A DNA stretch of 64,000 nt. Source: Shinella sp. CPCC 101442 (GTDB lineage Bacteria; Pseudomonadota; Alphaproteobacteria; Rhizobiales; Rhizobiaceae). The position numbers and the translations under genes were made by a program. The notes under the pieces are model-generated. The model was given only the letters and a program-made list of their open reading frames with translations, ran no database searches and was not told where the DNA came from. Positions 1-64,000 of this stretch are shown here, one piece after another. Location of the stretch: NCBI RefSeq assembly GCF_024704725.1, contig NZ_JALIQS010000006.1, positions 1 to 64,000 of the forward strand, written 5' to 3'. The number at the start of each line of letters is the position of its first letter. Position 1 is the stretch's first letter.

Positions 1-183
1 CTTCTGGGCGACGGCGGCCGCGTCGATGGCTTCCTTGGTTTCCGCAGCACCGAGCTTCGGCACGTATCCGACAAGCTCACCCGTCGCAGGGTTCTTCACC
101 GCGATGCCGCTGCCGTCAGCTTCGATCCAGCGCGTGCCAACCAGTGCCGCCTGACGCAGCAGGCTCGGGTCTTTCAAGGTCAT
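1..183 (-). CDS. gabD: Succinate-semialdehyde dehydrogenase, N-terminal fragment
   Basis: Only the first 61 codons are in the window; the gene runs off the left edge. The translation starts MTLKDPSLLRQAALVG and continues with an aldehyde-dehydrogenase N-terminus (TRWIEA, then NPATGE and VPKLGAAET). This matches the start of NAD(P)-dependent succinate-semialdehyde dehydrogenase of the GabD class, which oxidises succinate semialdehyde to succinate in GABA breakdown. The catalytic Cys and Glu lie outside the window, so the substrate is inferred from N-terminal similarity only. The gene is divergent from the nitroreductase gene at 342. Confidence 0.8.
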   Translation of the reverse strand, partial: MTLKDPSLLRQAALVGTRWIEADGSGIAVKNPATGELVGYVPKLGAAETKEAIDAAAVAQK

Positions 184-341
184 CGGAGTTCTCCCATTTC
201 GCGATGTCGTCTCATGTGTCGGCAAGCGTTATATTGCCTCCGCCACCCCTTCGACAATGCAGCAGGCATGCGATTTTGACGCTTCGCGGCGCTCGCCGAC
301 GGGTCTAAGGTCGGCGGGCAGATTTTGATATGAGGCTTACA

Positions 342-938
342 ATGACCCATCCCACCGGCCGCGCCGCCGACCACGCCATCGCCCCCGTCTTCCTCGACCG
401 CTGGTCGCCCCGCGCCTTCACCGGCGAGGCCATGCTGCAGGATACGCTGCTGTCGCTGTTCGAAGCCGCGCGCTGGGCGCCGTCGGCCGCGAACGGCCAG
501 CCGTGGTATTTCGTCTACGGCCATCGCGGCACCGAAGCGTTCCAGACGATCTACGACACGCTCGACGAGGGCAACCGCCGCTGGGCGGACAAGGCTTCGG
601 TGCTCATCGTCATCATTTCTCAGACCCACCGCAAGAATGCCGCGGGCGAGATGCGTCCGGCCTATACCCATGCCTTCGACACCGGCACGGCCTGGGGCTA
701 TCTCGCGCTGCAGGCGATCCATGCCGGCTATCATGCACACGGCATGGGCGGCATCGACAGGGAAAAGGCGCAAGAGGTTCTCGGCATTTCCGACGGTTTT
801 CGGGTGGAAGCGGCCGTCGCCATCGGCAAGATCGCGCCCAAGGAAACCCTGCCGGAGGACCTCCTGAAGCGCGAGGTGCCAAGCGGTCGCAAGAAGGTCG
901 CGGAGTTCGCCTCCGAAGGACGCTTCATCGCCCCCTGA
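342..938 (+). CDS. Nitroreductase family protein
   Basis: The product is 198 aa with a single nitroreductase (FMN-binding) domain across nearly its whole length. The N-terminal motif RWSPRAF and the AARWAPSAANGQPW segment (about residues 43-57) are typical FMN-contact regions. GTAWGYLALQA and HGMGGI (about 105-130) fit the second half of the fold. Such proteins use NAD(P)H to reduce nitro compounds, quinones or enones in the cytoplasm; the substrate cannot be predicted. ATG 342 is chosen over ATG 330 because GAGG sits 6 nt upstream of it. The gene stands alone, divergent from gabD, followed by a decayed ada-like fragment. Confidence 0.88.
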   Translation: MTHPTGRAADHAIAPVFLDRWSPRAFTGEAMLQDTLLSLFEAARWAPSAANGQPWYFVYGHRGTEAFQTIYDTLDEGNRRWADKASVLIVIISQTHRKNAAGEMRPAYTHAFDTGTAWGYLALQAIHAGYHAHGMGGIDREKAQEVLGISDGFRVEAAVAIGKIAPKETLPEDLLKREVPSGRKKVAEFASEGRFIAP

Positions 939-962
939 TCCGGCTATACCGGAGCGATAGGC

Positions 963-1184
963 ATGCAAATGCCTGACGACGACCGCCTCTGAGAGGCGCT
1001 GACGGCGCGTGATGCATGCCAGAATGGGGTCTATGCCGTTTCGTCGAGCGGTATCTATTGCCGCTTCGGCTGGCCGTCCGGCGCCGCTCAGGAAAAATGT
1101 CCGCTTCTACGCAGCGCCGGCCAGGCATCGGAAGCCGGCTATCGGGCCTGCAAACGCTGCAAGCCGGACGCGCCCGCCGCATGA
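963..1184 (+). pseudogene. Decayed Ada metal-binding domain remnant
   Basis: Read from ATG 963, the sequence gives a recognisable Ada N-terminal zinc-domain pattern: DDDRL, a TGA at 990 where Ada-type proteins usually have Trp, EALTARD, SSSGIYCR, and at the end ASEAGYRACKRCKPD before TGA at 1182. Between CR (about 1062) and ASEAG (about 1125) the family-like residues (RPAPLRKNVRFYA) lie in the next frame, so two compensating frame changes are present. Three of the four expected zinc cysteines survive (IYC, ACKRC); the CPxR-type Cys is lost. The intact domain senses methylphosphotriesters or binds DNA. With a stop and two shifts this is almost certainly non-functional. It converges on gyrB. 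Confidence 0.72.
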
Positions 1185-1193
1185 CGGCGGGCG
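1171..1193. terminator. GC hairpin between ada remnant and gyrB
   Basis: A perfect 9-bp inverted repeat (CGCCCGCCG / CGGCGGGCG) with a 5-nt loop lies 14 bp beyond the gyrB stop. Neither strand has a U-rich tail, so it may stabilise the gyrB 3' end rather than terminate intrinsically. Confidence 0.35.
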
Positions 1194-1206
1194 TCTCGAT
1201 CGTCCG

Positions 1207-3639
<2,433 letters not shown>

Positions 3640-3771
3640 TCAAACGTCTTTCCAGAAGTTTCGCTGAAGGCGGGAAGCGCGGCGAATCACCGCTTTCCAA
3701 GTCTTGGAATATAGGGATTGTGGCCCCAAGTTCCAAATCTGAGAGCCGTAAACACGGCAGAATTCAGGGGA

Positions 3772-4152
3772 TCAAACCGGTTTTACCCGGGAATTGCACG
3801 CTTTTTCGAGAATACCGGCAAGACGGCGCACGGTCTCGGGCGGCAGGGTGGCGATTTCGGCCGAAAGGCGATTGGCAAAGGCCGTATATTCCGGCGGCAG
3901 GCCCGCCGTATCGACCACCACGCGCGGGTCGGAAATCTGCGCAATCCGGAAGAGCTCTTCCGCCTCGTCCCAGATGACGTTGAAATAGCCCGCGACGCGC
4001 TGGAGGAAATCGAAGCTCGGCATGCCACGCTTGCCATGCTCCAGCGCCGAAAGATAGGCGGGGCTGACGCCGAGCGCGGCCGCCATGTCCTTCTGCGAGA
4101 CGCCCTTGCGGTCCCGAAGATGCCGCACGGCCTTGCCGAAGGGTGTCGTCAT
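3772..4152 (-). CDS. XRE-family helix-turn-helix protein
   Basis: The product is 126 aa. Residues about 5-65 form a Cro/CI-type HTH: AVRHLRDRKGVSQKDMAAAL, then VSPAYLSALEHGKRG as the recognition helix. A conserved-looking C-terminal part follows (WDEAEELFRIAQ, VDTAGLPPEY, LSAEIATLPPETVRRL) that presumably mediates dimerisation. The likely role is a DNA-binding transcription regulator; targets are unknown. Its ATG overlaps the smr stop by 4 bp (ATGA), so it is the last gene of a leftward tim44-mltA-smr-xre operon, a position common in Rhizobiales. Longer in-frame starts upstream run antisense through other coding sequence and lack an RBS. Confidence 0.9.
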   Translation of the reverse strand: MTTPFGKAVRHLRDRKGVSQKDMAAALGVSPAYLSALEHGKRGMPSFDFLQRVAGYFNVIWDEAEELFRIAQISDPRVVVDTAGLPPEYTAFANRLSAEIATLPPETVRRLAGILEKACNSRVKPV

Positions 4153-4715
4153 CGCCTCTCCCCCGGCAGGCGGGCGAGACGGACATAGAGCGCACCCTCG
4201 CCGCCATGGTTGCGCGCGGCGGGCTCGTAGGAGGAGATCAGCGGACGGAATTCCGGCAGGGAGAACCACAGCGGCACCGCCCGCTTCAAGGCGCCGTCGC
4301 TGCCGATCGAGGTGCCCTTGCCGGTGATGACGAGCACATGGCGCAGGCCCCGTCCATGCGCCTTGATGAGGAAGCCGAGCAGGAAGCCGTGTGCTTCGCT
4401 CTGGATCATGCCGTGCAGGTCGATGCGCGCCTCAAGCGCCAAATGGCCCTTGGCGATCTTGCGCTTGACCGGACGCTCCAGCGGATGGTGTTTCGTATCC
4501 TTGCCGCGGCCGATGGTGAGCGCAATGCCCTCGGCGGCCGGCTTTTCCGCCTTGCTCGTCTTCGGCTCCGGCGCTTTCTCCTCGGAAACCTTCTCGGCGA
4601 AGGCAGCCTCGAATTCCGTCAAAGCGTCAAGCTTGCCCGGCATGGCGCGCGTCGAGCGCGCCACCTTGCCCCAGAGGATGCGCTCCTCGCTGGAAAGCGT
4701 CTTATCCCTGGGCAT
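4149..4715 (-). CDS. Smr/MutS2 C-terminal domain protein
   Basis: The product is 188 aa. A charged, Ala/Glu/Pro-rich N-terminal half (about 1-85) leads into a Smr domain at about 95-188. That domain contains the diagnostic LDLHG-type motif as ARIDLHGM and the HVLVITGKGTSIG loop (TGKG is the Smr signature). Smr domains are small DNA or RNA endonuclease-like modules also found at the C-terminus of MutS2; the substrate of stand-alone proteins is not settled. The start MPRDKTLSSEER lies 14 bp inside the end of mltA and the stop overlaps the xre start, so translation is probably coupled. Confidence 0.9.
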   Translation of the reverse strand: MPRDKTLSSEERILWGKVARSTRAMPGKLDALTEFEAAFAEKVSEEKAPEPKTSKAEKPAAEGIALTIGRGKDTKHHPLERPVKRKIAKGHLALEARIDLHGMIQSEAHGFLLGFLIKAHGRGLRHVLVITGKGTSIGSDGALKRAVPLWFSLPEFRPLISSYEPAARNHGGEGALYVRLARLPGERR

Positions 4716-5817
4716 GGAGGTAGCGCTCCGCTGCCGCCCTGGGGATGAGGAGGTGGAAGGTCGCGGCATTGCGCACATGGCCCGCCAGCGCGCCTGCGGC
4801 ATCGCCCGACCCCGTAAAGATATCGCCGCGCGCCGGGCCGACGATGGCCGTGCCCGTATCGAGCGCCAGCATCAGCCGGCGGAACGGCTTGCCGCCGTCC
4901 ATATGGGTGAGGCTGTCGCTCGAAATGAAGAAGGGCAGGCCGAAAGTGTGGATCATCCGGTCGACGGCCAGCGAGCGGCCGGCGATGAGCGGCACCTTGG
5001 CGGCGGCGATCGGCCCGAGGGCAGATCCGTCCACCGCCGCTTCCTTGAAAAAGATGAAGGAGCGGTTGTGCCAGAGGACTTCGTCCACCTGGTCCTCATG
5101 CCGCGCCAGCCAGTCGCGGATCGAGGCCATGGAAACGGTCGCGGCATCGATCTCGCCGCGATCGATCAGAAGCTTGCCGGTGGCCGAAAAGGGATGGCCG
5201 GTCTTTGCGGCGTAGGTCACGCGCTTCACCGATCCATCGGGATAGACCAGCCGCGCCGCGCCCTGCACATGGGCAAAGAAGACATCGACCTTCGAGCGGG
5301 CATAGGCGATTTCGAGGCCGCGGCCGGCGAGATAACCGCGTTCCACTTCACCGCGATCCGGATGCTCGACGATCTGGCCGTCCTTCCGAAGCCCGAAAGC
5401 GTAGCCATCGGGAAAGCCGTCGGGGCGATTGCCGTCGTCGATATCGACCAGGTCGTCGGGCCGGCGGTAGAAGGGATAACGGTAGTCTGCATCCGGCTCT
5501 GCCTTCACGGCCACTTCAGGCTCGTAGAAGGCGGTGACGAAGCCGGCGGAACCATCGGCCTTCTCGATCAGGAACGGCACGCACTGCGCCTCGAAGAAGG
5601 CGCGCACGGCAGCGGCGCCCTGCGGTTTTTCCGCCGCCGCCGCATCCAGCAAAGCCAAAAGCTCGCCGGCGGTGATGCCGAGCGAGCCTGTCTTGTAGGG
5701 CTTTACGTCGCGGATATGGTCGCGACAGCGGGCCAAACCCGCCATCAGCGGCGTCGGGTCGTCCTCGTCCCAGCCGGGAAGCGCCGAAAACCGGGCCGGA
5801 ACCAGACGATAGTCCAT
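4702..5817 (-). CDS. mltA: Membrane-bound lytic murein transglycosylase A
   Basis: A 371-aa MltA-family protein, which cleaves the MurNAc-GlcNAc bond of peptidoglycan to give 1,6-anhydro ends. The MltA barrel is recognised by GRGLEIAYARSKVDVFFAHVQG (about 165-186) and FIFFKE; the C-terminal 3D domain has ALDTGTAIVGPARGDIFTG, with its conserved Asp residues, near 315-335. No clear signal peptide or lipobox is seen at this N-terminus (MDYRLVPARFSALPGW), so either export depends on an undetected start or the protein is atypical; alphaproteobacterial annotations often share this start. It is the second gene of a leftward operon, 13 bp after the Tim44-domain gene. Confidence 0.92.
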   Translation of the reverse strand: MDYRLVPARFSALPGWDEDDPTPLMAGLARCRDHIRDVKPYKTGSLGITAGELLALLDAAAAEKPQGAAAVRAFFEAQCVPFLIEKADGSAGFVTAFYEPEVAVKAEPDADYRYPFYRRPDDLVDIDDGNRPDGFPDGYAFGLRKDGQIVEHPDRGEVERGYLAGRGLEIAYARSKVDVFFAHVQGAARLVYPDGSVKRVTYAAKTGHPFSATGKLLIDRGEIDAATVSMASIRDWLARHEDQVDEVLWHNRSFIFFKEAAVDGSALGPIAAAKVPLIAGRSLAVDRMIHTFGLPFFISSDSLTHMDGGKPFRRLMLALDTGTAIVGPARGDIFTGSGDAAGALAGHVRNAATFHLLIPRAAAERYLHAQG

Positions 5818-5830
5818 GGGCTTGCCTCGC

Positions 5831-6532
5831 TCAGCCTTCCGATTCGGTGGCGATCAGCTTCCAGTTCGGATCTCTCGAACGGATATCGCGGGCGAATGTC
5901 CAGAGGTCGTTGACCTCGGCCACCGTTTCCGCATCGCCGTCGATCAGCGCGCCGGCCTTGTCATAGGTGGCAGAGATCAGCTGGCTGATGATGCGCACCG
6001 TCACATTGGCCTCGCTGTCCTTGACCTCGGCGCCGACAAGATCGGCCTTCTCGATGCCGACGAAGCTGGAGCGTACGACCTCGCCCTTGCTCTCGCGTTC
6101 GGAGATCGCCGCATCGAACCCTTCGTAGACTTCGCGCGACAGAAGGTTCTTCAGCGTCTTGCGGTCGCCATCGGCAAAGGCGACGACGATCATCTCGTAG
6201 GCCATGCGGGCGCCGTTGACGAATTCCTTCGGGTCGAAGGACGGGTCCGTCTTCACCAGCGCTCGCAGCTGTTCGTTGAGCGGCGTACCGGCAGGGGTGA
6301 ACGAATCGATGGCGGCGTAGGGATTTTCGTCCTCGTCCGCGTCGCGCTTCGGCAGCGTCACCACCTTGCCGCGATCGGCCGAATCAGTTTCGGCGGCGCT
6401 CTCGCGCTTCGAATAGGGATCGAAGGGCGGGCGCTCGCTGCCGGTGCGGCGGCCAAGCACGCTGCGCAATTGCAGGAAGATGACCACCGCAGCCACGAGG
6501 AAGAAAATCGTTACAAAGTCGAATGAGCCCAT
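5831..6532 (-). CDS. Tim44/TimA-family membrane protein
   Basis: The product is 233 aa. It starts MGSFDFVTIFFLVAAVVIFL, an N-terminal membrane anchor (about 5-22), then has an acidic linker with YSKRES and DADEDENPY. A Tim44-like domain follows (about 90-230: FVNGARMAYEMIVVAFADGD, LLSREVYEGF, VNDLWTFARDIRSRDPNWKLI). Bacterial relatives of mitochondrial Tim44 are inner-membrane-anchored proteins with a ligand-binding domain; their role in protein traffic or envelope maintenance is only partly known. It is the first gene of the leftward operon with mltA. ATG 6532 is chosen because the upstream in-frame extension (rich in K, N and R) lacks family character. Confidence 0.9.
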   Translation of the reverse strand: MGSFDFVTIFFLVAAVVIFLQLRSVLGRRTGSERPPFDPYSKRESAAETDSADRGKVVTLPKRDADEDENPYAAIDSFTPAGTPLNEQLRALVKTDPSFDPKEFVNGARMAYEMIVVAFADGDRKTLKNLLSREVYEGFDAAISERESKGEVVRSSFVGIEKADLVGAEVKDSEANVTVRIISQLISATYDKAGALIDGDAETVAEVNDLWTFARDIRSRDPNWKLIATESEG

Positions 6533-6685
6533 TATCGATCCGCTGCGGTTTCTGTTTTTTGTTCCTTTTCCATATAGTCCGCAATGTCGGATCATTCAAA
6601 TGGCGATGACGTGAATGTGGCGAAGACGCGCAGAAGACCGGTCGGCAGTATCGAATGACGCAAATCTGTGCGAGATTGGCAACGC

Positions 6686-7147
6686 ATGTTGAGAATCCTT
6701 CTTCCCCTTTTCTTCCTTCTCCTGCCGCTGGCGGAGATTGCCTGCTTCATTCTCGTCGGGCGGCGCATCGGCCTCATGCCGACACTTTCGCTCGTCGTGC
6801 TCTCCGGTGTCGCCGGCATCGTGCTGATGCGCATCCAGGGTTTTGGCGTTCTGACGCGGCTGAAGCGATCCGGCCAGGACGGCGGCGCGCCCGGCAAAGA
6901 ATTGCTCGATGCGGCGATGATCATGATTGCCGGTATCCTGCTTCTGATCCCCGGCTTTATCAGCGACGTCGTCGGCCTGGCCTTGTTCCTGCCGCCAGTG
7001 CGGACCCTTCTCTGGAATCGGCTGATGCGCAACATCGTCGTCGTCGATATCGGCGGCATGCGTCCCGGCCAGGGGCAGCCTCAGACAGGGCCCCAGCGCA
7101 CCATCGATCTCGACGAAAACGACTACCGCCGCGACGACCGATCCTAG
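6686..7147 (+). CDS. fxsA: FxsA family membrane protein
   Basis: A 153-aa membrane protein of the FxsA family. Hydrophobic segments are LLPLFFLLLPLAEIACFILVG, LSLVVLSGVAGIVLM and AAMIMIAGILLLIPGFISDVVGLALFL, with the family signature IPGF-x-(S/T)-D at about 95-101. The C-terminal tail is hydrophilic. In E. coli FxsA counteracts exclusion of phage T7 in F-carrying cells; the native role is unknown. The ATG at 6686 is preferred over an in-frame GTG at 6668 because the hydrophobic segment then begins immediately. It is divergent from the Tim44 gene and 95 bp ahead of secB. Confidence 0.88.
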   Translation: MLRILLPLFFLLLPLAEIACFILVGRRIGLMPTLSLVVLSGVAGIVLMRIQGFGVLTRLKRSGQDGGAPGKELLDAAMIMIAGILLLIPGFISDVVGLALFLPPVRTLLWNRLMRNIVVVDIGGMRPGQGQPQTGPQRTIDLDENDYRRDDRS

Positions 7148-7242
7148 CCGTCCCGGAGGTCCCAGGGTTGTAAGGCTGGGGCCGAAATGCTAGATGGCCT
7201 GACTTTCCAACGTCCCACGCCAAAGTCCCCAAGGATACTTCC

Positions 7243-7719
7243 ATGACCGACGCAGCAACCGACACCAACGCCGCGAGCCCCTCGCTCAACATCCTGGCGC
7301 AGTATGTGAAGGACTTCTCCTTCGAAAACCCGGGTGCTCCGCGGTCGCTGCAGGCCCGCGACAAGGCTCCGGCCATCAATATCAGCGTCAACGTCAACGC
7401 CAACCCGCTCTCCGAGACCGACTTCGACGTCATCCTCTCGCTCAATGCGGAAGCCAAGGACGGCGACAAGATGCTCTTCAACGCCGAACTCGCCTATGGC
7501 GGCGTCTTCCGCGTCACGGGCTTCCCGCAGGAGCACATGCTGCCGGTTCTCTTCATCGAGTGCCCGCGCCTGCTCTTCCCCTTCGCCCGCCAGATCATTT
7601 CCGACGCAACCCGCAACGGCGGCTTCCCGCCGCTGATGATCGACCCGATCGACTTTGCCCAGATGTTCTCCCAGCGTATGGCTGAAGAACAGATCAAGGC
7701 GAAGGTTCAGGCCAACTAA
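7243..7719 (+). CDS. secB: Protein-export chaperone SecB
   Basis: A 158-aa SecB, the tetrameric cytoplasmic chaperone that holds preproteins unfolded and delivers them to SecA. Visible family regions are [16 protein letters not shown] (about 15-30), [10 protein letters not shown] (about 46-55), YGGVFRV, and the near-invariant [15 protein letters not shown] (about 107-121) with [13 protein letters not shown] (about 126-138). Length and ends match alphaproteobacterial SecB. It is followed at once by a strong bidirectional terminator and by convergent dnaQ. Confidence 0.97.
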
Positions 7720-7742
7720 GCCGATTTACACGTCGTAAATGG

Positions 7743-7774
7743 AAACGGCCGGTCACCTGGTGACCGGCCGTTTT
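7743..7774. terminator. Bidirectional terminator secB / dnaQ
   Basis: The inverted repeat CGGCCGGTCACC / GGTGACCGGCCG is flanked by AAA on the left and TTTT on the right. It lies 24 bp after the secB stop and 28 bp after the dnaQ stop on the other strand, so it can serve both converging genes. Confidence 0.85.
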
Positions 7775-7801
7775 CCTTTCAGGACAGATGCTGAGCCGGA
7801 T

Positions 7802-8506
7802 TCAGGCGTCGTATTTTCCCCAGATCGCCTTTGCACCCATGTTTTCCACGATGGCATCGTGCGCTGCACGTTCGGCATCGGTAAGCCGGGGCGCCAGCGG
7901 CCGCGGGCGGGCGCCGAGCGGCAGGATCACCTCATCCTCGGCATCGACGAATGTCCGGCGGCCATTTTCCGCAGAACCGAGACCGAGCGCCGCCTGCCGG
8001 CCGCCGATCATCTCGATATAGACTTCGGCGAGCAGTTCGGAGTCGAGCAATGCGCCGTGGCGCGTGCGGTGCGAATTGTCGATGCCATAGCGACGGCAGA
8101 GCGCATCGAGCGAGTTCGGCCCCATCGGATGCTTTCGGCGGGCGAGTGCCAGCGTGTCCGTCACCGTTTCCATCAGGATCGGCGGCCGGCCGAGACGGTC
8201 TAGCTCGGCATTGATGAAGCCCATGTCGAAATTGGCATTGTGCGCCACCCAGCGGGCGTCGCCAAAAAACTCGAGAATCTGGTCGACCACGGCGGCGAAG
8301 GGCGGCTTGTCCTTCAAGGATTCATCCGTGATGCCGTGCACGGCGAGCGCATCGGGATGGACTTTGCGGTCACCCGGATTGATGTAGAGGTGCAGGGTGC
8401 GGCCGGTCGGGAAATGGTTTTCCAGCTCCACGCCGCCAATTTCGATGACGCGGTCGAGCTTGTTGTCGAGGCCGGTGGTTTCCGTATCGAAGATGATCTC
8501 GCGCAT
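7802..8506 (-). CDS. dnaQ: DNA polymerase III epsilon subunit
   Basis: A 234-aa proofreading 3'-5' exonuclease of the replicative polymerase. DEDDh motifs are all present: Exo I FDTETTGLD (about 6-14, Asp and Glu), Exo II NANFDMGFI (about 94-102), and Exo III HGALLDSELLAEVY with His and Asp (about 151-164). An acidic and proline-containing C-terminal tail (GARPRPLAPRLTDAERAAH) probably contacts the alpha subunit. It is the last gene of the leftward operon; its ATG shares one base with the coaE stop (TGATG). Confidence 0.97.
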   Translation of the reverse strand: MREIIFDTETTGLDNKLDRVIEIGGVELENHFPTGRTLHLYINPGDRKVHPDALAVHGITDESLKDKPPFAAVVDQILEFFGDARWVAHNANFDMGFINAELDRLGRPPILMETVTDTLALARRKHPMGPNSLDALCRRYGIDNSHRTRHGALLDSELLAEVYIEMIGGRQAALGLGSAENGRRTFVDAEDEVILPLGARPRPLAPRLTDAERAAHDAIVENMGAKAIWGKYDA

Positions 8507-9096
8507 CAGTCCCGCCCTTGCTTCAACGTTTCGATCACCTCTTCCACCTGTTTGCGCGCCGCTTCAAGTCCCTCGTCGGTATGGACGATGAAATCGGCAC
8601 GCTTGCGCTTTTCCACATCGGGCATCTGGCGTGAGAGGATGAGCGCGAATTTTTCTTCCGTCATCCCGGGCCGGGCCAGCACGCGCCGGCGCTGCGTCTG
8701 GGCATCGCACGTGACGACCACGACTTTGTCGACGCGCTGTTCGCCACCGGTCTCGTAGAGAAGCGGAATATCGAGAACGACGAGGGCCGAGCCGTTTTTC
8801 CGTTCCGCTTCGAGGAACGCCATTTCCCGTGCGCGCACCAGCGGATGAATGACGGCTTCCAGTTCGCGAAACCGTTCCGGCGCCTGCGACAGGATCGCGG
8901 ACAAGACCTTGCGATCGATAGTCCCATCCTTCAGCGACTCGGGAAAACGCTCCGCAACCGGCGTCACGGCCTCGCGACGGTAGAGATCATGGACCGTCGC
9001 GTCCGCATCGTGCACCGGCACACCGAGATCGTGGAACATGGTTGCGGTGGTCGATTTTCCCGTGCCGATCGATCCGGTGAGGCCGAGCACGATCAT
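8506..9096 (-). CDS. coaE: Dephospho-CoA kinase
   Basis: A 196-aa CoaE, which phosphorylates the 3'-hydroxyl of dephospho-CoA with ATP, the last step of CoA synthesis. The P-loop GLTGSIGTGKST is at residues 5-16. HDADATVHDLY (about 30-40) and the lid/CoA-binding region DIPLLYETGGE (about 112-122) are typical. The start MIVLGLTG follows the aroE stop with a one-base overlap (TGATG), and its own stop overlaps dnaQ the same way, so the three genes are translationally linked. Confidence 0.97.
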   Translation of the reverse strand: MIVLGLTGSIGTGKSTTATMFHDLGVPVHDADATVHDLYRREAVTPVAERFPESLKDGTIDRKVLSAILSQAPERFRELEAVIHPLVRAREMAFLEAERKNGSALVVLDIPLLYETGGEQRVDKVVVVTCDAQTQRRRVLARPGMTEEKFALILSRQMPDVEKRKRADFIVHTDEGLEAARKQVEEVIETLKQGRD

Positions 9097-9953
9097 CAAT
9101 GTTTCTCCATATCCGCAAGGATAAGCTGGCGCAGTGCGTCGTCCACGGCCGGGCGAACGCCGAACCATTTTTCAAAGCCGGGTGCTGCCTGATGCAACAA
9201 CATGCCGAGACCATCAACCACGGCAAAACCCTGATCCACCGCCTGGCGCAGGATCGGCGTGATCAACGGTACATAGACGATATCGGTGACGACAGCGCCT
9301 TCGGCGAGCGGCGAGAAATCGAAATCGGGCGCTTCGTCACCGTCCATGCCGAGCGAAGTCGTGTTGACGAACAGGCCTGCGCCTTTCATCACCTCCGGCA
9401 GCGCAGCCATGGCATGGGCGTGCACCTTCTGACCAAACCGGTCAGCAAGCTCCTGCGCCCGTGCGAACGTGCGGTTCACGACGTGGATTTCACCGACGCC
9501 CCGATCGCGCACCGCCTGTAGGATCGCCCGGCTGGCGCCGCCCGCCCCGAGCACGACTGCGCGCTCCGTCCTGTCCCAATCGGAAGCCGCCGCATCGAGA
9601 TTGGCGAGAAATCCATAGCCATCCGTGTTGGTGGCGTGAAGCACACCGCCTTCCAGCCAGAGCGTATTCGCCGCGCCGAGTTCCTCGCTCAGCGCATCCG
9701 GCTGGTCGGCGAGGCTGAAAGCCCTCTCCTTGTGCGGAAGGGTGACATTGCCGCCGACAAAGCCGGATTTCCCACTCTTCAACCGGGAAACGAAACCGGC
9801 GAAATCTTCCGGCGCAACTTCCTGCCGGGTATAGGATCCCTCGAGACCCAGCGTTTTCAGCCAATGACCATGGATCAGCGGCGAGCGCGAATGCTTGACC
9901 GGACAGCCCGTGACGAAGGCGTTGCGCAAAAATGTTTCACGTGAATCATGCAT
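9096..9953 (-). CDS. aroE: Shikimate dehydrogenase
   Basis: A 285-aa AroE, the NADPH-dependent reductase that turns 3-dehydroshikimate into shikimate. The substrate site HSRSPLIHG is at about 18-26, NVTLPHKE with the catalytic Lys is near 70, and NTDGYGF with the Asp partner is near 104. The NADP fold is GAGGASRAI (about 132-140) and NRT. The first codons after ATG contain a parS-like site and read D-S-R-E-T, so the N-terminus is partly shaped by DNA. The ATG lies inside the last 8 bp of maf. Confidence 0.96.
9933..9948. other. parS site 1 (within aroE start)
   Basis: TGTTTCACGTGAATCA differs from the canonical TGTTTCACGTGAAACA at one base. It covers aroE codons 2-8 on the minus strand and the end of the maf stop codon. 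It lies about 9 kb left of parA. Confidence 0.85.
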
Positions 9954-10539
9954 CGATTGCACCGAGATCGCGAAGCTTAGCCAGCAGCGGAAGAAGCGGC
10001 AGGCCGAGAATGGTGAAATAGTCGCCGTCGATGCGCTCGAAAAGCTGCACGCCCTCGCCTTCCAGCTGGTAGGCGCCGACGCTCGCCAGCACCTTGTCGC
10101 CGACACGTGAAAGATGGCGGTCAATGAAGCTTTCCGACAGTGGCCGCATCGTGAGATGCGCAACGGAGACGTCGCTCCACAGCGTCTCGCCGTCCCGAAC
10201 CAGCGCGATGCCGCAATTCAGCGAATGGATGCGACCCGCCATGGACGTGAGGTGCGATTTCGCTTCGACCATGTCTGCGGGCTTGTGAAACACCCGGCCG
10301 TCCAGCGACAGCGTCTGGTCCGATCCTATGACAAGCGCACCCGGATGGCGCCCGGCAACCTCACGCGCCTTCTCGATGGCCAGCGTCTCGGCGACGTCCT
10401 GTGGCGATGGATTGCGCGCCGCAAGCGCGGTCTCCACCGCCCGCTCGTCGATCCGGGCCGCTTCCGTCGTAAAGCTCAGACCGGCATTTTCCATCAGCAT
10501 GCGCCGGAAGGGGCTTTGCGAGGCAAGGATCAGCGTCAT
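9946..10539 (-). CDS. maf: Maf-family nucleoside triphosphate pyrophosphatase
   Basis: A 197-aa Maf/YceF-type house-cleaning enzyme, which hydrolyses non-canonical nucleoside triphosphates to monophosphates. It has the N-terminal [18 protein letters not shown] (about 2-19) and [16 protein letters not shown] (about 77-92), where the Asp is the usual catalytic residue. [21 protein letters not shown] near the C-terminus is the third family block. Start ATG 10539 has AAATTGGGAGAAAT upstream, giving a GGGAG RBS. It sits between the PPDK regulator (26-bp gap) and aroE (8-bp overlap). Confidence 0.94.
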
Positions 10540-10565
10540 CGATTTCTCCCAATTCTCCTTCCGCG

Positions 10566-11387
10566 TTAGCGGAGCTTCGGGCGAAGAGCAACGATGGCGG
10601 CCGCCGTTTCCTCGATGGAACGGCGCGTGACGTCGATGATCGGCCAGTTGTTGCGCGCACAAAGCGCACGGGCATATTTCAATTCCTCGGAGATTTGCGC
10701 CCGGTCGACATAGTCGTCGCCGCGAAAATCCTGCGTCTGGCCGAGAATCCGGTTCTGCCGCACCTGGGCGATCCGGTCCGTCGTGGCGATGAGCCCTACG
10801 ACCAGCGGCTTTTCCGTCGTCGACAGACGCTCGGGCAACGGCACGCCGAGAACGATCGGCACATTCGCCGTCTTGATGCCGCGGTTGGCGAGATAGATGC
10901 TGGTCGGTGTCTTGGAAGTCCGGCTGATCCCGATCAGGATGACATCCGCCTCCTCAAGATCGGCCGGCAATTGCCCGTCATCGTGATCCATCGTGAAATT
11001 GAGCGCATCGATGCGCGCGAAATATTCCGCATTCATCACATGCTGCGCGCCCACCCGCCGGCGCGATGGCGCACCGAGATAGGACTGGAAGAGATCGATG
11101 ACCGGTTCGAGCACGGACACGCAGGGTACGCCCATGTCCCGGCAGCGCTGGTCGATGACGTCGGACAGTTCCCGATCGACGATCGTGTAGAGCACGATGC
11201 CCGGCGCACCGTCGATCGCATCGAGCACAGGCATCAGCTGTTTGCGGTTTCGGATCAGCGGATAGACATGCTCCAGCGCCTGCGAGGACTGGAACTGCGC
11301 GGCGGCGGCCCGGCCGGCGGCGATGAGAGTCTCGCCCGTCGAGTCCGATATCAGGTGCAGATGGAAGTAGTTTTTGGTGCTTTCCAC
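10566..11387 (-). CDS. Pyruvate,phosphate dikinase regulatory protein (kinase/pyrophosphorylase)
   Basis: A 273-aa DUF299 protein. Members catalyse ADP-dependent phosphorylation and Pi-dependent dephosphorylation of pyruvate phosphate dikinase or PEP synthetase. [13 protein letters not shown] (about 8-20) and the P-loop-like [11 protein letters not shown] (about 153-163) are the family signatures; [14 protein letters not shown] is near the C-terminus. The start is GTG at 11387, fixed by GGAGG 6 nt upstream. It is the first gene of the leftward operon and its promoter must lie in the origin region. This DUF299 gene next to hemE and the origin is a known arrangement in Alphaproteobacteria. Confidence 0.93.
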
Positions 11388-11790
11388 AATATCCTCCGCG
11401 CCCTGTTGATGGACTGGGACAAGTGTGAGCTAAAAGCCGCCGCGGTCGGGACGCAAGAGGATAAGTGCCGATTTATCCACAATTGGCGGTTTGCGGGAGA
11501 CGGATTCTCCCGGCATGTGGATAAGACTCATGACACGGCAAAGTGTCGCGCTTCTCCACAGACTATCCACAGACAGCAATTTTTCGAGGTAGTCAGATCG
11601 CCTTGATTCCATAGAGGGAATCCGGTTTCCCAAGATTCTCCGACAAAATCGGCGGATGCGGTCCGCTTTTTCCCCAGGCCGTGGAACAAAGCAGGATTCA
11701 TGTGGAGAGGATTTAATCCTTGATAGTCACCGACTCTAAGAAATAGAAACCTTCTCTAAGAGATTATTTCATTATTGGGAGAACCCTGCG
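11388..11790. other. Putative chromosomal replication origin (oriC)
   Basis: This 403-bp gene-free segment lies between the leftward DUF299 gene and rightward hemE, the same place as the mapped origins of Caulobacter and Sinorhizobium (established knowledge). The sequence shows four DnaA-box-like nonamers at 11473-11571, seven GANTC sites (11503, 11525, 11605, 11618, 11634, 11695, 11732) where about 1.6 are expected by chance, and an A+T-rich right end (about 11709-11775). That end has the direct repeat CTCTAAGA at 11734 and 11754, a candidate unwinding element. Promoters for both flanking genes must also be here. Confidence 0.85.
11473..11571. other. DnaA-box cluster in oriC
   Basis: Perfect TTATCCACA occurs at 11473-11481 and its reverse complement TGTGGATAA at 11516-11524. 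One-mismatch copies are TTCTCCACA at 11552-11560 and CTATCCACA at 11563-11571, only two bases apart. A weaker two-mismatch copy in reverse orientation begins near 11701. Confidence 0.85.
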
Positions 11791-12825
11791 GTGTCCTCGA
11801 AAAACCGGAAGATCGTCGATGTCCTCAACGGGAAGACGGTCTCTCCTCCTCCCCTCTGGCTAATGCGCCAGGCAGGCCGCTACTTGCCGGAGTACAGGGC
11901 AACGCGTGCCGCTGCCGGGAGTTTCCTCGATCTCTGTTACTCGCCGGAGCTGGCGACGGAAGTGACGCTGCAGCCGATCCGCCGCTATGGCTTCGACGCG
12001 GCGATCCTGTTTTCCGACATCCTCGTCATCCCCGATGCGCTGAAGCGGAACGTCCGCTTCGAAGAGGGACACGGTCCACGTCTTGATCCGATCGACGCGG
12101 ACGGGATCCTTGCTCTCGAGGGCAAAGGTGTCCTGGATCACCTCAAGCCCGTCCTGGAGACCGTCGAGCGCCTGCGGGGTACCCTTCCCGAGGAAACGGC
12201 GCTGCTCGGCTTCTGTGGCGCGCCCTGGACGGTTGCGACCTACATGATCGCCGGCCACGGCACGCCCGACCAGGCGCCGGCCCGGCTTTTCGCCTACAGG
12301 GAACCGAAAGCCTTTGCGCATCTCCTCGATACGCTCGCGGATCTTTCCGCCGATTATCTCGTCGCCCAGATTGATGCCGGCGCGGATGCCGTCCAGATTT
12401 TCGATTCCTGGGCGGGCGTTCTCGGCGAAAAGGAATTTTCGGAGTTAGCGATAAAGCCGGTCCGCAAGATCATCGATTCCGTCAAATCCCGCCGACCCCA
12501 GGCAAAGATCATCGCCTTTGCCAAAGGTGCCGGCCTGTTCTTGAAAACCTATCGGCAGGACACGCGCGCCGATGCGATCGGCCTCGACTGGTCGGTGCCG
12601 CTCGCTTTCGCCGCCGAGTTGCAGAAGGACGGTCCCATTCAGGGAAATCTCGATCCGATGCGCGTGGTTGCCGGAGGTGCAGCGCTCGACGAGGGCATCG
12701 ACGCCATCCTGCAGGCGCTTGGAAACGGTCCGCTGATCTTCAATCTCGGCCACGGCATCACGCCACAGGCCGATCCTGAGAACGTCGCGCGCCTCGTTGC
12801 GCGGGTGCGGGGGCAAAACCGGTGA
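11791..12825 (+). CDS. hemE: Uroporphyrinogen decarboxylase
   Basis: A 344-aa HemE, which decarboxylates the four acetate side chains of uroporphyrinogen III to give coproporphyrinogen III in haem synthesis. Signatures are [17 protein letters not shown] (about 20-36) and [14 protein letters not shown] (about 142-155). FSDILV with the catalytic Asp is near 74, and NLGHGI with His is near 319-324. The start is GTG at 11791 with GGGAGA about 9 nt upstream. hemJ overlaps its end by 4 bp. As the first gene right of the origin it is among the earliest replicated. Confidence 0.97.
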
Positions 12826-13361
12826 ACGAGAAGCAGACGGCCGAGAGTGCCGGGCGTCGCGCACGACTGCGCGCCGCCGTTGCGCTTACCGTTTTCGCTG
12901 TTCTCGCGCTTCTGCTGATCCTTTATCCGCCCGACGATCTGTATCTCTGGATCAAGGCGTTGCACATCATCGCGGTGATGTCCTGGATGGCGGGCCTGCT
13001 CTATCTGCCACGCCTATTCGTCTACCATACGGATGCGCCGCGTGGCTCGGCCCAGTCGGAAACCTTCAAGGTGATGGAAGGGCGGCTCTACCGCACGATC
13101 ATGCAACCGGCGATGGGTCTCGCCTGGCTGCTCGGCCTCTATCTCGCTTGGTCGATCTATGGATTTCAGGGCGGCTGGCTGCACGCCAAGCTCGCTTTTG
13201 TCGCGTTGCTGACGGGCGTTCATCACTATTTCGGCCGTGCCGTGAAGGCTTTTGCCGAAGACCGCAATGAAAAAACCGGACGACAGTGGCGCATCTGGAA
13301 CGAGGCGCCGGCGCTGCTGATGGTCCTCATCGTCATCATGGCTGTCGTCAAACCCTTTTAG
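12822..13361 (+). CDS. hemJ: Protoporphyrinogen IX oxidase HemJ
   Basis: A 179-aa membrane protein with four or five hydrophobic segments: [67 protein letters not shown] and [12 protein letters not shown]. The first family histidine lies in [19 protein letters not shown] (about 46-64). HemJ uses haem and a quinone-linked route to oxidise protoporphyrinogen IX and is the usual enzyme in Alphaproteobacteria. The GTG start overlaps the hemE TGA (GTGA), so two haem-pathway enzymes are coupled. The N-terminus is somewhat longer and more basic than average. Confidence 0.9.
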
Positions 13362-13548
13362 CCGTTGCGCGACAAAACGGACGAAATGCACGAGGCCCCT
13401 TGCGACGGCGCTCGGGAACCGCTATTTTCCGCCCATCTCATCTTTCATGGCATGTGTATTCGTTCAGTGAACTGCACCGAATCCCCCGCAGTTCGTCCTT
13501 GACCCGCACGCCTTTTCCCATCCCGAAGACCCGCAGCATGGACCATTC

Positions 13549-14814
<1,266 letters not shown>

Positions 14815-14839
14815 TCGACGGTGCAAGCACTGGAATTTC

Positions 14840-14870
14840 ATGGTCCCGCCGAAAGGTGGGGCCATTTTCG
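14840..14870 (+). terminator. Intrinsic terminator after rho
   Basis: An 11-bp stem ATGGTCCCGCC / GGTGGGGCCAT (two G-U pairs) with a GAAA loop is followed by TTTTCG and TTT. It starts 26 bp after the rho stop. Confidence 0.75.
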
Positions 14871-14947
14871 TTTGAGGAGCGAGGATTGATTCCCTTCCGA
14901 AACGATCTGATCGATTCGCTATCGTAACTTTTGAAACGGATGATGTA

Positions 14948-16270
14948 GTGAGCCAGGACACGATTTTTGCTCTGTCGAGCGGGAGCCTGCCCTCCGGCGT
15001 CGCGATCATCAGGTTGAGCGGACCCCAAAGCCGGCAAACGCTGGAAACGGTCTGCGGACGCGTGCCCGTTTCGCGACGGGCGTCTCTCCTGCCGATTCGC
15101 GATCGAAACGGTCTTGTCCTGGATGAAGGACTTGTCCTGTTTTTCCCCGGGCCTTCTTCTTTCACGGGGGAAGACACGGCCGAACTTCAGATTCACGGCG
15201 GCCGAGCGACGGTCAAAGCCGTTCTATCCACGCTTGGCGCGCTGGAAGGCCTCCGCACCGCCGAGGCCGGTGAATTCTCTCGCCGCGCCTTCCAGAATGG
15301 CCGGATGGATCTCGTGGCAGTGGAAGGTCTTGCAGACCTGGTTGCGGCGGAGACGGAGATGCAACGGCGTCTCGCCGCCGAGCACGCTTCCGGCCACCTT
15401 TCGACCCTCTACGATTCGTGGGCGAAACGTTTGACGCATGCGCGCGCGATGATCGAGGCGGAACTCGATTTCGCGGATGAGGAGGATGTGCCCGGCTCCG
15501 TCGCATCGACGATCTGGCAGGACATGCGCCGGCTGGAACAGGAAATCGTTAACCATCTGTCCGGATTCCAGGCGGGTGAAATCGTGCGCGATGGTTTGAA
15601 TGTCGTGATCGCAGGCCCGCCAAACGCCGGAAAATCCAGCCTTCTCAATTATTTGGCGCAAAGAGACATTGCCATCGTCACGAATATCCCCGGAACGACG
15701 CGCGACGTTCTGCATGTCGATCTCGACCTGTCGGGTTTCGCTGTTCGTCTCTATGACACCGCGGGCTTGCGCGATACCGATGACATGGTCGAGCAAGAGG
15801 GCATTCGGCGCGCGCAGCGGTCCATCGCCGAGGCCCATCTCGTTCTTCTTCTGTCGAGTGATCCCGATATTGAATGGACTGGCCTCACGGACGGTTATAC
15901 CGGCCCGGTTCTCCGCGTCCTGACTAAAGCGGACGAACGAGACACCGCTTTGCCGACGGGGTCTGCGGATGTTATGATCTCCGTCAAATCCGGAGAGGGT
16001 ATGACGAACCTGCTGGATGCGGTGCGTGCTTTCCTGCCGGATGTCGAGTCGGGACAGGCGCTCTCGCTTCCGACCCGCGAACGGCATTTTGCCAATCTGC
16101 AGGACGCACGTGGGCACATAGAGTCGGCTTTGGCTGCTGAGGCGGTTGGGTTGGATATCCAGGCTGAGCATCTTCGCCTGGCCGGCCATTCCTTGGGCAG
16201 GGTGACTGGCAGGGTCGATGTCGAGAATCTTCTCGACGTAATTTTCTCGGAATTTTGCATAGGCAAATGA
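14948..16270 (+). CDS. mnmE: tRNA uridine-5-carboxymethylaminomethyl modification GTPase
   Basis: A 440-aa MnmE (TrmE), the GTPase partner of MnmG in modifying U34 of certain tRNAs. The N-terminal folate-binding domain includes DTIFALSSG and GVAIIRLSGP; the G domain has G1 GPPNAGKSS (about 223-231), G2 with PGTTRDV, and G3 DTAG (about 270). The G4 motif reads TKAD (about 326) instead of NKxD. The C-terminus ends in the family motif FCIGK with the catalytic Cys. GTG 14948 is the only reasonable start. Its TGA forms the first three bases of a parS site, and mnmG follows 67 bp later. Confidence 0.96.
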   Translation: MSQDTIFALSSGSLPSGVAIIRLSGPQSRQTLETVCGRVPVSRRASLLPIRDRNGLVLDEGLVLFFPGPSSFTGEDTAELQIHGGRATVKAVLSTLGALEGLRTAEAGEFSRRAFQNGRMDLVAVEGLADLVAAETEMQRRLAAEHASGHLSTLYDSWAKRLTHARAMIEAELDFADEEDVPGSVASTIWQDMRRLEQEIVNHLSGFQAGEIVRDGLNVVIAGPPNAGKSSLLNYLAQRDIAIVTNIPGTTRDVLHVDLDLSGFAVRLYDTAGLRDTDDMVEQEGIRRAQRSIAEAHLVLLLSSDPDIEWTGLTDGYTGPVLRVLTKADERDTALPTGSADVMISVKSGEGMTNLLDAVRAFLPDVESGQALSLPTRERHFANLQDARGHIESALAAEAVGLDIQAEHLRLAGHSLGRVTGRVDVENLLDVIFSEFCIGK

Positions 16271-16283
16271 TTCACGTGAAACA
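16268..16283. other. parS site 2 (overlaps mnmE stop)
   Basis: TGATTCACGTGAAACA has one mismatch to the canonical palindrome and is the exact reverse complement of site 1. Its first three bases are the mnmE stop codon. Confidence 0.88.
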
Positions 16284-16309
16284 GCACAACGTGCACGAGT
16301 CAAATCGAA

Positions 16310-16325
16310 CGTTTCACGTGAAACA
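16310..16325. other. parS site 3 (mnmE-mnmG gap)
   Basis: CGTTTCACGTGAAACA has the full 14-bp palindromic core GTTTCACGTGAAAC. It lies 42 bp (start to start, four helical turns) from site 2 and 12 bp before the mnmG start, so it also occupies the mnmG 5' region. Confidence 0.9.
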
Positions 16326-16337
16326 GGTAGGTGAAAA

Positions 16338-18227
16338 ATGACGGATACAAAACACTACGATGTGGTTGTCGTCGGCGGCGGTCATGCCGGTACCGAAGCC
16401 GCCGCCGCCGCCGCACGTTTTGGCGCAAAAACGGCGCTCCTGACCCACAAGGCATCGACGATTGGCGTCATGTCCTGCAATCCGGCTATTGGCGGCCTTG
16501 GCAAAGGTCACCTCGTTCGCGAGGTCGATGCGCTGGATGGCCTCATGGGTCGCGTGGCGGATCGCGCGGGTATCCAGTTCCGTCTGCTCAATCGCCGCAA
16601 AGGCCCTGCTGTGCGCGGCCCCCGCACGCAGGCAGATCGCAAGCTCTATCGCGAGGCGATGCAGCAGGAGATTGCAGCGATTGCCAACCTCGACATTATT
16701 GAAGGCGATGCGTTCGATCTTGACATCGTTGACGGCAAAGTCACGGGCCTGCATACGAAGGATGGACGCCGGCTGTCATGTGCTGCCGTCGTTATCACCA
16801 CGGGTACGTTTCTTCGTGGCCTTATTCATATCGGGAACGAAAAGATTCCAGCCGGGCGTGTTGGCGAACAGCCGTCTCTTGGCCTGTCCGTCACGTTCGA
16901 ACGTTTGGGCCTAAAACTCGGTCGCCTCAAGACGGGTACGCCGGCCCGCCTCGACGGTCGCACGATCGACTGGGCGTCTGTCGGCCGCCAGGCGGCGGAT
17001 GACGAACCTGTGCCCTTCTCGTTTATGACGGACCGCATCACGACGCCGCAGGTCGAATGCGGTGTGACGCGCACGACACCGGCGACACACCGGATCATTG
17101 AAGACAATATCGGCAAATCGGCGATGTATTCCGGCCAGATCGAAGGCGTCGGTCCCCGTTATTGCCCCTCGATCGAGGACAAGATCGTCAGGTTCGGTGA
17201 GCGGGATGGCCATCAGATTTTTCTGGAGCCGGAAGGCCTCGATGACGACACCGTCTATCCGAATGGTATCTCGACATCGCTGCCAGCGGACGTACAGCAG
17301 GCCTTCATCCGCACCATCCCCGGATTGGAGCAGGTAACGATCCTTCAGCCCGGATATGCTATCGAGTATGACCACGTCGATCCGCGTGAGCTGTTCGCCA
17401 CGCTCGAAGTGAAACGCCAGCCGGGGCTGTTCCTTGCCGGCCAGATCAATGGGACGACGGGCTATGAGGAAGCCGCGGCGCAGGGTCTGGTTGCCGGCAT
17501 GAATGCTGCCCGGTGTGCCGGCGGACGCGATGGCCATGTCTTCAGCCGAACGGACAGCTACATCGGCGTGATGCTGGATGACTTGACCTCCCGCGGCGTC
17601 ACCGAACCATATCGCATGTTTACGTCGCGGGCGGAGTACCGGCTTTCCCTTCGCGCGGACAATGCGGATGTTCGCTTGACGCCGTTGGGTCAGTCGCTTG
17701 GTATCGTTGGCAAGGAACGGTGCGACCGGTTTGAGGTATGGTCCGACGAGATGGCTTCGGCGCGCGAAAGCCTGCGAAATCTCAGACTTTCTCCCAATGA
17801 GGCGACTACGCACGGTTTGAAGATCAATCAGGACGGCGTTCGTCGAAGTGGCTACGAGCTTCTGGCCTATCCTGACATCGACTACGGGCGCTTGGTGCCG
17901 ATCTGGCCGGAGGTCTTGGGCGGCTTTACCAGGCGGGTTCGTGAGGCGATCGAGATCGAAGCAAGCTATGCGGTCTATATGAACCGTCAGCAAAATGACA
18001 TTGTCGAGGCACGCCGCGAGGAAGACCGCAGGATACCGCCGGATTTCGATTTCGGTGTTCTTCCGGGTCTGTCGATAGAGTTGCGGCAGAAACTCTCCGC
18101 CGCACGCCCGGCCAATCTGGCGCAGGCCGCGCGCGTCGATGGCATGACGCCGGCTGCATTGACGTTGTTGCTGGTGCATATCAAGCGCTTGCCGGATGAA
18201 AACAGGGATCAGGTTGCTCACGCATGA
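16338..18227 (+). CDS. mnmG: tRNA uridine-5-carboxymethylaminomethyl modification enzyme
   Basis: A 629-aa MnmG (GidA), the FAD enzyme that works with MnmE on tRNA wobble uridine. The FAD-binding [10 protein letters not shown] is at about 12-21. [20 protein letters not shown] (about 46-65), GPRTQADR and [17 protein letters not shown] (about 370-386) are conserved GidA blocks. The C-terminal helical domain carries [17 protein letters not shown] and [20 protein letters not shown] lies about 8 nt before the ATG. The stop overlaps the rsmG start by 4 bp. Confidence 0.98.
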
Positions 18228-18856
18228 CGAGTCTGCCGCGCGAATTGAACGGTCTGAATGTTTCACGTGAAACTGTGGACCGGCTGAACACCTTTGTCGC
18301 TCTTTTCAAGAAATGGGCAAAAGCCATCAATCTGGTGGCGCCGTCGACGCTTGCCGAGGTCTGGAGCAGGCATATTGCCGACAGCGCCCAGATCTATGCG
18401 CTCAATCCCGGGCCTCGCATTTGGGCCGATCTGGGCAGCGGTGGTGGTTTTCCAGGCATCGTAACCGGTATCCTGCTCGCCGGAACAGGCGATGGATGGG
18501 TTCATCTTGTGGAGAGCAACAACAAGAAGGCTGCCTTTCTGCGAACGGCGATTCTTGAGACCGGTGCGCGGGCGACTGTGCATGCGATTCGTATCGAAGA
18601 CGCTCCATTGGTCGTTGCGGAATGCGACGCGATCTCGGCGCGAGCCCTTGCCGACCTCGATCTCTTGATGGAATTCAGCCTTCCCTGGGCGGAGCGCAAT
18701 CCAGATTTGCGCCTTTTTCTCCACAAAGGCCGGGATTACCAACGGGAGGTCGATAAAGCGCTTGGTCGCTGGAGATTCGATCTGGTAAAACATGCCAGTG
18801 TCGTCGAGCCGGATTCTGTCGTGCTCGAACTGGCCAGGCTTTCGCGAAAATCTTAG
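18224..18856 (+). CDS. rsmG: 16S rRNA (guanine-527-N7) methyltransferase
   Basis: A 210-aa RsmG (GidB), which methylates N7 of G527 in 16S rRNA; loss gives low-level streptomycin resistance in several bacteria. The SAM-binding motif is [13 protein letters not shown] (about 67-79), followed by [15 protein letters not shown] (about 90-104) and SARALADLD. The N-terminal peptide NVSRET (about 13-18) is encoded by a parS site, so those residues are fixed partly by DNA function. The ATG overlaps the mnmG stop (ATGA) and parA follows. Confidence 0.96.
18259..18274. other. parS site 4 (inside rsmG)
   Basis: TGTTTCACGTGAAACT has the complete 14-bp core palindrome and one mismatch at the last base. 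It encodes codons for N-V-S-R-E-T of rsmG. It is the site closest to parA, about 600 bp upstream. Confidence 0.9.
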
Positions 18857-18871
18857 GGATTGGCGGCGTCC

Positions 18872-19666
18872 ATGATAGGCGAAAAGAACCGGATCATTAC
18901 CATTGCGAACCAGAAGGGCGGCGTCGGTAAGACGACGACGGCGATCAATCTCGCAACGGCCCTTGCAGCGATCGGCGAACGCGTGCTGATCGTCGATCTC
19001 GATCCGCAAGGCAATGCCAGCACGGGTCTCGGGATCGACCGCCGCAACCGCGAGCTTTCGTCCTATGACTTGATGGTCGGCAGTCACGGCGTGGCCGAGA
19101 CGGCGATGCCGACTGCCGTGCCGAATCTCTCCATCGTCCCATCGACAATGGACTTGCTCGGCGTCGAGATGGAGATCTCCCAGCAGAACGACCGGGTCTT
19201 TCGCCTCAAGCGCGCCCTGGCCTCGACCGAGGCGTTGTCTTACTCTTACGTGCTGGTTGATTGCCCGCCGTCGTTCAATCTTTTGACGATGAATGCGTTG
19301 GCGGCCGCTCACTCCGTGCTGGTGCCGCTCCAATGCGAGTTTTTCGCGCTGGAGGGTTTGAGCCAGTTGCTGGAGACGGTCGATCAAGTCCGGCGTACCG
19401 TCAATCCACGGCTCGATATCCAGGGGATCGTGCTGACCATGTTCGACTCGCGCAACAATCTGGCGCAGCAGGTCGTCAATGATGTACGCACGCATCTCGG
19501 GGAAAAAGTGTATCACACACTTATTCCGCGCAATGTGCGTGTGTCCGAGGCACCGTCCTACGGTAAGCCGGCCATTCTCTACGATCTCAAATGCGCCGGA
19601 AGTCAGGCCTATCTTCAGCTCGCTTCCGAAGTGATCCAGCGTGAGAGGCAGCGGAAAGCTGCCTGA
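18872..19666 (+). CDS. parA: Chromosome-partitioning ATPase ParA
   Basis: A 264-aa ParA/Soj ATPase that binds DNA non-specifically in the ATP state and moves ParB-parS complexes. The deviant Walker A motif KGGVGKTT is at 15-22 with both the signature Lys15 and Lys20; Walker A' is DLDPQGNAS (about 43-51), and Walker B is VLVDCPPSFN (about 125-134). ATG 18872 (MIGEKNRIITIANQKGG) is chosen; an in-frame TTG at 18860 sits directly against the AGGGA and is too close. Small chromosomal type without an N-terminal HTH. parB follows after 24 bp. Confidence 0.97.
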   Translation: MIGEKNRIITIANQKGGVGKTTTAINLATALAAIGERVLIVDLDPQGNASTGLGIDRRNRELSSYDLMVGSHGVAETAMPTAVPNLSIVPSTMDLLGVEMEISQQNDRVFRLKRALASTEALSYSYVLVDCPPSFNLLTMNALAAAHSVLVPLQCEFFALEGLSQLLETVDQVRRTVNPRLDIQGIVLTMFDSRNNLAQQVVNDVRTHLGEKVYHTLIPRNVRVSEAPSYGKPAILYDLKCAGSQAYLQLASEVIQRERQRKAA

Positions 19667-19690
19667 TTTCCGTACCCGTGAGTAGAACCG

Positions 19691-20584
19691 ATGAATGATG
19701 ACAACTCAAAGCGGCGCCTGGGCCGCGGCCTTGCCGCTCTGATCGGTGAAATGGATCAATTGCCGGCTGCCGATATCGGTGCGCGCCCGGCGGTCAATCC
19801 GGATCGGCTCGTGCCCATCGAGTTTGTCGGCCGCAATCCACGCAATCCGCGTCGCTATTTCGATGAATCGGAACTGCAGGATCTTGCGTCTTCGATCCGC
19901 CAGCATGGTATTGTCCAGCCGGTGGTCGTGCGCACGACGGCGGATAACCGGTTTGAGATCATCGCCGGCGAACGGCGCTGGCGCGCCGCGCAGCTTTCCG
20001 GATTGATCGAGATTCCCGTTATCATCCGCGATGTAGACGACCGTACGGCGCTGGAAATCGCAATCGTCGAGAACGTCCAGCGTTCGGACCTCAATCCGCT
20101 GGAAGAGGCGATGGGCTATGAGCTGCTGATCGCCGATCACGGTTACACGCAGAACGATCTGGGTGAAATCATCGGCAAGAGCCGCAGCCATGTGGCCAAC
20201 AGCCTTCGCCTGCTGAAACTGCCCGAGCCGGTGCGGGACATGCTGGCCTCCGGTACGCTTTCGGCGGGACATGCCCGGGCCCTCATTCCGACCTCCGATC
20301 CCATCGCGCTCGCAAAGGCGGTTGTCGCCAAGGGCATGTCGGTGCGCGATGCCGAGCGGCTGGCCCAGAACGACATCAAGGCCCAGAACGACCCGAATCA
20401 CGGTCAGGCTGCTGCACCCAGGGACGCGAAGGACGCGGACACGCTGGCGCTTGAGCGGACATTGTCGGACGTGCTCGGACTGGATGTTACCGTGAACCAC
20501 AAGGGCAATGGCGGCCAGCTCAGGATCGCCTATAAGACGCTGGAGCAGCTGGAAGAGATCTGCCGGCTCCTGGAGCGTCGCTAA
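19691..20584 (+). CDS. parB: Chromosome-partitioning protein ParB
   Basis: A 297-aa ParB, the CTP-dependent DNA clamp that loads at parS and spreads. The N-terminal RRLGRGLAALIGE (about 8-20) is the ParA-stimulating tail. The CTP-binding motifs GERRWRAA (93-100) and ENVQRSDLNPLEEA (127-140) are intact. The HTH that reads parS is DLGEIIGKSRSHVANSLRLL (about 157-176). The C-terminal dimerisation segment ends LEEICRLLERR. Six matching parS sites are in this window. It converges on holA with a 15-bp gap. Confidence 0.98.
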   Translation: MNDDNSKRRLGRGLAALIGEMDQLPAADIGARPAVNPDRLVPIEFVGRNPRNPRRYFDESELQDLASSIRQHGIVQPVVVRTTADNRFEIIAGERRWRAAQLSGLIEIPVIIRDVDDRTALEIAIVENVQRSDLNPLEEAMGYELLIADHGYTQNDLGEIIGKSRSHVANSLRLLKLPEPVRDMLASGTLSAGHARALIPTSDPIALAKAVVAKGMSVRDAERLAQNDIKAQNDPNHGQAAAPRDAKDADTLALERTLSDVLGLDVTVNHKGNGGQLRIAYKTLEQLEEICRLLERR

Positions 20585-20599
20585 GAAGCTTAGCCGGAT

Positions 20600-21634
20600 T
20601 CAGCGGCGACCTGATTGAAGTACGGTCGCCAGCATCGTCTGCATGGCGATCGTGTCTTCCAGCACCGGTCGCTGTCGGCTTTGCAGGATGGCGGCCTGCA
20701 GGCGCTGGCTTTCCCGGCGGATGGCGGGGCCGGTCCAGGTTTTCAGAGCGTTTTCCACGATGGGTTTGCGGCGGAAATGCAGGTGGCGGCCCAAGGTTGC
20801 CATGACCTGGCCGGCGGGCGCGCGTTTTTCATCCATTTCGGCACGCATGATTTCCAGAAGCTGGAACTGCCGGAGGCAACCTTGCAGGACAAGGAAGACC
20901 GGTGTCTTGGATGAGACGATCTTTTGGATGGCGTGAAGAAAGCCATCCCGGTCTCCCTTGAGAATGGCGTCGATGGCATCGTCCGTGGAGATGGCGCTCG
21001 CGTCGCCGACGATGTCCTCGACATCCTGCTCTTCGACGCTCTCCTTGCCACGGCAATAGAGCGCGAGCTTGCGCACCTCGTTGCGGGAGGCGAGACGGTC
21101 GCCGCCAATCGTTTCCATCAGCCGCCCACGCGCCGCGGGGGAAATACGCAAGCCTTCGGCGGCCAGTTCCTGATCGATCAGCGCCTGGAGGGCGCGACCA
21201 TCATCGGCATAGCAGGCAATGGCGGCGGCTTGCGATGCCGATTCTGCCACCTTGCGCAAGGCCGCGCCTTTCTTGAGGTCTCCGGCCTCGATAAGCAGGG
21301 TGCAATCGCCCGGCGGCATTGCGGCCAACATCTCGAGTGCGTCCGAAATGCCTTTTTCGCTGCCGGCATTGCGGATCCAGACCAGACGGTCGCCGCCGAA
21401 CAGGCCGATGGCGTTCATCTCGTCCATCAGCTTGCCGGCGTGGCTGCCAATTTCCGAAGCATCGAGCTTTATGACGGAGAAGGCGTCGGCAAGATTGACG
21501 CCGCTTGCTGCGGCAAGAGCTGCAGCACGCTCGGAAACGAGCCCGCGGTCCGGCCCATAGATCAGGAAGAGCCGCACGGGCAGAGGCTTCCGCTTCAGGA
21601 AAGCATCAAACTCGTGCGACTTGACTTCGGTCAT
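20600..21634 (-). CDS. holA: DNA polymerase III delta subunit
   Basis: A 344-aa HolA, the clamp-loader subunit that opens the beta ring. Family features are the N-terminal RLFLIYGPDRGLVSERAAAL (about 21-40; the degenerate P-loop region) and VWIRNAG (about 84-90). The C-terminal helical part has KTPVFLVLQGCLRQFQLL and RRKPIVENALKTW (about 228-301). Identity of the delta family is clear despite low overall conservation. It is the last gene of the leftward leuS-lptE-holA operon; its ATG overlaps the lptE stop by 4 bp. Confidence 0.92.
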   Translation of the reverse strand: MTEVKSHEFDAFLKRKPLPVRLFLIYGPDRGLVSERAAALAAASGVNLADAFSVIKLDASEIGSHAGKLMDEMNAIGLFGGDRLVWIRNAGSEKGISDALEMLAAMPPGDCTLLIEAGDLKKGAALRKVAESASQAAAIACYADDGRALQALIDQELAAEGLRISPAARGRLMETIGGDRLASRNEVRKLALYCRGKESVEEQDVEDIVGDASAISTDDAIDAILKGDRDGFLHAIQKIVSSKTPVFLVLQGCLRQFQLLEIMRAEMDEKRAPAGQVMATLGRHLHFRRKPIVENALKTWTGPAIRRESQRLQAAILQSRQRPVLEDTIAMQTMLATVLQSGRR

Positions 21635-22155
21635 CGCCGTGCGAGCGCCGAAGCGACGTCCGCGCGGATAAGCTCTGCCAGTTCCCGCGCGGCGCGGTTC
21701 TCGGCATCCCGTACGGCGCGCAGCTTGGCGAATTCCTGGACCGGGAAATCGACAAGGGCGACGCTGGAGCGTTTGCCGGAAGTGACGGTTTCGCCGGTTT
21801 CGGTCTTCGTCAGGTTGTAGTCTGCCGAAACGACGATGCGGCCGGCGCGCGAAATATCATCCGTGACATCGATGAGCACGCCGATATTGCGGACGGAGAC
21901 GTTGAGTTCCAGGTGGTAAATCGCGTTCTGCGCTTCGCCGGCGCCGCCAGCGAAGAGGAAGATCAGATCGTTGCGGACCTGCTGCTCCACCCGGTCATCG
22001 GCTTGCGAGATGGCGACGGCCGAGAGCTTCGTATCCGTACCGGCACCGGTCGAATAGAGCGGCCGAACCTGGCAGCTGGCCAGCGCGCCGACAAGGGCGA
22101 TGCCGGCGACGAGTTTTGCGAGGCGCAAAAGACCGGTTCCGTCAGACAACAACAT
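21631..22155 (-). CDS. lptE: LPS-assembly lipoprotein LptE
   Basis: A 174-aa lipoprotein. Residues 10-28 form a signal peptide with the lipobox L-A-S-C, Cys28 being the acylated residue; QVRPLYST follows. The remainder has the LptE pattern of beta strands around [17 protein letters not shown] (about 79-95) and a C-terminal helix ([24 protein letters not shown] type). LptE plugs the LptD barrel in the outer membrane during LPS insertion. Its start lies 14 bp inside the leuS end and its stop overlaps holA, a leuS-lptE-holA order also known in gammaproteobacteria. Confidence 0.9.
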
Positions 22156-24772
22156 TCACGATCCTCTGCGGTACGACGATGATCTTCTTGGGATGCTGGC
22201 CGCCGAGCACAGCCTGTACGGCCTCGAGCGCGAGCACGGCGGCTTCGACCGCACTCTGGTCCGCATCGCGGGCGATTGTCAAATCCGCGCGCTTCTTGCC
22301 GTTGATCTGCACCGGCAGCGTGATCTCGTTTTCGGCAACCAGGCGGTCTTCATAGGCCGGCCAGGCGACGGAGGCAACGAGGCCTTCGCCGCCGATCTCG
22401 CGCCAGCATTCTTCCGAAAGGTGCGGGGTCATCGGCGCGACGATGCGGATCAGGATGCTGACGGCTTCGCGCAGCGCCGAGACCAGCTCGGGCGAGGCAT
22501 TGCCGGCGGCGGCGGTCGTCAATGGCGCGCCAAGCGCGTTGACGAATTCGTAGATGCGCGCGACGGCCTTGTTGAAGGCGAGCTTGTCGTAGTCGGCCTG
22601 AACTGCCTTCAGCGTCTTGTGTGCGATCTGCGAGACGGCCAGGGCCTCGCCTTCCGCACCCGGACGGCTCTCGGCGCCCCTCAAGGCTACAGCGGCCTCG
22701 GAAACGAGGCGCCAGACACGTTGCACGAAGCGGTGTGCCCCTTCGACGCCGGCTTCCGACCAGATGACGTCACGGTCCGGCGGTGAGTCGGACAGGACGA
22801 AGAATCGCGCGGTATCGGCGCCGTAGGAGGCGATGATATCGTCGGGATCGACGACGTTCTTCTTCGACTTCGACATCTTCTCGATGGAGCCGATCGTGAT
22901 TTCTTCGCCGGATTCGAGATGGACGGCCTTGCGCTTTCCATCAAGCTCCTCGATGCGGATTTCGACCGGAGTTACCCACTCGCGCTTCGCGCCCTCGCCA
23001 TGGCTGTAGGTTTCGTGCACCACCATGCCCTGCGTGAAGAGGCCCTTGAACGGCTCCTTGATGTCGAGATGGCCGGCGACCTGCATGGCGCGAGTGAAGA
23101 AGCGCGAATAGAGCAGGTGAAGGATCGCGTGCTCGATGCCGCCGATATACTGGTCCACCGGTAGCCAGGCATTGGCGGCGGCCGGGTCCGTCGGGTTGTT
23201 TTCCCACGGCGCGGTGAAGCGGGCGAAATACCAGGACGAATCGACGAAGGTGTCCATCGTATCCGTCTCGCGACGGGCATCCTTGCCGCAATGCGGGCAG
23301 GCGACATGGCGCCAGGTGGCGTGCCGGTCGAGCGGGTTGCCCGGCTTGTCGAAGGTGACGTCGTCGGGAAGTTTTACCGGCAGATCCGCCTTTGGCACGG
23401 GAACGACGCCGCAGTCGTCGCAATGGATGACCGGGATCGGGCAACCCCAGTAGCGCTGGCGCGAAATGCCCCAGTCGCGCAGACGGAAGTTCACCTTGCG
23501 CTCGCCCACCGGCGCATTGCCGAGCGTGGCGGCGGTGAGACGCCTGGCGACCTCTTCGAAGGCCTCTTCGGTACCGAGGCTATCGAGGAAGCGCGAATTG
23601 ATCATCACGCCATCGCCGACATAGGCTTCGTCGCCGATCGTGAAGGTGGCGGCGTCGCCGTCCTTCGGCATGACGACCGGAACGACCGCCAGGTCATATT
23701 TGCGGGCGAAGTCGAGGTCGCGCTGGTCGCCGGACGGGCAGCCGAAGATGGCGCCCGTACCGTAATCCATCAGCACGAAGTTCGCGATATAGACCGGCAG
23801 TTCCCAGCTGGGGTCGAAGGGATGGCGAACACGAATACCGGTGTCCATGCCCTTCTTTTCGGCGGTCTCCAGAGCGGCCAGCGACGTGCCGGCCCGGCGG
23901 CATTCTTCGCAGAAGGCCATGATCTCGGGGTTGGCGGCAGAAATTTCCTTAGCCAGCGGATGATCGGCGGAAATCGCCAGGAACGAGGCGCCGAACAGCG
24001 TGTCGGGACGCGTCGTGTAGACGGTCACGTCCTTTTCGCCGGTGCGGCCTGCACCTTCGGCGATCTCCCAGCGCACCAGCATGCCCTCGGAACGGCCGAT
24101 CCAGTTCTTCTGCATGAGCCGGACCTTTTCCGGCCACTGGTCGAGCGTATCCAGCGAATCGAGCAGGTCCTGGCTGAAATCGGTGATGCGGAAGAACCAC
24201 TGCGTCAGTTCGCGCTGTTCGACGAGCGCGCCCGAACGCCAGCCTCGGCCGTCGATGACCTGCTCGTTGGCGAGAACCGTATGATCGACCGGGTCCCAGT
24301 TCACCTTGGACTGCTTGCGGTAGACGAGGCCCTTTTCCAGGAAGTCGAGGAAGAGGTGTTGCTGTCGCTGATAATACTCGACGTCGCAGGTGGCGAATTC
24401 GCGCGACCAGTCGAGCGACAGGCCCATCGACTTCAACTGCTTGCGCATCGTCGCGATGTTTTCGTAGGTCCAGCCCTTCGGATGGACCTTGTTCTGCATG
24501 GCGGCGTTTTCGGCGGGCATGCCGAACGCGTCCCAGCCCATCGGGTGCAGAACGTTGTAGCCGCGTGCCCGCTTGTAGCGCGCGACCACATCGCCCATGG
24601 CGTAGTTGCGCACATGGCCCATATGGATGCGGCCCGAGGGATAGGGGAACATCTCTAGGACATAGTACTTTTCGCGCGGATCGTCGTTGTCGGTCAGGAA
24701 GACGTTTTCATCGTTCCATTTTGCCTGCCAGCGGGGCTCGGCATCGCGCGGATTGTAACGTTCGGTGGCCAT
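22142..24772 (-). CDS. leuS: Leucyl-tRNA synthetase
   Basis: An 876-aa class I LeuRS. The HIGH motif appears as HMGH at 50-53 in [19 protein letters not shown], and the KMSKS motif near 631-635. The CP1 editing domain includes [16 protein letters not shown] (about 248-263), the editing-site Thr-rich region. A zinc-type cluster CPHCGK is near 495. The start [12 protein letters not shown] is the family start; the frame stays open far upstream through the antisense of yggS, but that extension has no family similarity. First gene of the leftward operon, divergent from yggS. Confidence 0.98.
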
Positions 24773-24958
24773 GTCTTTGATGTTCCGGAAGTCTTTTGGG
24801 AGTCTTGGAGGGCGGTTCGCCCATGCGAATATGGTGGCGAGACCTTCATCATGAAACCGCCGAAGCGTCAAGTTTTCCGGCCCCGCGCGGGCCTGCCGCG
24901 CTTGGCAAGCGGCGCCGTTTTCGCTAGGTCCTGACTTCGATAGCGATGGAGAGTGACC

Positions 24959-25618
24959 GTGGAGCTTGAGGACCGTCTCGAAGAGGTGCAGGGCCGGATG
25001 AAGAAGGCGGCAGCCGAGGCTGGCCGCAAGCCGGACGAGGTCACACTTGTTGCCGTCTCCAAGACATTTGATGCGGATGCGATTCGCCCGGCGATCGCGG
25101 CCGGGCAGTGGGTCTTCGGCGAGAACCGCGTGCAGGAAGCGCAGGGCAAGTGGCCCGCGCTGCGCGCCGAAACCGATGGCATCGCGCTGCATCTGATCGG
25201 TCCGCTGCAATCCAACAAGACCCCCGAGGCTGTCGCGCTGTTCGATGTCATCGAGACGGTCGATCGCGAGAAGATCGCGCGCACGATTGCCGACGAGATG
25301 AAGCGGCAGGGCCGCAGCCTGCGGCTCTATGTCCAGGTCAATACGGGGCTCGAGCCGCAGAAGGCGGGCATCGCACCTGACGATACGGTCGCCTTCGTGA
25401 CCTTCTGCCGCGAGGAACTCGGCCTTTCCATCGAAGGGCTGATGTGCATTCCGCCAGCCGATGAAAATCCCGGCCCGCATTTCGCGCTGCTTGGCAAGCT
25501 GGCCGAACGGTGCGGTCTGCAAAAACTCTCCATGGGCATGTCCGGCGATTACGATGTGGCCATCGGTTTTGGCGCGACGTCGGTGCGTGTCGGTTCGGCC
25601 ATCTTCGGGACGCGCTGA
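24959..25618 (+). CDS. PLP homeostasis protein (YggS/PROSC family)
   Basis: A 219-aa YggS/PROSC-type protein, a fold-type III PLP-binding protein without known catalysis that buffers pyridoxal phosphate. The PLP lysine is Lys35 in [16 protein letters not shown] (about 55-62), [12 protein letters not shown] (about 80-91), and [12 protein letters not shown] (about 189-200), which binds the phosphate, are all present. GTG 24959 is preferred because GGAG lies 7 nt upstream; a GTG at 24953 touches the same GGAGA. It is divergent from leuS and about 130 bp ahead of the acyl-CoA synthetase gene. Confidence 0.92.
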
Positions 25619-25751
25619 CACGACTTGACGAAGCGCAACGGACCGCCTCCTCGTGTGAGGCTTTGGTCTGGCTTTGCGGATCGCCTCCCCTCTCCTATTC
25701 TTCCCGTGGAGGAACCGGCCGCTCGGCGGCCGGGCATGGCGGGAGGAAGCG

Positions 25752-27650
25752 ATGCAAAACACCTATGTCGAAATCTATCGCGCCTGGAAGGATGACCACG
25801 AGGGGCATTGGGCCGAGGCTGCGCGGGCGATCGACTGGTTTACCGAACCGACGCAGATCTTCGATCCTGCCCAGGGTGTCTATGGGCGCTGGTTTCCCGA
25901 TGCGCGCGGCAACACCTGTTACAATTGCGTCGATCGCCACGTGGTGGCGGGGCGGGGTGATGTCGCGGCGCTGATCTACGATAGCCCCGTGACCGGCCGC
26001 AAAGCGCGCTACAGCTATGCGCAGCTGCTCGATCTGGTGAATGCCATGGCGGCGGTGCTGGCCGATCAGGGCGTGGAAAAGGGCGACCGGGTTATTCTCT
26101 ACATGCCGATGATCCCCGAGGCGATCGTCGCCATGCTGGCCTGCGCGCGCATCGGGGCGATCCATTCCGTGGTCTTCGGCGGGTTTGCCGCAAGCGAACT
26201 CGCCGCGCGCATCGATGATTCGACCGCGAAGGTCGTCGTGACGGCGAGCTGCGGCATCGAGCCGAACCGTGTGGTCGCCTACAAGCCGCTGCTCGACGCG
26301 GCCATCGATCTTGCCCGCCACAAGCCGGCCCACTGCCTCGTGTTGCAGCGGCCGGAGCTTGCGGCGGAACTGAAGGCGGATCGCGATGTCGATCTCGGTC
26401 CGGCATTGGCCGCAGCACGCGGACGCACGGTCGAATGCGCTTCGCTTGCGGCGACCGATCCGCTCTACATTCTCTATACATCCGGTACGACCGGGCAGCC
26501 CAAGGGCGTCATCCGCGACAATGGCGGCCATATGGTCGCGCTCGCCTGGACCATGCGGGCGCTCTATGGCGTGAAACCCGGCGAGGTCTATTGGGCGGCA
26601 TCCGATATCGGCTGGGTCGTCGGCCATTCCTACATCGTCTATGCGCCGCTGCTGAACGGCAGCACGACGGTGCTCTACGAGGGCAAGCCGATCGGCACGC
26701 CGGATGCCGGCGCCTTCTGGCGGGTGGTGCAGGAGTACGATGTTTCAGTGCTCTTCACCGCGCCCACCGCCTTCCGCGCCATTCGCAAGGAGGATCCGGA
26801 GGGTGATCTTGTCCGCCGCTCCGATATTTCCAGCCTTCGCGCGCTGTTCCTCGCCGGCGAGCGGGCCGATCCCGATACGATCCGCTGGGCCGAAGCGGTG
26901 CTCGGCGTTCCCGTCATCGATCACTGGTGGCAGACGGAAACGGGCTGGGCGATCGTCGGCAATCCGCTCGGTCTCGACGCGCTGCCCGTGAAACACGGTT
27001 CGCCCACCGTACCCATGCCGGGCTACGAGTTGCATGTGCTCGACGACGCCGGCCATGAAGTGTCCTCAGGCACGCTCGGCAATATCGCCATCAAGCTGCC
27101 CCTTCCCCCGGGTTGCCTGCCGACCTTCTGGAACGCCGATGAGCGGTTCCGCACGGCCTGTCTGTCGGAATTCCCTGGCTACTACAAGACGGCGGATGCC
27201 GGCTATATCGATGATGACGGTTATGTCTTCATCATGTCGCGCACCGACGACATCATCAATGTCGCCGGCCATCGGCTCTCGACGGGTGCGATGGAAGAGG
27301 TCTGCGCGAGCCATCCTGATGTCGCCGAATGCGCGGTCATCGGCGTTGCCGATGGCATTAAGGGTCAGGTACCGGCCGGTTTCCTCGTTCTCAAGGGCAA
27401 TGTTTCACGTGAATCATCGCTGGTGGAGCAGGAAGTGGTGGGTCTTGTGCGCGAAAAAATCGGCCCGGTCGCCGCCTTCAAGATGGCGATCTGCGTCAAA
27501 CGCCTGCCAAAAACCCGGTCGGGAAAAATCCTGCGCGGCACGATGCAGAAGATCGCCGACCGCGAGGACTGGAAGATGCCGGCGACGATCGACGATCCTG
27601 TCATCCTCGACGAAATCGTCGAGGTCTTGTCCACCCGCCGGATTTGCTAG
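25752..27650 (+). CDS. prpE: Propionate-CoA ligase (propionyl-CoA synthetase)
   Basis: A 632-aa AMP-forming acyl-CoA synthetase of the Acs/PrpE branch: carboxylate + ATP + CoA to acyl-CoA + AMP + PPi. [21 protein letters not shown] (two parts, about 38-58) favours PrpE over Acs. Core motifs are [11 protein letters not shown] (about 242-252), HWWQTETGW (about 395-403), and [11 protein letters not shown] near 588-598 with the catalytic, potentially acylated Lys. GGAGG is 5 nt before ATG. The peptide GNVSRESS near 550-557 is encoded by a parS-like site. A hairpin terminator follows. Confidence 0.88.
27401..27416. other. parS site 5 (inside prpE)
   Basis: TGTTTCACGTGAATCA, identical to site 1, lies within the prpE frame encoding N-V-S-R-E-S. 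It is about 6.8 kb right of parB. Confidence 0.85.
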
Positions 27651-27673
27651 GTTCGGAGTTTGGTAGGCAAAGA

Positions 27674-27704
27674 AAAACCCGGCCGCTCGAGACTGCCGGG
27701 TTTT
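27674..27704. terminator. Bidirectional terminator prpE / trcR
   Basis: AAAACCCGGC pairs with GCCGGGTTTT (10 bp, 11-nt loop), lying between the convergent prpE and trcR stops. T-rich on the right, A-rich on the left, so it can work in both directions. Confidence 0.82.
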
Positions 27705-27727
27705 GATATTCTGCGATGAAGAGACGC

Positions 27728-28426
27728 TTAGAAGCGGTCGTCTTCGTCCTCATCCGGTGTGGCCGACTTCAGCGACTTCAGCTTGGCGAAGACGGCGTCT
27801 GCGTCGATTTCCTTTTCCTCTTCACGGTCGCTGTAGGGCAGCTTTTCCGTTTCGTGGGCGGATTCGAGCGTGGCGCCGAGTTCGGCGGCGGTCGGCAGCG
27901 GCCGGCCCTTCGAGGCGCGTTCGACTTCCAGGTCGAGGTCGATCTGCGAGCACAGGCCGAGCGTCACCGGATCCATCGGGGTCAGGTTGGTCGAGTTCCA
28001 GTGGGTGCGTTCGCGGATCTGCTCGATCGTCGACTTGGTGGTGCCGACGAGACGCGAGATCTGCGCATCCTTGAGTTCCGGATGATTGCGCACGAGCCAG
28101 AGAATGGCGTTCGGGCGATCCTGGCGCTTGGAGACCGGCGTATAACGCGGGCCCTTGCGCTTGGATTCGGGAACGCGGACCTTCGGCTCGGAAAGCTTCA
28201 GCTTGTGGTTCGGGTTGCCTTCGGCGCGGGCGATTTCCTCGCGCGACAGCTGGCCGGTCGAGATCGGGTCGAGACCCTTGATGCCCTGGGCTGATTCGCC
28301 GTCGGCGATCGCCTTCACTTCAAGCGGATGCAATTTGCAGAATGTCGCGATCTGTTCGAACGACAGCGCCGTGTTGTCGACCAGCCAGACCGCTGTCGCC
28401 TTTGGCATGAGGAGCTGCTGAGCCAT
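27728..28426 (-). CDS. trcR: Cell-cycle transcriptional regulator TrcR (DUF1013)
   Basis: A 232-aa protein of the DUF1013 family, restricted to Alphaproteobacteria and named TrcR for its role in cell-cycle transcription. It has MPKATAVWLVDNTALSFEQIATFC (about 7-30), a first HTH-like region with HPLEVKAIADGE, and a second around AILWLVRNHPELKDAQISRLVGTTKSTIEQIRER (about 108-141). The tail is acidic and ends DEDEDDRF. Promoter region of 234 bp is shared with divergent acs. Identification rests on family pattern; direct targets here are unknown. Confidence 0.87.
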   Translation of the reverse strand: MAQQLLMPKATAVWLVDNTALSFEQIATFCKLHPLEVKAIADGESAQGIKGLDPISTGQLSREEIARAEGNPNHKLKLSEPKVRVPESKRKGPRYTPVSKRQDRPNAILWLVRNHPELKDAQISRLVGTTKSTIEQIRERTHWNSTNLTPMDPVTLGLCSQIDLDLEVERASKGRPLPTAAELGATLESAHETEKLPYSDREEEKEIDADAVFAKLKSLKSATPDEDEDDRF

Positions 28427-28660
28427 GCATATAGTCCTTCTGTCCGTCCGCGCCGGTGTCGCGGGTCGTCGGGTAGTTAACCACTATGTTCCGGGAATTG
28501 CGCCCTCTATACCCTCACTGTCGCAGAAATGCAATTCTTCAAGAGACAAATGACCTTTGTCTAATTGCCGTAATGCTTTGACCTGATATGAATGGCGCCG
28601 AGACGGCGGGACCGGAGGAGAATACGGTTTCCGCGCATGCGCAGTCATAGGGAGGAAGCC

Positions 28661-30616
<1,956 letters not shown>

Positions 30617-30636
30617 ACGCATCGCGAAACAAAAGG

Positions 30637-30665
30637 AAATGGCGGCCAGTGGCCGCCATTTTCCG
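30637..30665 (+). terminator. Intrinsic terminator after acs
   Basis: The 11-bp perfect stem AAATGGCGGCC / GGCCGCCATTT with a 3-nt loop (effectively larger when breathing) is followed by TTCC and TTT. It starts 20 bp after the acs stop and lies before the convergent DUF1674 gene. Confidence 0.75.
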
Positions 30666-30687
30666 TTTCTGAGCCGGATTCCGCGCT

Positions 30688-30885
30688 TCAGAAATCGATC
30701 GCCCTGCCCTTGATCTCCCAATCGCCGAACCGCGCAGGGTCCTCGCCGCCGCGTCCACCAATCTCCGGGGCATGCGCGGCCGGTTCGGCCGCCTTGCGTC
30801 GTTCCTCCGCTTCCTGAAGGGCGCGCAGTGCCGCGGGTGGAAGTACTTTGCGGCCGTCCAAATGATTGTCGTTGTCGCTGTTCAT
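30688..30885 (-). CDS. DUF1674 protein (SDHAF4-like)
   Basis: A 65-aa protein with the DUF1674 signature at its C-terminus: EIGGRGGEDPARFGDWEIKGRAIDF (in two parts, about 41-65). The N-terminal half is charged (LPPAALRALQEAEERRKAAEP). The family includes mitochondrial SDHAF4, which binds flavinylated SdhA during succinate dehydrogenase assembly; bacterial members are inferred to act alike. ATG 30885 (MNSDNDN) is preferred for AAGGA upstream; an ATG at 30897 adds MPIF. It is convergent with acs. Confidence 0.82.
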   Translation of the reverse strand: MNSDNDNHLDGRKVLPPAALRALQEAEERRKAAEPAAHAPEIGGRGGEDPARFGDWEIKGRAIDF

Positions 30886-30968
30886 GAAAATCGGCATCCT
30901 TGCGGGATATTGAAGAACTGCTGTTGGCTTACCATCATATAGAAGCGTGAAGACGTTGTGGAAAGCAG

Positions 30969-30984
30969 TGATTCACGTGAAACA
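30969..30984. other. parS site 6 (upstream of htpX)
   Basis: TGATTCACGTGAAACA, identical to site 2 and the reverse complement of sites 1 and 5, is intergenic between the DUF1674 gene and htpX. It is the rightmost site seen, about 10.4 kb from parB. Confidence 0.88.
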
Positions 30985-31042
30985 TGTCCTTGACAACGGG
31001 CATGGATAGTCAAGCGCGAGACCACACAGGAGCCGAAAACGC

Positions 31043-32008
31043 ATGAACATCGTTCGCACAGCCATGCTTCTCGCCGTCATGACGGCGCTTTTCATGGGCG
31101 TGGGCCTGCTCATCGGCGGCAAGGGCGGCATGATGATCGCACTCGTCGTCGCGATCGCCATGAACCTCTTCTCCTACTGGAATTCCGACCGGATGGTGCT
31201 GTCCATGTACGGCGCCAAGGAGGTCGATGAACGTTCGGCGCCGGAATATTACGGCATCGTGCGCGACCTCGTGAAGCGCGCCGGCCTGCCCATGCCGCGC
31301 GTCTTCGTCATCAACAGCGATCAGCCGAATGCCTTCGCCACCGGCCGCAATCCGGAAAACTCCGCCGTGGCCGCCTCCACAGGCCTCCTCCAGGCTCTTT
31401 CCTATGAGGAAGTGGCGGGTGTGATGGCGCATGAGCTGGCGCACATCCAGAACCGCGACACGCTGACCATGACGCTGACGGCAACCCTTGCCGGTGCGAT
31501 TTCGATGCTCGCCAACTTCGCCATGTTCTTCGGCGGCGGCAACAACCGCGAGAACAACAATCCGCTCGGCTTCATCGGTGTCATCGTCGCGATGATCGTC
31601 GCGCCCTTCGCCGCCATGCTGGTGCAGATGGCGATCAGCCGCACGCGCGAATATTCCGCCGACAAGCGCGGCGCGGAGATTTGTGGCAACCCGCTCTGGC
31701 TCGCCTCGGCGCTGAAGAAGATCGCCATTGCCGCCGGCCGTGTCCCCAACGATGCCGCCGAGCGCAATCCGGCAACGGCGCATATGTTCATCATCAACCC
31801 GCTGTCGGGCGAACGCATGGACAACCTGTTTTCGACGCATCCGAACACGGAAAACCGCATCGCGGCGCTCCAGGAAATGGCCCGTGGCATGCAGGCCCGC
31901 TCGACGGAACCGGTTCGGGCTGATACTCCGTCACGCAAATCGCGCTCTGTACCGACGACGGGCTGGGGACGCGGTGGTTCCGAACCGCCCAAAGGTCCCT
32001 GGTCTTGA
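31043..32008 (+). CDS. htpX: Membrane zinc protease HtpX
   Basis: A 321-aa M48 integral-membrane metalloprotease that degrades damaged membrane proteins. Two N-terminal helices ([37 protein letters not shown]) precede the active site HELAH at 130-134, with the third zinc ligand Glu in REYSADKRG near 203. Two more hydrophobic segments lie between. The C-terminal about 35 residues (Arg/Ser/Gly-rich) extend beyond the E. coli form. Its TGA overlaps the rsmB start. Confidence 0.96.
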
Positions 32009-33411
32009 ACGACGATACGCGCAGAAACAAACCCCATCCGAAACGTCATGGCGGCTCCAGGCGGCCTGAGCCCGAGGTGACCGACGGCCAGTCGGAAAAG
32101 CCGGGTCTGCGCGCCCGTCAGGCGGCCGCAAAAATTCTCGCGGCCGTCGTCGATCGCAGGACGTCGCTCGATGGCATGCTGGATCTGGAAAACGGCAACC
32201 CCGCCTATCGCCAGCTGAACGATGCCGACCGTGCGCTGGTGCGCGCCATTCTCAATACGGCGCTGCGCCACCTCCCCCGTATCGAGGCCATTCTGGACAC
32301 GCTTGTCGGCACGCCGCTGCCCGATGGTGCGCGTGCGCTGCACCACGTTCTGACCGTCGCCGCAGCACAGATCCTCTATCTCGACGTGCCGGACCATTCC
32401 GCTGTCGATCTCGCCGTCGAGCAGGCGCAGCTCGACCCGCGCAACCGCCGTTTCGCCAGCCTCACCAACGCGGTGCTGCGTCGCCTGTCACGCGAAAAGG
32501 CGTCGCATCTGATCGCGACCCGCGCGATTCCCGTCATTCCCGAGTGGTTTTATGACCGCCTCGTCGCCATCTATGGCCGCGAGCATGCGGGGCGTATTTC
32601 CGACATGATGCTTGAACCCGCAGCCATCGACCTCACTGTCAAATCCGATGCTGAGGGCTGGGCCGCGCGGCTCGGCGGCCTCGTGCTGCCGACGGGATCC
32701 GTGCGCCTTCCCGCCGGAGCCGGCGCCATTCCGGCGCTTGAAGGTTTTGAAGACGGTCAATGGTGGGTGCAGGATGCGGCAGCAAGCCTTCCGGCCCGGC
32801 TTTTCGGCGATCTCGCGGGCAAGCGCGTCGTCGATCTCTGCGCGGCACCCGGCGGCAAGACGGCGCAGCTCCTGCTCGCCGGTGCCGAGGTGACGGCGCT
32901 CGACCAGTCCGGCAACCGGCTGAAGCGGCTCATCGGCAATCTTGAGCGGCTTCGTCTTTCGGCGACGACGCAGGAAATCAACATGGCGGATTTCCGCTCC
33001 GATGATCTCTTCGATGCCGTGCTGCTCGACGCGCCCTGCTCCTCCACCGGCACGATCCGTAAACATCCGGACGTGCTGTGGACCAAGGGGCCCGAGGATA
33101 TCGAAAAACTCGCGCGGCTGCAGGAGCGCCTGCTCCGCCATGCCCTGACGCTGGTCAAGCCCGGCGGCGACCTCGTTTTCTCCAATTGCTCGCTCGATCC
33201 CGACGAGGGCGAGAACATGGTCTCCCGCGTTCTCGCCGATAACGAGGATTGGCGAATCATCCCCACGGACGCCGCCGACTGGCCGGGCCTCGAGGGCGCG
33301 GTCTCACCGCGCGGCGAACTGCGCACGACGCCCGCCATGCTGCCGGTAACGGCGGATCATGCCGGCGGATTGGATGGATTTTACGCGGTTAGGCTGAGAA
33401 AAGCCGGTTGA
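32005..33411 (+). CDS. rsmB: 16S rRNA (cytosine-5) methyltransferase RsmB-like
   Basis: A 468-aa RsmB/Fmu-family enzyme methylating C5 of a 16S rRNA cytosine (C967 in E. coli). An N-terminal NusB-like domain (about 34-170; [33 protein letters not shown]) is followed by the SAM domain: [13 protein letters not shown] (about 276-288). Both catalytic cysteines are present, in DAPCSSTG (about 344-351) and [11 protein letters not shown] (about 393-403). The start is TTG at 32005, overlapping the htpX stop (TTGA). A basic N-terminal tail ([12 protein letters not shown]) may help bind RNA. Confidence 0.93.
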
Positions 33412-33524
33412 GCGCAAAACCATCCCAAAATATTGCCGGGGTCATCAACAGTCCATCAGCAGACGATGAATTGACGACGCTCCTCTGCTCGGCCTACCTA
33501 TAGGTCTGGAGGCATTCGTTAACC

Positions 33525-35207
33525 ATGCAGCTTTCCGACAGACAGCGGCTATCCTATCTGTATATGCGTGAGGGCTGGCGGCGCTTCTCGCGAAGGCTTG
33601 CCTTGGGACGAATCAGTGCCATGCGCTTTTCCGGCGGCACGCCGGACCGTCTGATCGTCGCGCCGACGGACCTGCACCCCGCCGATTCCTTCGCCGGCGA
33701 AGAAATTACCGCGGGCCGCTTTCCGCTCGCCGGCCGCAGCCTTGATTGCGAGGGCGAATCGCCCTTCGCGCTGGAGCTGCCGTCTGAGGAGTTCGCCGTT
33801 CGCCTGCATTGCTTCGGCTGGCTGCGCCATATGCGGCTCGTCGATCCGGAACGGGCGGCGCAAACGACCCGCTTCATCGTCGATGACTGGCTGCAGAGCC
33901 ATGGCCGCGTCATCGGTGGGCTGGCCTGGCGGCCGGACGTCACGGCGCAGCGCATCATCGCCTGGCTTTCCCATTCGCCCGTCGTGCTGAAGGATGCGGA
34001 TTATCCCTTCTACCGCCGTTTCCTGAAGAGCCTTGCCTTCCAGGTGCGCTATCTGCGCCATGTCGCAGACACGACGCGCGACGGCGAGCCACGGTTGCGT
34101 GTGCGCATCGCGCTTGCCATGGCCTCCATCGCCATGCCGTCGTCGCCGTCCAAGATGCGCAAAGCCGCGCGCCATCTCGACGAGGAACTCGACCGGCAGA
34201 TCCTGCCCGACGGCGGCCATTGCTCACGCAATCCGCGCGCGGCCCTCGATCTCCTTCTCGATCTGCTGCCGCTGCGCCAGACCTACGTCAATCTCGGCCA
34301 CGACATGCCGGCGCAGCTCATTCCCTGCATCGACCGCATCTATCCGGCCCTGCGCTTCTTCCGCCATCAGGGCGGCGAACTCGCGCTCTTCAACGGTGCC
34401 ACCTATACGCTGGCAAACGAGCTGATGTCGGCGCTGCGCTACGACGAGACGGGGGGCGCACCTTTCAAGGCGCTGCCCTCGCTCAATTATGACCGGGTGG
34501 CGGTGAAAGACACCGTCGTGCTGATGGATACGGGCGCGCCGAAATCCGTCGATCTCTCGTCGACGGCTGCGGCCGGCGCGCTCTCCGTCGAGATATCCTC
34601 CGGAAAGAACCGCTTCATCGTCAATTCCGGCCGGCCGCGTTTTGCCGGCGAAGGCATGCGGCAGATGTCGCGCATGACGGCGGCGCATTCGGTGGCGACG
34701 CTGAACGACACATCGTCCTCGCGCATCTCCGGCTCACGGTTCCTCGGGCCGATCATCATCGGTGGCGTCAGCAAGGTGAATGTCTCGCGCATCGAGCGCG
34801 ATTCCGGGGCCGCTGGCGTGACTGCCAGCCATGACGGCTACCTCAAGCGGTTTGGCCTGCTCTATGAGCGCGATATCCTCGTTTCGGCGACGGGCGGCGA
34901 AATCCGAGGGCGTGAGCGCTTCTTCAAGCCGGCGACGCCCAATGCGGTCATCGAAAAGGGTACGGCGGTCGTGCGCTTCCATATCCATCCGACCATCCAG
35001 CTCTACCGTGCCTCGGCCAACGAGACGCGGCTGGTGGCGCCGGATGGCGAGGCCTGGTCGCTGACCTGCCTCGATGTGCCGGTCGAGGAGGAGGAGGACG
35101 TCTTCTTCGCCGACCCCTCCGGGGTACGCCCCTCCCGCCAGCTGACGCTGACCATGCCGCTTGCCGAGGTGCCCGAGGTTCAGTGGTCGCTGGCGCGGCA
35201 GCGCTAA
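33525..35207 (+). CDS. Heparinase II/III family protein
   Basis: A 560-aa protein with a helical N-terminal half (about 70-310; [52 protein letters not shown]) and a beta-rich C-terminal half (about 320-560) typical of the heparinase II/III C-terminal domain. The DGGHCSRNP segment resembles the substrate-binding region of polysaccharide lyases of this clan. No clear signal peptide is seen, so the substrate and location are unknown. In Rhizobiales a gene of this type commonly precedes purH, as here; function not established. Confidence 0.85.
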
Positions 35208-35322
35208 GCGCTTGCGGCTGCGAATTCGGGACTTTCAAGGTTTTCTCCAGGCCATGCCTGTGATAACGGGGCGCATGACCATCCGCCCCCTGCTCAAGGG
35301 GGCCGTCAGAACGGAGCGCCCC

Positions 35323-36933
35323 ATGGCCGTTGTTTCCAAGAAAATCCCCGCCCCCGATCGCGTTGCCGTCCGCACCGCGCTTCTTTCCGTGTCCGACAAG
35401 GCTGGCGTGGTCGAGCTTGCCCGGGCGCTTGCGGAAAAAGGCGTTCGCCTGCTGTCGACCGGCGGTACGCACAAGGCGCTCAGCGAGGCTGGCCTCGCGG
35501 TGACCGACGTTTCGGAGGTCACGGGCTTTCCGGAGATCATGGATGGCCGCGTGAAGACGCTGCATCCGTCCGTGCATGGCGGTCTGCTGGCGATCCGCGA
35601 CGACGCCGAGCATGTCGAGGCGATGAAGGCCCATGGCATCGGTGCCATCGATCTGACCGTGATCAATCTCTATCCGTTCGAAGAGGTTCGCGCCAAGGGC
35701 GGCGACTATCCGACGACGGTCGAGAACATCGATATCGGCGGGCCGGCGATGATCCGGGCGTCCGCAAAGAACCACGCCTATGTGACCATCGTCACGGATC
35801 CCTCGGATTACCCTGTCCTGCTCGAGGAGCTTGCCGACGGTTCGACCTCTTACGCTTTCCGCCAGCGCCTCGCGGCAAAAGCCTATGCCCGCACGGCCGC
35901 CTATGATGCGGCAATCTCCAACTGGTTTGCCGAGGCGCTCGATATCGCCATGCCGCGCCACCGCGTGCTTGGCGGCGTCTTGAAGGAAGAGATGCGCTAC
36001 GGCGAGAATCCGCACCAGAAGGCGGGCTTCTACGTCACCGGCGAGAACCGTCCCGGTGTCGCCACCGCGACCCTGCTGCAGGGCAAGCAGCTTTCCTACA
36101 ACAATATCAACGACACCGACGCCGCCTTCGAGCTGGTCGCCGAGTTCCTGCCGGAAAACGGTCCGGCCTGCGCGATCATCAAACACGCCAATCCTTGCGG
36201 CGTCGCCACCGGCAAGACGCTGAAGGACGCTTACGCGCGTGCGCTTGCCTGCGACCCGGTCTCGGCTTTCGGCGGTATCATCGCGCTCAATTCGACGCTC
36301 GACGGCGAGACGGCGGAAGAGATCGTCAAGCTGTTCACCGAAGTCATCATCGCGCCCGATGCCGACGAGAAGGCCCGCGCCATCATCGCCGGCAAGCCGA
36401 ACCTGCGCCTGCTGGTGACGGGCGCCCTGCCCGATCCGCGCGTACCCGGCCTTTCCGCCAAGACGGTCTCCGGTGGCCTGCTCGTGCAGAGCCGCGACAA
36501 TGGCATGGTCGAGGATCTCGAACTCAAGGTCGTCACCAAGCGTGCACCGACGGCGCAGGAGCTTGTCGACATGAAGTTCGCCTTCAAGGTCGCCAAGCAC
36601 GTCAAGTCGAATGCCGTGGTCTATGCCAAGGACGGCCAGACGGCGGGTATCGGCGCCGGCCAGATGAGCCGTGTGGATTCTGCCCGTATCGCCGGCCTGA
36701 AGGCCGAGGAAGCGGCCAAGGCCATGGGGCTAGCGGAGCCTCTGACGCGCGGTTCCGCCGTGGCGTCCGAAGCCTTCCTGCCCTTCGCTGACGGCCTGCT
36801 CTCGGCGATTGCCGCCGGCGCAACGGCCGTGATCCAGCCCGGCGGCTCGATGCGCGATGCTGAAGTCATTGCCGCGGCGGACGAAGCCGGCGTCGCCATG
36901 GTCTTCACCGGTATGCGCCACTTCCGCCATTGA
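35323..36933 (+). CDS. purH: Bifunctional AICAR transformylase / IMP cyclohydrolase
   Basis: A 536-aa PurH, catalysing the last two steps to IMP. The N-terminal cyclohydrolase domain shows [19 protein letters not shown] (about 17-35), [11 protein letters not shown] and [15 protein letters not shown] (about 75-89). The transformylase part has [13 protein letters not shown] (about 226-238) and the catalytic KHANPCGVA (about 287-295). The C-terminus reads FTGMRHFRH as in the family. ATG 35323 has GGAG 6 nt upstream; upstream in-frame codons overlap the heparinase gene. Confidence 0.97.
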
Positions 36934-36961
36934 CCTTTAGCCGGAGTCGTTCCGGAAATGG

Positions 36962-36990
36962 AAACGCCCCGCTTGCGGGGCGTTTTACGT
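36962..36990. terminator. Terminator purH / MFS gene
   Basis: AAACGCCCC / GGGGCGTTT, 9-bp stem with a 6-nt loop and TTTT after it, 28 bp past the purH stop. The opposite strand is also T-rich, so it can serve the converging transporter gene. Confidence 0.8.
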
Positions 36991-36991
36991 T

Positions 36992-38377
36992 TCAGGCTTC
37001 GATTTTGGCGGCTGGATAGGGTGTGCGCAGCAACAGCAGAAAGCCGACGACGAGGAAAGCGATGAGTGCCATCATGCCCGCCCGGGCGGAACCCGTTGCG
37101 GTGGTGATGAGCGCGACGGAGAGCGGGGCGAGGAAGGACGTGGCGCGGCCCGAGAGGGCATAGAGGCCGAAATAACGGCCAGCCTCGTCCGGATGGATGC
37201 TCTGGGCGAGATAGGAACGCGCCGAAGCCTGCACGGGGCCGAAAGCGACGCCGATCAGCAGGCCGTAGAGAATATAGGCCTTTTCCGCCGCCGTGCCGAA
37301 CAGGCCGCCGGAATCCGTTGTCGGAAGGGGGATGAGGCCGAACAAAGTGAAGCCCGGTCCGGTGGAGACGATGCCAACCGTCGCGATGGTCAGGCAGACG
37401 AGGCTCATGATGACGACGGTTTTCGATCCCAGGCGCGTGTCGAGCCGGCTGGCATAGAGGCAGCCGCCGATGGCGACGACGTTGAGAATGATGCCGTAGA
37501 TGCCGAGTTCGAAGGTCTGCCAGGCGAACATGCCGGCGGCGAAGGTGCCGCCGAGCGCCAGAAGGCCGTTGACGCCATCCTGGTAGATCATGCGGGCGAC
37601 GAGAAATCGGAAGATGCCGGGCCTGTTCCTGAGGTCTTTCAGCGTCTCCGAGAGGTCGGCAAAGCCGGCGCGCACGGCGCTGGCGATGGGCAGGCCCTTG
37701 CTCTGGTCGGGCGTGAAGAAGAACATCGGCAGGATGAAGACGAAGTACCAGAGTGCAGAGATCGGCCCTGTGATGCGGGCGTCCTCGCCGGTATCGGCAT
37801 CGAGCCCGAAGAGCGGGGTTATTCCGATGGCGGTCCTGCCGGTCTCGGGATTGGCGGCGAGCAGCGCGACGACGGCGATCAGCACGATCATGCCGCCGAG
37901 ATAGCCGAGGCCCCAGGCGATGTTGGAGATGCGGCCGATATCTTCGGGGCGCACAAGCCGCGGCATCATGGAATCGTTGAAGACGATGGAGAATTCCGCT
38001 GCGACCGTGGCGAGCACGATCAGCGCCATGGCGAAAAGCAGGCTGCTGCCGGGTGCGGCGTACCAGAGCGCGGCAAGCGACACGATCTTGATGGCGGCAA
38101 AGACGGCGATCCAGGGTTTTCGCGCGCCCGAGGCGTCGGCAATCGAGCCCATGATGGGCGCGAGCAGAGCGATTGCGATGCCGGAGAGGGTGAGCGTATA
38201 GCTCCAGGCCGCCTGGCCGGCGGCGTGGTCCTGCGTGAGGCGCGAGACGAGATAGGGGCCGAAGATGAAGGTGGTGATGACCGTGAAGAACGGCTGGGCC
38301 GCCCAGTCGAACAGCATCCAGCCTGTTATGCCGAGACGGCTTGTCCGTGGCTCCCGGCTTTCCGTCACAACCGTCAT
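36992..38377 (-). CDS. MFS transporter, UMF1/Atg22-like family
   Basis: A 461-aa inner-membrane protein with about 12 hydrophobic segments. [24 protein letters not shown] (in two parts, about 19-42) is characteristic of the bacterial UMF1 family related to yeast Atg22, a vacuolar amino-acid effluxer. The A-like motif [13 protein letters not shown] is near 77-89, and the [19 protein letters not shown] loop (about 134-152) is another family block. The substrate is unknown; amino-acid or peptide export is only a guess by family. Leftward, convergent with purH and downstream of the NAD-GDH gene. Confidence 0.85.
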
Positions 38378-38415
38378 CGCTCCTCCCCAATTCGGCGGGA
38401 GCGATGACCGCGCCC

Positions 38416-38458
38416 GTCCTCAAGCCGGCTAACGGGGTCCGTCAGCCGGCTTGAGGAC
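38416..38458. repeat. Perfect 15-bp inverted repeat after NAD-GDH gene
   Basis: GTCCTCAAGCCGGCT and its exact complement AGCCGGCTTGAGGAC are separated by 13 bases, 5 bp past the NAD-GDH stop and 38 bp upstream of the transporter start. There is no T-run on either side, so it looks like an RNA-stabilising or Rho-assisted 3' structure, or a regulator site for the transporter. Confidence 0.8.
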
Positions 38459-38462
38459 TGTG

Positions 38463-41400
38463 TCATTTCGCTCTTTCCTGCGCAAGGTCGCTCAGGATGC
38501 CGGCGGCGACGGAAACCTTGGCGAGCGTCGCTTCGCCACCTTCCGTCAGGGCCGAGAGGTTTGCCGTCACGCGGGCGAGCCGTTCCCCCTCGCCTTGCTG
38601 CCAGGTGGCAAGCGGCGCCTTGTCGCCCTTGTGGCGCGTCAGCACCACGGTGGCGAGGTCGCGGCGGGCATTCGCGATGTCGGTGAGGCTGCGCTGGAGG
38701 GCGAGCGCCTCGTAGAGATCGCCGGTCGGGATGCGGCTTGCCGAGGACAGGAGCCGGCCGACGTTCAGCGTCGCGCTGATACCGGCGAAGGTCTGTGCCG
38801 TCTTGGCGAGCGAATCGCCCGTCGCGTTGGCGATCAGCATGACCTCGGGCACGAAGGTGAGCATGGAGAGCGTCGCGATTTCTTCCGCAAGCTCGGCCGG
38901 TACGCCTTCGTCCTCATAGGCATGCGCCTTGCGGCGGGCCTCGTCGCCGGCGGCGTCCGACACGAGCGTCGAAAGCTGCGGGCGAAGCTGCTTCAGGGCC
39001 TGCTTGAGCTTGTGCACCGCCTGGTCCAGCGGGCCGGAGACGGCGCCGGTGGTCAGAAGCAGGCTGGTGACGCTGGCATAGATGCGGCCGATCTCCTCAT
39101 AGAGCTCGTTCTGCAGGGTGCCGGCGACCTGGTTGTCCAGCGCATCGACGCCAGCATAGAGCGCCGTCAAGCCGTAACCGTCGCGGGCGATCACCGCCGC
39201 CTTCACCGCATCGGCCGGGCCGAAGCCGGTGCCGTCGGTCAAACCGTTGATGAAGGCCGGGCCGCCGCGATTGATCACTTCGTTGGCGAGGATCGTCGCG
39301 ATGATCTCGCGGCGCAGACGGTGCGTGCGGATATCGTCCGCATAGGCCTTCTGCATCTTCGCCGGGAAGTAGCCGGTCAGCGTCGGTTCGAAATAAGGCT
39401 CGTCCGGCAAGCTGGTATGGACAAGTTCGTCGAACAGCACCAGCTTGGCATAGGAGAGCAGCACGCCGATTTCCGGCCGCGTCAGCGGCTTGCCGGCCTG
39501 GTAGCGTTCGGCGAGCGTGCGGTCGTCGGGAAGGGTCTCGACCTTGCGGTTGAGCAGGCCCGCGGCCTCGAAGCGGTCCATCAGACGGGTCAGCGGTGCG
39601 CGGTTGGCCGTACCCTGCTTTTCGATGAGCGAGATCGCTAGCGATTGCAGGTAGTTGTTGCGCAGCACGAGATGGCCGACTTCGTCGGTCATCGAGGCGA
39701 GCAGCACGTTGCGCTTGGCGCGCGTCAGCCGCTCGTCGCGCATGGCCGAGGCGAGCGCGATCTTGATGTTGACCTCGACGTCCGACGAATTCACGCCGGC
39801 CGAGTTGTCGATGGCGTCCGAGTTGCTGCGGCCGCCCTTGAGACCGAAGGCGATGCGGCCACGCTGGGTGACGCCGAGGTTGGCGCCCTCGCCGATCACC
39901 TTGGCGCGCACGTCTTCGCCGACAATGCGGATCGGGTCGTTGGCGCGGTCGCCGACTTCCGCGTCCGTCTCGCTCTGGCCGCGGATATAGGTGCCGATGC
40001 CGCCGAACCACATCAGATCGACCGGCGCCTTCAGGATCGCCGTCATGATCTCGAACGGCGTCGCCTTGGCCTTGTCGATGCCGATGACCGCCATGGCTTC
40101 CGCCGTCAGCGTCACGGATTTTTCCGTGCGGGGGATGATCATCGCGCCCTTGGAGAGGACGGAACGGTCATAGTCCTGCCAGCTCGAGCGCGGCAGGTTG
40201 AACATGCGGCGGCGCTCGGCGAAGGACGTGTCGGTATCCGGATTCGGATCGATGAAGATATCGCGGTGGTCGAAGGCCGCCACAAGGCGGATCTTGCGCG
40301 ACAGCAGCATGCCGTTGCCGAAGACGTCGCCCGACATGTCGCCGACGCCGGCGACGGTGAACGGGGTCTTCTGGATGTCGATGTTCATCTCGCGGAAGTG
40401 GCGCTTGACGGTTTCCCAGGCGCCGCGGGCGGTGATGCCCATCTTCTTGTGGTCGTAGCCGGCCGAGCCGCCCGAGGCGAAGGCGTCATCGAGCCAGAAG
40501 CCGGCTTCCTGCGCCAGGCCGTTGGCCGTGTCGGAGAAGGTCGCGGTGCCCTTGTCGGCGGCGACGACGAAATACGGGTCGTCACCGTCGATGCGCACCG
40601 TATCGGCCGGCGGCACGACGTCCTGGCCGACGATGTTGTCGGTGACAGACAGCAGCGTGCGGATATAGGTCTTGTAGGCCTCGGTGCCGGCCTTGAAGAC
40701 GGCGTCGCGGCTGCCGCCGACGGGAAGCTGCTTGGGATAGAAGCCGCCCTTGGCGCCGACCGGCACGATGACCGAGTTCTTGACCTGCTGGGCCTTCACG
40801 AGGCCGAGCACTTCCGTGCGGTAGTCCTGCGCGCGGTCGGACCAGCGCAGGCCGCCACGGGCGACCTTGCCGAAGCGCAGGTGCACACCTTCGACTTCCG
40901 CGCCATAGACGAAGATCTCGCGGAACGGGCGTGGCTCCGGCAGGCCGTCGAGCGCCTTCGGATCGAGCTTGATCGCAAACGTCTTGCGCGGCTTGCCGTC
41001 GGCATCGTGCTGGAAGTAGTTGGTGCGCAGCGTCGCCTGGATGGCGTTGACGTAGCGGCGGAGAATCCGGTCCTCGTCGAGGCTCGGCACGTTCGCCAGG
41101 GCGTCTTCGATGGCGGTTGCCGCATCGCCTGACTTCTTCTCACGCTGACGGTCGCTGAGCTTCGGATCGAGGCGGGTCTCGAACAGGCGGAAGAGGTTGG
41201 CGGCAATCGCCGGATACTTGTTGAGCGTATCGGCGATATAGCCCTGCGAATAGGCGATGCCGGTCTGGCGCAGATAGCGCGAATAGGTGCGTAGCGCCAT
41301 GATTTCGCGGGCCGACAGGCCGCCGGTGAGCACGAGACGGTTCAGCGCGTCGTCATCCACGTCACCATGCCAGGCCGCGAGGAAGGCTTCCTCCAGCATC

Positions 41401-43244
41401 GGGCTCAGCTTGGCAAGGTTGATTTCCAGGCCGTCGCGCTGCTTCAGCTCCATGTCATGCAGGATGACGCGGCGCTCATGTCCGTCGAAGGTCGCGAGCG
41501 TCAGGTCATGCGTCTGTTCGCTGATGACGTTGAAACCGAGATTTTCGAGCAGCGGTACGCGGCGCGACAGCGAGACGGGCTCGTCGGCGTGGAAGATTTT
41601 CAGCTCGACCGAGGCAAGGTCGGTGTTCCAGGCCTTGCGGTAGAACGAGATGCGGATCGGGTTCTGTGAGGTCGCCGTCGAAATGAGGGCGAGGTCGGCA
41701 TTCGCTTCGGCCGGCGTGAAGTCTTCCTGGTAGCCAGGATCGGTGGCGAGACGCAGGCCGTCGGCGCTGGACAGCGCCTCGAAACGGTCGGTCCAGCGCG
41801 TCGCGATCTCGCGCACCGCCTGTTCCAGCTTGTTCTGCGCGATGCGCGGCGTCTTGCCGCCGGAACGACCGATGATGAAGTGCACGCGGGCAAGGCCACC
41901 CTCGGGGAAAGCCGGATAATAGGCCGAGACGCGGCCGTCATAAGCCGACTTCAGATAATTGCCGATCTTTTCGCGCACGTCGGAATCGTACTGCTCGCGC
42001 GGCACGTAGACGATGACGGAGACGAAGCGGTCGAAACGGTCGATGCGCGGCAGGACGCGGATGCGCGGCCGGTCGGAAAGCTCGTTGATCTGCTCACTGA
42101 AGGTTGCGAGAAGGCCTGGATCGATCTGGAAGAGATCGTCACGCGGGTAGGATTCGAGCGTGTTGATCAGCATCTTGCCGGAATGGCTCTTCGGGTCGTA
42201 GCCGAAGTGCTCGATGACCGCCTCGACCTTGGAACGCAGGAGCGGAATCTGGCCGGCGGCGTGCGTATAGGCCGTCGAGGTGAAGAGGCCGACGATGCGC
42301 AGCTCGCCCACCACCTTGCCCTTCTCGTCGAAGCGCTTCAGGCCGACATAGTCCATATAGGCGCGGCGGTGCACGACGGATTTGACATTCGCCTTGGTGA
42401 CGATGAGGAAGTCGGGACCTTCGAGGAATTCCAGAATTTCAGGCGTCGTCGTGACGGCGTCCTTGCCCAACCGCAGCACGCGCACATCCGGGTCGGAGAG
42501 AATGCCGAGGCCTTCGTCGCCGCGTTCCACGGTCGCCTGCTCGCCCTTGCCGGAATAGGAATAGTCGCGCATGCCGAGGAAGGTGAAATTGTTGCCGCGC
42601 AGCCAGTCGAGGAAGGCGAGCGCTTCGCCCTTGCCGGGCTTGTCCTTGGCGTAGCGCTCCATGTCGGCAGTGGCGCCGTTGAGTTTTTCCAGCATGGACG
42701 GCCAGTCATCGACGGCCAGATGCACCTGGTCGAGCACGTGCATCACCCGGTCGGCCAGCGCTGCTGCCTCATTGGGTGCCAGCTCGGAAAGATGGATCTC
42801 GATATGGCTGACGCGCTGCGCCGGTTCGCTTTCCTCGTCCGGCGAGAAGAGTTTCGGCGCCTCGTCCTTGGAAACGACGAGGATCGGGTGGATTGCGAGG
42901 TGGACATCACGGTGCGTGCTCGTCACTTCGCCCATGACCGAATCGTAGAGGAACGGCTGGTTGCGGTCGGTGACGGAGAGAACGGAGACCGGCTGGCCCT
43001 GCGGCTTCACGTCCGGCAGGGTGGTGACGGTGACGCGGGGTGCGCTGCCGTCCCAGGCCTCGATTTCCGCCATGGCATGGGCGGCGGCGGCGGCGAGCAT
43101 CGGGCCGGTATAGTGATCCAGATCGTCCTTGCTGGCACGCCCGAAAAGGATGTCGGGGTTGAGTGTTTTTGCGCCGAGAGCGGCGGCTGCGGCCTTTGCG
43201 GCCTCGATGTGTTTTTCTCGTTTCACGTTGGTCCGGGCACCCAT
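38463..43244 (-). CDS. NAD-specific glutamate dehydrogenase, large (180-kDa class)
   Basis: A 1593-aa L-GDH180-type enzyme that deaminates glutamate to 2-oxoglutarate with NAD. The long N-terminal half contains ACT-like regulatory regions (SVTDRNQPFLYDSVMGE, about 90-106). The catalytic region has GGLRWSDRAQDYRTEVLGL (about 795-813) and VGAKGGFYPKQLP (about 823-835). The NAD-binding part has MWFGGIGTYIRG (about 1076) and GEGANLGVTQ. A helical C-terminal domain follows. GGGAG lies 7 nt before ATG. It is the longest gene in the window and typical of Alphaproteobacteria growing on amino acids. Confidence 0.96.
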   Translation of the reverse strand: MGARTNVKREKHIEAAKAAAAALGAKTLNPDILFGRASKDDLDHYTGPMLAAAAAHAMAEIEAWDGSAPRVTVTTLPDVKPQGQPVSVLSVTDRNQPFLYDSVMGEVTSTHRDVHLAIHPILVVSKDEAPKLFSPDEESEPAQRVSHIEIHLSELAPNEAAALADRVMHVLDQVHLAVDDWPSMLEKLNGATADMERYAKDKPGKGEALAFLDWLRGNNFTFLGMRDYSYSGKGEQATVERGDEGLGILSDPDVRVLRLGKDAVTTTPEILEFLEGPDFLIVTKANVKSVVHRRAYMDYVGLKRFDEKGKVVGELRIVGLFTSTAYTHAAGQIPLLRSKVEAVIEHFGYDPKSHSGKMLINTLESYPRDDLFQIDPGLLATFSEQINELSDRPRIRVLPRIDRFDRFVSVIVYVPREQYDSDVREKIGNYLKSAYDGRVSAYYPAFPEGGLARVHFIIGRSGGKTPRIAQNKLEQAVREIATRWTDRFEALSSADGLRLATDPGYQEDFTPAEANADLALISTATSQNPIRISFYRKAWNTDLASVELKIFHADEPVSLSRRVPLLENLGFNVISEQTHDLTLATFDGHERRVILHDMELKQRDGLEINLAKLSPMLEEAFLAAWHGDVDDDALNRLVLTGGLSAREIMALRTYSRYLRQTGIAYSQGYIADTLNKYPAIAANLFRLFETRLDPKLSDRQREKKSGDAATAIEDALANVPSLDEDRILRRYVNAIQATLRTNYFQHDADGKPRKTFAIKLDPKALDGLPEPRPFREIFVYGAEVEGVHLRFGKVARGGLRWSDRAQDYRTEVLGLVKAQQVKNSVIVPVGAKGGFYPKQLPVGGSRDAVFKAGTEAYKTYIRTLLSVTDNIVGQDVVPPADTVRIDGDDPYFVVAADKGTATFSDTANGLAQEAGFWLDDAFASGGSAGYDHKKMGITARGAWETVKRHFREMNIDIQKTPFTVAGVGDMSGDVFGNGMLLSRKIRLVAAFDHRDIFIDPNPDTDTSFAERRRMFNLPRSSWQDYDRSVLSKGAMIIPRTEKSVTLTAEAMAVIGIDKAKATPFEIMTAILKAPVDLMWFGGIGTYIRGQSETDAEVGDRANDPIRIVGEDVRAKVIGEGANLGVTQRGRIAFGLKGGRSNSDAIDNSAGVNSSDVEVNIKIALASAMRDERLTRAKRNVLLASMTDEVGHLVLRNNYLQSLAISLIEKQGTANRAPLTRLMDRFEAAGLLNRKVETLPDDRTLAERYQAGKPLTRPEIGVLLSYAKLVLFDELVHTSLPDEPYFEPTLTGYFPAKMQKAYADDIRTHRLRREIIATILANEVINRGGPAFINGLTDGTGFGPADAVKAAVIARDGYGLTALYAGVDALDNQVAGTLQNELYEEIGRIYASVTSLLLTTGAVSGPLDQAVHKLKQALKQLRPQLSTLVSDAAGDEARRKAHAYEDEGVPAELAEEIATLSMLTFVPEVMLIANATGDSLAKTAQTFAGISATLNVGRLLSSASRIPTGDLYEALALQRSLTDIANARRDLATVVLTRHKGDKAPLATWQQGEGERLARVTANLSALTEGGEATLAKVSVAAGILSDLAQERAK

Positions 43245-43371
43245 GGAATTCTCCCTCGAATCCGATGGCCGGACGTTAGCAGAAGAAAAAATACGCGCGA
43301 CGAAATTTGTGCATTTGCGAGAAAATTCAATCGATTTTGTCCGAGATAGGTCAGTTCTGCTGTCGCTTTAT

Positions 43372-43392
43372 CGGAAAATCGCCGATTTTTCG
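43372..43392. promoter_or_regulatory. 21-bp near-palindrome between NAD-GDH and pdxY
   Basis: CGGAAAATCG-C-CGATTTTTCG has one mismatch between arms. It lies about 130 bp upstream of both divergent starts (43244 and 43522), in the A+T-richest part of the gap. It looks like an operator; no known consensus was matched. Confidence 0.45.
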
Positions 43393-43521
43393 TCGAAAAG
43401 CAGCCAAAAACCGGCGGAGAGCGTGCTGTGCTGTCCTGCAACAAAACGGCAGGAATGCCTCGGGCGTTGACAGTCCGGCGCCCCCTTGCCATCACTCAGG
43501 CACAACGAAGGAAGCCGGCTT

Positions 43522-44397
43522 ATGAGCGGGAGCGACAAGGGCACCGTCATCGTCATTTCGAGCCACGTGGTGCGCGGCACGGTGGGCAACCGTGCGGCGG
43601 TCTTCGCGCTCGAAACGCTCGGCCATCCCGTCTGGGCTTTGCCGACCGTCATCCTGCCCTGGCATCCGGGCCATGGACGCGCCACGCGCGTCGCCATTTC
43701 CGAAGCCGATTTCGATGCAATCATTTCCGACCTGATCCGCGCGCCCTGGCGGGGCGAGGTGAAGGCGGTCCTGTCGGGCTATCTGGGCAGCGCGGCGCAG
43801 GCGCGTTCCGTCGCGCGGCTGGTCGAGAGCCTGCGGGCCGAAAATCCCGACCTTCTCTATATGTGCGACCCCGTCTGCGGTGACGAGCGCGGTCTCTATG
43901 TGCCGGAGGAGACGGCGGTCGCGATCCGCGACAGCCTGATCCCGCTCGCTTCGATCGCGACGCCGAACCGCTTCGAACTCGCCTGGCTTGCCGGCGCGCC
44001 GCTGGACAACAACAATGCGATCGTGGAAGCGGCCCTCTCGCTCGGCCCGTCGCGCATGCTCGTCACCTCCTCGCTGCCGCTGATGGCGGGCAGCACGGGC
44101 AATCTCTATCTCTCAGGGCGAAGCGCGCTGCTGGCCGAACATCGGCTCGTGGAAAGCCCGCCGAACGGTACCGGCGACCTGCTCGCGGCAATCTTCCTGT
44201 CCCGGCTGATGGAAAACCTGCCCGAGGAGCGGGCGTTGATGCTGGCGACGGCGAGCGTCTTCGAGATCGTGGCGCGCACTGCCAAGCGCGGCGCCGACGA
44301 GCTGACGCTGGAGCAGGACGCATCGAGCATTTCCACACCGATGGCCATGGTGCACATGCGTCGTCTCGTGCATCCGGCGCAAACACGCCGGTCCTGA
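43522..44397 (+). CDS. pdxY: Pyridoxal kinase
   Basis: A 291-aa ribokinase-fold PdxY-type kinase making PLP from pyridoxal. The N-terminus VIVISSHVVRGTVGNRAAVFALETLGH (in two parts, about 9-35) is the substrate pocket. YMCDPVCGDE (about 113-122), TPNRFELAWLAG (about 151-162), and the C-terminal anion-hole/catalytic region NGTGDLLAAIF (about 214-224; Asp as base) complete the set. AAGGA about 9 nt upstream supports ATG 43522. It is divergent from NAD-GDH. Confidence 0.93.
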   Translation: MSGSDKGTVIVISSHVVRGTVGNRAAVFALETLGHPVWALPTVILPWHPGHGRATRVAISEADFDAIISDLIRAPWRGEVKAVLSGYLGSAAQARSVARLVESLRAENPDLLYMCDPVCGDERGLYVPEETAVAIRDSLIPLASIATPNRFELAWLAGAPLDNNNAIVEAALSLGPSRMLVTSSLPLMAGSTGNLYLSGRSALLAEHRLVESPPNGTGDLLAAIFLSRLMENLPEERALMLATASVFEIVARTAKRGADELTLEQDASSISTPMAMVHMRRLVHPAQTRRS

Positions 44398-44483
44398 CTT
44401 GCGCCGATCCCGTCCGGATGGTTTATGCGGGAAACCGGATGGAGCCTCGTCCGGTGGATCGTATCACGGGGGTATTCCGACCT

Positions 44484-45125
44484 ATGAACCGCTTTCCCGA
44501 TCGTCTTCTGAATGGCTATCGCAATTTCATGTCCGGCCGCTATGCCGAGCAATCCGCCCGCTACCGGGCGCTGGCCGAAACCGGCCAGAAACCGAAAACC
44601 CTCGTCATTGCCTGTTGTGACTCCCGCGCCGCGCCGGAGACGATCTTCGACAGCGGTCCGGGTGAGCTTTTCGTCGTGCGCAATGTCGCCAACCTCGTGC
44701 CTCCCTATGAGCCGGATGGCCAGTTCCACGCCACCTCGGCCGCACTCGAATTCGCGGTCCAGTCGCTGAAGGTCACGGATATCCTGGTGATGGGTCATGG
44801 CCGCTGCGGCGGCATCTCCGCCGCCCTCGACCTGGACGCCGAGCCGCTGTCGCCGGGCGATTTCATCGGCAAGTGGATGGGCATGCTGAAGCCCGTCGCA
44901 GAGCAGATCCAGGGCGCGGAAATCCTCACGCAGGCCGAACGCCAACGCGCGCTGGAGCGGGTCTCGATCCGCAACTCCATCGCCAACCTGCGGACATTCC
45001 CCTGCGTGCGCATTCTCGAAGAGAAGGGCCGCATCCAGCTGCACGGCTCCTGGTTCGACATCTCGACCGGTGAACTGTGGATCATGGACGCGGCCACGGG
45101 CGACTTCACACGTCCGAGCGCATAG
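44484..45125 (+). CDS. Beta-class carbonic anhydrase
   Basis: A 213-aa beta carbonic anhydrase interconverting CO2 and bicarbonate. Zinc ligands are Cys44 in CCDSR (with the Asp46-Arg48 dyad), His105 and Cys108 in GHGRCGG. VRNVANLVPPYEPDG (about 67-81) and the C-terminal LHGSWFDISTGEL (about 190-202) are conserved. Start MNRFPDRLLNGY is the usual family start; in-frame upstream codons are less likely. It lies 86 bp after pdxY and ends at a strong terminator. Confidence 0.95.
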   Translation: MNRFPDRLLNGYRNFMSGRYAEQSARYRALAETGQKPKTLVIACCDSRAAPETIFDSGPGELFVVRNVANLVPPYEPDGQFHATSAALEFAVQSLKVTDILVMGHGRCGGISAALDLDAEPLSPGDFIGKWMGMLKPVAEQIQGAEILTQAERQRALERVSIRNSIANLRTFPCVRILEEKGRIQLHGSWFDISTGELWIMDAATGDFTRPSA

Positions 45126-45151
45126 GCATTTCCAGCCCGATACGGATACAG

Positions 45152-45186
45152 AAAAGCCCGGCGTGGTTTCCCGCGCCGGGCTTTTT
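45152..45186. terminator. Terminator carbonic anhydrase / lytic transglycosylase
   Basis: A 12-bp stem AAAAGCCCGGCG / CGCCGGGCTTTT with a 10-nt loop, flanked by A on the left and T on the right, lies between two convergent stops. Confidence 0.85.
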
Positions 45187-45208
45187 CGAACTTCGGGATG
45201 TCGTGCGA

Positions 45209-46030
45209 TCAGTCGCCGTCGATTTCCGCGCCGATGATGGCGATCGCGCGCTGGTAGACGCTTGCCGCGTTCCAGCCCTGAAGGGCGCCGAAATTGCCCT
45301 GGCCCGGCTGGTAGCCGCCGCCAGCGCTCCAGCCGTGGCCGCGCAGGAAGTTGGCTGTGGAGGCGAGCGCGTCGGCCTTCGAGCCGACGAGGTCGATGCG
45401 GCCGTTGCCGTCGCCGTCGACGCCGTATTTCAGGACGTTGGCCGGCAGGAACTGCGTCTGGCCGATTTCGCCATGGGCCGCGCCACGGGCCGTCGTGCTC
45501 AGCGTGCCGTTCTGCACGAGCTGCAGGGCGGCGTAGAGCTGGTTGGTGAAGTAGTCCGAGCGACGGCAGTCATAGGCGAGCGTCGCAACGGCTGACAGCG
45601 TATGTTCCTTGCCGAGGAAGCCGCCGAAGCCGGTTTCCATGCCCCAGATGGCGAGCAGCGGGCCGGCCGGCACGCCGTAGCGGGCTTCGATACGCTCGAA
45701 GAGCGCGGCATTCTGCTTCTTCAGGCTCTTGCCGCGGTTGATGATGGCCTTGCCGCCGCGCTTCTGCATGAACTGGTCAAGCGAGAGCTTGAAGCTTTTC
45801 TGGCCGCGGTCGGCGCGGATCGTGGCTTTGGCATAGTTGACATTGGCGAAGGCCTTGTCGAGCGTCGAGCGGCTGATGCCGCGGCCGGCCGCCTCGTCCT
45901 TGAACGCCTCGGCCCAGGCCGAAAAACCGCTCGCATCGTTGCCGCACTTGGCGGCCTGTGCCGCTGCCGGTACCGCCGCCGTGGCGATCATTGCGGCCAG
46001 CACCTTGGCCACGCTCTTGATCATGCCCAT
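45209..46030 (-). CDS. Lytic murein transglycosylase (MltB/SLT_2 type)
   Basis: A 273-aa exported protein. Residues 1-28 are a signal peptide (MGMIKSVAKVLAAMIATAAVPAAAQA, cut in two parts; Ala-x-Ala site). The SLT_2 domain follows: FVNVNYA-type start, RYGVPAGPLLAIWGMETGFGG (about 119-139; the Glu is the expected catalytic acid), then GAAHGEIGQTQFLPANVLKYGVDGDGNGRIDL (in two parts, about 187-218). It cleaves peptidoglycan glycan strands in the periplasm. ATG 46030 has GGGG about 7 nt upstream; ATG 46024 is an alternative. Confidence 0.93.
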   Translation of the reverse strand: MGMIKSVAKVLAAMIATAAVPAAAQAAKCGNDASGFSAWAEAFKDEAAGRGISRSTLDKAFANVNYAKATIRADRGQKSFKLSLDQFMQKRGGKAIINRGKSLKKQNAALFERIEARYGVPAGPLLAIWGMETGFGGFLGKEHTLSAVATLAYDCRRSDYFTNQLYAALQLVQNGTLSTTARGAAHGEIGQTQFLPANVLKYGVDGDGNGRIDLVGSKADALASTANFLRGHGWSAGGGYQPGQGNFGALQGWNAASVYQRAIAIIGAEIDGD

Positions 46031-46138
46031 GAAAAACCCCGTGATCTCGTGAATTCCGCTGCGGGAGCATGGCATGCCCCCTGTTCCTGTCATAGCACCT
46101 TGCCGTGAACTTCAGGCCGCGAGGCCTGGGTCAAAGCG

Positions 46139-46177
46139 AAGTCCCGATTGTTCTCAAACGGAACAACCGGGACTTTT
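46139..46177 (-). terminator. Hairpin downstream of asd
   Basis: Arms of 15 bases (AAGTCCCGGTTGTTC / GAACAATCGGGACTT on the minus strand) pair fully with one G-U; the plus strand would have an A-C mismatch at the same point. The better pairing on the minus strand suggests it acts on the asd transcript, whose stop lies 64 bp before it. The U-tail on that strand is weak. Confidence 0.55.
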
Positions 46178-46240
46178 ATTTAAACTTGGTTAAAGGATCG
46201 TTGCCACATTTCACCGAAATGCGCGACCCCTCCCCAAAAA

Positions 46241-47275
46241 TCAGGCGGCCTGCTTCTTCGCCTTGATCAGGCCGCGCGCGACGAGCAGCTCGGCGATCTG
46301 GATGGCGTTGAGGGCGGCACCCTTGCGCAGGTTGTCGGAGACGACCCAGAGGTTGAGACCGTTTTCGACCGTCGCGTCCTCGCGGATGCGTGAAATGTAG
46401 GTGGCGTCTTCACCGGCCGATTCATACGGCGTGATGTAGCCGCCGTCCTCGTGCTTGTCGATGACCTGGCAACCCGGCGCCTCGCGCAGGATCTCGCGGG
46501 CTTCGTCCGCCGTGATTTCGTTTTCGAACTCGATGTTCACAGATTCGGAATGGCCGATGAAGACCGGAACGCGCACGGCCGTGCAGGTTACCTTGATCTT
46601 CGGGTCGAGCATCTTCTTGGTTTCGGCGAGAACCTTCCACTCTTCCTTCGTGTAGCCGTCTTCCATGAAGCTATCGATATGCGGAATGACGTTGAAGGCG
46701 ATGCGCTTGGTGAACTTCTTCGTTTCGACCGGGTCGGCCACGAAGACGGCACGGGTCTGCTGGAAGAGTTCGTCCATGCCTTCCTTGCCGGCACCGGAAA
46801 CCGACTGATAGGTCGAGACGACGACGCGCTTGATCTTGGCGCGATCATGCAGCGGCTTCAGTGCGACGACCAGCTGGGCGGTCGAGCAATTCGGGTTGGC
46901 GATGATGTTCTTGCGGGTGAACAGGCTGATGGCGTCCGGGTTCACTTCCGGAACGATCAAGGGAACGTCGGCGTCGTAGCGCCAGGCGGACGAGTTGTCG
47001 ATGACGACGCAGCCCTTGGCGCCGATCTTCGGCGACCACTTCTGCGAAACCGTGCCGCCGGCCGACATCAGGCAGATGTCGGTGTCCGAGAAGTCGTAGT
47101 TTTCGAGGTTCTGGACCTTCAGCGTCTTGTCGCCGAAGGACACTTCGGTGCCGAACGAGCGGCTGGAGGCCAGCGCCACGACTTCGTCGGCCGGGAAGCC
47201 CCGCTCGGAAAGGATGTTCAGCATCTCACGGCCGACATTGCCGGTCGCGCCGACGATTGCGATCTTGAAACCCAT
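46241..47275 (-). CDS. asd: Aspartate-semialdehyde dehydrogenase
   Basis: A 344-aa Asd, reducing aspartyl-4-phosphate to aspartate semialdehyde, the branch point to lysine, diaminopimelate, threonine and methionine. The NADP fold is IVGATGNVGREML (about 7-19); the catalytic Cys130 is in NPNCSTAQ. VSGAGKEGMDEL (about 162-173) and HSESVNIEFE (about 247-256) are family blocks. It is preceded by a 39-codon Thr/Lys-rich leader ORF and two hairpins, suggesting attenuation by pathway end products. Only a weak AGAGAGC precedes the ATG. Confidence 0.97.
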   Translation of the reverse strand: MGFKIAIVGATGNVGREMLNILSERGFPADEVVALASSRSFGTEVSFGDKTLKVQNLENYDFSDTDICLMSAGGTVSQKWSPKIGAKGCVVIDNSSAWRYDADVPLIVPEVNPDAISLFTRKNIIANPNCSTAQLVVALKPLHDRAKIKRVVVSTYQSVSGAGKEGMDELFQQTRAVFVADPVETKKFTKRIAFNVIPHIDSFMEDGYTKEEWKVLAETKKMLDPKIKVTCTAVRVPVFIGHSESVNIEFENEITADEAREILREAPGCQVIDKHEDGGYITPYESAGEDATYISRIREDATVENGLNLWVVSDNLRKGAALNAIQIAELLVARGLIKAKKQAA

Positions 47276-47387
47276 ATTTATGCTCTCTTTCTCTGTCTCT
47301 CCGCGGGGTCAGGAGGGGAAACCCGCCGGCCTTGACGCGGGTTTCGGTCCCCGGCCATACCGGGGAGAGAGCGGTGGGCCAGAGACG
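47276..47387 (-). promoter_or_regulatory. asd leader RNA with two hairpins
   Basis: Between the leader-ORF stop and asd the minus-strand RNA can form CCCCGG-5 nt-CCGGGG (47349-47365) and GAAACCCGC-10 nt-GCGGGTTTC (47318-47345). Neither has a U-run. GCTCTCT near 47366-47372 can also pair with AGAGAGC at 47282-47288, just before the asd ATG, which would hide the ribosome site. This fits a switch between alternative structures controlled by ribosome position on the leader ORF (inference). Confidence 0.5.
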
Positions 47388-47507
47388 TCAGACGGTTTTC
47401 GTCGTCGTTTTGGCCGTTGTTTTGGAAATCGATACGCAATAGCGAACCCGTCCGGCGTTGAAGGCCGGAGCGATCATGCTGGCGATGGTAAGACCAAAGC
47501 GGTTCAT
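47388..47507 (-). CDS. Thr/Lys-rich leader peptide upstream of asd
   Basis: A 39-codon ORF on the asd strand starts MNRFGLTIASMIAPAFN and ends SKTTAKTTTKTV. Six of its last eleven residues are Thr and three are Lys, with another Thr and Lys-type context just before. AGGGA lies 6-7 nt before its ATG. The stop is 112 nt before asd. The clustered codons for two end products of the pathway that Asd feeds match the logic of amino-acid attenuation leaders such as thrL of E. coli. Small size means coding cannot be proven from one sequence. Confidence 0.6.
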   Translation of the reverse strand: MNRFGLTIASMIAPAFNAGRVRYCVSISKTTAKTTTKTV

Positions 47508-47764
47508 GTCGGTTCCCTTGCGTGCGTGCTGAATACGCTCATCTTGCGAAGAGTCAAGCCTTGCAGGATGAATGCGGCGTTTCAGTGAGACCAGCAGCCT
47601 GTAACTTAAGTCGTAGGCCGAAAGTCATAAGCCCAAAGCAGCGCTGATGTCACAATCCATTTTCTGCCATCCTTCCATCAGGCGCACCCCGTCCGGTGTT
47701 TTTAGGGAGAAACTCCGGACCCCATGGGCTGCCCCGACACGCCGTTTTTGTGGAGGACAAACAA
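47508..47764. other. asd / MHS-transporter divergent promoter region
   Basis: No further gene is seen here. The imperfect dyad GTCCGG-GTTT / AAAC-CCGGAC spans 47691-47720, 45 bp before the transporter start, and would fold in its mRNA leader. GTGGAGGACAA just before ATG 47765 is the transporter RBS. Promoters for asd (leftward) and the transporter (rightward) must lie here; no clear -35/-10 pair was recognised. Confidence 0.4.
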
Positions 47765-49654
47765 ATGGCAAATGTTTCGACGGCAGGCACCGCCAAGGCG
47801 GCGCCGATGACCGGCGAGCAGAAGAAGGTGATCTTCGCCTCTTCGCTCGGCACAGTTTTCGAATGGTATGATTTCTATCTTTACGGTTCGCTGGCGATCT
47901 ATATCGGCGCCACCTTCTTCAGCCAGTATCCGGAAACGACGCGCAACATCTTTGCGCTGCTGGCCTTTGCTGCCGGCTTTCTCGTTCGTCCGTTCGGCGC
48001 GCTGGTGTTCGGCCGTCTCGGCGACCTTGTCGGCCGCAAATACACCTTCCTCGTCACCATCCTCATCATGGGCGTCTCGACCTTCGTCGTGGGTCTTCTG
48101 CCCGGTGCCGCCACCATCGGTATCGCCGCTCCGATCATCCTGATCCTGCTGCGCATGCTGCAGGGCCTGGCACTCGGTGGTGAATATGGTGGTGCTGCCA
48201 CCTACGTGGCCGAGCACGCTCCGGAGGGCCGGCGCGGCTACTTCACCTCGTGGATCCAGACGACGGCGACGCTCGGCCTGTTCCTGTCGCTGGTGGTCAT
48301 CCTCGCGGTACAGTTCATTGTCGGCAAGGAAGCCTTCGCCGAATGGGGCTGGCGCATTCCGTTCCTGCTGTCGGTCGTTCTCCTCGGCGTCTCCGTCTGG
48401 ATCCGCCTGAAGATGAACGAATCGCCGGCCTTTGCGAAAATGAAGGAAGAGGGCAAGGGCTCCAAGGCACCGCTGACGGAAGCCTTCGGTCAGTGGCGCA
48501 ACGCCAAGATCGCGCTGCTCGCGCTGTTCGGCGCCGTCGTCGGCCAGGCCGTCGTCTGGTATTCCGGCCAGTTCTACGCGCTGTTCTTCCTGACGGGCGT
48601 GCTGAAGGTCGATGGCCAGTCGGCGAACATCATGGTCGCCTGCTCGCTGCTGCTCGGCACCGGCTTCTTCGTCTTCTTCGGCTGGCTGTCCGACAAGATC
48701 GGCCGCAAGCCGATCATCATGGCCGGCCTGCTGCTTGCCATGCTGACCTATTTCCCGCTGTTCAAGGCGCTGACCTGGGCCGGCAACCCGGCGCTGGCAC
48801 AGGCGCAGGCAACGGTTCGCGCAACGGTGACCGCCGCTCCCGATGACTGCAAGTTCCAGTTCAACCCGACGGGCACGGCGAAGTTCACCACCTCGTGCGA
48901 TATCGCGACCTCGTTCCTGACCCGCAACTCGGTGCCCTATGACGTCGTCACCACGGCGGCTGCCGGCACGGCGGCGACGGTCAAGATCGGCGAACAGACG
49001 ATCAACAGCTACGATGCGATCGCGGCCGGCGACCAGGCCAAGGCGCTTGACGGTGCCTTCCAGAAGCAGACCAACATCGCGCTTCACGATGCCGGCTACC
49101 CGCTGGTCCGTGGTGCGGCCAAGGTTCTGGACAGCAAGCTCGATGCTTTCGTCACAGCCAACCCCGAACTCGCGCTCGATGCGGCTGCCATCCGCGCCGG
49201 CGAAAAGACGACCATGCCGGCAGCCGACCTCGTCAAGGCGAAGCTGCTGACGGCCGAAGAAGCCAATGGCGTCACCGACATGACGGTCTACTCGATTGCC
49301 GGTGGCGGTGCCTTCACCATGGTCGCGGATCCCGCAAACGTGAACTGGGTCACGATCATTGCCGTCCTGACGGTCCTCGTGATCTACGTCACCATGGTCT
49401 ACGGCCCGATCGCCGCCCTGCTGGTCGAACTCTTCCCGACCCGCATCCGCTACACCGGCATGTCGCTGCCCTACCATATCGGCAACGGCTGGTTCGGCGG
49501 TCTGCTGCCGGCAACGGCCTTCGCGATGAGCGCTGCCCAGGGCGATATCTACTTCGGCCTCTGGTATCCGATCATCTTCGCAGGCCTCACGCTGGTCATC
49601 GGTCTTCTCTTCCTGCCGGAAACGAAGGACCGCGATATCCACGCCATGGATTGA
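47765..49654 (+). CDS. MHS-family MFS transporter with large periplasmic insert
   Basis: A 629-aa MFS permease of the metabolite:H+ symporter family. VFEWYDFYLYGSLA (TM1, about 32-45), GRLGDLVGRKYT (motif A, about 88-99), and GLALGGEYGGAATYVAEHAP (about 133-152) are MHS signatures; relatives carry 2-oxoglutarate, proline/betaine, citrate or shikimate. The predicted 12 helices are split between TM9 (about 315-337) and TM10 (about 525-555) by about 185 residues, including DDCKFQF and TTSCDIA, whose two Cys could form a disulfide. By topology this insert is periplasmic. Substrate unknown. AGGA lies 7-9 nt before ATG. Confidence 0.88.
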   Translation: MANVSTAGTAKAAPMTGEQKKVIFASSLGTVFEWYDFYLYGSLAIYIGATFFSQYPETTRNIFALLAFAAGFLVRPFGALVFGRLGDLVGRKYTFLVTILIMGVSTFVVGLLPGAATIGIAAPIILILLRMLQGLALGGEYGGAATYVAEHAPEGRRGYFTSWIQTTATLGLFLSLVVILAVQFIVGKEAFAEWGWRIPFLLSVVLLGVSVWIRLKMNESPAFAKMKEEGKGSKAPLTEAFGQWRNAKIALLALFGAVVGQAVVWYSGQFYALFFLTGVLKVDGQSANIMVACSLLLGTGFFVFFGWLSDKIGRKPIIMAGLLLAMLTYFPLFKALTWAGNPALAQAQATVRATVTAAPDDCKFQFNPTGTAKFTTSCDIATSFLTRNSVPYDVVTTAAAGTAATVKIGEQTINSYDAIAAGDQAKALDGAFQKQTNIALHDAGYPLVRGAAKVLDSKLDAFVTANPELALDAAAIRAGEKTTMPAADLVKAKLLTAEEANGVTDMTVYSIAGGGAFTMVADPANVNWVTIIAVLTVLVIYVTMVYGPIAALLVELFPTRIRYTGMSLPYHIGNGWFGGLLPATAFAMSAAQGDIYFGLWYPIIFAGLTLVIGLLFLPETKDRDIHAMD

Positions 49655-49680
49655 TCTCCCCCTTCCGATGAGTTCATGGC

Positions 49681-49717
49681 AACCCGGCTCGTGGCAACAC
49701 GGGCCGGGTTTTTGTTT
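49681..49717 (+). terminator. Terminator after MHS transporter
   Basis: AACCCGGCTCGTG pairs over 13 bp with CACGGGCCGGGTT (one G-U) around a GCAA tetraloop, followed by TTTGTTT. It begins 26 bp after the transporter stop and touches the end of the convergent PAP2 gene. Confidence 0.85.
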
Positions 49718-50409
49718 CACGGATCTGGCAGAAGCGATTTGGGCAGCGGCCAGCCGCGTGGATCGAAGCGGAACAGCCATTCCTTGCGGGCGAAGAGGAA
49801 AGCGGTGGCGACGGCCGTCCAGAGGCCGAGCAGCAGACCTGCGGCGACATCGCTGGGGTAGTGCGCCCCGACGATGACACGCGAGACGCCGATCGTCAGG
49901 GCGCCGAGCAGGAAGAGCGGCCTGAGCTGCGGCGCCAGCATCGAGAAGGCGCCGAAGAAAGCGCCGACGGCCGCCGAATGGCCGGATGGAAAGCTGGAAT
50001 AGAGGTCGTCATAGGCAAAGGGCGTCAGGCTGTAGGCGCCGTGTTCGGCAAAGAGTTCCGGCCGCGCCCGCCCCACGACCAGCTTGACGAGGTGGACAAG
50101 CGCACTCGTCGCGCCAATCGTCAGAAGGAAATAGAGCGGCAGCCGCCACGCGGTTCTCGTCCTGCCCGCCAGCGTCTCGTTCCTGCCGATCCGATGCGCG
50201 ACATAGGCGAGCATGACGAGCACACCGGAGCCATAGATCATCCAGCTGAAGGTGCCGAAATCGGTGATGCGCTCGTTGAAGGCGACGACGGCGCCGGGAA
50301 GACCCTGTGCGCGCTGCGATATCGCCGGATCGAACGGGATGAGCCCCACGACGAGCACGACGGTGGCGGCGAAGATCCAGAGCGAGGAGGTCGCGAGCGA
50401 TCGGTTCAT
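49717..50409 (-). CDS. PAP2-family membrane phosphatase
   Basis: A 230-aa membrane protein with about six hydrophobic segments and the three phosphatidic-acid-phosphatase motifs: KLVVGRARPE (about 116-125), SFPSGHSA (about 146-153) and SRVIVGAHYPSD (about 184-195) with the catalytic His residues. Enzymes of this clan dephosphorylate lipid phosphates such as undecaprenyl pyrophosphate or lipid A (LpxE-like); the substrate here is open. AAGGGA about 8 nt before ATG 50409 fixes the start. Confidence 0.9.
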   Translation of the reverse strand: MNRSLATSSLWIFAATVVLVVGLIPFDPAISQRAQGLPGAVVAFNERITDFGTFSWMIYGSGVLVMLAYVAHRIGRNETLAGRTRTAWRLPLYFLLTIGATSALVHLVKLVVGRARPELFAEHGAYSLTPFAYDDLYSSFPSGHSAAVGAFFGAFSMLAPQLRPLFLLGALTIGVSRVIVGAHYPSDVAAGLLLGLWTAVATAFLFARKEWLFRFDPRGWPLPKSLLPDP

Positions 50410-50475
50410 GGCTTTCCCTTGCAGATGGCGTCGCTTCCATGTGTTGGCGCAAGGCGGCTTTTCAAGGGAAGCAAA

Positions 50476-50516
50476 CGAAAAAGGCTCCCGGAGCGGGTGC
50501 GCCGGGAGCCTTTTCA
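50476..50516. terminator. Bidirectional terminator after leuB
   Basis: AAGGCTCCCGG / CCGGGAGCCTT, 11-bp stem with a 10-nt loop, has TTTTT on the minus strand and TTTT on the plus strand. It ends leuB transcription 20 bp after its stop. Confidence 0.85.
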
Positions 50517-50531
50517 GCATTGCGTCTCGGC

Positions 50532-51641
50532 TCAGGCCGAGAGCTTCTTGAACGCTGCGAGGATCGCGTCGCCCATTTCCGTCGTGCCGACCTGGCGGCT
50601 GCCTTCGGACATGATGTCGCCGGTGCGAACGCCGCTGTCGAGCACGTTGGCGATCGCCTTTTCCAGATTGTCGGCTTCCGCGACCATGTTGAACGAGTAG
50701 CGCAGGCACATGGCGAAGGAGGCGATCATGGCGATCGGGTTGGCAATGCCCTTGCCGGCAATGTCCGGTGCCGAGCCGTGCACGGGCTCGTAGAGCGCCT
50801 TGCGCTGGCCCTTGGCATCAGGCGCGCCGAGCGAGGCGGACGGCAGCATGCCGAGCGAGCCGGTCAGCATGGCGGCAACGTCGGAGAGCATGTCGCCGAA
50901 CAGGTTGTCGGTGACGATGACGTCGAACTGTTTGGGCGCACGAACGAGCTGCATGCCGCCGGCGTCAGCCAGCATGTGCTCGAGCTGCACGTCGGAATAG
51001 GCGCGCTTGTGCGTTTCCGTCACGACCTGGTTCCACAGAACGCCGGACTTCATGACGTTGCGCTTTTCCATCGAGCATACGCGGTTGCCGCGCGTGCGGG
51101 CCAGTTCGAAGGCGACGCCGGCGATGCGCTCGATCTCGTAGGTGTCGTAGACCTGTGTGTCGATGCCGCGCTTCTGGCCGTTGCCGAGGTCGATGATCTC
51201 CTTCGGCTCGCCGAAATAGACGCCGCCGGTCAGTTCGCGCACGATGAGGATGTCGAGGCCCTCGACCAGCTCGGGCTTCAGCGAGGAGGCGTTGGCGAGT
51301 GCCGGGTAGCAGATCGCCGGGCGCAGGTTCGCAAACAGCTTCAGGTCCTTGCGCAGGCGCAGCAGGCCGGCTTCCGGGCGTACTTCATAGGGAACGGCAT
51401 CCCATTTCGGGCCGCCGACGGCGCCGAACAGCACGGCATCCGCCGCAAGCGCCTTCTCCATGTCGCCTTCCGAGATCGCCGCGCCATGGGCGTCGTAGGC
51501 CGAGCCGCCGACGAGGCCTTCGTCGGTCGTGAAGCCGGCGCCGAGTTCGGCGTTCATATAGGCGATGATCTTGCGGACTTCCGCCATGGCTTCCGGGCCG
51601 ATGCCGTCGCCGGGCAGGAGGAGGAGGTTACGCGCTGTCAT
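50532..51641 (-). CDS. leuB: 3-isopropylmalate dehydrogenase
   Basis: A 369-aa LeuB, oxidatively decarboxylating 3-isopropylmalate in leucine synthesis. [13 protein letters not shown] (about 6-18), VREXTGGXYFG as [13 protein letters not shown] (about 134-146), and the metal-binding [17 protein letters not shown] (about 239-255) are intact; the NAD-type loop [14 protein letters not shown] (about 287-300) is present. AAGGA lies 7-8 nt upstream. It is the last of leuD-ridA-leuB, 108 bp after ridA, so it may have an extra promoter. Confidence 0.97.
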
Positions 51642-51749
51642 GGGATTTTCCTTGATGTCACGGATTGGTCGCGCGCTTCTTAGCGCAACTTCCGTTCAAG
51701 GAAAATCGTCACAACGAAAGATTTTTGCGCGAAGGCCTTGGCCTTTCGG

Positions 51750-52130
51750 CTAGCTGCGGCGCAGCGCCGTGACTTCGATTTCGATCAGCATTTCCGGCCG
51801 GATGAGGTCGCAGACCACCATGGTGGCGGCAGGGCGGATCGTGCCGAAGGTTTCGCCGAGGATCGGGAAGACGCGGTCGGCGAAGGCGGCTTCGGTCACG
51901 TAATAGTGGCAGCGCACGACGTCCTCGAAGGAAAACCCGGCATCGGACAACACCTTGCCGATAGTGGCGAGGCAATTGCGCGTCTGGTCTTCGACGCCAT
52001 CGGGCATGGTCATGCTGGCGTAGTCGTAGCCGGTCGTCCCGGAAACGAAGCACCAGTCGCCCTGAACGACGGCGCGCGAATAGCCCGCCGTCGCTTCAAA
52101 AGGAGAGCCGGACGAGATCAGCCGGCGCAT
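51750..52130 (-). CDS. RidA/YjgF family protein
   Basis: A 126-aa RidA-family protein. These trimers hydrolyse reactive imine/enamine intermediates made by PLP enzymes, or have other small-molecule roles. The start RRLISSGSPFEATAGYSRAV, WCFVSGTTGYD (about 26-36) and IRPAATMVVCDLIRPEMLIEIEVTAL (in two parts, about 97-122) match the family; the latter carries the Arg and Glu of the active site. It lies 4 bp after leuD, between two leucine genes, consistent with protecting branched-chain metabolism from imine damage. Confidence 0.92.
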   Translation of the reverse strand: MRRLISSGSPFEATAGYSRAVVQGDWCFVSGTTGYDYASMTMPDGVEDQTRNCLATIGKVLSDAGFSFEDVVRCHYYVTEAAFADRVFPILGETFGTIRPAATMVVCDLIRPEMLIEIEVTALRRS

Positions 52131-52134
52131 GGTC

Positions 52135-52740
52135 TCAGGCCCAGGGGCGCGAGGAGGCGTTCTGCTTTTCGAAACTGTCGATGGCGGTCGCCTTCTCCAG
52201 CGTCAGGCCGATGTCGTCGAGGCCGTTCAGCAGGCAGTGGCGACGGAAGGCGTCGATATCGAAGGTGATGCGGCCGCCGTCGGGACCGGTGATTTCCTGG
52301 GTTTCCAGGTCGACGGTCAGGATGGCGTTCGAGCCGCGGCTGGCGTCGTCCATCAGCTTGTCGAGGTCGTCTTGGCTGACGACGATCGGCAGGATGCCGT
52401 TCTTGAAACAGTTGTTGTAGAAGATGTCGGCAAAGCTGGTAGAGATGACGCAGCGGATGCCGAAGTCGAGCAGGGCCCACGGGGCGTGTTCGCGCGACGA
52501 GCCGCAGCCGAAATTGTCGCCTGCGACCAGGATTGAGGCGTTCTGGTAGGCGGGCTTGTTCAGCACGAAATCTTCGTTGACGCTGCCGTCTTCATGAAAG
52601 CGTGCTTCGGCGAACAGACCCTTGCCGAGGCCGGTGCGCTTGATCGTCTTCAGGTAATCCTTCGGAATGATCATGTCCGTGTCGATATTGACGACGGGAA
52701 GCGGCGCGGCGACGCCGGTCAGCTTGACGAACTTGTCCAT
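52135..52740 (-). CDS. leuD: 3-isopropylmalate dehydratase small subunit
   Basis: A 201-aa LeuD, partner of LeuC in isomerising 2- to 3-isopropylmalate. [17 protein letters not shown] (about 18-34) and [21 protein letters not shown] (in two parts, about 74-94) form the swivel-domain active site; [10 protein letters not shown] (about 112-121) is the third block. GAGGG lies about 8 nt before ATG. First gene of a leftward trio with ridA and leuB; leuC is not in the window. Confidence 0.97.
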
Positions 52741-52893
52741 GCGGAAACCCTCGAAATGCGGTGGTGTGATTTTGCCAAGCGTTTAGATCAGTTTTCCCGC
52801 AATTTGAAGGGAAATCTTGATCAAGGGCCGCAAACGCAGCCGCCGGGCGCGAAAAAGCGGCGCCCGGATGTCCCTGACGGGATGAGACCCTGC

Positions 52894-53148
52894 TTAGAGG
52901 TCGATGATCGTGCCGCGACCGTCGTTCCAGATGCGCGGCTCGCGCTGGCCGGGGGCCGCGCGGGTGTTGCGGGCGCGCGCCGTGGCGCGGACCGGTGCCG
53001 GCTGGAGTTTGCCTGCGAGCATGGAACCGAGCATCAGCACGGCGGCAATGCCGGCGATGGCAAGGCCGATCGAAGCGGCGAACAGGACGGTTGCTCCTGC
53101 GACCAGCATGGCGAAGACGGTGAAGACGATAGAGCGGATGCGCTGCAT
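52894..53148 (-). CDS. Small membrane protein, unknown
   Basis: An 84-aa protein with an N-terminal hydrophobic stretch (SIVFTVFAMLVAGATVLFAASIGLAIAGIAAVLMLGS, two helices at about 5-42) and a basic, Pro/Arg-rich tail ending REPRIWNDGRGTIIDL. Similar small proteins with this IIDL-type end occur in Rhizobiales; no function is known. ATG 53148 has AAGGG 10 nt upstream; an in-frame ATG at 53169 adds 7 residues. Leftward, upstream of leuD but separated by 153 bp with a GC hairpin at 52843-52867. Confidence 0.75.
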   Translation of the reverse strand: MQRIRSIVFTVFAMLVAGATVLFAASIGLAIAGIAAVLMLGSMLAGKLQPAPVRATARARNTRAAPGQREPRIWNDGRGTIIDL

Positions 53149-53309
53149 TTTGATTTGCCCTTTCTGCAAAGAGCAATGTGGGGACGGATTTTGTCCATTG
53201 CAAGGCCGCTATCATTAGACTGAAGTGCTATGACGTGCTTTGCGCATCATGCACGACGCGCGGCACCGTTGTGCTTGCCGGCCGCGAAAAAGCGCGGCAA
53301 AAAGGACCA

Positions 53310-54221
53310 ATGAACAGGACCCCGCACCACCATCCGCTTCACCTGCGCCGCTCGGTGCTGAGCGTCCCCGCCATCAATGCCAGGGCACTCGCCAGATCGG
53401 CGACGCTCGATTGCGACGCGATCATCTTCGACCTGGAGGATTCCGTCCTGCCGGAAAAGAAGGCGGAGGCGCGGGCGGCGCTGATCGACCATTTCAAGAC
53501 ACTCGACCGCACGTCCGGCCGCGAGTATGTCATCCGCATCAATGCGCTCGACGGTCCGGACGGCGTGCTCGATCTGGAAGCGGTGCTCGATTGCATGCCC
53601 GACGCCGTGCTGCTGCCGAAGGTTTCCGAGCCGCAGGACGTGCTGACCGTCGCCGACTGGTTCTCCGAGGCGGGCGCCGACGACGGACCGCGGCTCTGGG
53701 CGATGATCGAGACGGCGGCCGGCCTCCTCAACCTTGCCGCCATCGCCGAGACGGGCCGCACCCGTGGCGGCCGGCTCGATTGTTTCGTCGTCGGCCTCAA
53801 CGACCTGCGCAAGGAAACCGGCATCGCCGATATTCCCGGCCGGCCTTTCCTGGTGCCGCTGCTGTTGCAGGTGGTCGTTGCGGCGCGCGCTTGCGGGCTG
53901 GATGTTATCGATGCCGTCTTCAACGATTTCTCGGATACGGGCGGTCTGGAAGCCGAATGCCGGCAAGGCCGGCAAATGGGTTTCGACGGCAAGATGCTGA
54001 TCCATCCCACACAGATCGCCGCCGCCAACGAGGCCTATGGCATCCCGGAGGCCGAGGCGGCCGAAGCGCTCGCCATCATTGCCGCCTTTGCCGCACCCGA
54101 CAATGCCGGCAAGGCGGTCGTTACCATTGCCGGCCGCATGGTCGAAAAGCTCCATGCCGACCAGGCCGGGCGTGTGCTCGCGAAGGTCGACCTGATCAAT
54201 GAGAGAAAGAGAAACGCATGA
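53310..54221 (+). CDS. CoA-ester lyase (HpcH/HpaI aldolase, CitE-like)
   Basis: A 303-aa TIM-barrel lyase of the citrate-lyase beta / malyl-CoA lyase group. RRSVLSVPAINARAL (about 11-25), DAIIFDLEDSVLPEKK (about 35-50) with Mg-binding acids, YVIRINALDG (about 73-82), and MIETAAGLLNL (about 132-142) with the catalytic Glu are present; DGKMLIHPTQI (about 227-237) is near the C-terminus. Substrate (malyl-CoA, citramalyl-CoA or other) is unclear. AAAGGA precedes ATG 53310. It overlaps the DUF1737 gene by 4 bp. Confidence 0.9.
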   Translation: MNRTPHHHPLHLRRSVLSVPAINARALARSATLDCDAIIFDLEDSVLPEKKAEARAALIDHFKTLDRTSGREYVIRINALDGPDGVLDLEAVLDCMPDAVLLPKVSEPQDVLTVADWFSEAGADDGPRLWAMIETAAGLLNLAAIAETGRTRGGRLDCFVVGLNDLRKETGIADIPGRPFLVPLLLQVVVAARACGLDVIDAVFNDFSDTGGLEAECRQGRQMGFDGKMLIHPTQIAAANEAYGIPEAEAAEALAIIAAFAAPDNAGKAVVTIAGRMVEKLHADQAGRVLAKVDLINERKRNA

Positions 54222-54424
54222 AAGTCTATCGCCTCCTGACCGCCCCCGACGACGCCTCGTTCTGCCACAAGGTGACCCTGGCGCTGAACAAGGGCTGGGA
54301 GCTGCACGGCTCGCCGACCTACGCATACAATCCCGATGCCAAGGTCATGCAGTGCGGTCAGGCGGTCGTGAAGGATGTGCCGGGCAAGGAATACACGCCC
54401 GACATCAAGCTGTCCGAGCAATAA
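54218..54424 (+). CDS. DUF1737 small protein
   Basis: A 68-aa protein, MKVYRLLTAPDDASFCHKV then LNKGWELHGSPTYAYN (about 23-38), the DUF1737 pattern found in short bacterial proteins of unknown role. Its ATG lies in the CoA-ester lyase stop (ATGA), so the two are translated together, which hints at a shared function or simple coupling. Confidence 0.85.
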   Translation: MKVYRLLTAPDDASFCHKVTLALNKGWELHGSPTYAYNPDAKVMQCGQAVVKDVPGKEYTPDIKLSEQ

Positions 54425-54446
54425 CCGGTAGGCCGTTGGCGGCGGG

Positions 54447-54881
54447 TCAGCCCGCCGCGACTTCGGCGCTTGCCTCGATGCGCTCCATGTCGTCGTCCGA
54501 CAGGCCGAAATGATGGCCGATCTCGTGGATGAGGACATGGGTGACGATATCGCCGAGCGTCTCCTCGTTCTCGGCCCAGTAGTCGAGGATCGGGCGGCGG
54601 TACAGGGTGATGCGGTTCGCCATTTCACCGGTCTCGACGGTGAAGCGCTCGCTGATGCCGCGGCCTTCGAACAGGCCCAGCAGATCGAACGGCGTTTCCA
54701 GCGCCATGTCCTCGAACACGTCGTCGCTCGGGAACTCGGCAATCTCGATAATGAGGTTGCCCGTCAACGCGCGGAATTCTTCCGGCAGGTGGCCATAGGA
54801 CTCCAGTGCCAGCGATTCGAACGTGCTGATGGTCGGGGCATGGCGGTTTCGCCAATCCTCGGTCTGGTCAATGCGGGCCAT
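54447..54881 (-). CDS. Zincin-like metallopeptidase family protein
   Basis: A 144-aa protein of the COG3824-type family. The zinc motif HEIGHHFGLSDDD near 121-133 has the HExxHxxGxxD arrangement (metzincin-like). ITLYRRPILDYW (about 88-99) is the usual strand before the helix. It is short, cytoplasmic by sequence, and its substrate is unknown. GGAG lies 6-7 nt before ATG 54881. Convergent with the DUF1737 gene. Confidence 0.87.
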   Translation of the reverse strand: MARIDQTEDWRNRHAPTISTFESLALESYGHLPEEFRALTGNLIIEIAEFPSDDVFEDMALETPFDLLGLFEGRGISERFTVETGEMANRITLYRRPILDYWAENEETLGDIVTHVLIHEIGHHFGLSDDDMERIEASAEVAAG

Positions 54882-55103
54882 GGGCTCTCCTTTGCCCGTC
54901 ATATAGACGATTTCTGGGGTTTTTCGAGGGTCGAATTTGCAAAGCGCGCCGGGTGCTTCGGGAATGCCGGGAGGTGTACCTGCCGATTCGACGTCGGGGC
55001 TTTTCCCGTTAGGTAGCTGGATTCAGGAAGCGGATGGCCGAAACGGGCTTTTGCAACAATTCGTGATCGGTCGGTTTGACGCAGCTGCATGGCGGTTCGC
55101 GCG

Positions 55104-55121
55104 CTGTCACCAAACTGTAAC
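55104..55121 (+). promoter_or_regulatory. Pho-box-like direct repeat
   Basis: CTGTCAC-CAAA-CTGTAAC has two 7-bp half-sites spaced by 4 bp, the layout of the PhoB box (CTGTCAT-N4-CTGTCAT). Each half has one or two mismatches to consensus. Confidence 0.5.
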
Positions 55122-55151
55122 CTGCTGAAAAGACGACGATTCCAATCAAGA

Positions 55152-55178
55152 TTAGAATGACTCTAAATTATTGAGTCA
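55152..55178. promoter_or_regulatory. Irr/ICE-like dyad overlapping a second palindrome
   Basis: TTAGA-N5-TCTAA (55152-55166) resembles the rhizobial iron-control element. Overlapping it, TGACTC-N9-GAGTCA spans 55158-55178. Both sit about 25-45 bp upstream of the TTGACA at 55200, before the iron-storage genes bfd-bfr, which in rhizobia are known Irr targets. Confidence 0.5.
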
Positions 55179-55268
55179 GTAAGCCTGACCTGTTCATTCT
55201 TGACACCCAATGTCCTCTTTTGCTTAATGCCTGAAACTCAGTGCTTTGCGTATGACAGGCAAGACGAA

Positions 55269-55580
55269 ATGCTCGTTTGCAGCTGCAATTTCATCACCGA
55301 CAAGGACATTGTCGACGTGGTCAACAGCCTCCTCGATGAGGACTGTTGGCAGCTCATCGTGCCTGCAAAAGTCTACCACGCGATGCAGAAACGTGGCCGC
55401 TGCTGCGGCTGTTTCCCCAACGTCGTCGATATCATCATCCGCACAACCGAGCAGTACCACGCCCGTCGCGACTCGACGGGCGACGAGATTTTTGATTTCA
55501 TGACCCGCCTCAAACAATTCCATGAAGAAAACAGGAGAGCGGATCTTGAAAGGCGACAAAAAAGTCATCGAGCAGCTTAA
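55269..55580 (+). CDS. bfd: Bacterioferritin-associated ferredoxin
   Basis: A 103-aa Bfd, a [2Fe-2S] ferredoxin that delivers electrons to bacterioferritin for iron release. Cluster ligands are Cys4 and Cys6 (VCSCNFI) and the Cys45/Cys48 pair in GRCCGCFPN. The C-terminal about 40 residues ([16 protein letters not shown]) extend beyond E. coli Bfd, as usual in rhizobia. ATG 55269 gives the standard MLVCxCN start; upstream in-frame codons lack similarity. Its end overlaps bfr by 35 bp. Confidence 0.93.
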
Positions 55581-56031
55581 TGAAGCGCTCTATCTCGAGC
55601 TGGGTGCTGTCAACCAGTACTGGCTCCACTACCGCCTTCTCGAGGACTGGGGTTACACGCTTCTCGCCAAGAAGGAGCGCGCCGAGTCCATTGAAGAGAT
55701 GCAGCACGCCGACAAGCTCGTCGCCCGTATCATTTTCCTTGAAGGCCACCCGAACCTGCAGACCGTCGCACCGCTGCGCATCGGCCAGAACGTCAAGGAA
55801 GTTCTGGAAGCCGATCTCGCCGGCGAGTTCGACGCGCGCAAGGCCTACAAGAACTCGCGCGACATCTGTCACGCGGCCGGCGACTACGTCACCATGAAGC
55901 TCTTCGAAGAGCTGCTCATCGACGAAGAAGGCCATATCGACTTCCTCGAAACCCAGCTGGAGCTGCTCGGCAAGCTTGGCGAAGAGAAGTACGGCCAACT
56001 CAACGCCGCTCCGGCCAACGAAGCCGAATAA
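55546..56031 (+). CDS. bfr: Bacterioferritin
   Basis: A 161-aa Bfr, the 24-mer haem-containing iron store. The TTG at 55546 is taken as start: AGGAG lies 8 nt upstream, and it places the ligands at the classic positions Glu18, Glu51, haem Met52 and His54 (EEMQHAD), with Glu94, Glu127 and His130 in the second half ([11 protein letters not shown]). An in-frame ATG at 55522 lacks an RBS and would add 8 residues. It overlaps bfd, giving coupled synthesis of the store and its reductant. Confidence 0.95.
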
Positions 56032-56070
56032 GGCGTCCGGCCCTCGCGGCCAGCGATCCCGATTGATGAA

Positions 56071-56097
56071 AACCCCGGCTTGTCCGGGGTTTTTTTG
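56071..56097 (+). terminator. Intrinsic terminator after bfr
   Basis: AACCCCGG-5 nt-CCGGGGTT followed by TTTTTT, starting 39 bp after the bfr stop. Confidence 0.9.
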
Positions 56098-56122
56098 TTT
56101 TCGGCCCGACGCTTTTCAGCCT

Positions 56123-56196
56123 GTTCCCCTGGGAACAGGGGTGCTTCGCGCCGGCCCCGCGCACCCCCTTGTCAGTTCCCGGGGGAACAGGGGCGC
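56123..56196. repeat. Paired GTTCCC palindromes upstream of RTX gene
   Basis: Two near-identical units, GTTCCCCTGGGAACAGGGGTGC (in part; 56123-56144) and GTTCCCGGGGGAACAGGGGCGC (56175-56196), each hold a GTTCCC-N2-GGGAAC palindrome and are 52 bp apart, about five helical turns. A GGGGTGC / GCACCCC inverted pair lies between them. An A+T-rich AATATA follows at 56211. They look like a two-site operator for the RTX gene. Confidence 0.55.
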
Positions 56197-56436
56197 GACT
56201 TTTTCTGCACAATATAGCCGGCAAGAACGCATGCAGTCCGCAGCGTTCGACTGAACAGACGATGCCGGTCCCGGCTCGAAAAGGATGCAGTTTCAGCCTG
56301 GGCGATACGGCCCGGCACGGACGCTCCCGGCGCGATGCAGCGCCTCACCCCGGACCCTTCATGCTTTGCGACGCGATTCCATTCGGACCGCGACGAGGGC
56401 CGGCGCGTGTCCAGAACGCAAGATCAGGAGGCCCGA
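56197..56436 (+). other. RTX gene 5' region
   Basis: No gene is seen. The frame of the RTX gene is open here but lacks RTX character. A possible -10-like AATATA is at 56211, and AGGAGG at 56426-56431 is the RBS for ATG 56437, so a leader of up to about 200 nt is likely. Confidence 0.4.
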
Positions 56437-59406
56437 ATGGGTATGGTAATGGGTACGGATGGCGTCGACAACTTGCTCGGCAGCGATCTCGAAGACGATT
56501 TCATCATGGCGCTTGGCGGCGCCGACAAGATCAACGGTGGCATGGGCGTAGACCAGATCATGGGCGGTGCCGGCGACGATACCGCCAACGGTTCCTTCCA
56601 GGGCGACTTCCTGATGGGGGACGACGGCAACGATACGCTCTATGGCGATAGCGGCAACGATTTCATCACCGGCGGTGAGGGAGCCGACAAGTTCTTCGGT
56701 GGTTCGGGCCGCGACATGCTGACGGTCGGCAAGTTGCAGACGGCTTCGGGCGACGTCGTCAACGGCGGTTCGGGCACGGACCAGCTGATCGTCGACTATT
56801 CCGACCAGGCGGCCGGTCTCAACATCACCATCAAGGACTGGATATCGCCGCAGACGCTGACGGGCAATGTCAGCGTGGTTCAGGTCGAGAGCTACCAGAT
56901 CACTGGCACGGACCTTGCCGACCGCATCACCGGCGGCAACTACACCGACATGCTGACGGGCGGTCGTGGCGACGACATCCTCTCCGGCGGTCGCGGCATG
57001 GACATGCTGAACGGCGACGAGGGCAAGGACACGCTACGTGGCGGCTACGGCATCGATATTATCGATGGCGGTGCCGATGACGACCTGATCTACGGTGACC
57101 AGGGTACCGATCTTCTCAGCGGTGGTACCGGCAACGATACGATCTATGGCGGTGCGGCCATGGATATGATCAATGGCGATGCCGGCAATGACAAACTCTA
57201 CGGTGAAGCCGGCGACGACCTCATTGACGGCGGTGCGGGCAATGACGCGATCAATGGCGGGTCCGGGAATGACACGGTCACCTACCGGTACGGCGAGGGC
57301 AAGGACACGATCGCCGATTCAAGCGGCAGCGACCGTCTGGTGATCGAGGCTTTCACCGGCAATTTCACAGCCAAGGCGGCAACCGTGGTCAACACGATCG
57401 GCGGCGGCACGACGGTTTCCGGTTTCGAGCACTACACGATCAATGCGACCGGTACCGGCGCCAACACGATCACGACGCTTTCCGGTAACGACATCATCAA
57501 CTCCGGCGCAGGCAATGACATCGTCAATGCCGGTGACGGCAGCAACCGTGTCGATGCCGGCCTCGGCAGGGACAAGGTCACGACCGGCACGGGTGCCGAC
57601 TATGTGTTTCTCGGCGACGGCGGTGCCGATACGGCCGATGGCGGCAAGGGCCTCGATACGGTTTCCGTCGACCGCAAGACCGCGACGACGGCTCTCACCT
57701 TCGAGGCGACGGGTGCTTCCGCCAAGATCAGCGACGGCACGGCGCTGAGCAATTTCGAGACGATCGAGGTGTCCTTCGGCTCTGGCAGCGATGTCGTGAA
57801 ATCGGTCGGTTCGGCCAGCAGCGTCCGTTTCTACGGCTTGGCTGGCAACGACACGCTGATCGGAACGGCTGGCGGCGACGTGCTCGACGGTGGCGCTGGC
57901 AATGACAAGCTCACCTCCGGTGCCGGCAACGATAGCCTGTACGATACCGGCGGGACCAACACGATCAATGCCGGTGACGGCAACGACGTGGTGCGCGTCG
58001 GCGATCTCGGCTCGTCGATCGGCCATAACACGGTCGATCTCGGCACGGGCAATGACAGCTTCTACCGCACGGCATCCACCGGCAAGCTCACGCTCAACGG
58101 CGGCACCGGCACGGACTTCGCCTCCATCGACTTCAGCAAGTATGCATCGGGCATTACCTTCAAGGTGGCCCCTAGTGTCGTCGTCGCGGGCACGCCGGTC
58201 ACGGTAACCAGCATCGAGCGCGTCGCGCTCTATGGCGGCGCGGGCAACGACGTCTTCACCGGGGGCGCGCTGAGTGACGAGCTTCGTGGCGGTGCCGGCA
58301 ACGACACATTGACCGGCGGTGCGGGCAGCGACGTCCTCGCGGGTGACGCCGGCAATGACACGCTGCGCGGCGGCGACGGCAACGATACGCTTTACGGGGA
58401 CGGTCTCAACCGAACCGGCGGCAGGGACACGCTCTATGCCGACGCCGGCAACGACACCGTCTATGCCGGAATCGGCGATCTTGCGGATGGCGGCGCGGAC
58501 ACCGACGTTCTCGACCTCGACGTTGCGGAACAGACGAAGGACATCACCTTCACGTTCACGACCGGCAAGGTGACCGTCGATGCCACCACCAGCTTCAATG
58601 CCTTCGAGGCGCTCGTCTATGACGGCTCCAAGGGCAAGGACACGGTCACCGGCGGCAGCCTGCACGACAAGCTCTATGGCAATGCTGGCAACGACGTGCT
58701 GCATGGTGCCGGCGGCAACGACCGTCTCCATGACGGCGCGGGCAGCGACCAGCTGTTCGGGGATCTCGGCGACGACACGCTTATCCGTACCGAATTCACC
58801 GGCAAGGACATCTTCGACGGCGGAGCGGGCACGGATACGCTGATGTTCTACGATGGCCCGACTTCCGTCGTGCTCGATCTCGAAAGCCAGGCGAAAAACA
58901 AGGGCCTTGCTCTCGGTCTGACCGTCAAGGGTTTCGAGATCATCCACGGCAGCGATGCGGACGACGACATCAAGGGCGATGCGAGCAACAACACGTTCCA
59001 CGGCGGCGATGCCGACGATGTGTTGCAGGGGCGCGGCGGCAATGACGTGCTCGTCGGCGGCGCGGGCGACGACTGGCTGACCGGTGGTTCCGGCAACGAC
59101 CAGTTCGTCTTCGACAGCGCCGGCCGGGATGGCGAGGGTGACGTCATTACCGACTTCACTCGCGGTCAGGACAAGCTGATGATCGATCGCAGCGACTACG
59201 GCATCGCGTCCGGCGACGCGGCGGTAACGCTTATCGTCGGTGCCGATCCGGTGGCGACCTCGAGCAAGGGCACGTTCCTGTTCGAAAGCGACAATGGCCG
59301 CCTCTGGTTCGATTCGGACGGCAACGGTTCGGAAGCGGACCTCGAACTGGTCGCGACGCTGCAGGGCATCAAGACCCTGTCGACCAGCGATTTCGGTTTC
59401 CTCTGA
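56437..59406 (+). CDS. RTX calcium-binding protein, type I secretion substrate
   Basis: A 989-aa, highly acidic protein made almost only of Ca-binding nonapeptides (GGxGxDxLx): about 15 clear blocks from GTDGVDNLLGSDL at the start to GGAGDDWLTGGSGND near 875. Six beta-type modules of about 50-75 residues interrupt them (about 113-165, 279-355, 405-455, 556-610, 687-740, 797-848), most ending in an FExx strand before the next repeats. The C-terminal GDVITDFTRGQDKLMID and the final SDFGFL fit a type I secretion signal. No enzyme domain, Cys or N-terminal signal is seen. Start fixed by AGGAGG 5 nt upstream. Secreted role (adhesion, matrix) is inferred. Confidence 0.88.
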   Translation: MGMVMGTDGVDNLLGSDLEDDFIMALGGADKINGGMGVDQIMGGAGDDTANGSFQGDFLMGDDGNDTLYGDSGNDFITGGEGADKFFGGSGRDMLTVGKLQTASGDVVNGGSGTDQLIVDYSDQAAGLNITIKDWISPQTLTGNVSVVQVESYQITGTDLADRITGGNYTDMLTGGRGDDILSGGRGMDMLNGDEGKDTLRGGYGIDIIDGGADDDLIYGDQGTDLLSGGTGNDTIYGGAAMDMINGDAGNDKLYGEAGDDLIDGGAGNDAINGGSGNDTVTYRYGEGKDTIADSSGSDRLVIEAFTGNFTAKAATVVNTIGGGTTVSGFEHYTINATGTGANTITTLSGNDIINSGAGNDIVNAGDGSNRVDAGLGRDKVTTGTGADYVFLGDGGADTADGGKGLDTVSVDRKTATTALTFEATGASAKISDGTALSNFETIEVSFGSGSDVVKSVGSASSVRFYGLAGNDTLIGTAGGDVLDGGAGNDKLTSGAGNDSLYDTGGTNTINAGDGNDVVRVGDLGSSIGHNTVDLGTGNDSFYRTASTGKLTLNGGTGTDFASIDFSKYASGITFKVAPSVVVAGTPVTVTSIERVALYGGAGNDVFTGGALSDELRGGAGNDTLTGGAGSDVLAGDAGNDTLRGGDGNDTLYGDGLNRTGGRDTLYADAGNDTVYAGIGDLADGGADTDVLDLDVAEQTKDITFTFTTGKVTVDATTSFNAFEALVYDGSKGKDTVTGGSLHDKLYGNAGNDVLHGAGGNDRLHDGAGSDQLFGDLGDDTLIRTEFTGKDIFDGGAGTDTLMFYDGPTSVVLDLESQAKNKGLALGLTVKGFEIIHGSDADDDIKGDASNNTFHGGDADDVLQGRGGNDVLVGGAGDDWLTGGSGNDQFVFDSAGRDGEGDVITDFTRGQDKLMIDRSDYGIASGDAAVTLIVGADPVATSSKGTFLFESDNGRLWFDSDGNGSEADLELVATLQGIKTLSTSDFGFL

Positions 59407-59420
59407 TCGCAGAAGACCGA

Positions 59421-59453
59421 AACCCCTCCCCGGTTCGCCGGGGAGGGGTTTTG
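59421..59453. terminator. Strong terminator RTX gene / rppH
   Basis: AACCCCTCCCCGG pairs over 13 bp with CCGGGGAGGGGTT around a TTCG tetraloop, then TTTT. It separates two convergent stops (59406 and 59457). Confidence 0.92.
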
Positions 59454-59456
59454 CAT

Positions 59457-59984
59457 TCACGGGGCGAGATGGGCGAAGGCCGCGACGACCTCTTCGTAGA
59501 CCTTGCGCTTGAATGGCACGATGAGCTCGGGCAGTTCATGCATCGGCTTCCAGCCCCACTCGTCGAATTCCGGTTCGTGGCCGCCCGGCGGCGGGTTGAT
59601 GGCGATTTCGTTTTCTGCGCCTTCGAAGCGGAAGGCATACCAGCGCTGGGTCTGGCCGCGGAATTTTCCCTTGAGGCCGATACCGATCAGGTGTTCCGGC
59701 AGGTCGTAATTGATCCAGCGCCCGGCATCGGCAAGAAGCGAAACGCTCTTCATGCCGGTTTCCTCGTAGAGCTCGCGATAGGCGGCTTCCAGCGGATCCT
59801 CGCCCTTGTCGATACCGCCCTGCGGCATCTGCCAGAGCTGCGGTGAGCCGTCATATTCGGAATTGCCGATGGCAATGCGCCGGCCGGCCCAGACCTTGTT
59901 GTCCGCATTCAGCACCATGATGCCGACGCAGGGGCGATAGGGCAGGTCCTCGGCCCTGATCCCCTTGTCCTTGTCCTTGCCCAT
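59457..59984 (-). CDS. rppH: RNA pyrophosphohydrolase
   Basis: A 175-aa RppH/IalA-type Nudix enzyme that removes pyrophosphate from mRNA 5' ends or hydrolyses dinucleoside polyphosphates. The Nudix box [22 protein letters not shown] (in two parts, about 52-73) has all catalytic Glu residues. [11 protein letters not shown] (about 17-27) and WQMPQGGID are the RppH blocks. AGGA about 9 nt before ATG 59984 fixes the start. Leftward, 10 bp after the polysaccharide deacetylase gene. Confidence 0.95.
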
Positions 59985-59994
59985 CCGAATGTTC

Positions 59995-61197
59995 CTATTG
60001 TTTGGCGGGGATATCTGCGAGAGACGCGACGCCGACGATTTCGATGCCGCGGCTGCCCGCTTCCTCGCACCATTCACGGATAGCGTCCACACTTTCGTCG
60101 AAGGCCGAGGCGACGCCGATGGCGGTGCCGTTGCGCCGTGCGATGCGTTCCAGTTCGTCGAGTTTCTTCAGGACTGATTCGCGCGAAAGGTCCGAATCGA
60201 GCTGGAGATCGGCAAAGGCGTGCGGCGCCTCGACGGCGCCGGCAATGGTGCCGGACAGCGATTGCGCCGAGCTGCCATCATCCAGGAAGACCAGGCCGCG
60301 GCTTGCGACATCACGGATGACAGGCTCCAGCGCATCGGCATCCGAGAGGAAGCGCCCACCCATGAAATTCACGATGCCGGTATAGTTGGTGGTTTTCGCC
60401 ATGGCGCGGTGCAGTTCGGCGAGGTTTTTCGCTTCGCCGAGATCGGTGCGCAGCGTGTGCGGGCCGGGGTCGTTTTCCGGATAGTCGAAGGGTTCGAACG
60501 GCACCTGCAACAGGATTTCGTGGCCGTCACGACGGGCTTCCTGCATCCAGCGGGAGAGGCTGTTGCCGCTTGCGGCAAAAGCCAGCGTGACTTCGCCCGG
60601 CAGTTGCTTGAGGGTGCGCTGTGTGCCGGTCTGGCTGAGCCCCAGGCCACCGACGACGATGGCGACGCGCGTGCCGCGCGCACCCGACCACGGCCGGGCA
60701 TACTGGTCCATCGGCCGGGTGCCATCGAGGCCGATGATCGGGATCTTGCCGTCGGACGTGTCCTCCAGCAGGTCTTCGTTCGGGAAGGCGGCGGTGCGCG
60801 AATCCTGGCCGACGCGGTTCGCCTCGATGATCAGTGGCCCGTCGCCGCTACGCCCGCCCGGCTTGTAGGTGCGCACGACGTTGCCGTCGTCGGTCAATGT
60901 CTCCTCGACGCGTGCGCCGGAGAGGCCTGTCGTGCGCGGCACGCGTTCCTTGGCCACGGCGACCTTCTGGTCGGCCTTGACGTCGGTTTGGCTGTTGGTG
61001 GCGGTTTCTTCCGAAGGCACGGGCAGCGGCGTGGTGATGAGGCCGCTCGGCGCCATTGCCGTCCAGCCGGAAAAGCCGAAAAGACCGGCAATCGCTACAG
61101 CAAACACGACTGTGCCGGCGGAGAACCGCGATGGTCCCGCCGGTTGCGGCCTTGCCTTGCGGTCCTGGCCGAGCGGTGCGTGAATGTCTGTGCCCAA
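59995..61197 (-). CDS. Divergent polysaccharide deacetylase family protein
   Basis: A 400-aa protein with one N-terminal membrane anchor (about 27-50; [21 protein letters not shown]), a charged, low-complexity linker (about 55-165) and a DUF610-type divergent polysaccharide deacetylase domain (about 175-395). That domain has [40 protein letters not shown] (in two parts) and FMGGRFLSD. The usual Asp of the first motif is replaced here by VGG, typical of the divergent family. Location: periplasm, membrane-anchored. The start is TTG 61197 ([10 protein letters not shown]), matching family ends but with a weak RBS. Confidence 0.88.
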
Positions 61198-61270
61198 GGT
61201 CAGTCCGCGCTGGCCGGAAGCTGCATGAGGAAATCCAGGCCCGTGCAGTGACGGGCCCGGATGAGGCGGA

Positions 61271-62593
61271 TCAGTTCTTCAGCTCTGCCTTTTCCGGATT
61301 GGCCGGGAAGGACTTGTCGGTCTTCTGGCCACGCAGCAGCTCCAGCGCATACTGGAGCTGGAGGTCGTCCTTGGCTTCCGGCGGCACGTAGGCGGCGGAA
61401 CCGGAACCCTGGTCCGTCTCGCTCTGGCCCTGGATATGGCCGCGCAGGCTGGATTCGCCAGCGGTCTCGAGCTTGCCCTGCAACTCGGCCGGCAGCGGCT
61501 GCTCGACCGTGATGTCAGGCGTGATGCCCGTGCCCTGGATCGACTTGCCCGAGGGCGTGTAGTAGAGCGCGGTCGTCAGGCGCAGCGCGCCGGCATCGCC
61601 CATCGGGATGATGGTCTGGACCGAGCCCTTGCCGAAGGACCGCGTGCCGAGCACGGTGGCACGGCGCAGGTCCTGCAACGCGCCGGCGACGATTTCCGAC
61701 GCCGACGCCGAACCGCCGTTGACCATGACGATGACGGGCTTGCCGTCGGTGATGTCGCCCGGGGTCGCGTTGAAGCGGCGGGTCTCGTCTTCGTTGCGGC
61801 CGCGGGTCGAAACGACCTCACCGCGCTCCAGGAAGGCATCGGAGACGTTGATCGCCTGGTCGAGCAGGCCGCCCGGATTGAGGCGGAGGTCGAGCACGTA
61901 GCCCTTCAGCTTGTCGGCCGGAACCTCTTCCTTGATCTTGTTGATCGCAGCTTCCAGGTCGTCATAGGTCTTCTCGGTGAAGGAGATGACGCGCAGGTAG
62001 CCGACGTCGCCCTCGACGCGGGACTTGACGGCCCGGACGGCAATGATGTCGCGCATGATCGTCAGCTCGATCGGCTTGTCGGCACCCTTGCGGATCAGCG
62101 TCAGCTTGATCGGCGTGTTGACCGCGCCGCGCATCTTCTCGACCGCTTCTTCAAGCTTGAGGCCACGCACATCGGCGCCGTCGATCTTCGAAATGAAGTC
62201 GCCGGCCAGAACGCCTGCGCGGGCGGCCGGCGTGTCGTCGATCGGCGTGATGACCTTGACGAGTTCATCTTCCATCGTGACTTCGATGCCGAGGCCGCCG
62301 AATTCGCCGCGCGTCTGCGTGCGCATGTCGTCGGCGTCCTTGGCATTCATGTAGGACGAATGCGGGTCGAGCGAGGTGAGCATGCCGTTGATGGCGTTCT
62401 CGATCAGCTGGTCTTCCTTCGGCGGCGTCACGTACTGCGCGCGCACACGCTCGAACACATCGCCGAAGATGGAAAGCTCGCGATAGGTCGACGAGCCGGC
62501 GGCTTCGGCGGGCAGCGTTGCCGTGTTGATGACGCTCATGGCCGTCGCACCCATGAGTGCACCGACGAGAACGAGTGAAGCCCTACGAATCAT
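61271..62593 (-). CDS. ctpA: Carboxyl-terminal processing protease
   Basis: A 440-aa S41 protease. A signal peptide (about 1-30, RRASLVLVGALMGATAMS) is followed by the family helix (FERVRAQYVTPP), a PDZ domain (about 80-170; GGLGIEVT, LAGDFISKIDG) and the catalytic core with the Ser in NGGSASASEIVAGAL (about 300-314) and the Lys in SFGKGSV (about 328). It trims or degrades periplasmic proteins. The start ATG 62593 lies 11 bp inside the EnvC-like gene, so both are coupled; Ctp proteases often control M23 hydrolases. Confidence 0.95.
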   Translation of the reverse strand: MIRRASLVLVGALMGATAMSVINTATLPAEAAGSSTYRELSIFGDVFERVRAQYVTPPKEDQLIENAINGMLTSLDPHSSYMNAKDADDMRTQTRGEFGGLGIEVTMEDELVKVITPIDDTPAARAGVLAGDFISKIDGADVRGLKLEEAVEKMRGAVNTPIKLTLIRKGADKPIELTIMRDIIAVRAVKSRVEGDVGYLRVISFTEKTYDDLEAAINKIKEEVPADKLKGYVLDLRLNPGGLLDQAINVSDAFLERGEVVSTRGRNEDETRRFNATPGDITDGKPVIVMVNGGSASASEIVAGALQDLRRATVLGTRSFGKGSVQTIIPMGDAGALRLTTALYYTPSGKSIQGTGITPDITVEQPLPAELQGKLETAGESSLRGHIQGQSETDQGSGSAAYVPPEAKDDLQLQYALELLRGQKTDKSFPANPEKAELKN

Positions 62594-64000
62594 TGCGTGC
62601 CTTTCCAGAATATTTGGCGGACCACCACGGTTGGGAATCAACCGGTTTTCCGTTCTTTCGGAATTCAATGTAGAGTGTCGGCTTGTCTGTTTCCAGCGTC
62701 AAAGCGTTGACACTCGCGACCCTTTTTTCACCCATCACGGCGAGCGGTTCACCCGCCACGACGAACTGTCCTTCCCGCACGTTCACCTTGTCCATGCCCG
62801 AGAGCACCAGATGGTAGCCCTCGCCGGCATTCAGGATGATCATGCGGCCATAGCTGCGAAACGTTCCGGCAAAGACGATCCATCCGTCCGACGGCGCCGT
62901 GACGAGGGCGCCCGCATTGGTCGCCAGCGTCACGCCCTGCGATTCGTGGCCGGTGCCGTCCGCTTCGCCGAACCGGCGCAGCACGTCGCCCGCCGCGGGA
63001 TAGTCGAGTTTTGCCTGCAATTCCTGAAATTCGTATGCCGGAGCAATGCGGTTTTTGTCGGGCACGCTGTCGCGGGCGAGAGCCCTCGCCTTCTCGCGTT
63101 CGGCGTCCGATTGGTTGCGCCGTTCTTCTTCCTGGGACTTGGCGAGCGCTGCGGCATCGCGTACCGAACCGATCTCGCGCTCGAGGCCACCGATGAGCCC
63201 TTCGAGACTGGTCGCGCGCGCCGCCAGTTCTTCGGCACGGCGGCGCTCGGCGGCGAGCGTACGATTGTTCGTCGTGGCAAGCGCCTCGTTCTGGGCAATC
63301 AGCAGTTCGGACCGCTTTTCCTCCTCGACGCGCAACTGCATGGCGTCGGTCAGTTCCGTGCGCTCGCGGTCGATGTCGCTCTTGATGTCCATCAGTGCGG
63401 AGAGGTCGTCGATGAGTTCGTTCGTCTCCTTGCGGATACCGGGCACGACGGCGCCAAGCAGGATGGCGCTGCGCACCGAAGAGAGTGCGTCATCCGGCGT
63501 CACCAGCAAAGCGGGCGGGGGATTGCGGCCCATGCGCTGGAGGGCGGCGAGCACTTCGGAAAGAAGGCCGCGGCGGTCGTGCAGCGAAGCGCGCACGCCC
63601 GCCTCGCGCTCGCGCATGCCTTCGAGCCGCTTTTCGCCGGCGAGGATCTTCTCTTCCATGTCCTTGCGCATCGCCGCGGATTTCAGGATTTCGTCGCGCA
63701 GGCTCTGGCGCGATTTTTCCAGCTTGGCGATTTCGGCTTCCAGCGCCTTCGTCTTCTCGTCGGAGACGGTGATCGACTGGGAAAGCGCTTCAAGCTCGCG
63801 GCGCGTGCTGTCGCGGCGCAGCGACAGGGCGGCGGCGGGATCGACCGCGGCCTTTGGCAGGGATCCGGTCTTTTCCAGCGTGACGTCGGCCTCGTTCGGC
63901 TCTGCGAAGATGGGGGCGGGCAACAGGACGAGCGAGAGCACAGCCGAAAGCACTGCCGGCCGCAGCAGGCGGCTGGCAGCTTTACCCGGACTGGCTGTGC
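62583..64000 (-). CDS. EnvC-like murein hydrolase activator (degenerate LytM), 5' end outside
   Basis: The frame is open to the right edge, and residues just before GTG 63953 (SRLLRP) form a good signal-peptide n-region, so the true start is probably beyond the window. After a signal peptide ending PIFA come two long coiled coils (about 45-125 and 175-290 from GTG) and a C-terminal M23/LytM domain (about 315-455). Zinc ligands look lost: ESQGV replaces the HxxxD block and LYIEFRKNG has Tyr for His, as in EnvC, which activates amidases rather than cutting itself. Overlaps ctpA by 11 bp. Confidence 0.88.
   Translation of the reverse strand, partial: TASPGKAASRLLRPAVLSAVLSLVLLPAPIFAEPNEADVTLEKTGSLPKAAVDPAAALSLRRDSTRRELEALSQSITVSDEKTKALEAEIAKLEKSRQSLRDEILKSAAMRKDMEEKILAGEKRLEGMREREAGVRASLHDRRGLLSEVLAALQRMGRNPPPALLVTPDDALSSVRSAILLGAVVPGIRKETNELIDDLSALMDIKSDIDRERTELTDAMQLRVEEEKRSELLIAQNEALATTNNRTLAAERRRAEELAARATSLEGLIGGLEREIGSVRDAAALAKSQEEERRNQSDAEREKARALARDSVPDKNRIAPAYEFQELQAKLDYPAAGDVLRRFGEADGTGHESQGVTLATNAGALVTAPSDGWIVFAGTFRSYGRMIILNAGEGYHLVLSGMDKVNVREGQFVVAGEPLAVMGEKRVASVNALTLETDKPTLYIEFRKNGKPVDSQPWWSAKYSGKARNDS

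Follow-up and report, generated by a model that had tools for sequence, protein, structure and literature searches.

The asd gene of Shinella is preceded by a conserved 39-codon leader ORF that ends in a run of Thr and Lys codons, and the RNA between this ORF and asd contains two pairings that covary across families. We consider it probable, at roughly 0.55, that this Thr/Lys-responsive leader controls the translation of asd (translational attenuation). The leader is real, conserved and partly anticipated in print; new here are its order-wide distribution, the covarying fold with an anti-Shine-Dalgarno (anti-SD) loop and the lack of a terminator. Coordinates refer to the window, i.e. the whole 64-kb stretch of DNA that was analysed.

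Leader ORF and asd locus

The first-pass annotation of this DNA had reported a 39-codon ORF with a good ribosome-binding site (RBS) 112 nt before asd, and the coordinates, the RBS AAGGGAA and the identity of asd were all confirmed (Table 1). The C-terminal end of the leader ORF, on the minus strand of the Shinella window, is SKTTAKTTTKTV, and the 112 nt extend from its stop codon to the asd ATG (47275). The asd product scored 474.5 bits with NCBIfam model TIGR01296 (cut-off 324.2) and 532.7 bits with NF011456 (cut-off 223), and asd was the single match in the whole Shinella genome. Among the 823 ORFs of 8–90 aa on both strands of the window, the leader ORF alone had six or more Thr among its 14 C-terminal residues; two others reached five. 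A search of the Shinella genome for the Thr-run pattern gave one match at another place.

An mltB-like transglycosylase gene lies next to asd on the minus strand, a diverging MFS transporter gene lies on the plus strand, and leuB is located beyond. Just past the end of leuB, a match to the Rfam family ctRNA_p42d was detected (50471–50515, minus strand; 34.5 bits, gathering cut-off 50, E = 7.5e-5), which could be a terminator-like hairpin of leuB or a chance match.

The block CTTGACTC...GCGTATT upstream of the leader was nearly invariant among 21 Shinella genomes, and its −35-like CTTGACTC was present in S. meliloti too. This promoter-like block was not called by the consensus scanner. As the block is kept and stops about 22 nt short of the leader start codon, a single transcript probably covers leader and asd; its 5'-UTR would, judging from the sequence, measure roughly 250 nt.

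Table 1. Features of the leader–asd region of Shinella (coordinates of the 64-kb window).
Feature	Position	Strand	Description
Promoter-like TTGACT-N16-TATTCA	47530..47557	-	Ends 22 nt before leader ATG; candidate promoter of leader and asd
Leader RBS AAGGGAA	47513..47519	-	From sequence; A-G-rich block preserved in genus alignment
Leader ORF	47388..47507	-	ATG, 39 sense codons, ends MNRFGLTIASMIAPAFNAGRVRYCVSISKTTAKTTTKTV, TGA
Thr/Lys codon run KTTAKTTTKTV	47391..47423	-	6 Thr, 3 Lys, every Lys encoded by AAA
Region 2, GTCTCTGGCC	47377..47386	-	5' strand of hairpin, starts 1 nt past leader stop; 2:3' covariation
Region 3, GCTCTCTCCCC	47362..47372	-	CU-rich apical loop of 2:3', complementary to asd SD region; 3:4 covariation
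Region 3', GGCCGGGGAC	47347..47356	-	3' strand of hairpin, G-rich partner of region 2; covariation
Variable hairpin GAAACCCG...CGGGTTTC	47318..47345	-	Between 3' and 4; from sequence and MFE fold
Region 4, GGAGAGA	47296..47302	-	Purine strand able to pair with region 3
asd Shine-Dalgarno (SD) GAAAGAGAGC	47282..47291	-	Contains AGAGAGC, with which region 3 (GCTCTCT) could pair instead
asd, aspartate-semialdehyde dehydrogenase	46241..47275	-	344 aa; NCBIfam TIGR01296 and NF011456 above cut-off

Distribution of the leader upstream of asd

Loci were scored for an ORF ending upstream of asd with at least four (or at least five) Thr in its last 14 residues. The named set comprised the best 80 of 569 confirmed relatives, and the loci drawn from the order and the class were the better-scoring among the matches listed, so the values are counts and not rates for all genomes. 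At least four Thr were present at 80/80 of the nearest named loci, in 21/21 genomes of the own genus and at 54/68 loci of the order, and at least five at 70/80, 21/21 and 46/68, respectively (pooled 137/169). A broken ORF or a lost Thr/Lys run in close relatives, which the first-pass annotation had named as evidence against a leader, was not found: the run was intact in all 21 own-genus genomes.

Short ORFs are frequent in GC-rich DNA, and the leader might accordingly be a chance ORF or a repeat artefact. On the reverse strand, at least five Thr were found at 0/80 named, 0/21 genus and 0/68 order loci (pooled 0/169), and in dinucleotide shuffles of the three sets in 3/1600, 1/420 and 2/1360 cases (total 6/3380), against the 137/169 observed. 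With at least four Thr, the reverse strand gave 0/80 named, 0/21 genus, 0/68 order and 1/25 class loci, and the shuffles 24/1600, 8/420, 13/1360 and 13/500. A chance ORF is refuted by this conservation, and its probability is negligible. Conservation strongly supports the idea of a Thr/Lys leader for asd, and translation has been reported for the likely ortholog in S. meliloti (see below).

In a second set from the order (n = 40, a later draw from the same list), 25 loci had at least four Thr, one of them judged spurious, and 20 had at least five; the reverse strand reached a maximum of three. In total, 79 of the 109 order loci carried the leader, in 20 of the 29 families sampled (52 families were encountered). 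Families in which no leader was found at the loci sampled were f7 (0/3), f8 (0/1), f18 (0/3), f21 (0/2), f31 (0/1), f32 (0/1), f34 (0/1), f35 (0/5) and f50 (0/3). L174, a member of the own family with a genome reduced to 1.5 Mb, lacked the leader as well. A locus on a short contig (L116) stands outside the Thr count.

Of the 25 class-drawn loci, which include one from the order (L175, from the same genome as L159), two had at least four Thr and two at least five. Four further class loci, with an unparsed asd start, were left out (L180, L183, L194 and L197). The two positives, L184 and L186, belong to other orders of the class and have Thr/Lys-rich ORFs upstream of asd. The record NZ_CP072868.1, labelled as plasmid p3 of Rhizobium sp. 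NLR16a, carries an asd whose leader region was matched at 58% coverage; a lytic transglycosylase gene follows this asd, the same arrangement as in the Shinella window.

A hairpin-only RNA model, R2, detected one site per genome in 31/61 genomes. These comprised 21/21 own-genus genomes, where each site adjoined asd by its coordinates, and 10/16 genomes from other genera of the family. No site was detected in 24 genomes of other families, under the stricter filters that were used above 40 genomes, and the R2 model is therefore specific to Rhizobiaceae.

Within the same Shinella genome, no comparable Thr/Lys run was found before hom, before a second gene with a homoserine dehydrogenase domain or before lysC. 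An ORF ending 180 nt upstream of thrC had four scattered Thr in its last 14 residues, no Lys and no run; it is probably a chance occurrence.

Peptide composition and codon usage

Over 95 distinct sequences, the tails consisted of 43% Thr and 18% Lys, compared with 5.4% and 6.7% in the asd genes of loci L106–L134; the Thr share is partly due to selection, since at least four Thr were required, while Lys was optional and aided the choice between ORFs. Each of these tails contained at least one Lys, and all of the 24 leaders collected later contained Lys. We retain the reading of a Thr plus Lys leader in which Thr is dominant.

The Thr codons varied synonymously between ACC, ACG, ACA and ACT, mostly ACG and ACC in about equal shares, and the run is therefore not simply a frozen string. 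AAA made up 329 of the 392 Lys codons in the leaders, against 99 of 3036 in the adjacent asd genes, where AAG accounts for about 97% (related sequences each counted). The AAA share was 38/56 in the later leader set and 103/136 in the 62 leaders that are not of the Rhizobiaceae type. The use of the rare AAA could sharpen the sensing of Lys, or the bias could serve the RNA structure.

In 34 of 36 divergent sequences, the last Thr occupied one of the three codons that precede the stop. Across genera, the tail alone was recognisable and the N-terminus drifted. Within the genus, the variable sites were spread over the three codon positions as 12, 12 and 13, and 18 of 24 variable codons altered the residue, so that no coding selection is visible outside the tail there. 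Protein similarity underestimates the conservation of the leader, because what is kept is limited to the run of codons and the pairing of the RNA.

These patterns bear on the idea that the product is a small protein that has its own function, of the kind of S. meliloti SEP5, and that its position before asd is incidental. The S. meliloti protein was indeed detected as an SPA fusion in the soluble fraction, according to the available text of PMC10117765. The absence of recognisable cross-genus conservation outside the Thr/Lys tail, together with the fact that most variable codons within the genus alter the residue, makes this idea very improbable.

RNA elements between leader and asd

Four elements, designated 2, 3, 3' and 4, recur between the leader stop and the asd ATG. 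The 271-nt stretch folded better than its shuffles (z = −2.45). In 57 Rhizobiaceae-type sequences, RNAalifold predicted a local CCCCGG hairpin and the pairing GCTCTCT:AGAGAGC. The pairs were almost invariant in this alignment, with no double changes; 99.1% of cells paired, versus 37–58% with slid partners, and for region 2 (2:3') 98.5% were paired. In sequences of this type, region 3 is able to pair with GGAGAGA or, alternatively, with the AGAGAGC of the SD. Owing to this near-invariance within the Rhizobiaceae type, cross-family tests were used. The hairpin between 3' and 4 changes its sequence freely across genera, yet it is recognisable by eye in many.

Covariation was assessed with an alignment-free test in which the duplex energy of a strand with its own partner was compared with the energies obtained with partners from other sequences. 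The main set contained 36 sequences less than 72% alike (limit 0.72), drawn from 158 leaders and excluding L161 as well as leaders with fewer than 65 nt to the ATG. A held-out set retained 17 of 24 sequences after the similarity limits and the removal of the spurious L237; it comes from the same order and shares many families with the main set. With fixed test windows (n = 36), the mean energy for 2:3' was −22.2, compared with −18.3 when partners were mismatched (z = −7.5, p < 5e-5; reversed control z = 0.36). For 3:4, with test windows that stop 8 nt short of the ATG, it was −23.4, compared with −21.5 (z = −3.55, p = 3e-4; reversed control 0.84). With a more stringent choice of 15 sequences, the p values were <5e-5 (2:3') and 0.007 (3:4). 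The held-out set (n = 17) gave 0.0015 and 0.002, respectively, with controls of 0.08 and 0.50.

Among the 3:4 pairs that had changed in individual sequences were CCCTCACC with GGTGAGGG, GCTTCCC with GGGAAGC, and GTCCTCC with GGAGGAC. Loop 3 differed between families yet remained CU-rich and complementary to region 4. When the test windows for 3:4 were anchored on the best helix, z was −3.83, but one reversed control reached z = −2.19 (p = 0.015); part of the anchored 3:4 signal is therefore due to composition or to the anchoring. The first duplex test, on whole test windows, gave an overall p of 0.006 but was weak for single sequences, of which 3/36 fell within the best tenth. Across the 36 sequences, the best helix ended 7–40 nt upstream of the asd ATG. 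The overlap with the SD sequence therefore differs, and many of them may occlude the SD only indirectly. No significant cross-family covariation was found for 1:2 (p = 0.25), for 3:3' (p = 0.10) or between the SD and region 2 (p = 0.10).

The 2:3' and 3:4 covariation was measured on non-overlapping bases, region 3 being kept out of the 2:3' test by design. As the loop of the 2:3' hairpin pairs outside the hairpin, the topology of the combined helices is that of an H-type pseudoknot. Of simultaneous and alternating formation of 2:3' and 3:4, the former, a pseudoknot, is the choice that we would favour as a model. Even with no ribosome modelled, nested folding made pairing between the test windows of 3 and 4 likely (0.83, highest base) and 2:3' unlikely (0.16, mean of the bases), two values on different scales; nested folding programs are blind to pseudoknots.

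Terminator searches and folding simulations

The first-pass annotation had suggested attenuation as known for thrABC, and this part of its proposal was not supported. In a scan of 47200–47800, the asd strand showed no stem with a T-rich tail; the one site reported was on the opposite strand (mean of 0.7 in shuffles). By eye, no terminator was seen in the stop-to-ATG stretches of the relatives looked at. At 47273–47507 there was no match to any Rfam family, neither to RF00506 (Thr_leader) nor to RF01732 (asd motif). Within 45000–52000, the sole Thr_leader match was a weak one at the end of the transglycosylase gene (45147–45255, minus strand; 26.2 bits, cut-off 55, E = 0.12). The conserved RNA points instead to control at the level of asd translation.

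A transcriptional output of the same sensor, in which translation of the leader would set termination before asd through Rho or an unusual terminator, has several points in its favour. Classical Thr leaders such as that of E. coli thrABC act by termination, and in Shinella a C-rich untranslated stretch follows the leader stop. The S. meliloti trp leader is likewise a transcription attenuator, as stated in the available text of PMC10117765. We nevertheless consider this output unlikely, given that no terminator-like stem was found for the asd strand or seen in the relatives inspected, and the position of the covarying 3:4 pairing near the SD and not ahead of a U-run. Translation is the likelier output because no terminator-like site was found on the asd strand and region 4 lies near the SD.

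In equilibrium folding with a modelled ribosome, the SD accessibility of the Shinella element stayed at 0.38–0.39 over the simulated ribosome positions, and the mean of 41 sequences went from 0.47 to 0.46–0.54. The SD opened in the simulation with a ribosome near the stop in L115 (0.39 to 0.80), L122 (0.31 to 0.75), L132 (0.13 to 0.48) and L135 (0.48 to 0.80). The simulations therefore do not show a general ribosome-driven switch, which would suit a reading with the reversed direction or another signal: the hairpin and loop might bind a protein or a metabolite, and the ORF might merely keep the region translated. The authors who described the LEU element of actinobacteria favoured a protein site there, Leu codon mutations being without effect (PMC1262725, available text). 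Several observations speak against such a binding site upstream of asd and make it quite unlikely: the Thr/Lys run is in frame, drifts synonymously, uses a rare Lys codon and has its last Thr at most three codons from the stop in 34/36 sequences, and loop 3 varies among families while staying CU-rich and complementary to region 4.

Proposed mechanism and physiological meaning

In the translational mechanism that we propose, the leader ORF would be transcribed together with asd and translated before it. The hairpin 2:3' would form right after the leader stop and present the CU-rich loop 3 as a built-in anti-SD sequence, which would pair with the purine strand 4 beside the asd SD, either in a pseudoknot or by forming a long helix instead. 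With ample charged tRNA, the ribosome would complete the leader and depart, the RNA would fold and asd translation would be low. When Thr-tRNA or Lys-tRNA is scarce, ribosomes would halt on the terminal codons with a footprint extending into region 2. The halted ribosome would open the hairpin, loop 3 would release region 4, and asd would be translated.

We infer ribosome stalling, the direction of the response, a pseudoknot in preference to exclusive helices, and the translational output. A ribosome on the terminal codons would enter strand 2, because the last Thr is near the stop and at most a few bases separate the stop from the hairpin. As the simulation shows no general switch, the direction of the response is chosen on physiological grounds, since Asd should rise when Thr or Lys is low. 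A more ambitious version appears possible though rather doubtful as a whole. It would be an order-wide switch in which the leader ribosome operates a pseudoknot whose anti-SD loop clamps the asd start in cis, and which senses both Thr and Lys, the latter through the rare AAA codon. An additional role of the leader RNA in trans, by analogy with the trp attenuator RNA, might be possible; this is suggested by the resemblance of its loop to those of trans-acting sRNAs of alpha-rhizobia.

Asd is the branch-point enzyme for Lys and diaminopimelate (cell wall), Thr and Met. The leader probably lets the cell adjust Asd to its supply of Thr and Lys. In E. coli, the Thr leader is located on thrABC. Rhizobia would regulate the aspartate pathway at another step than E. 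coli, as their leader lies on asd, and the sequences preceding hom, thrC and lysC in the same Shinella genome showed nothing comparable.

Comparison with known systems

The first-pass annotation knew of no described leader before a rhizobial asd, which was not quite right: one had been proposed for S. meliloti, SEP5, in PMC10117765. According to the available text, Hadjeras et al. (2023; PMC10117765) showed translation of the SEP5 sORF by Ribo-seq and by Western blotting of an SPA-tagged fusion under another promoter. The sORF has six Thr and three Lys codons near its 3' end and lies in the 5'-UTR of a gene named aspartate dehydrogenase there; a role as leader peptide was proposed, and conservation was given as Sinorhizobium only (same text). 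In S. meliloti CP090106, the tail ...RKTTAKTTTKTV is followed by asd, the counterpart of the leader is annotated as a CDS, and the same RNA parts are present as in the Shinella leader. Because this ORF fits the description in the paper (six Thr, three Lys, before asd), it is very probably SEP5 and the ortholog of the Shinella leader. The two share the codon counts near the 3' end and the position directly upstream of asd. The SEP5 paper, in its available text, gives a Sinorhizobium-only distribution with no RNA structure or mechanism, whereas here the leader is order-wide and has a covarying fold. No other alphaproteobacterial asd leader was found in the literature among the matches listed, nor was one present in the available text of PMC2864571, PMC1273637 and PMC2965389. 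What had been a remark on one S. meliloti sORF can now be put as a proposed RNA switch that is open to testing and whose covarying helices are named.

The leader resembles thrL and RF00506 in having a leader peptide with Thr codons upstream of an aspartate-family gene. In the E. coli thrABC leader thrL, the regulatory Thr codons also precede an aspartate-family gene, and Ile is the second residue. The leader described here differs in serving asd instead of thrABC, in having Lys instead of Ile, in the lack of a detectable U-tract terminator and in the lack of an Rfam match. The Rfam 'asd' motif RF01732 is a structured RNA of the same name that is listed for Lactobacillales, and it did not match the Shinella element.

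Translational attenuators of the ermC type also consist of a leader ORF followed by a structure able to mask the downstream SD, which a stalled ribosome would open. They answer to antibiotics, whereas the asd leader would, in our model, answer to tRNA charging. The alpha-rhizobial sRNAs AbcR1/2 and NfeR1 carry unpaired CU-rich anti-SD stem-loop motifs that pair with ribosome-binding regions (PMC7143759, available text). Those loops act in trans; the CU-rich loop of asd lies in cis, behind a leader ORF.

The closest published architecture that we met is the LEU element of actinobacterial leuA, which, in the available text of Seliverstov 2005 (PMC1262725), combines a Leu leader peptide with a candidate pseudoknot whose pairing reaches the SD. 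The amino-acid leader and the candidate pseudoknot are common to both. In the LEU element it is the run of Leu codons that pairs with the SD, whereas in the asd leader a loop located after the stop codon pairs near the SD, and the phylum, the gene and the amino acid differ.
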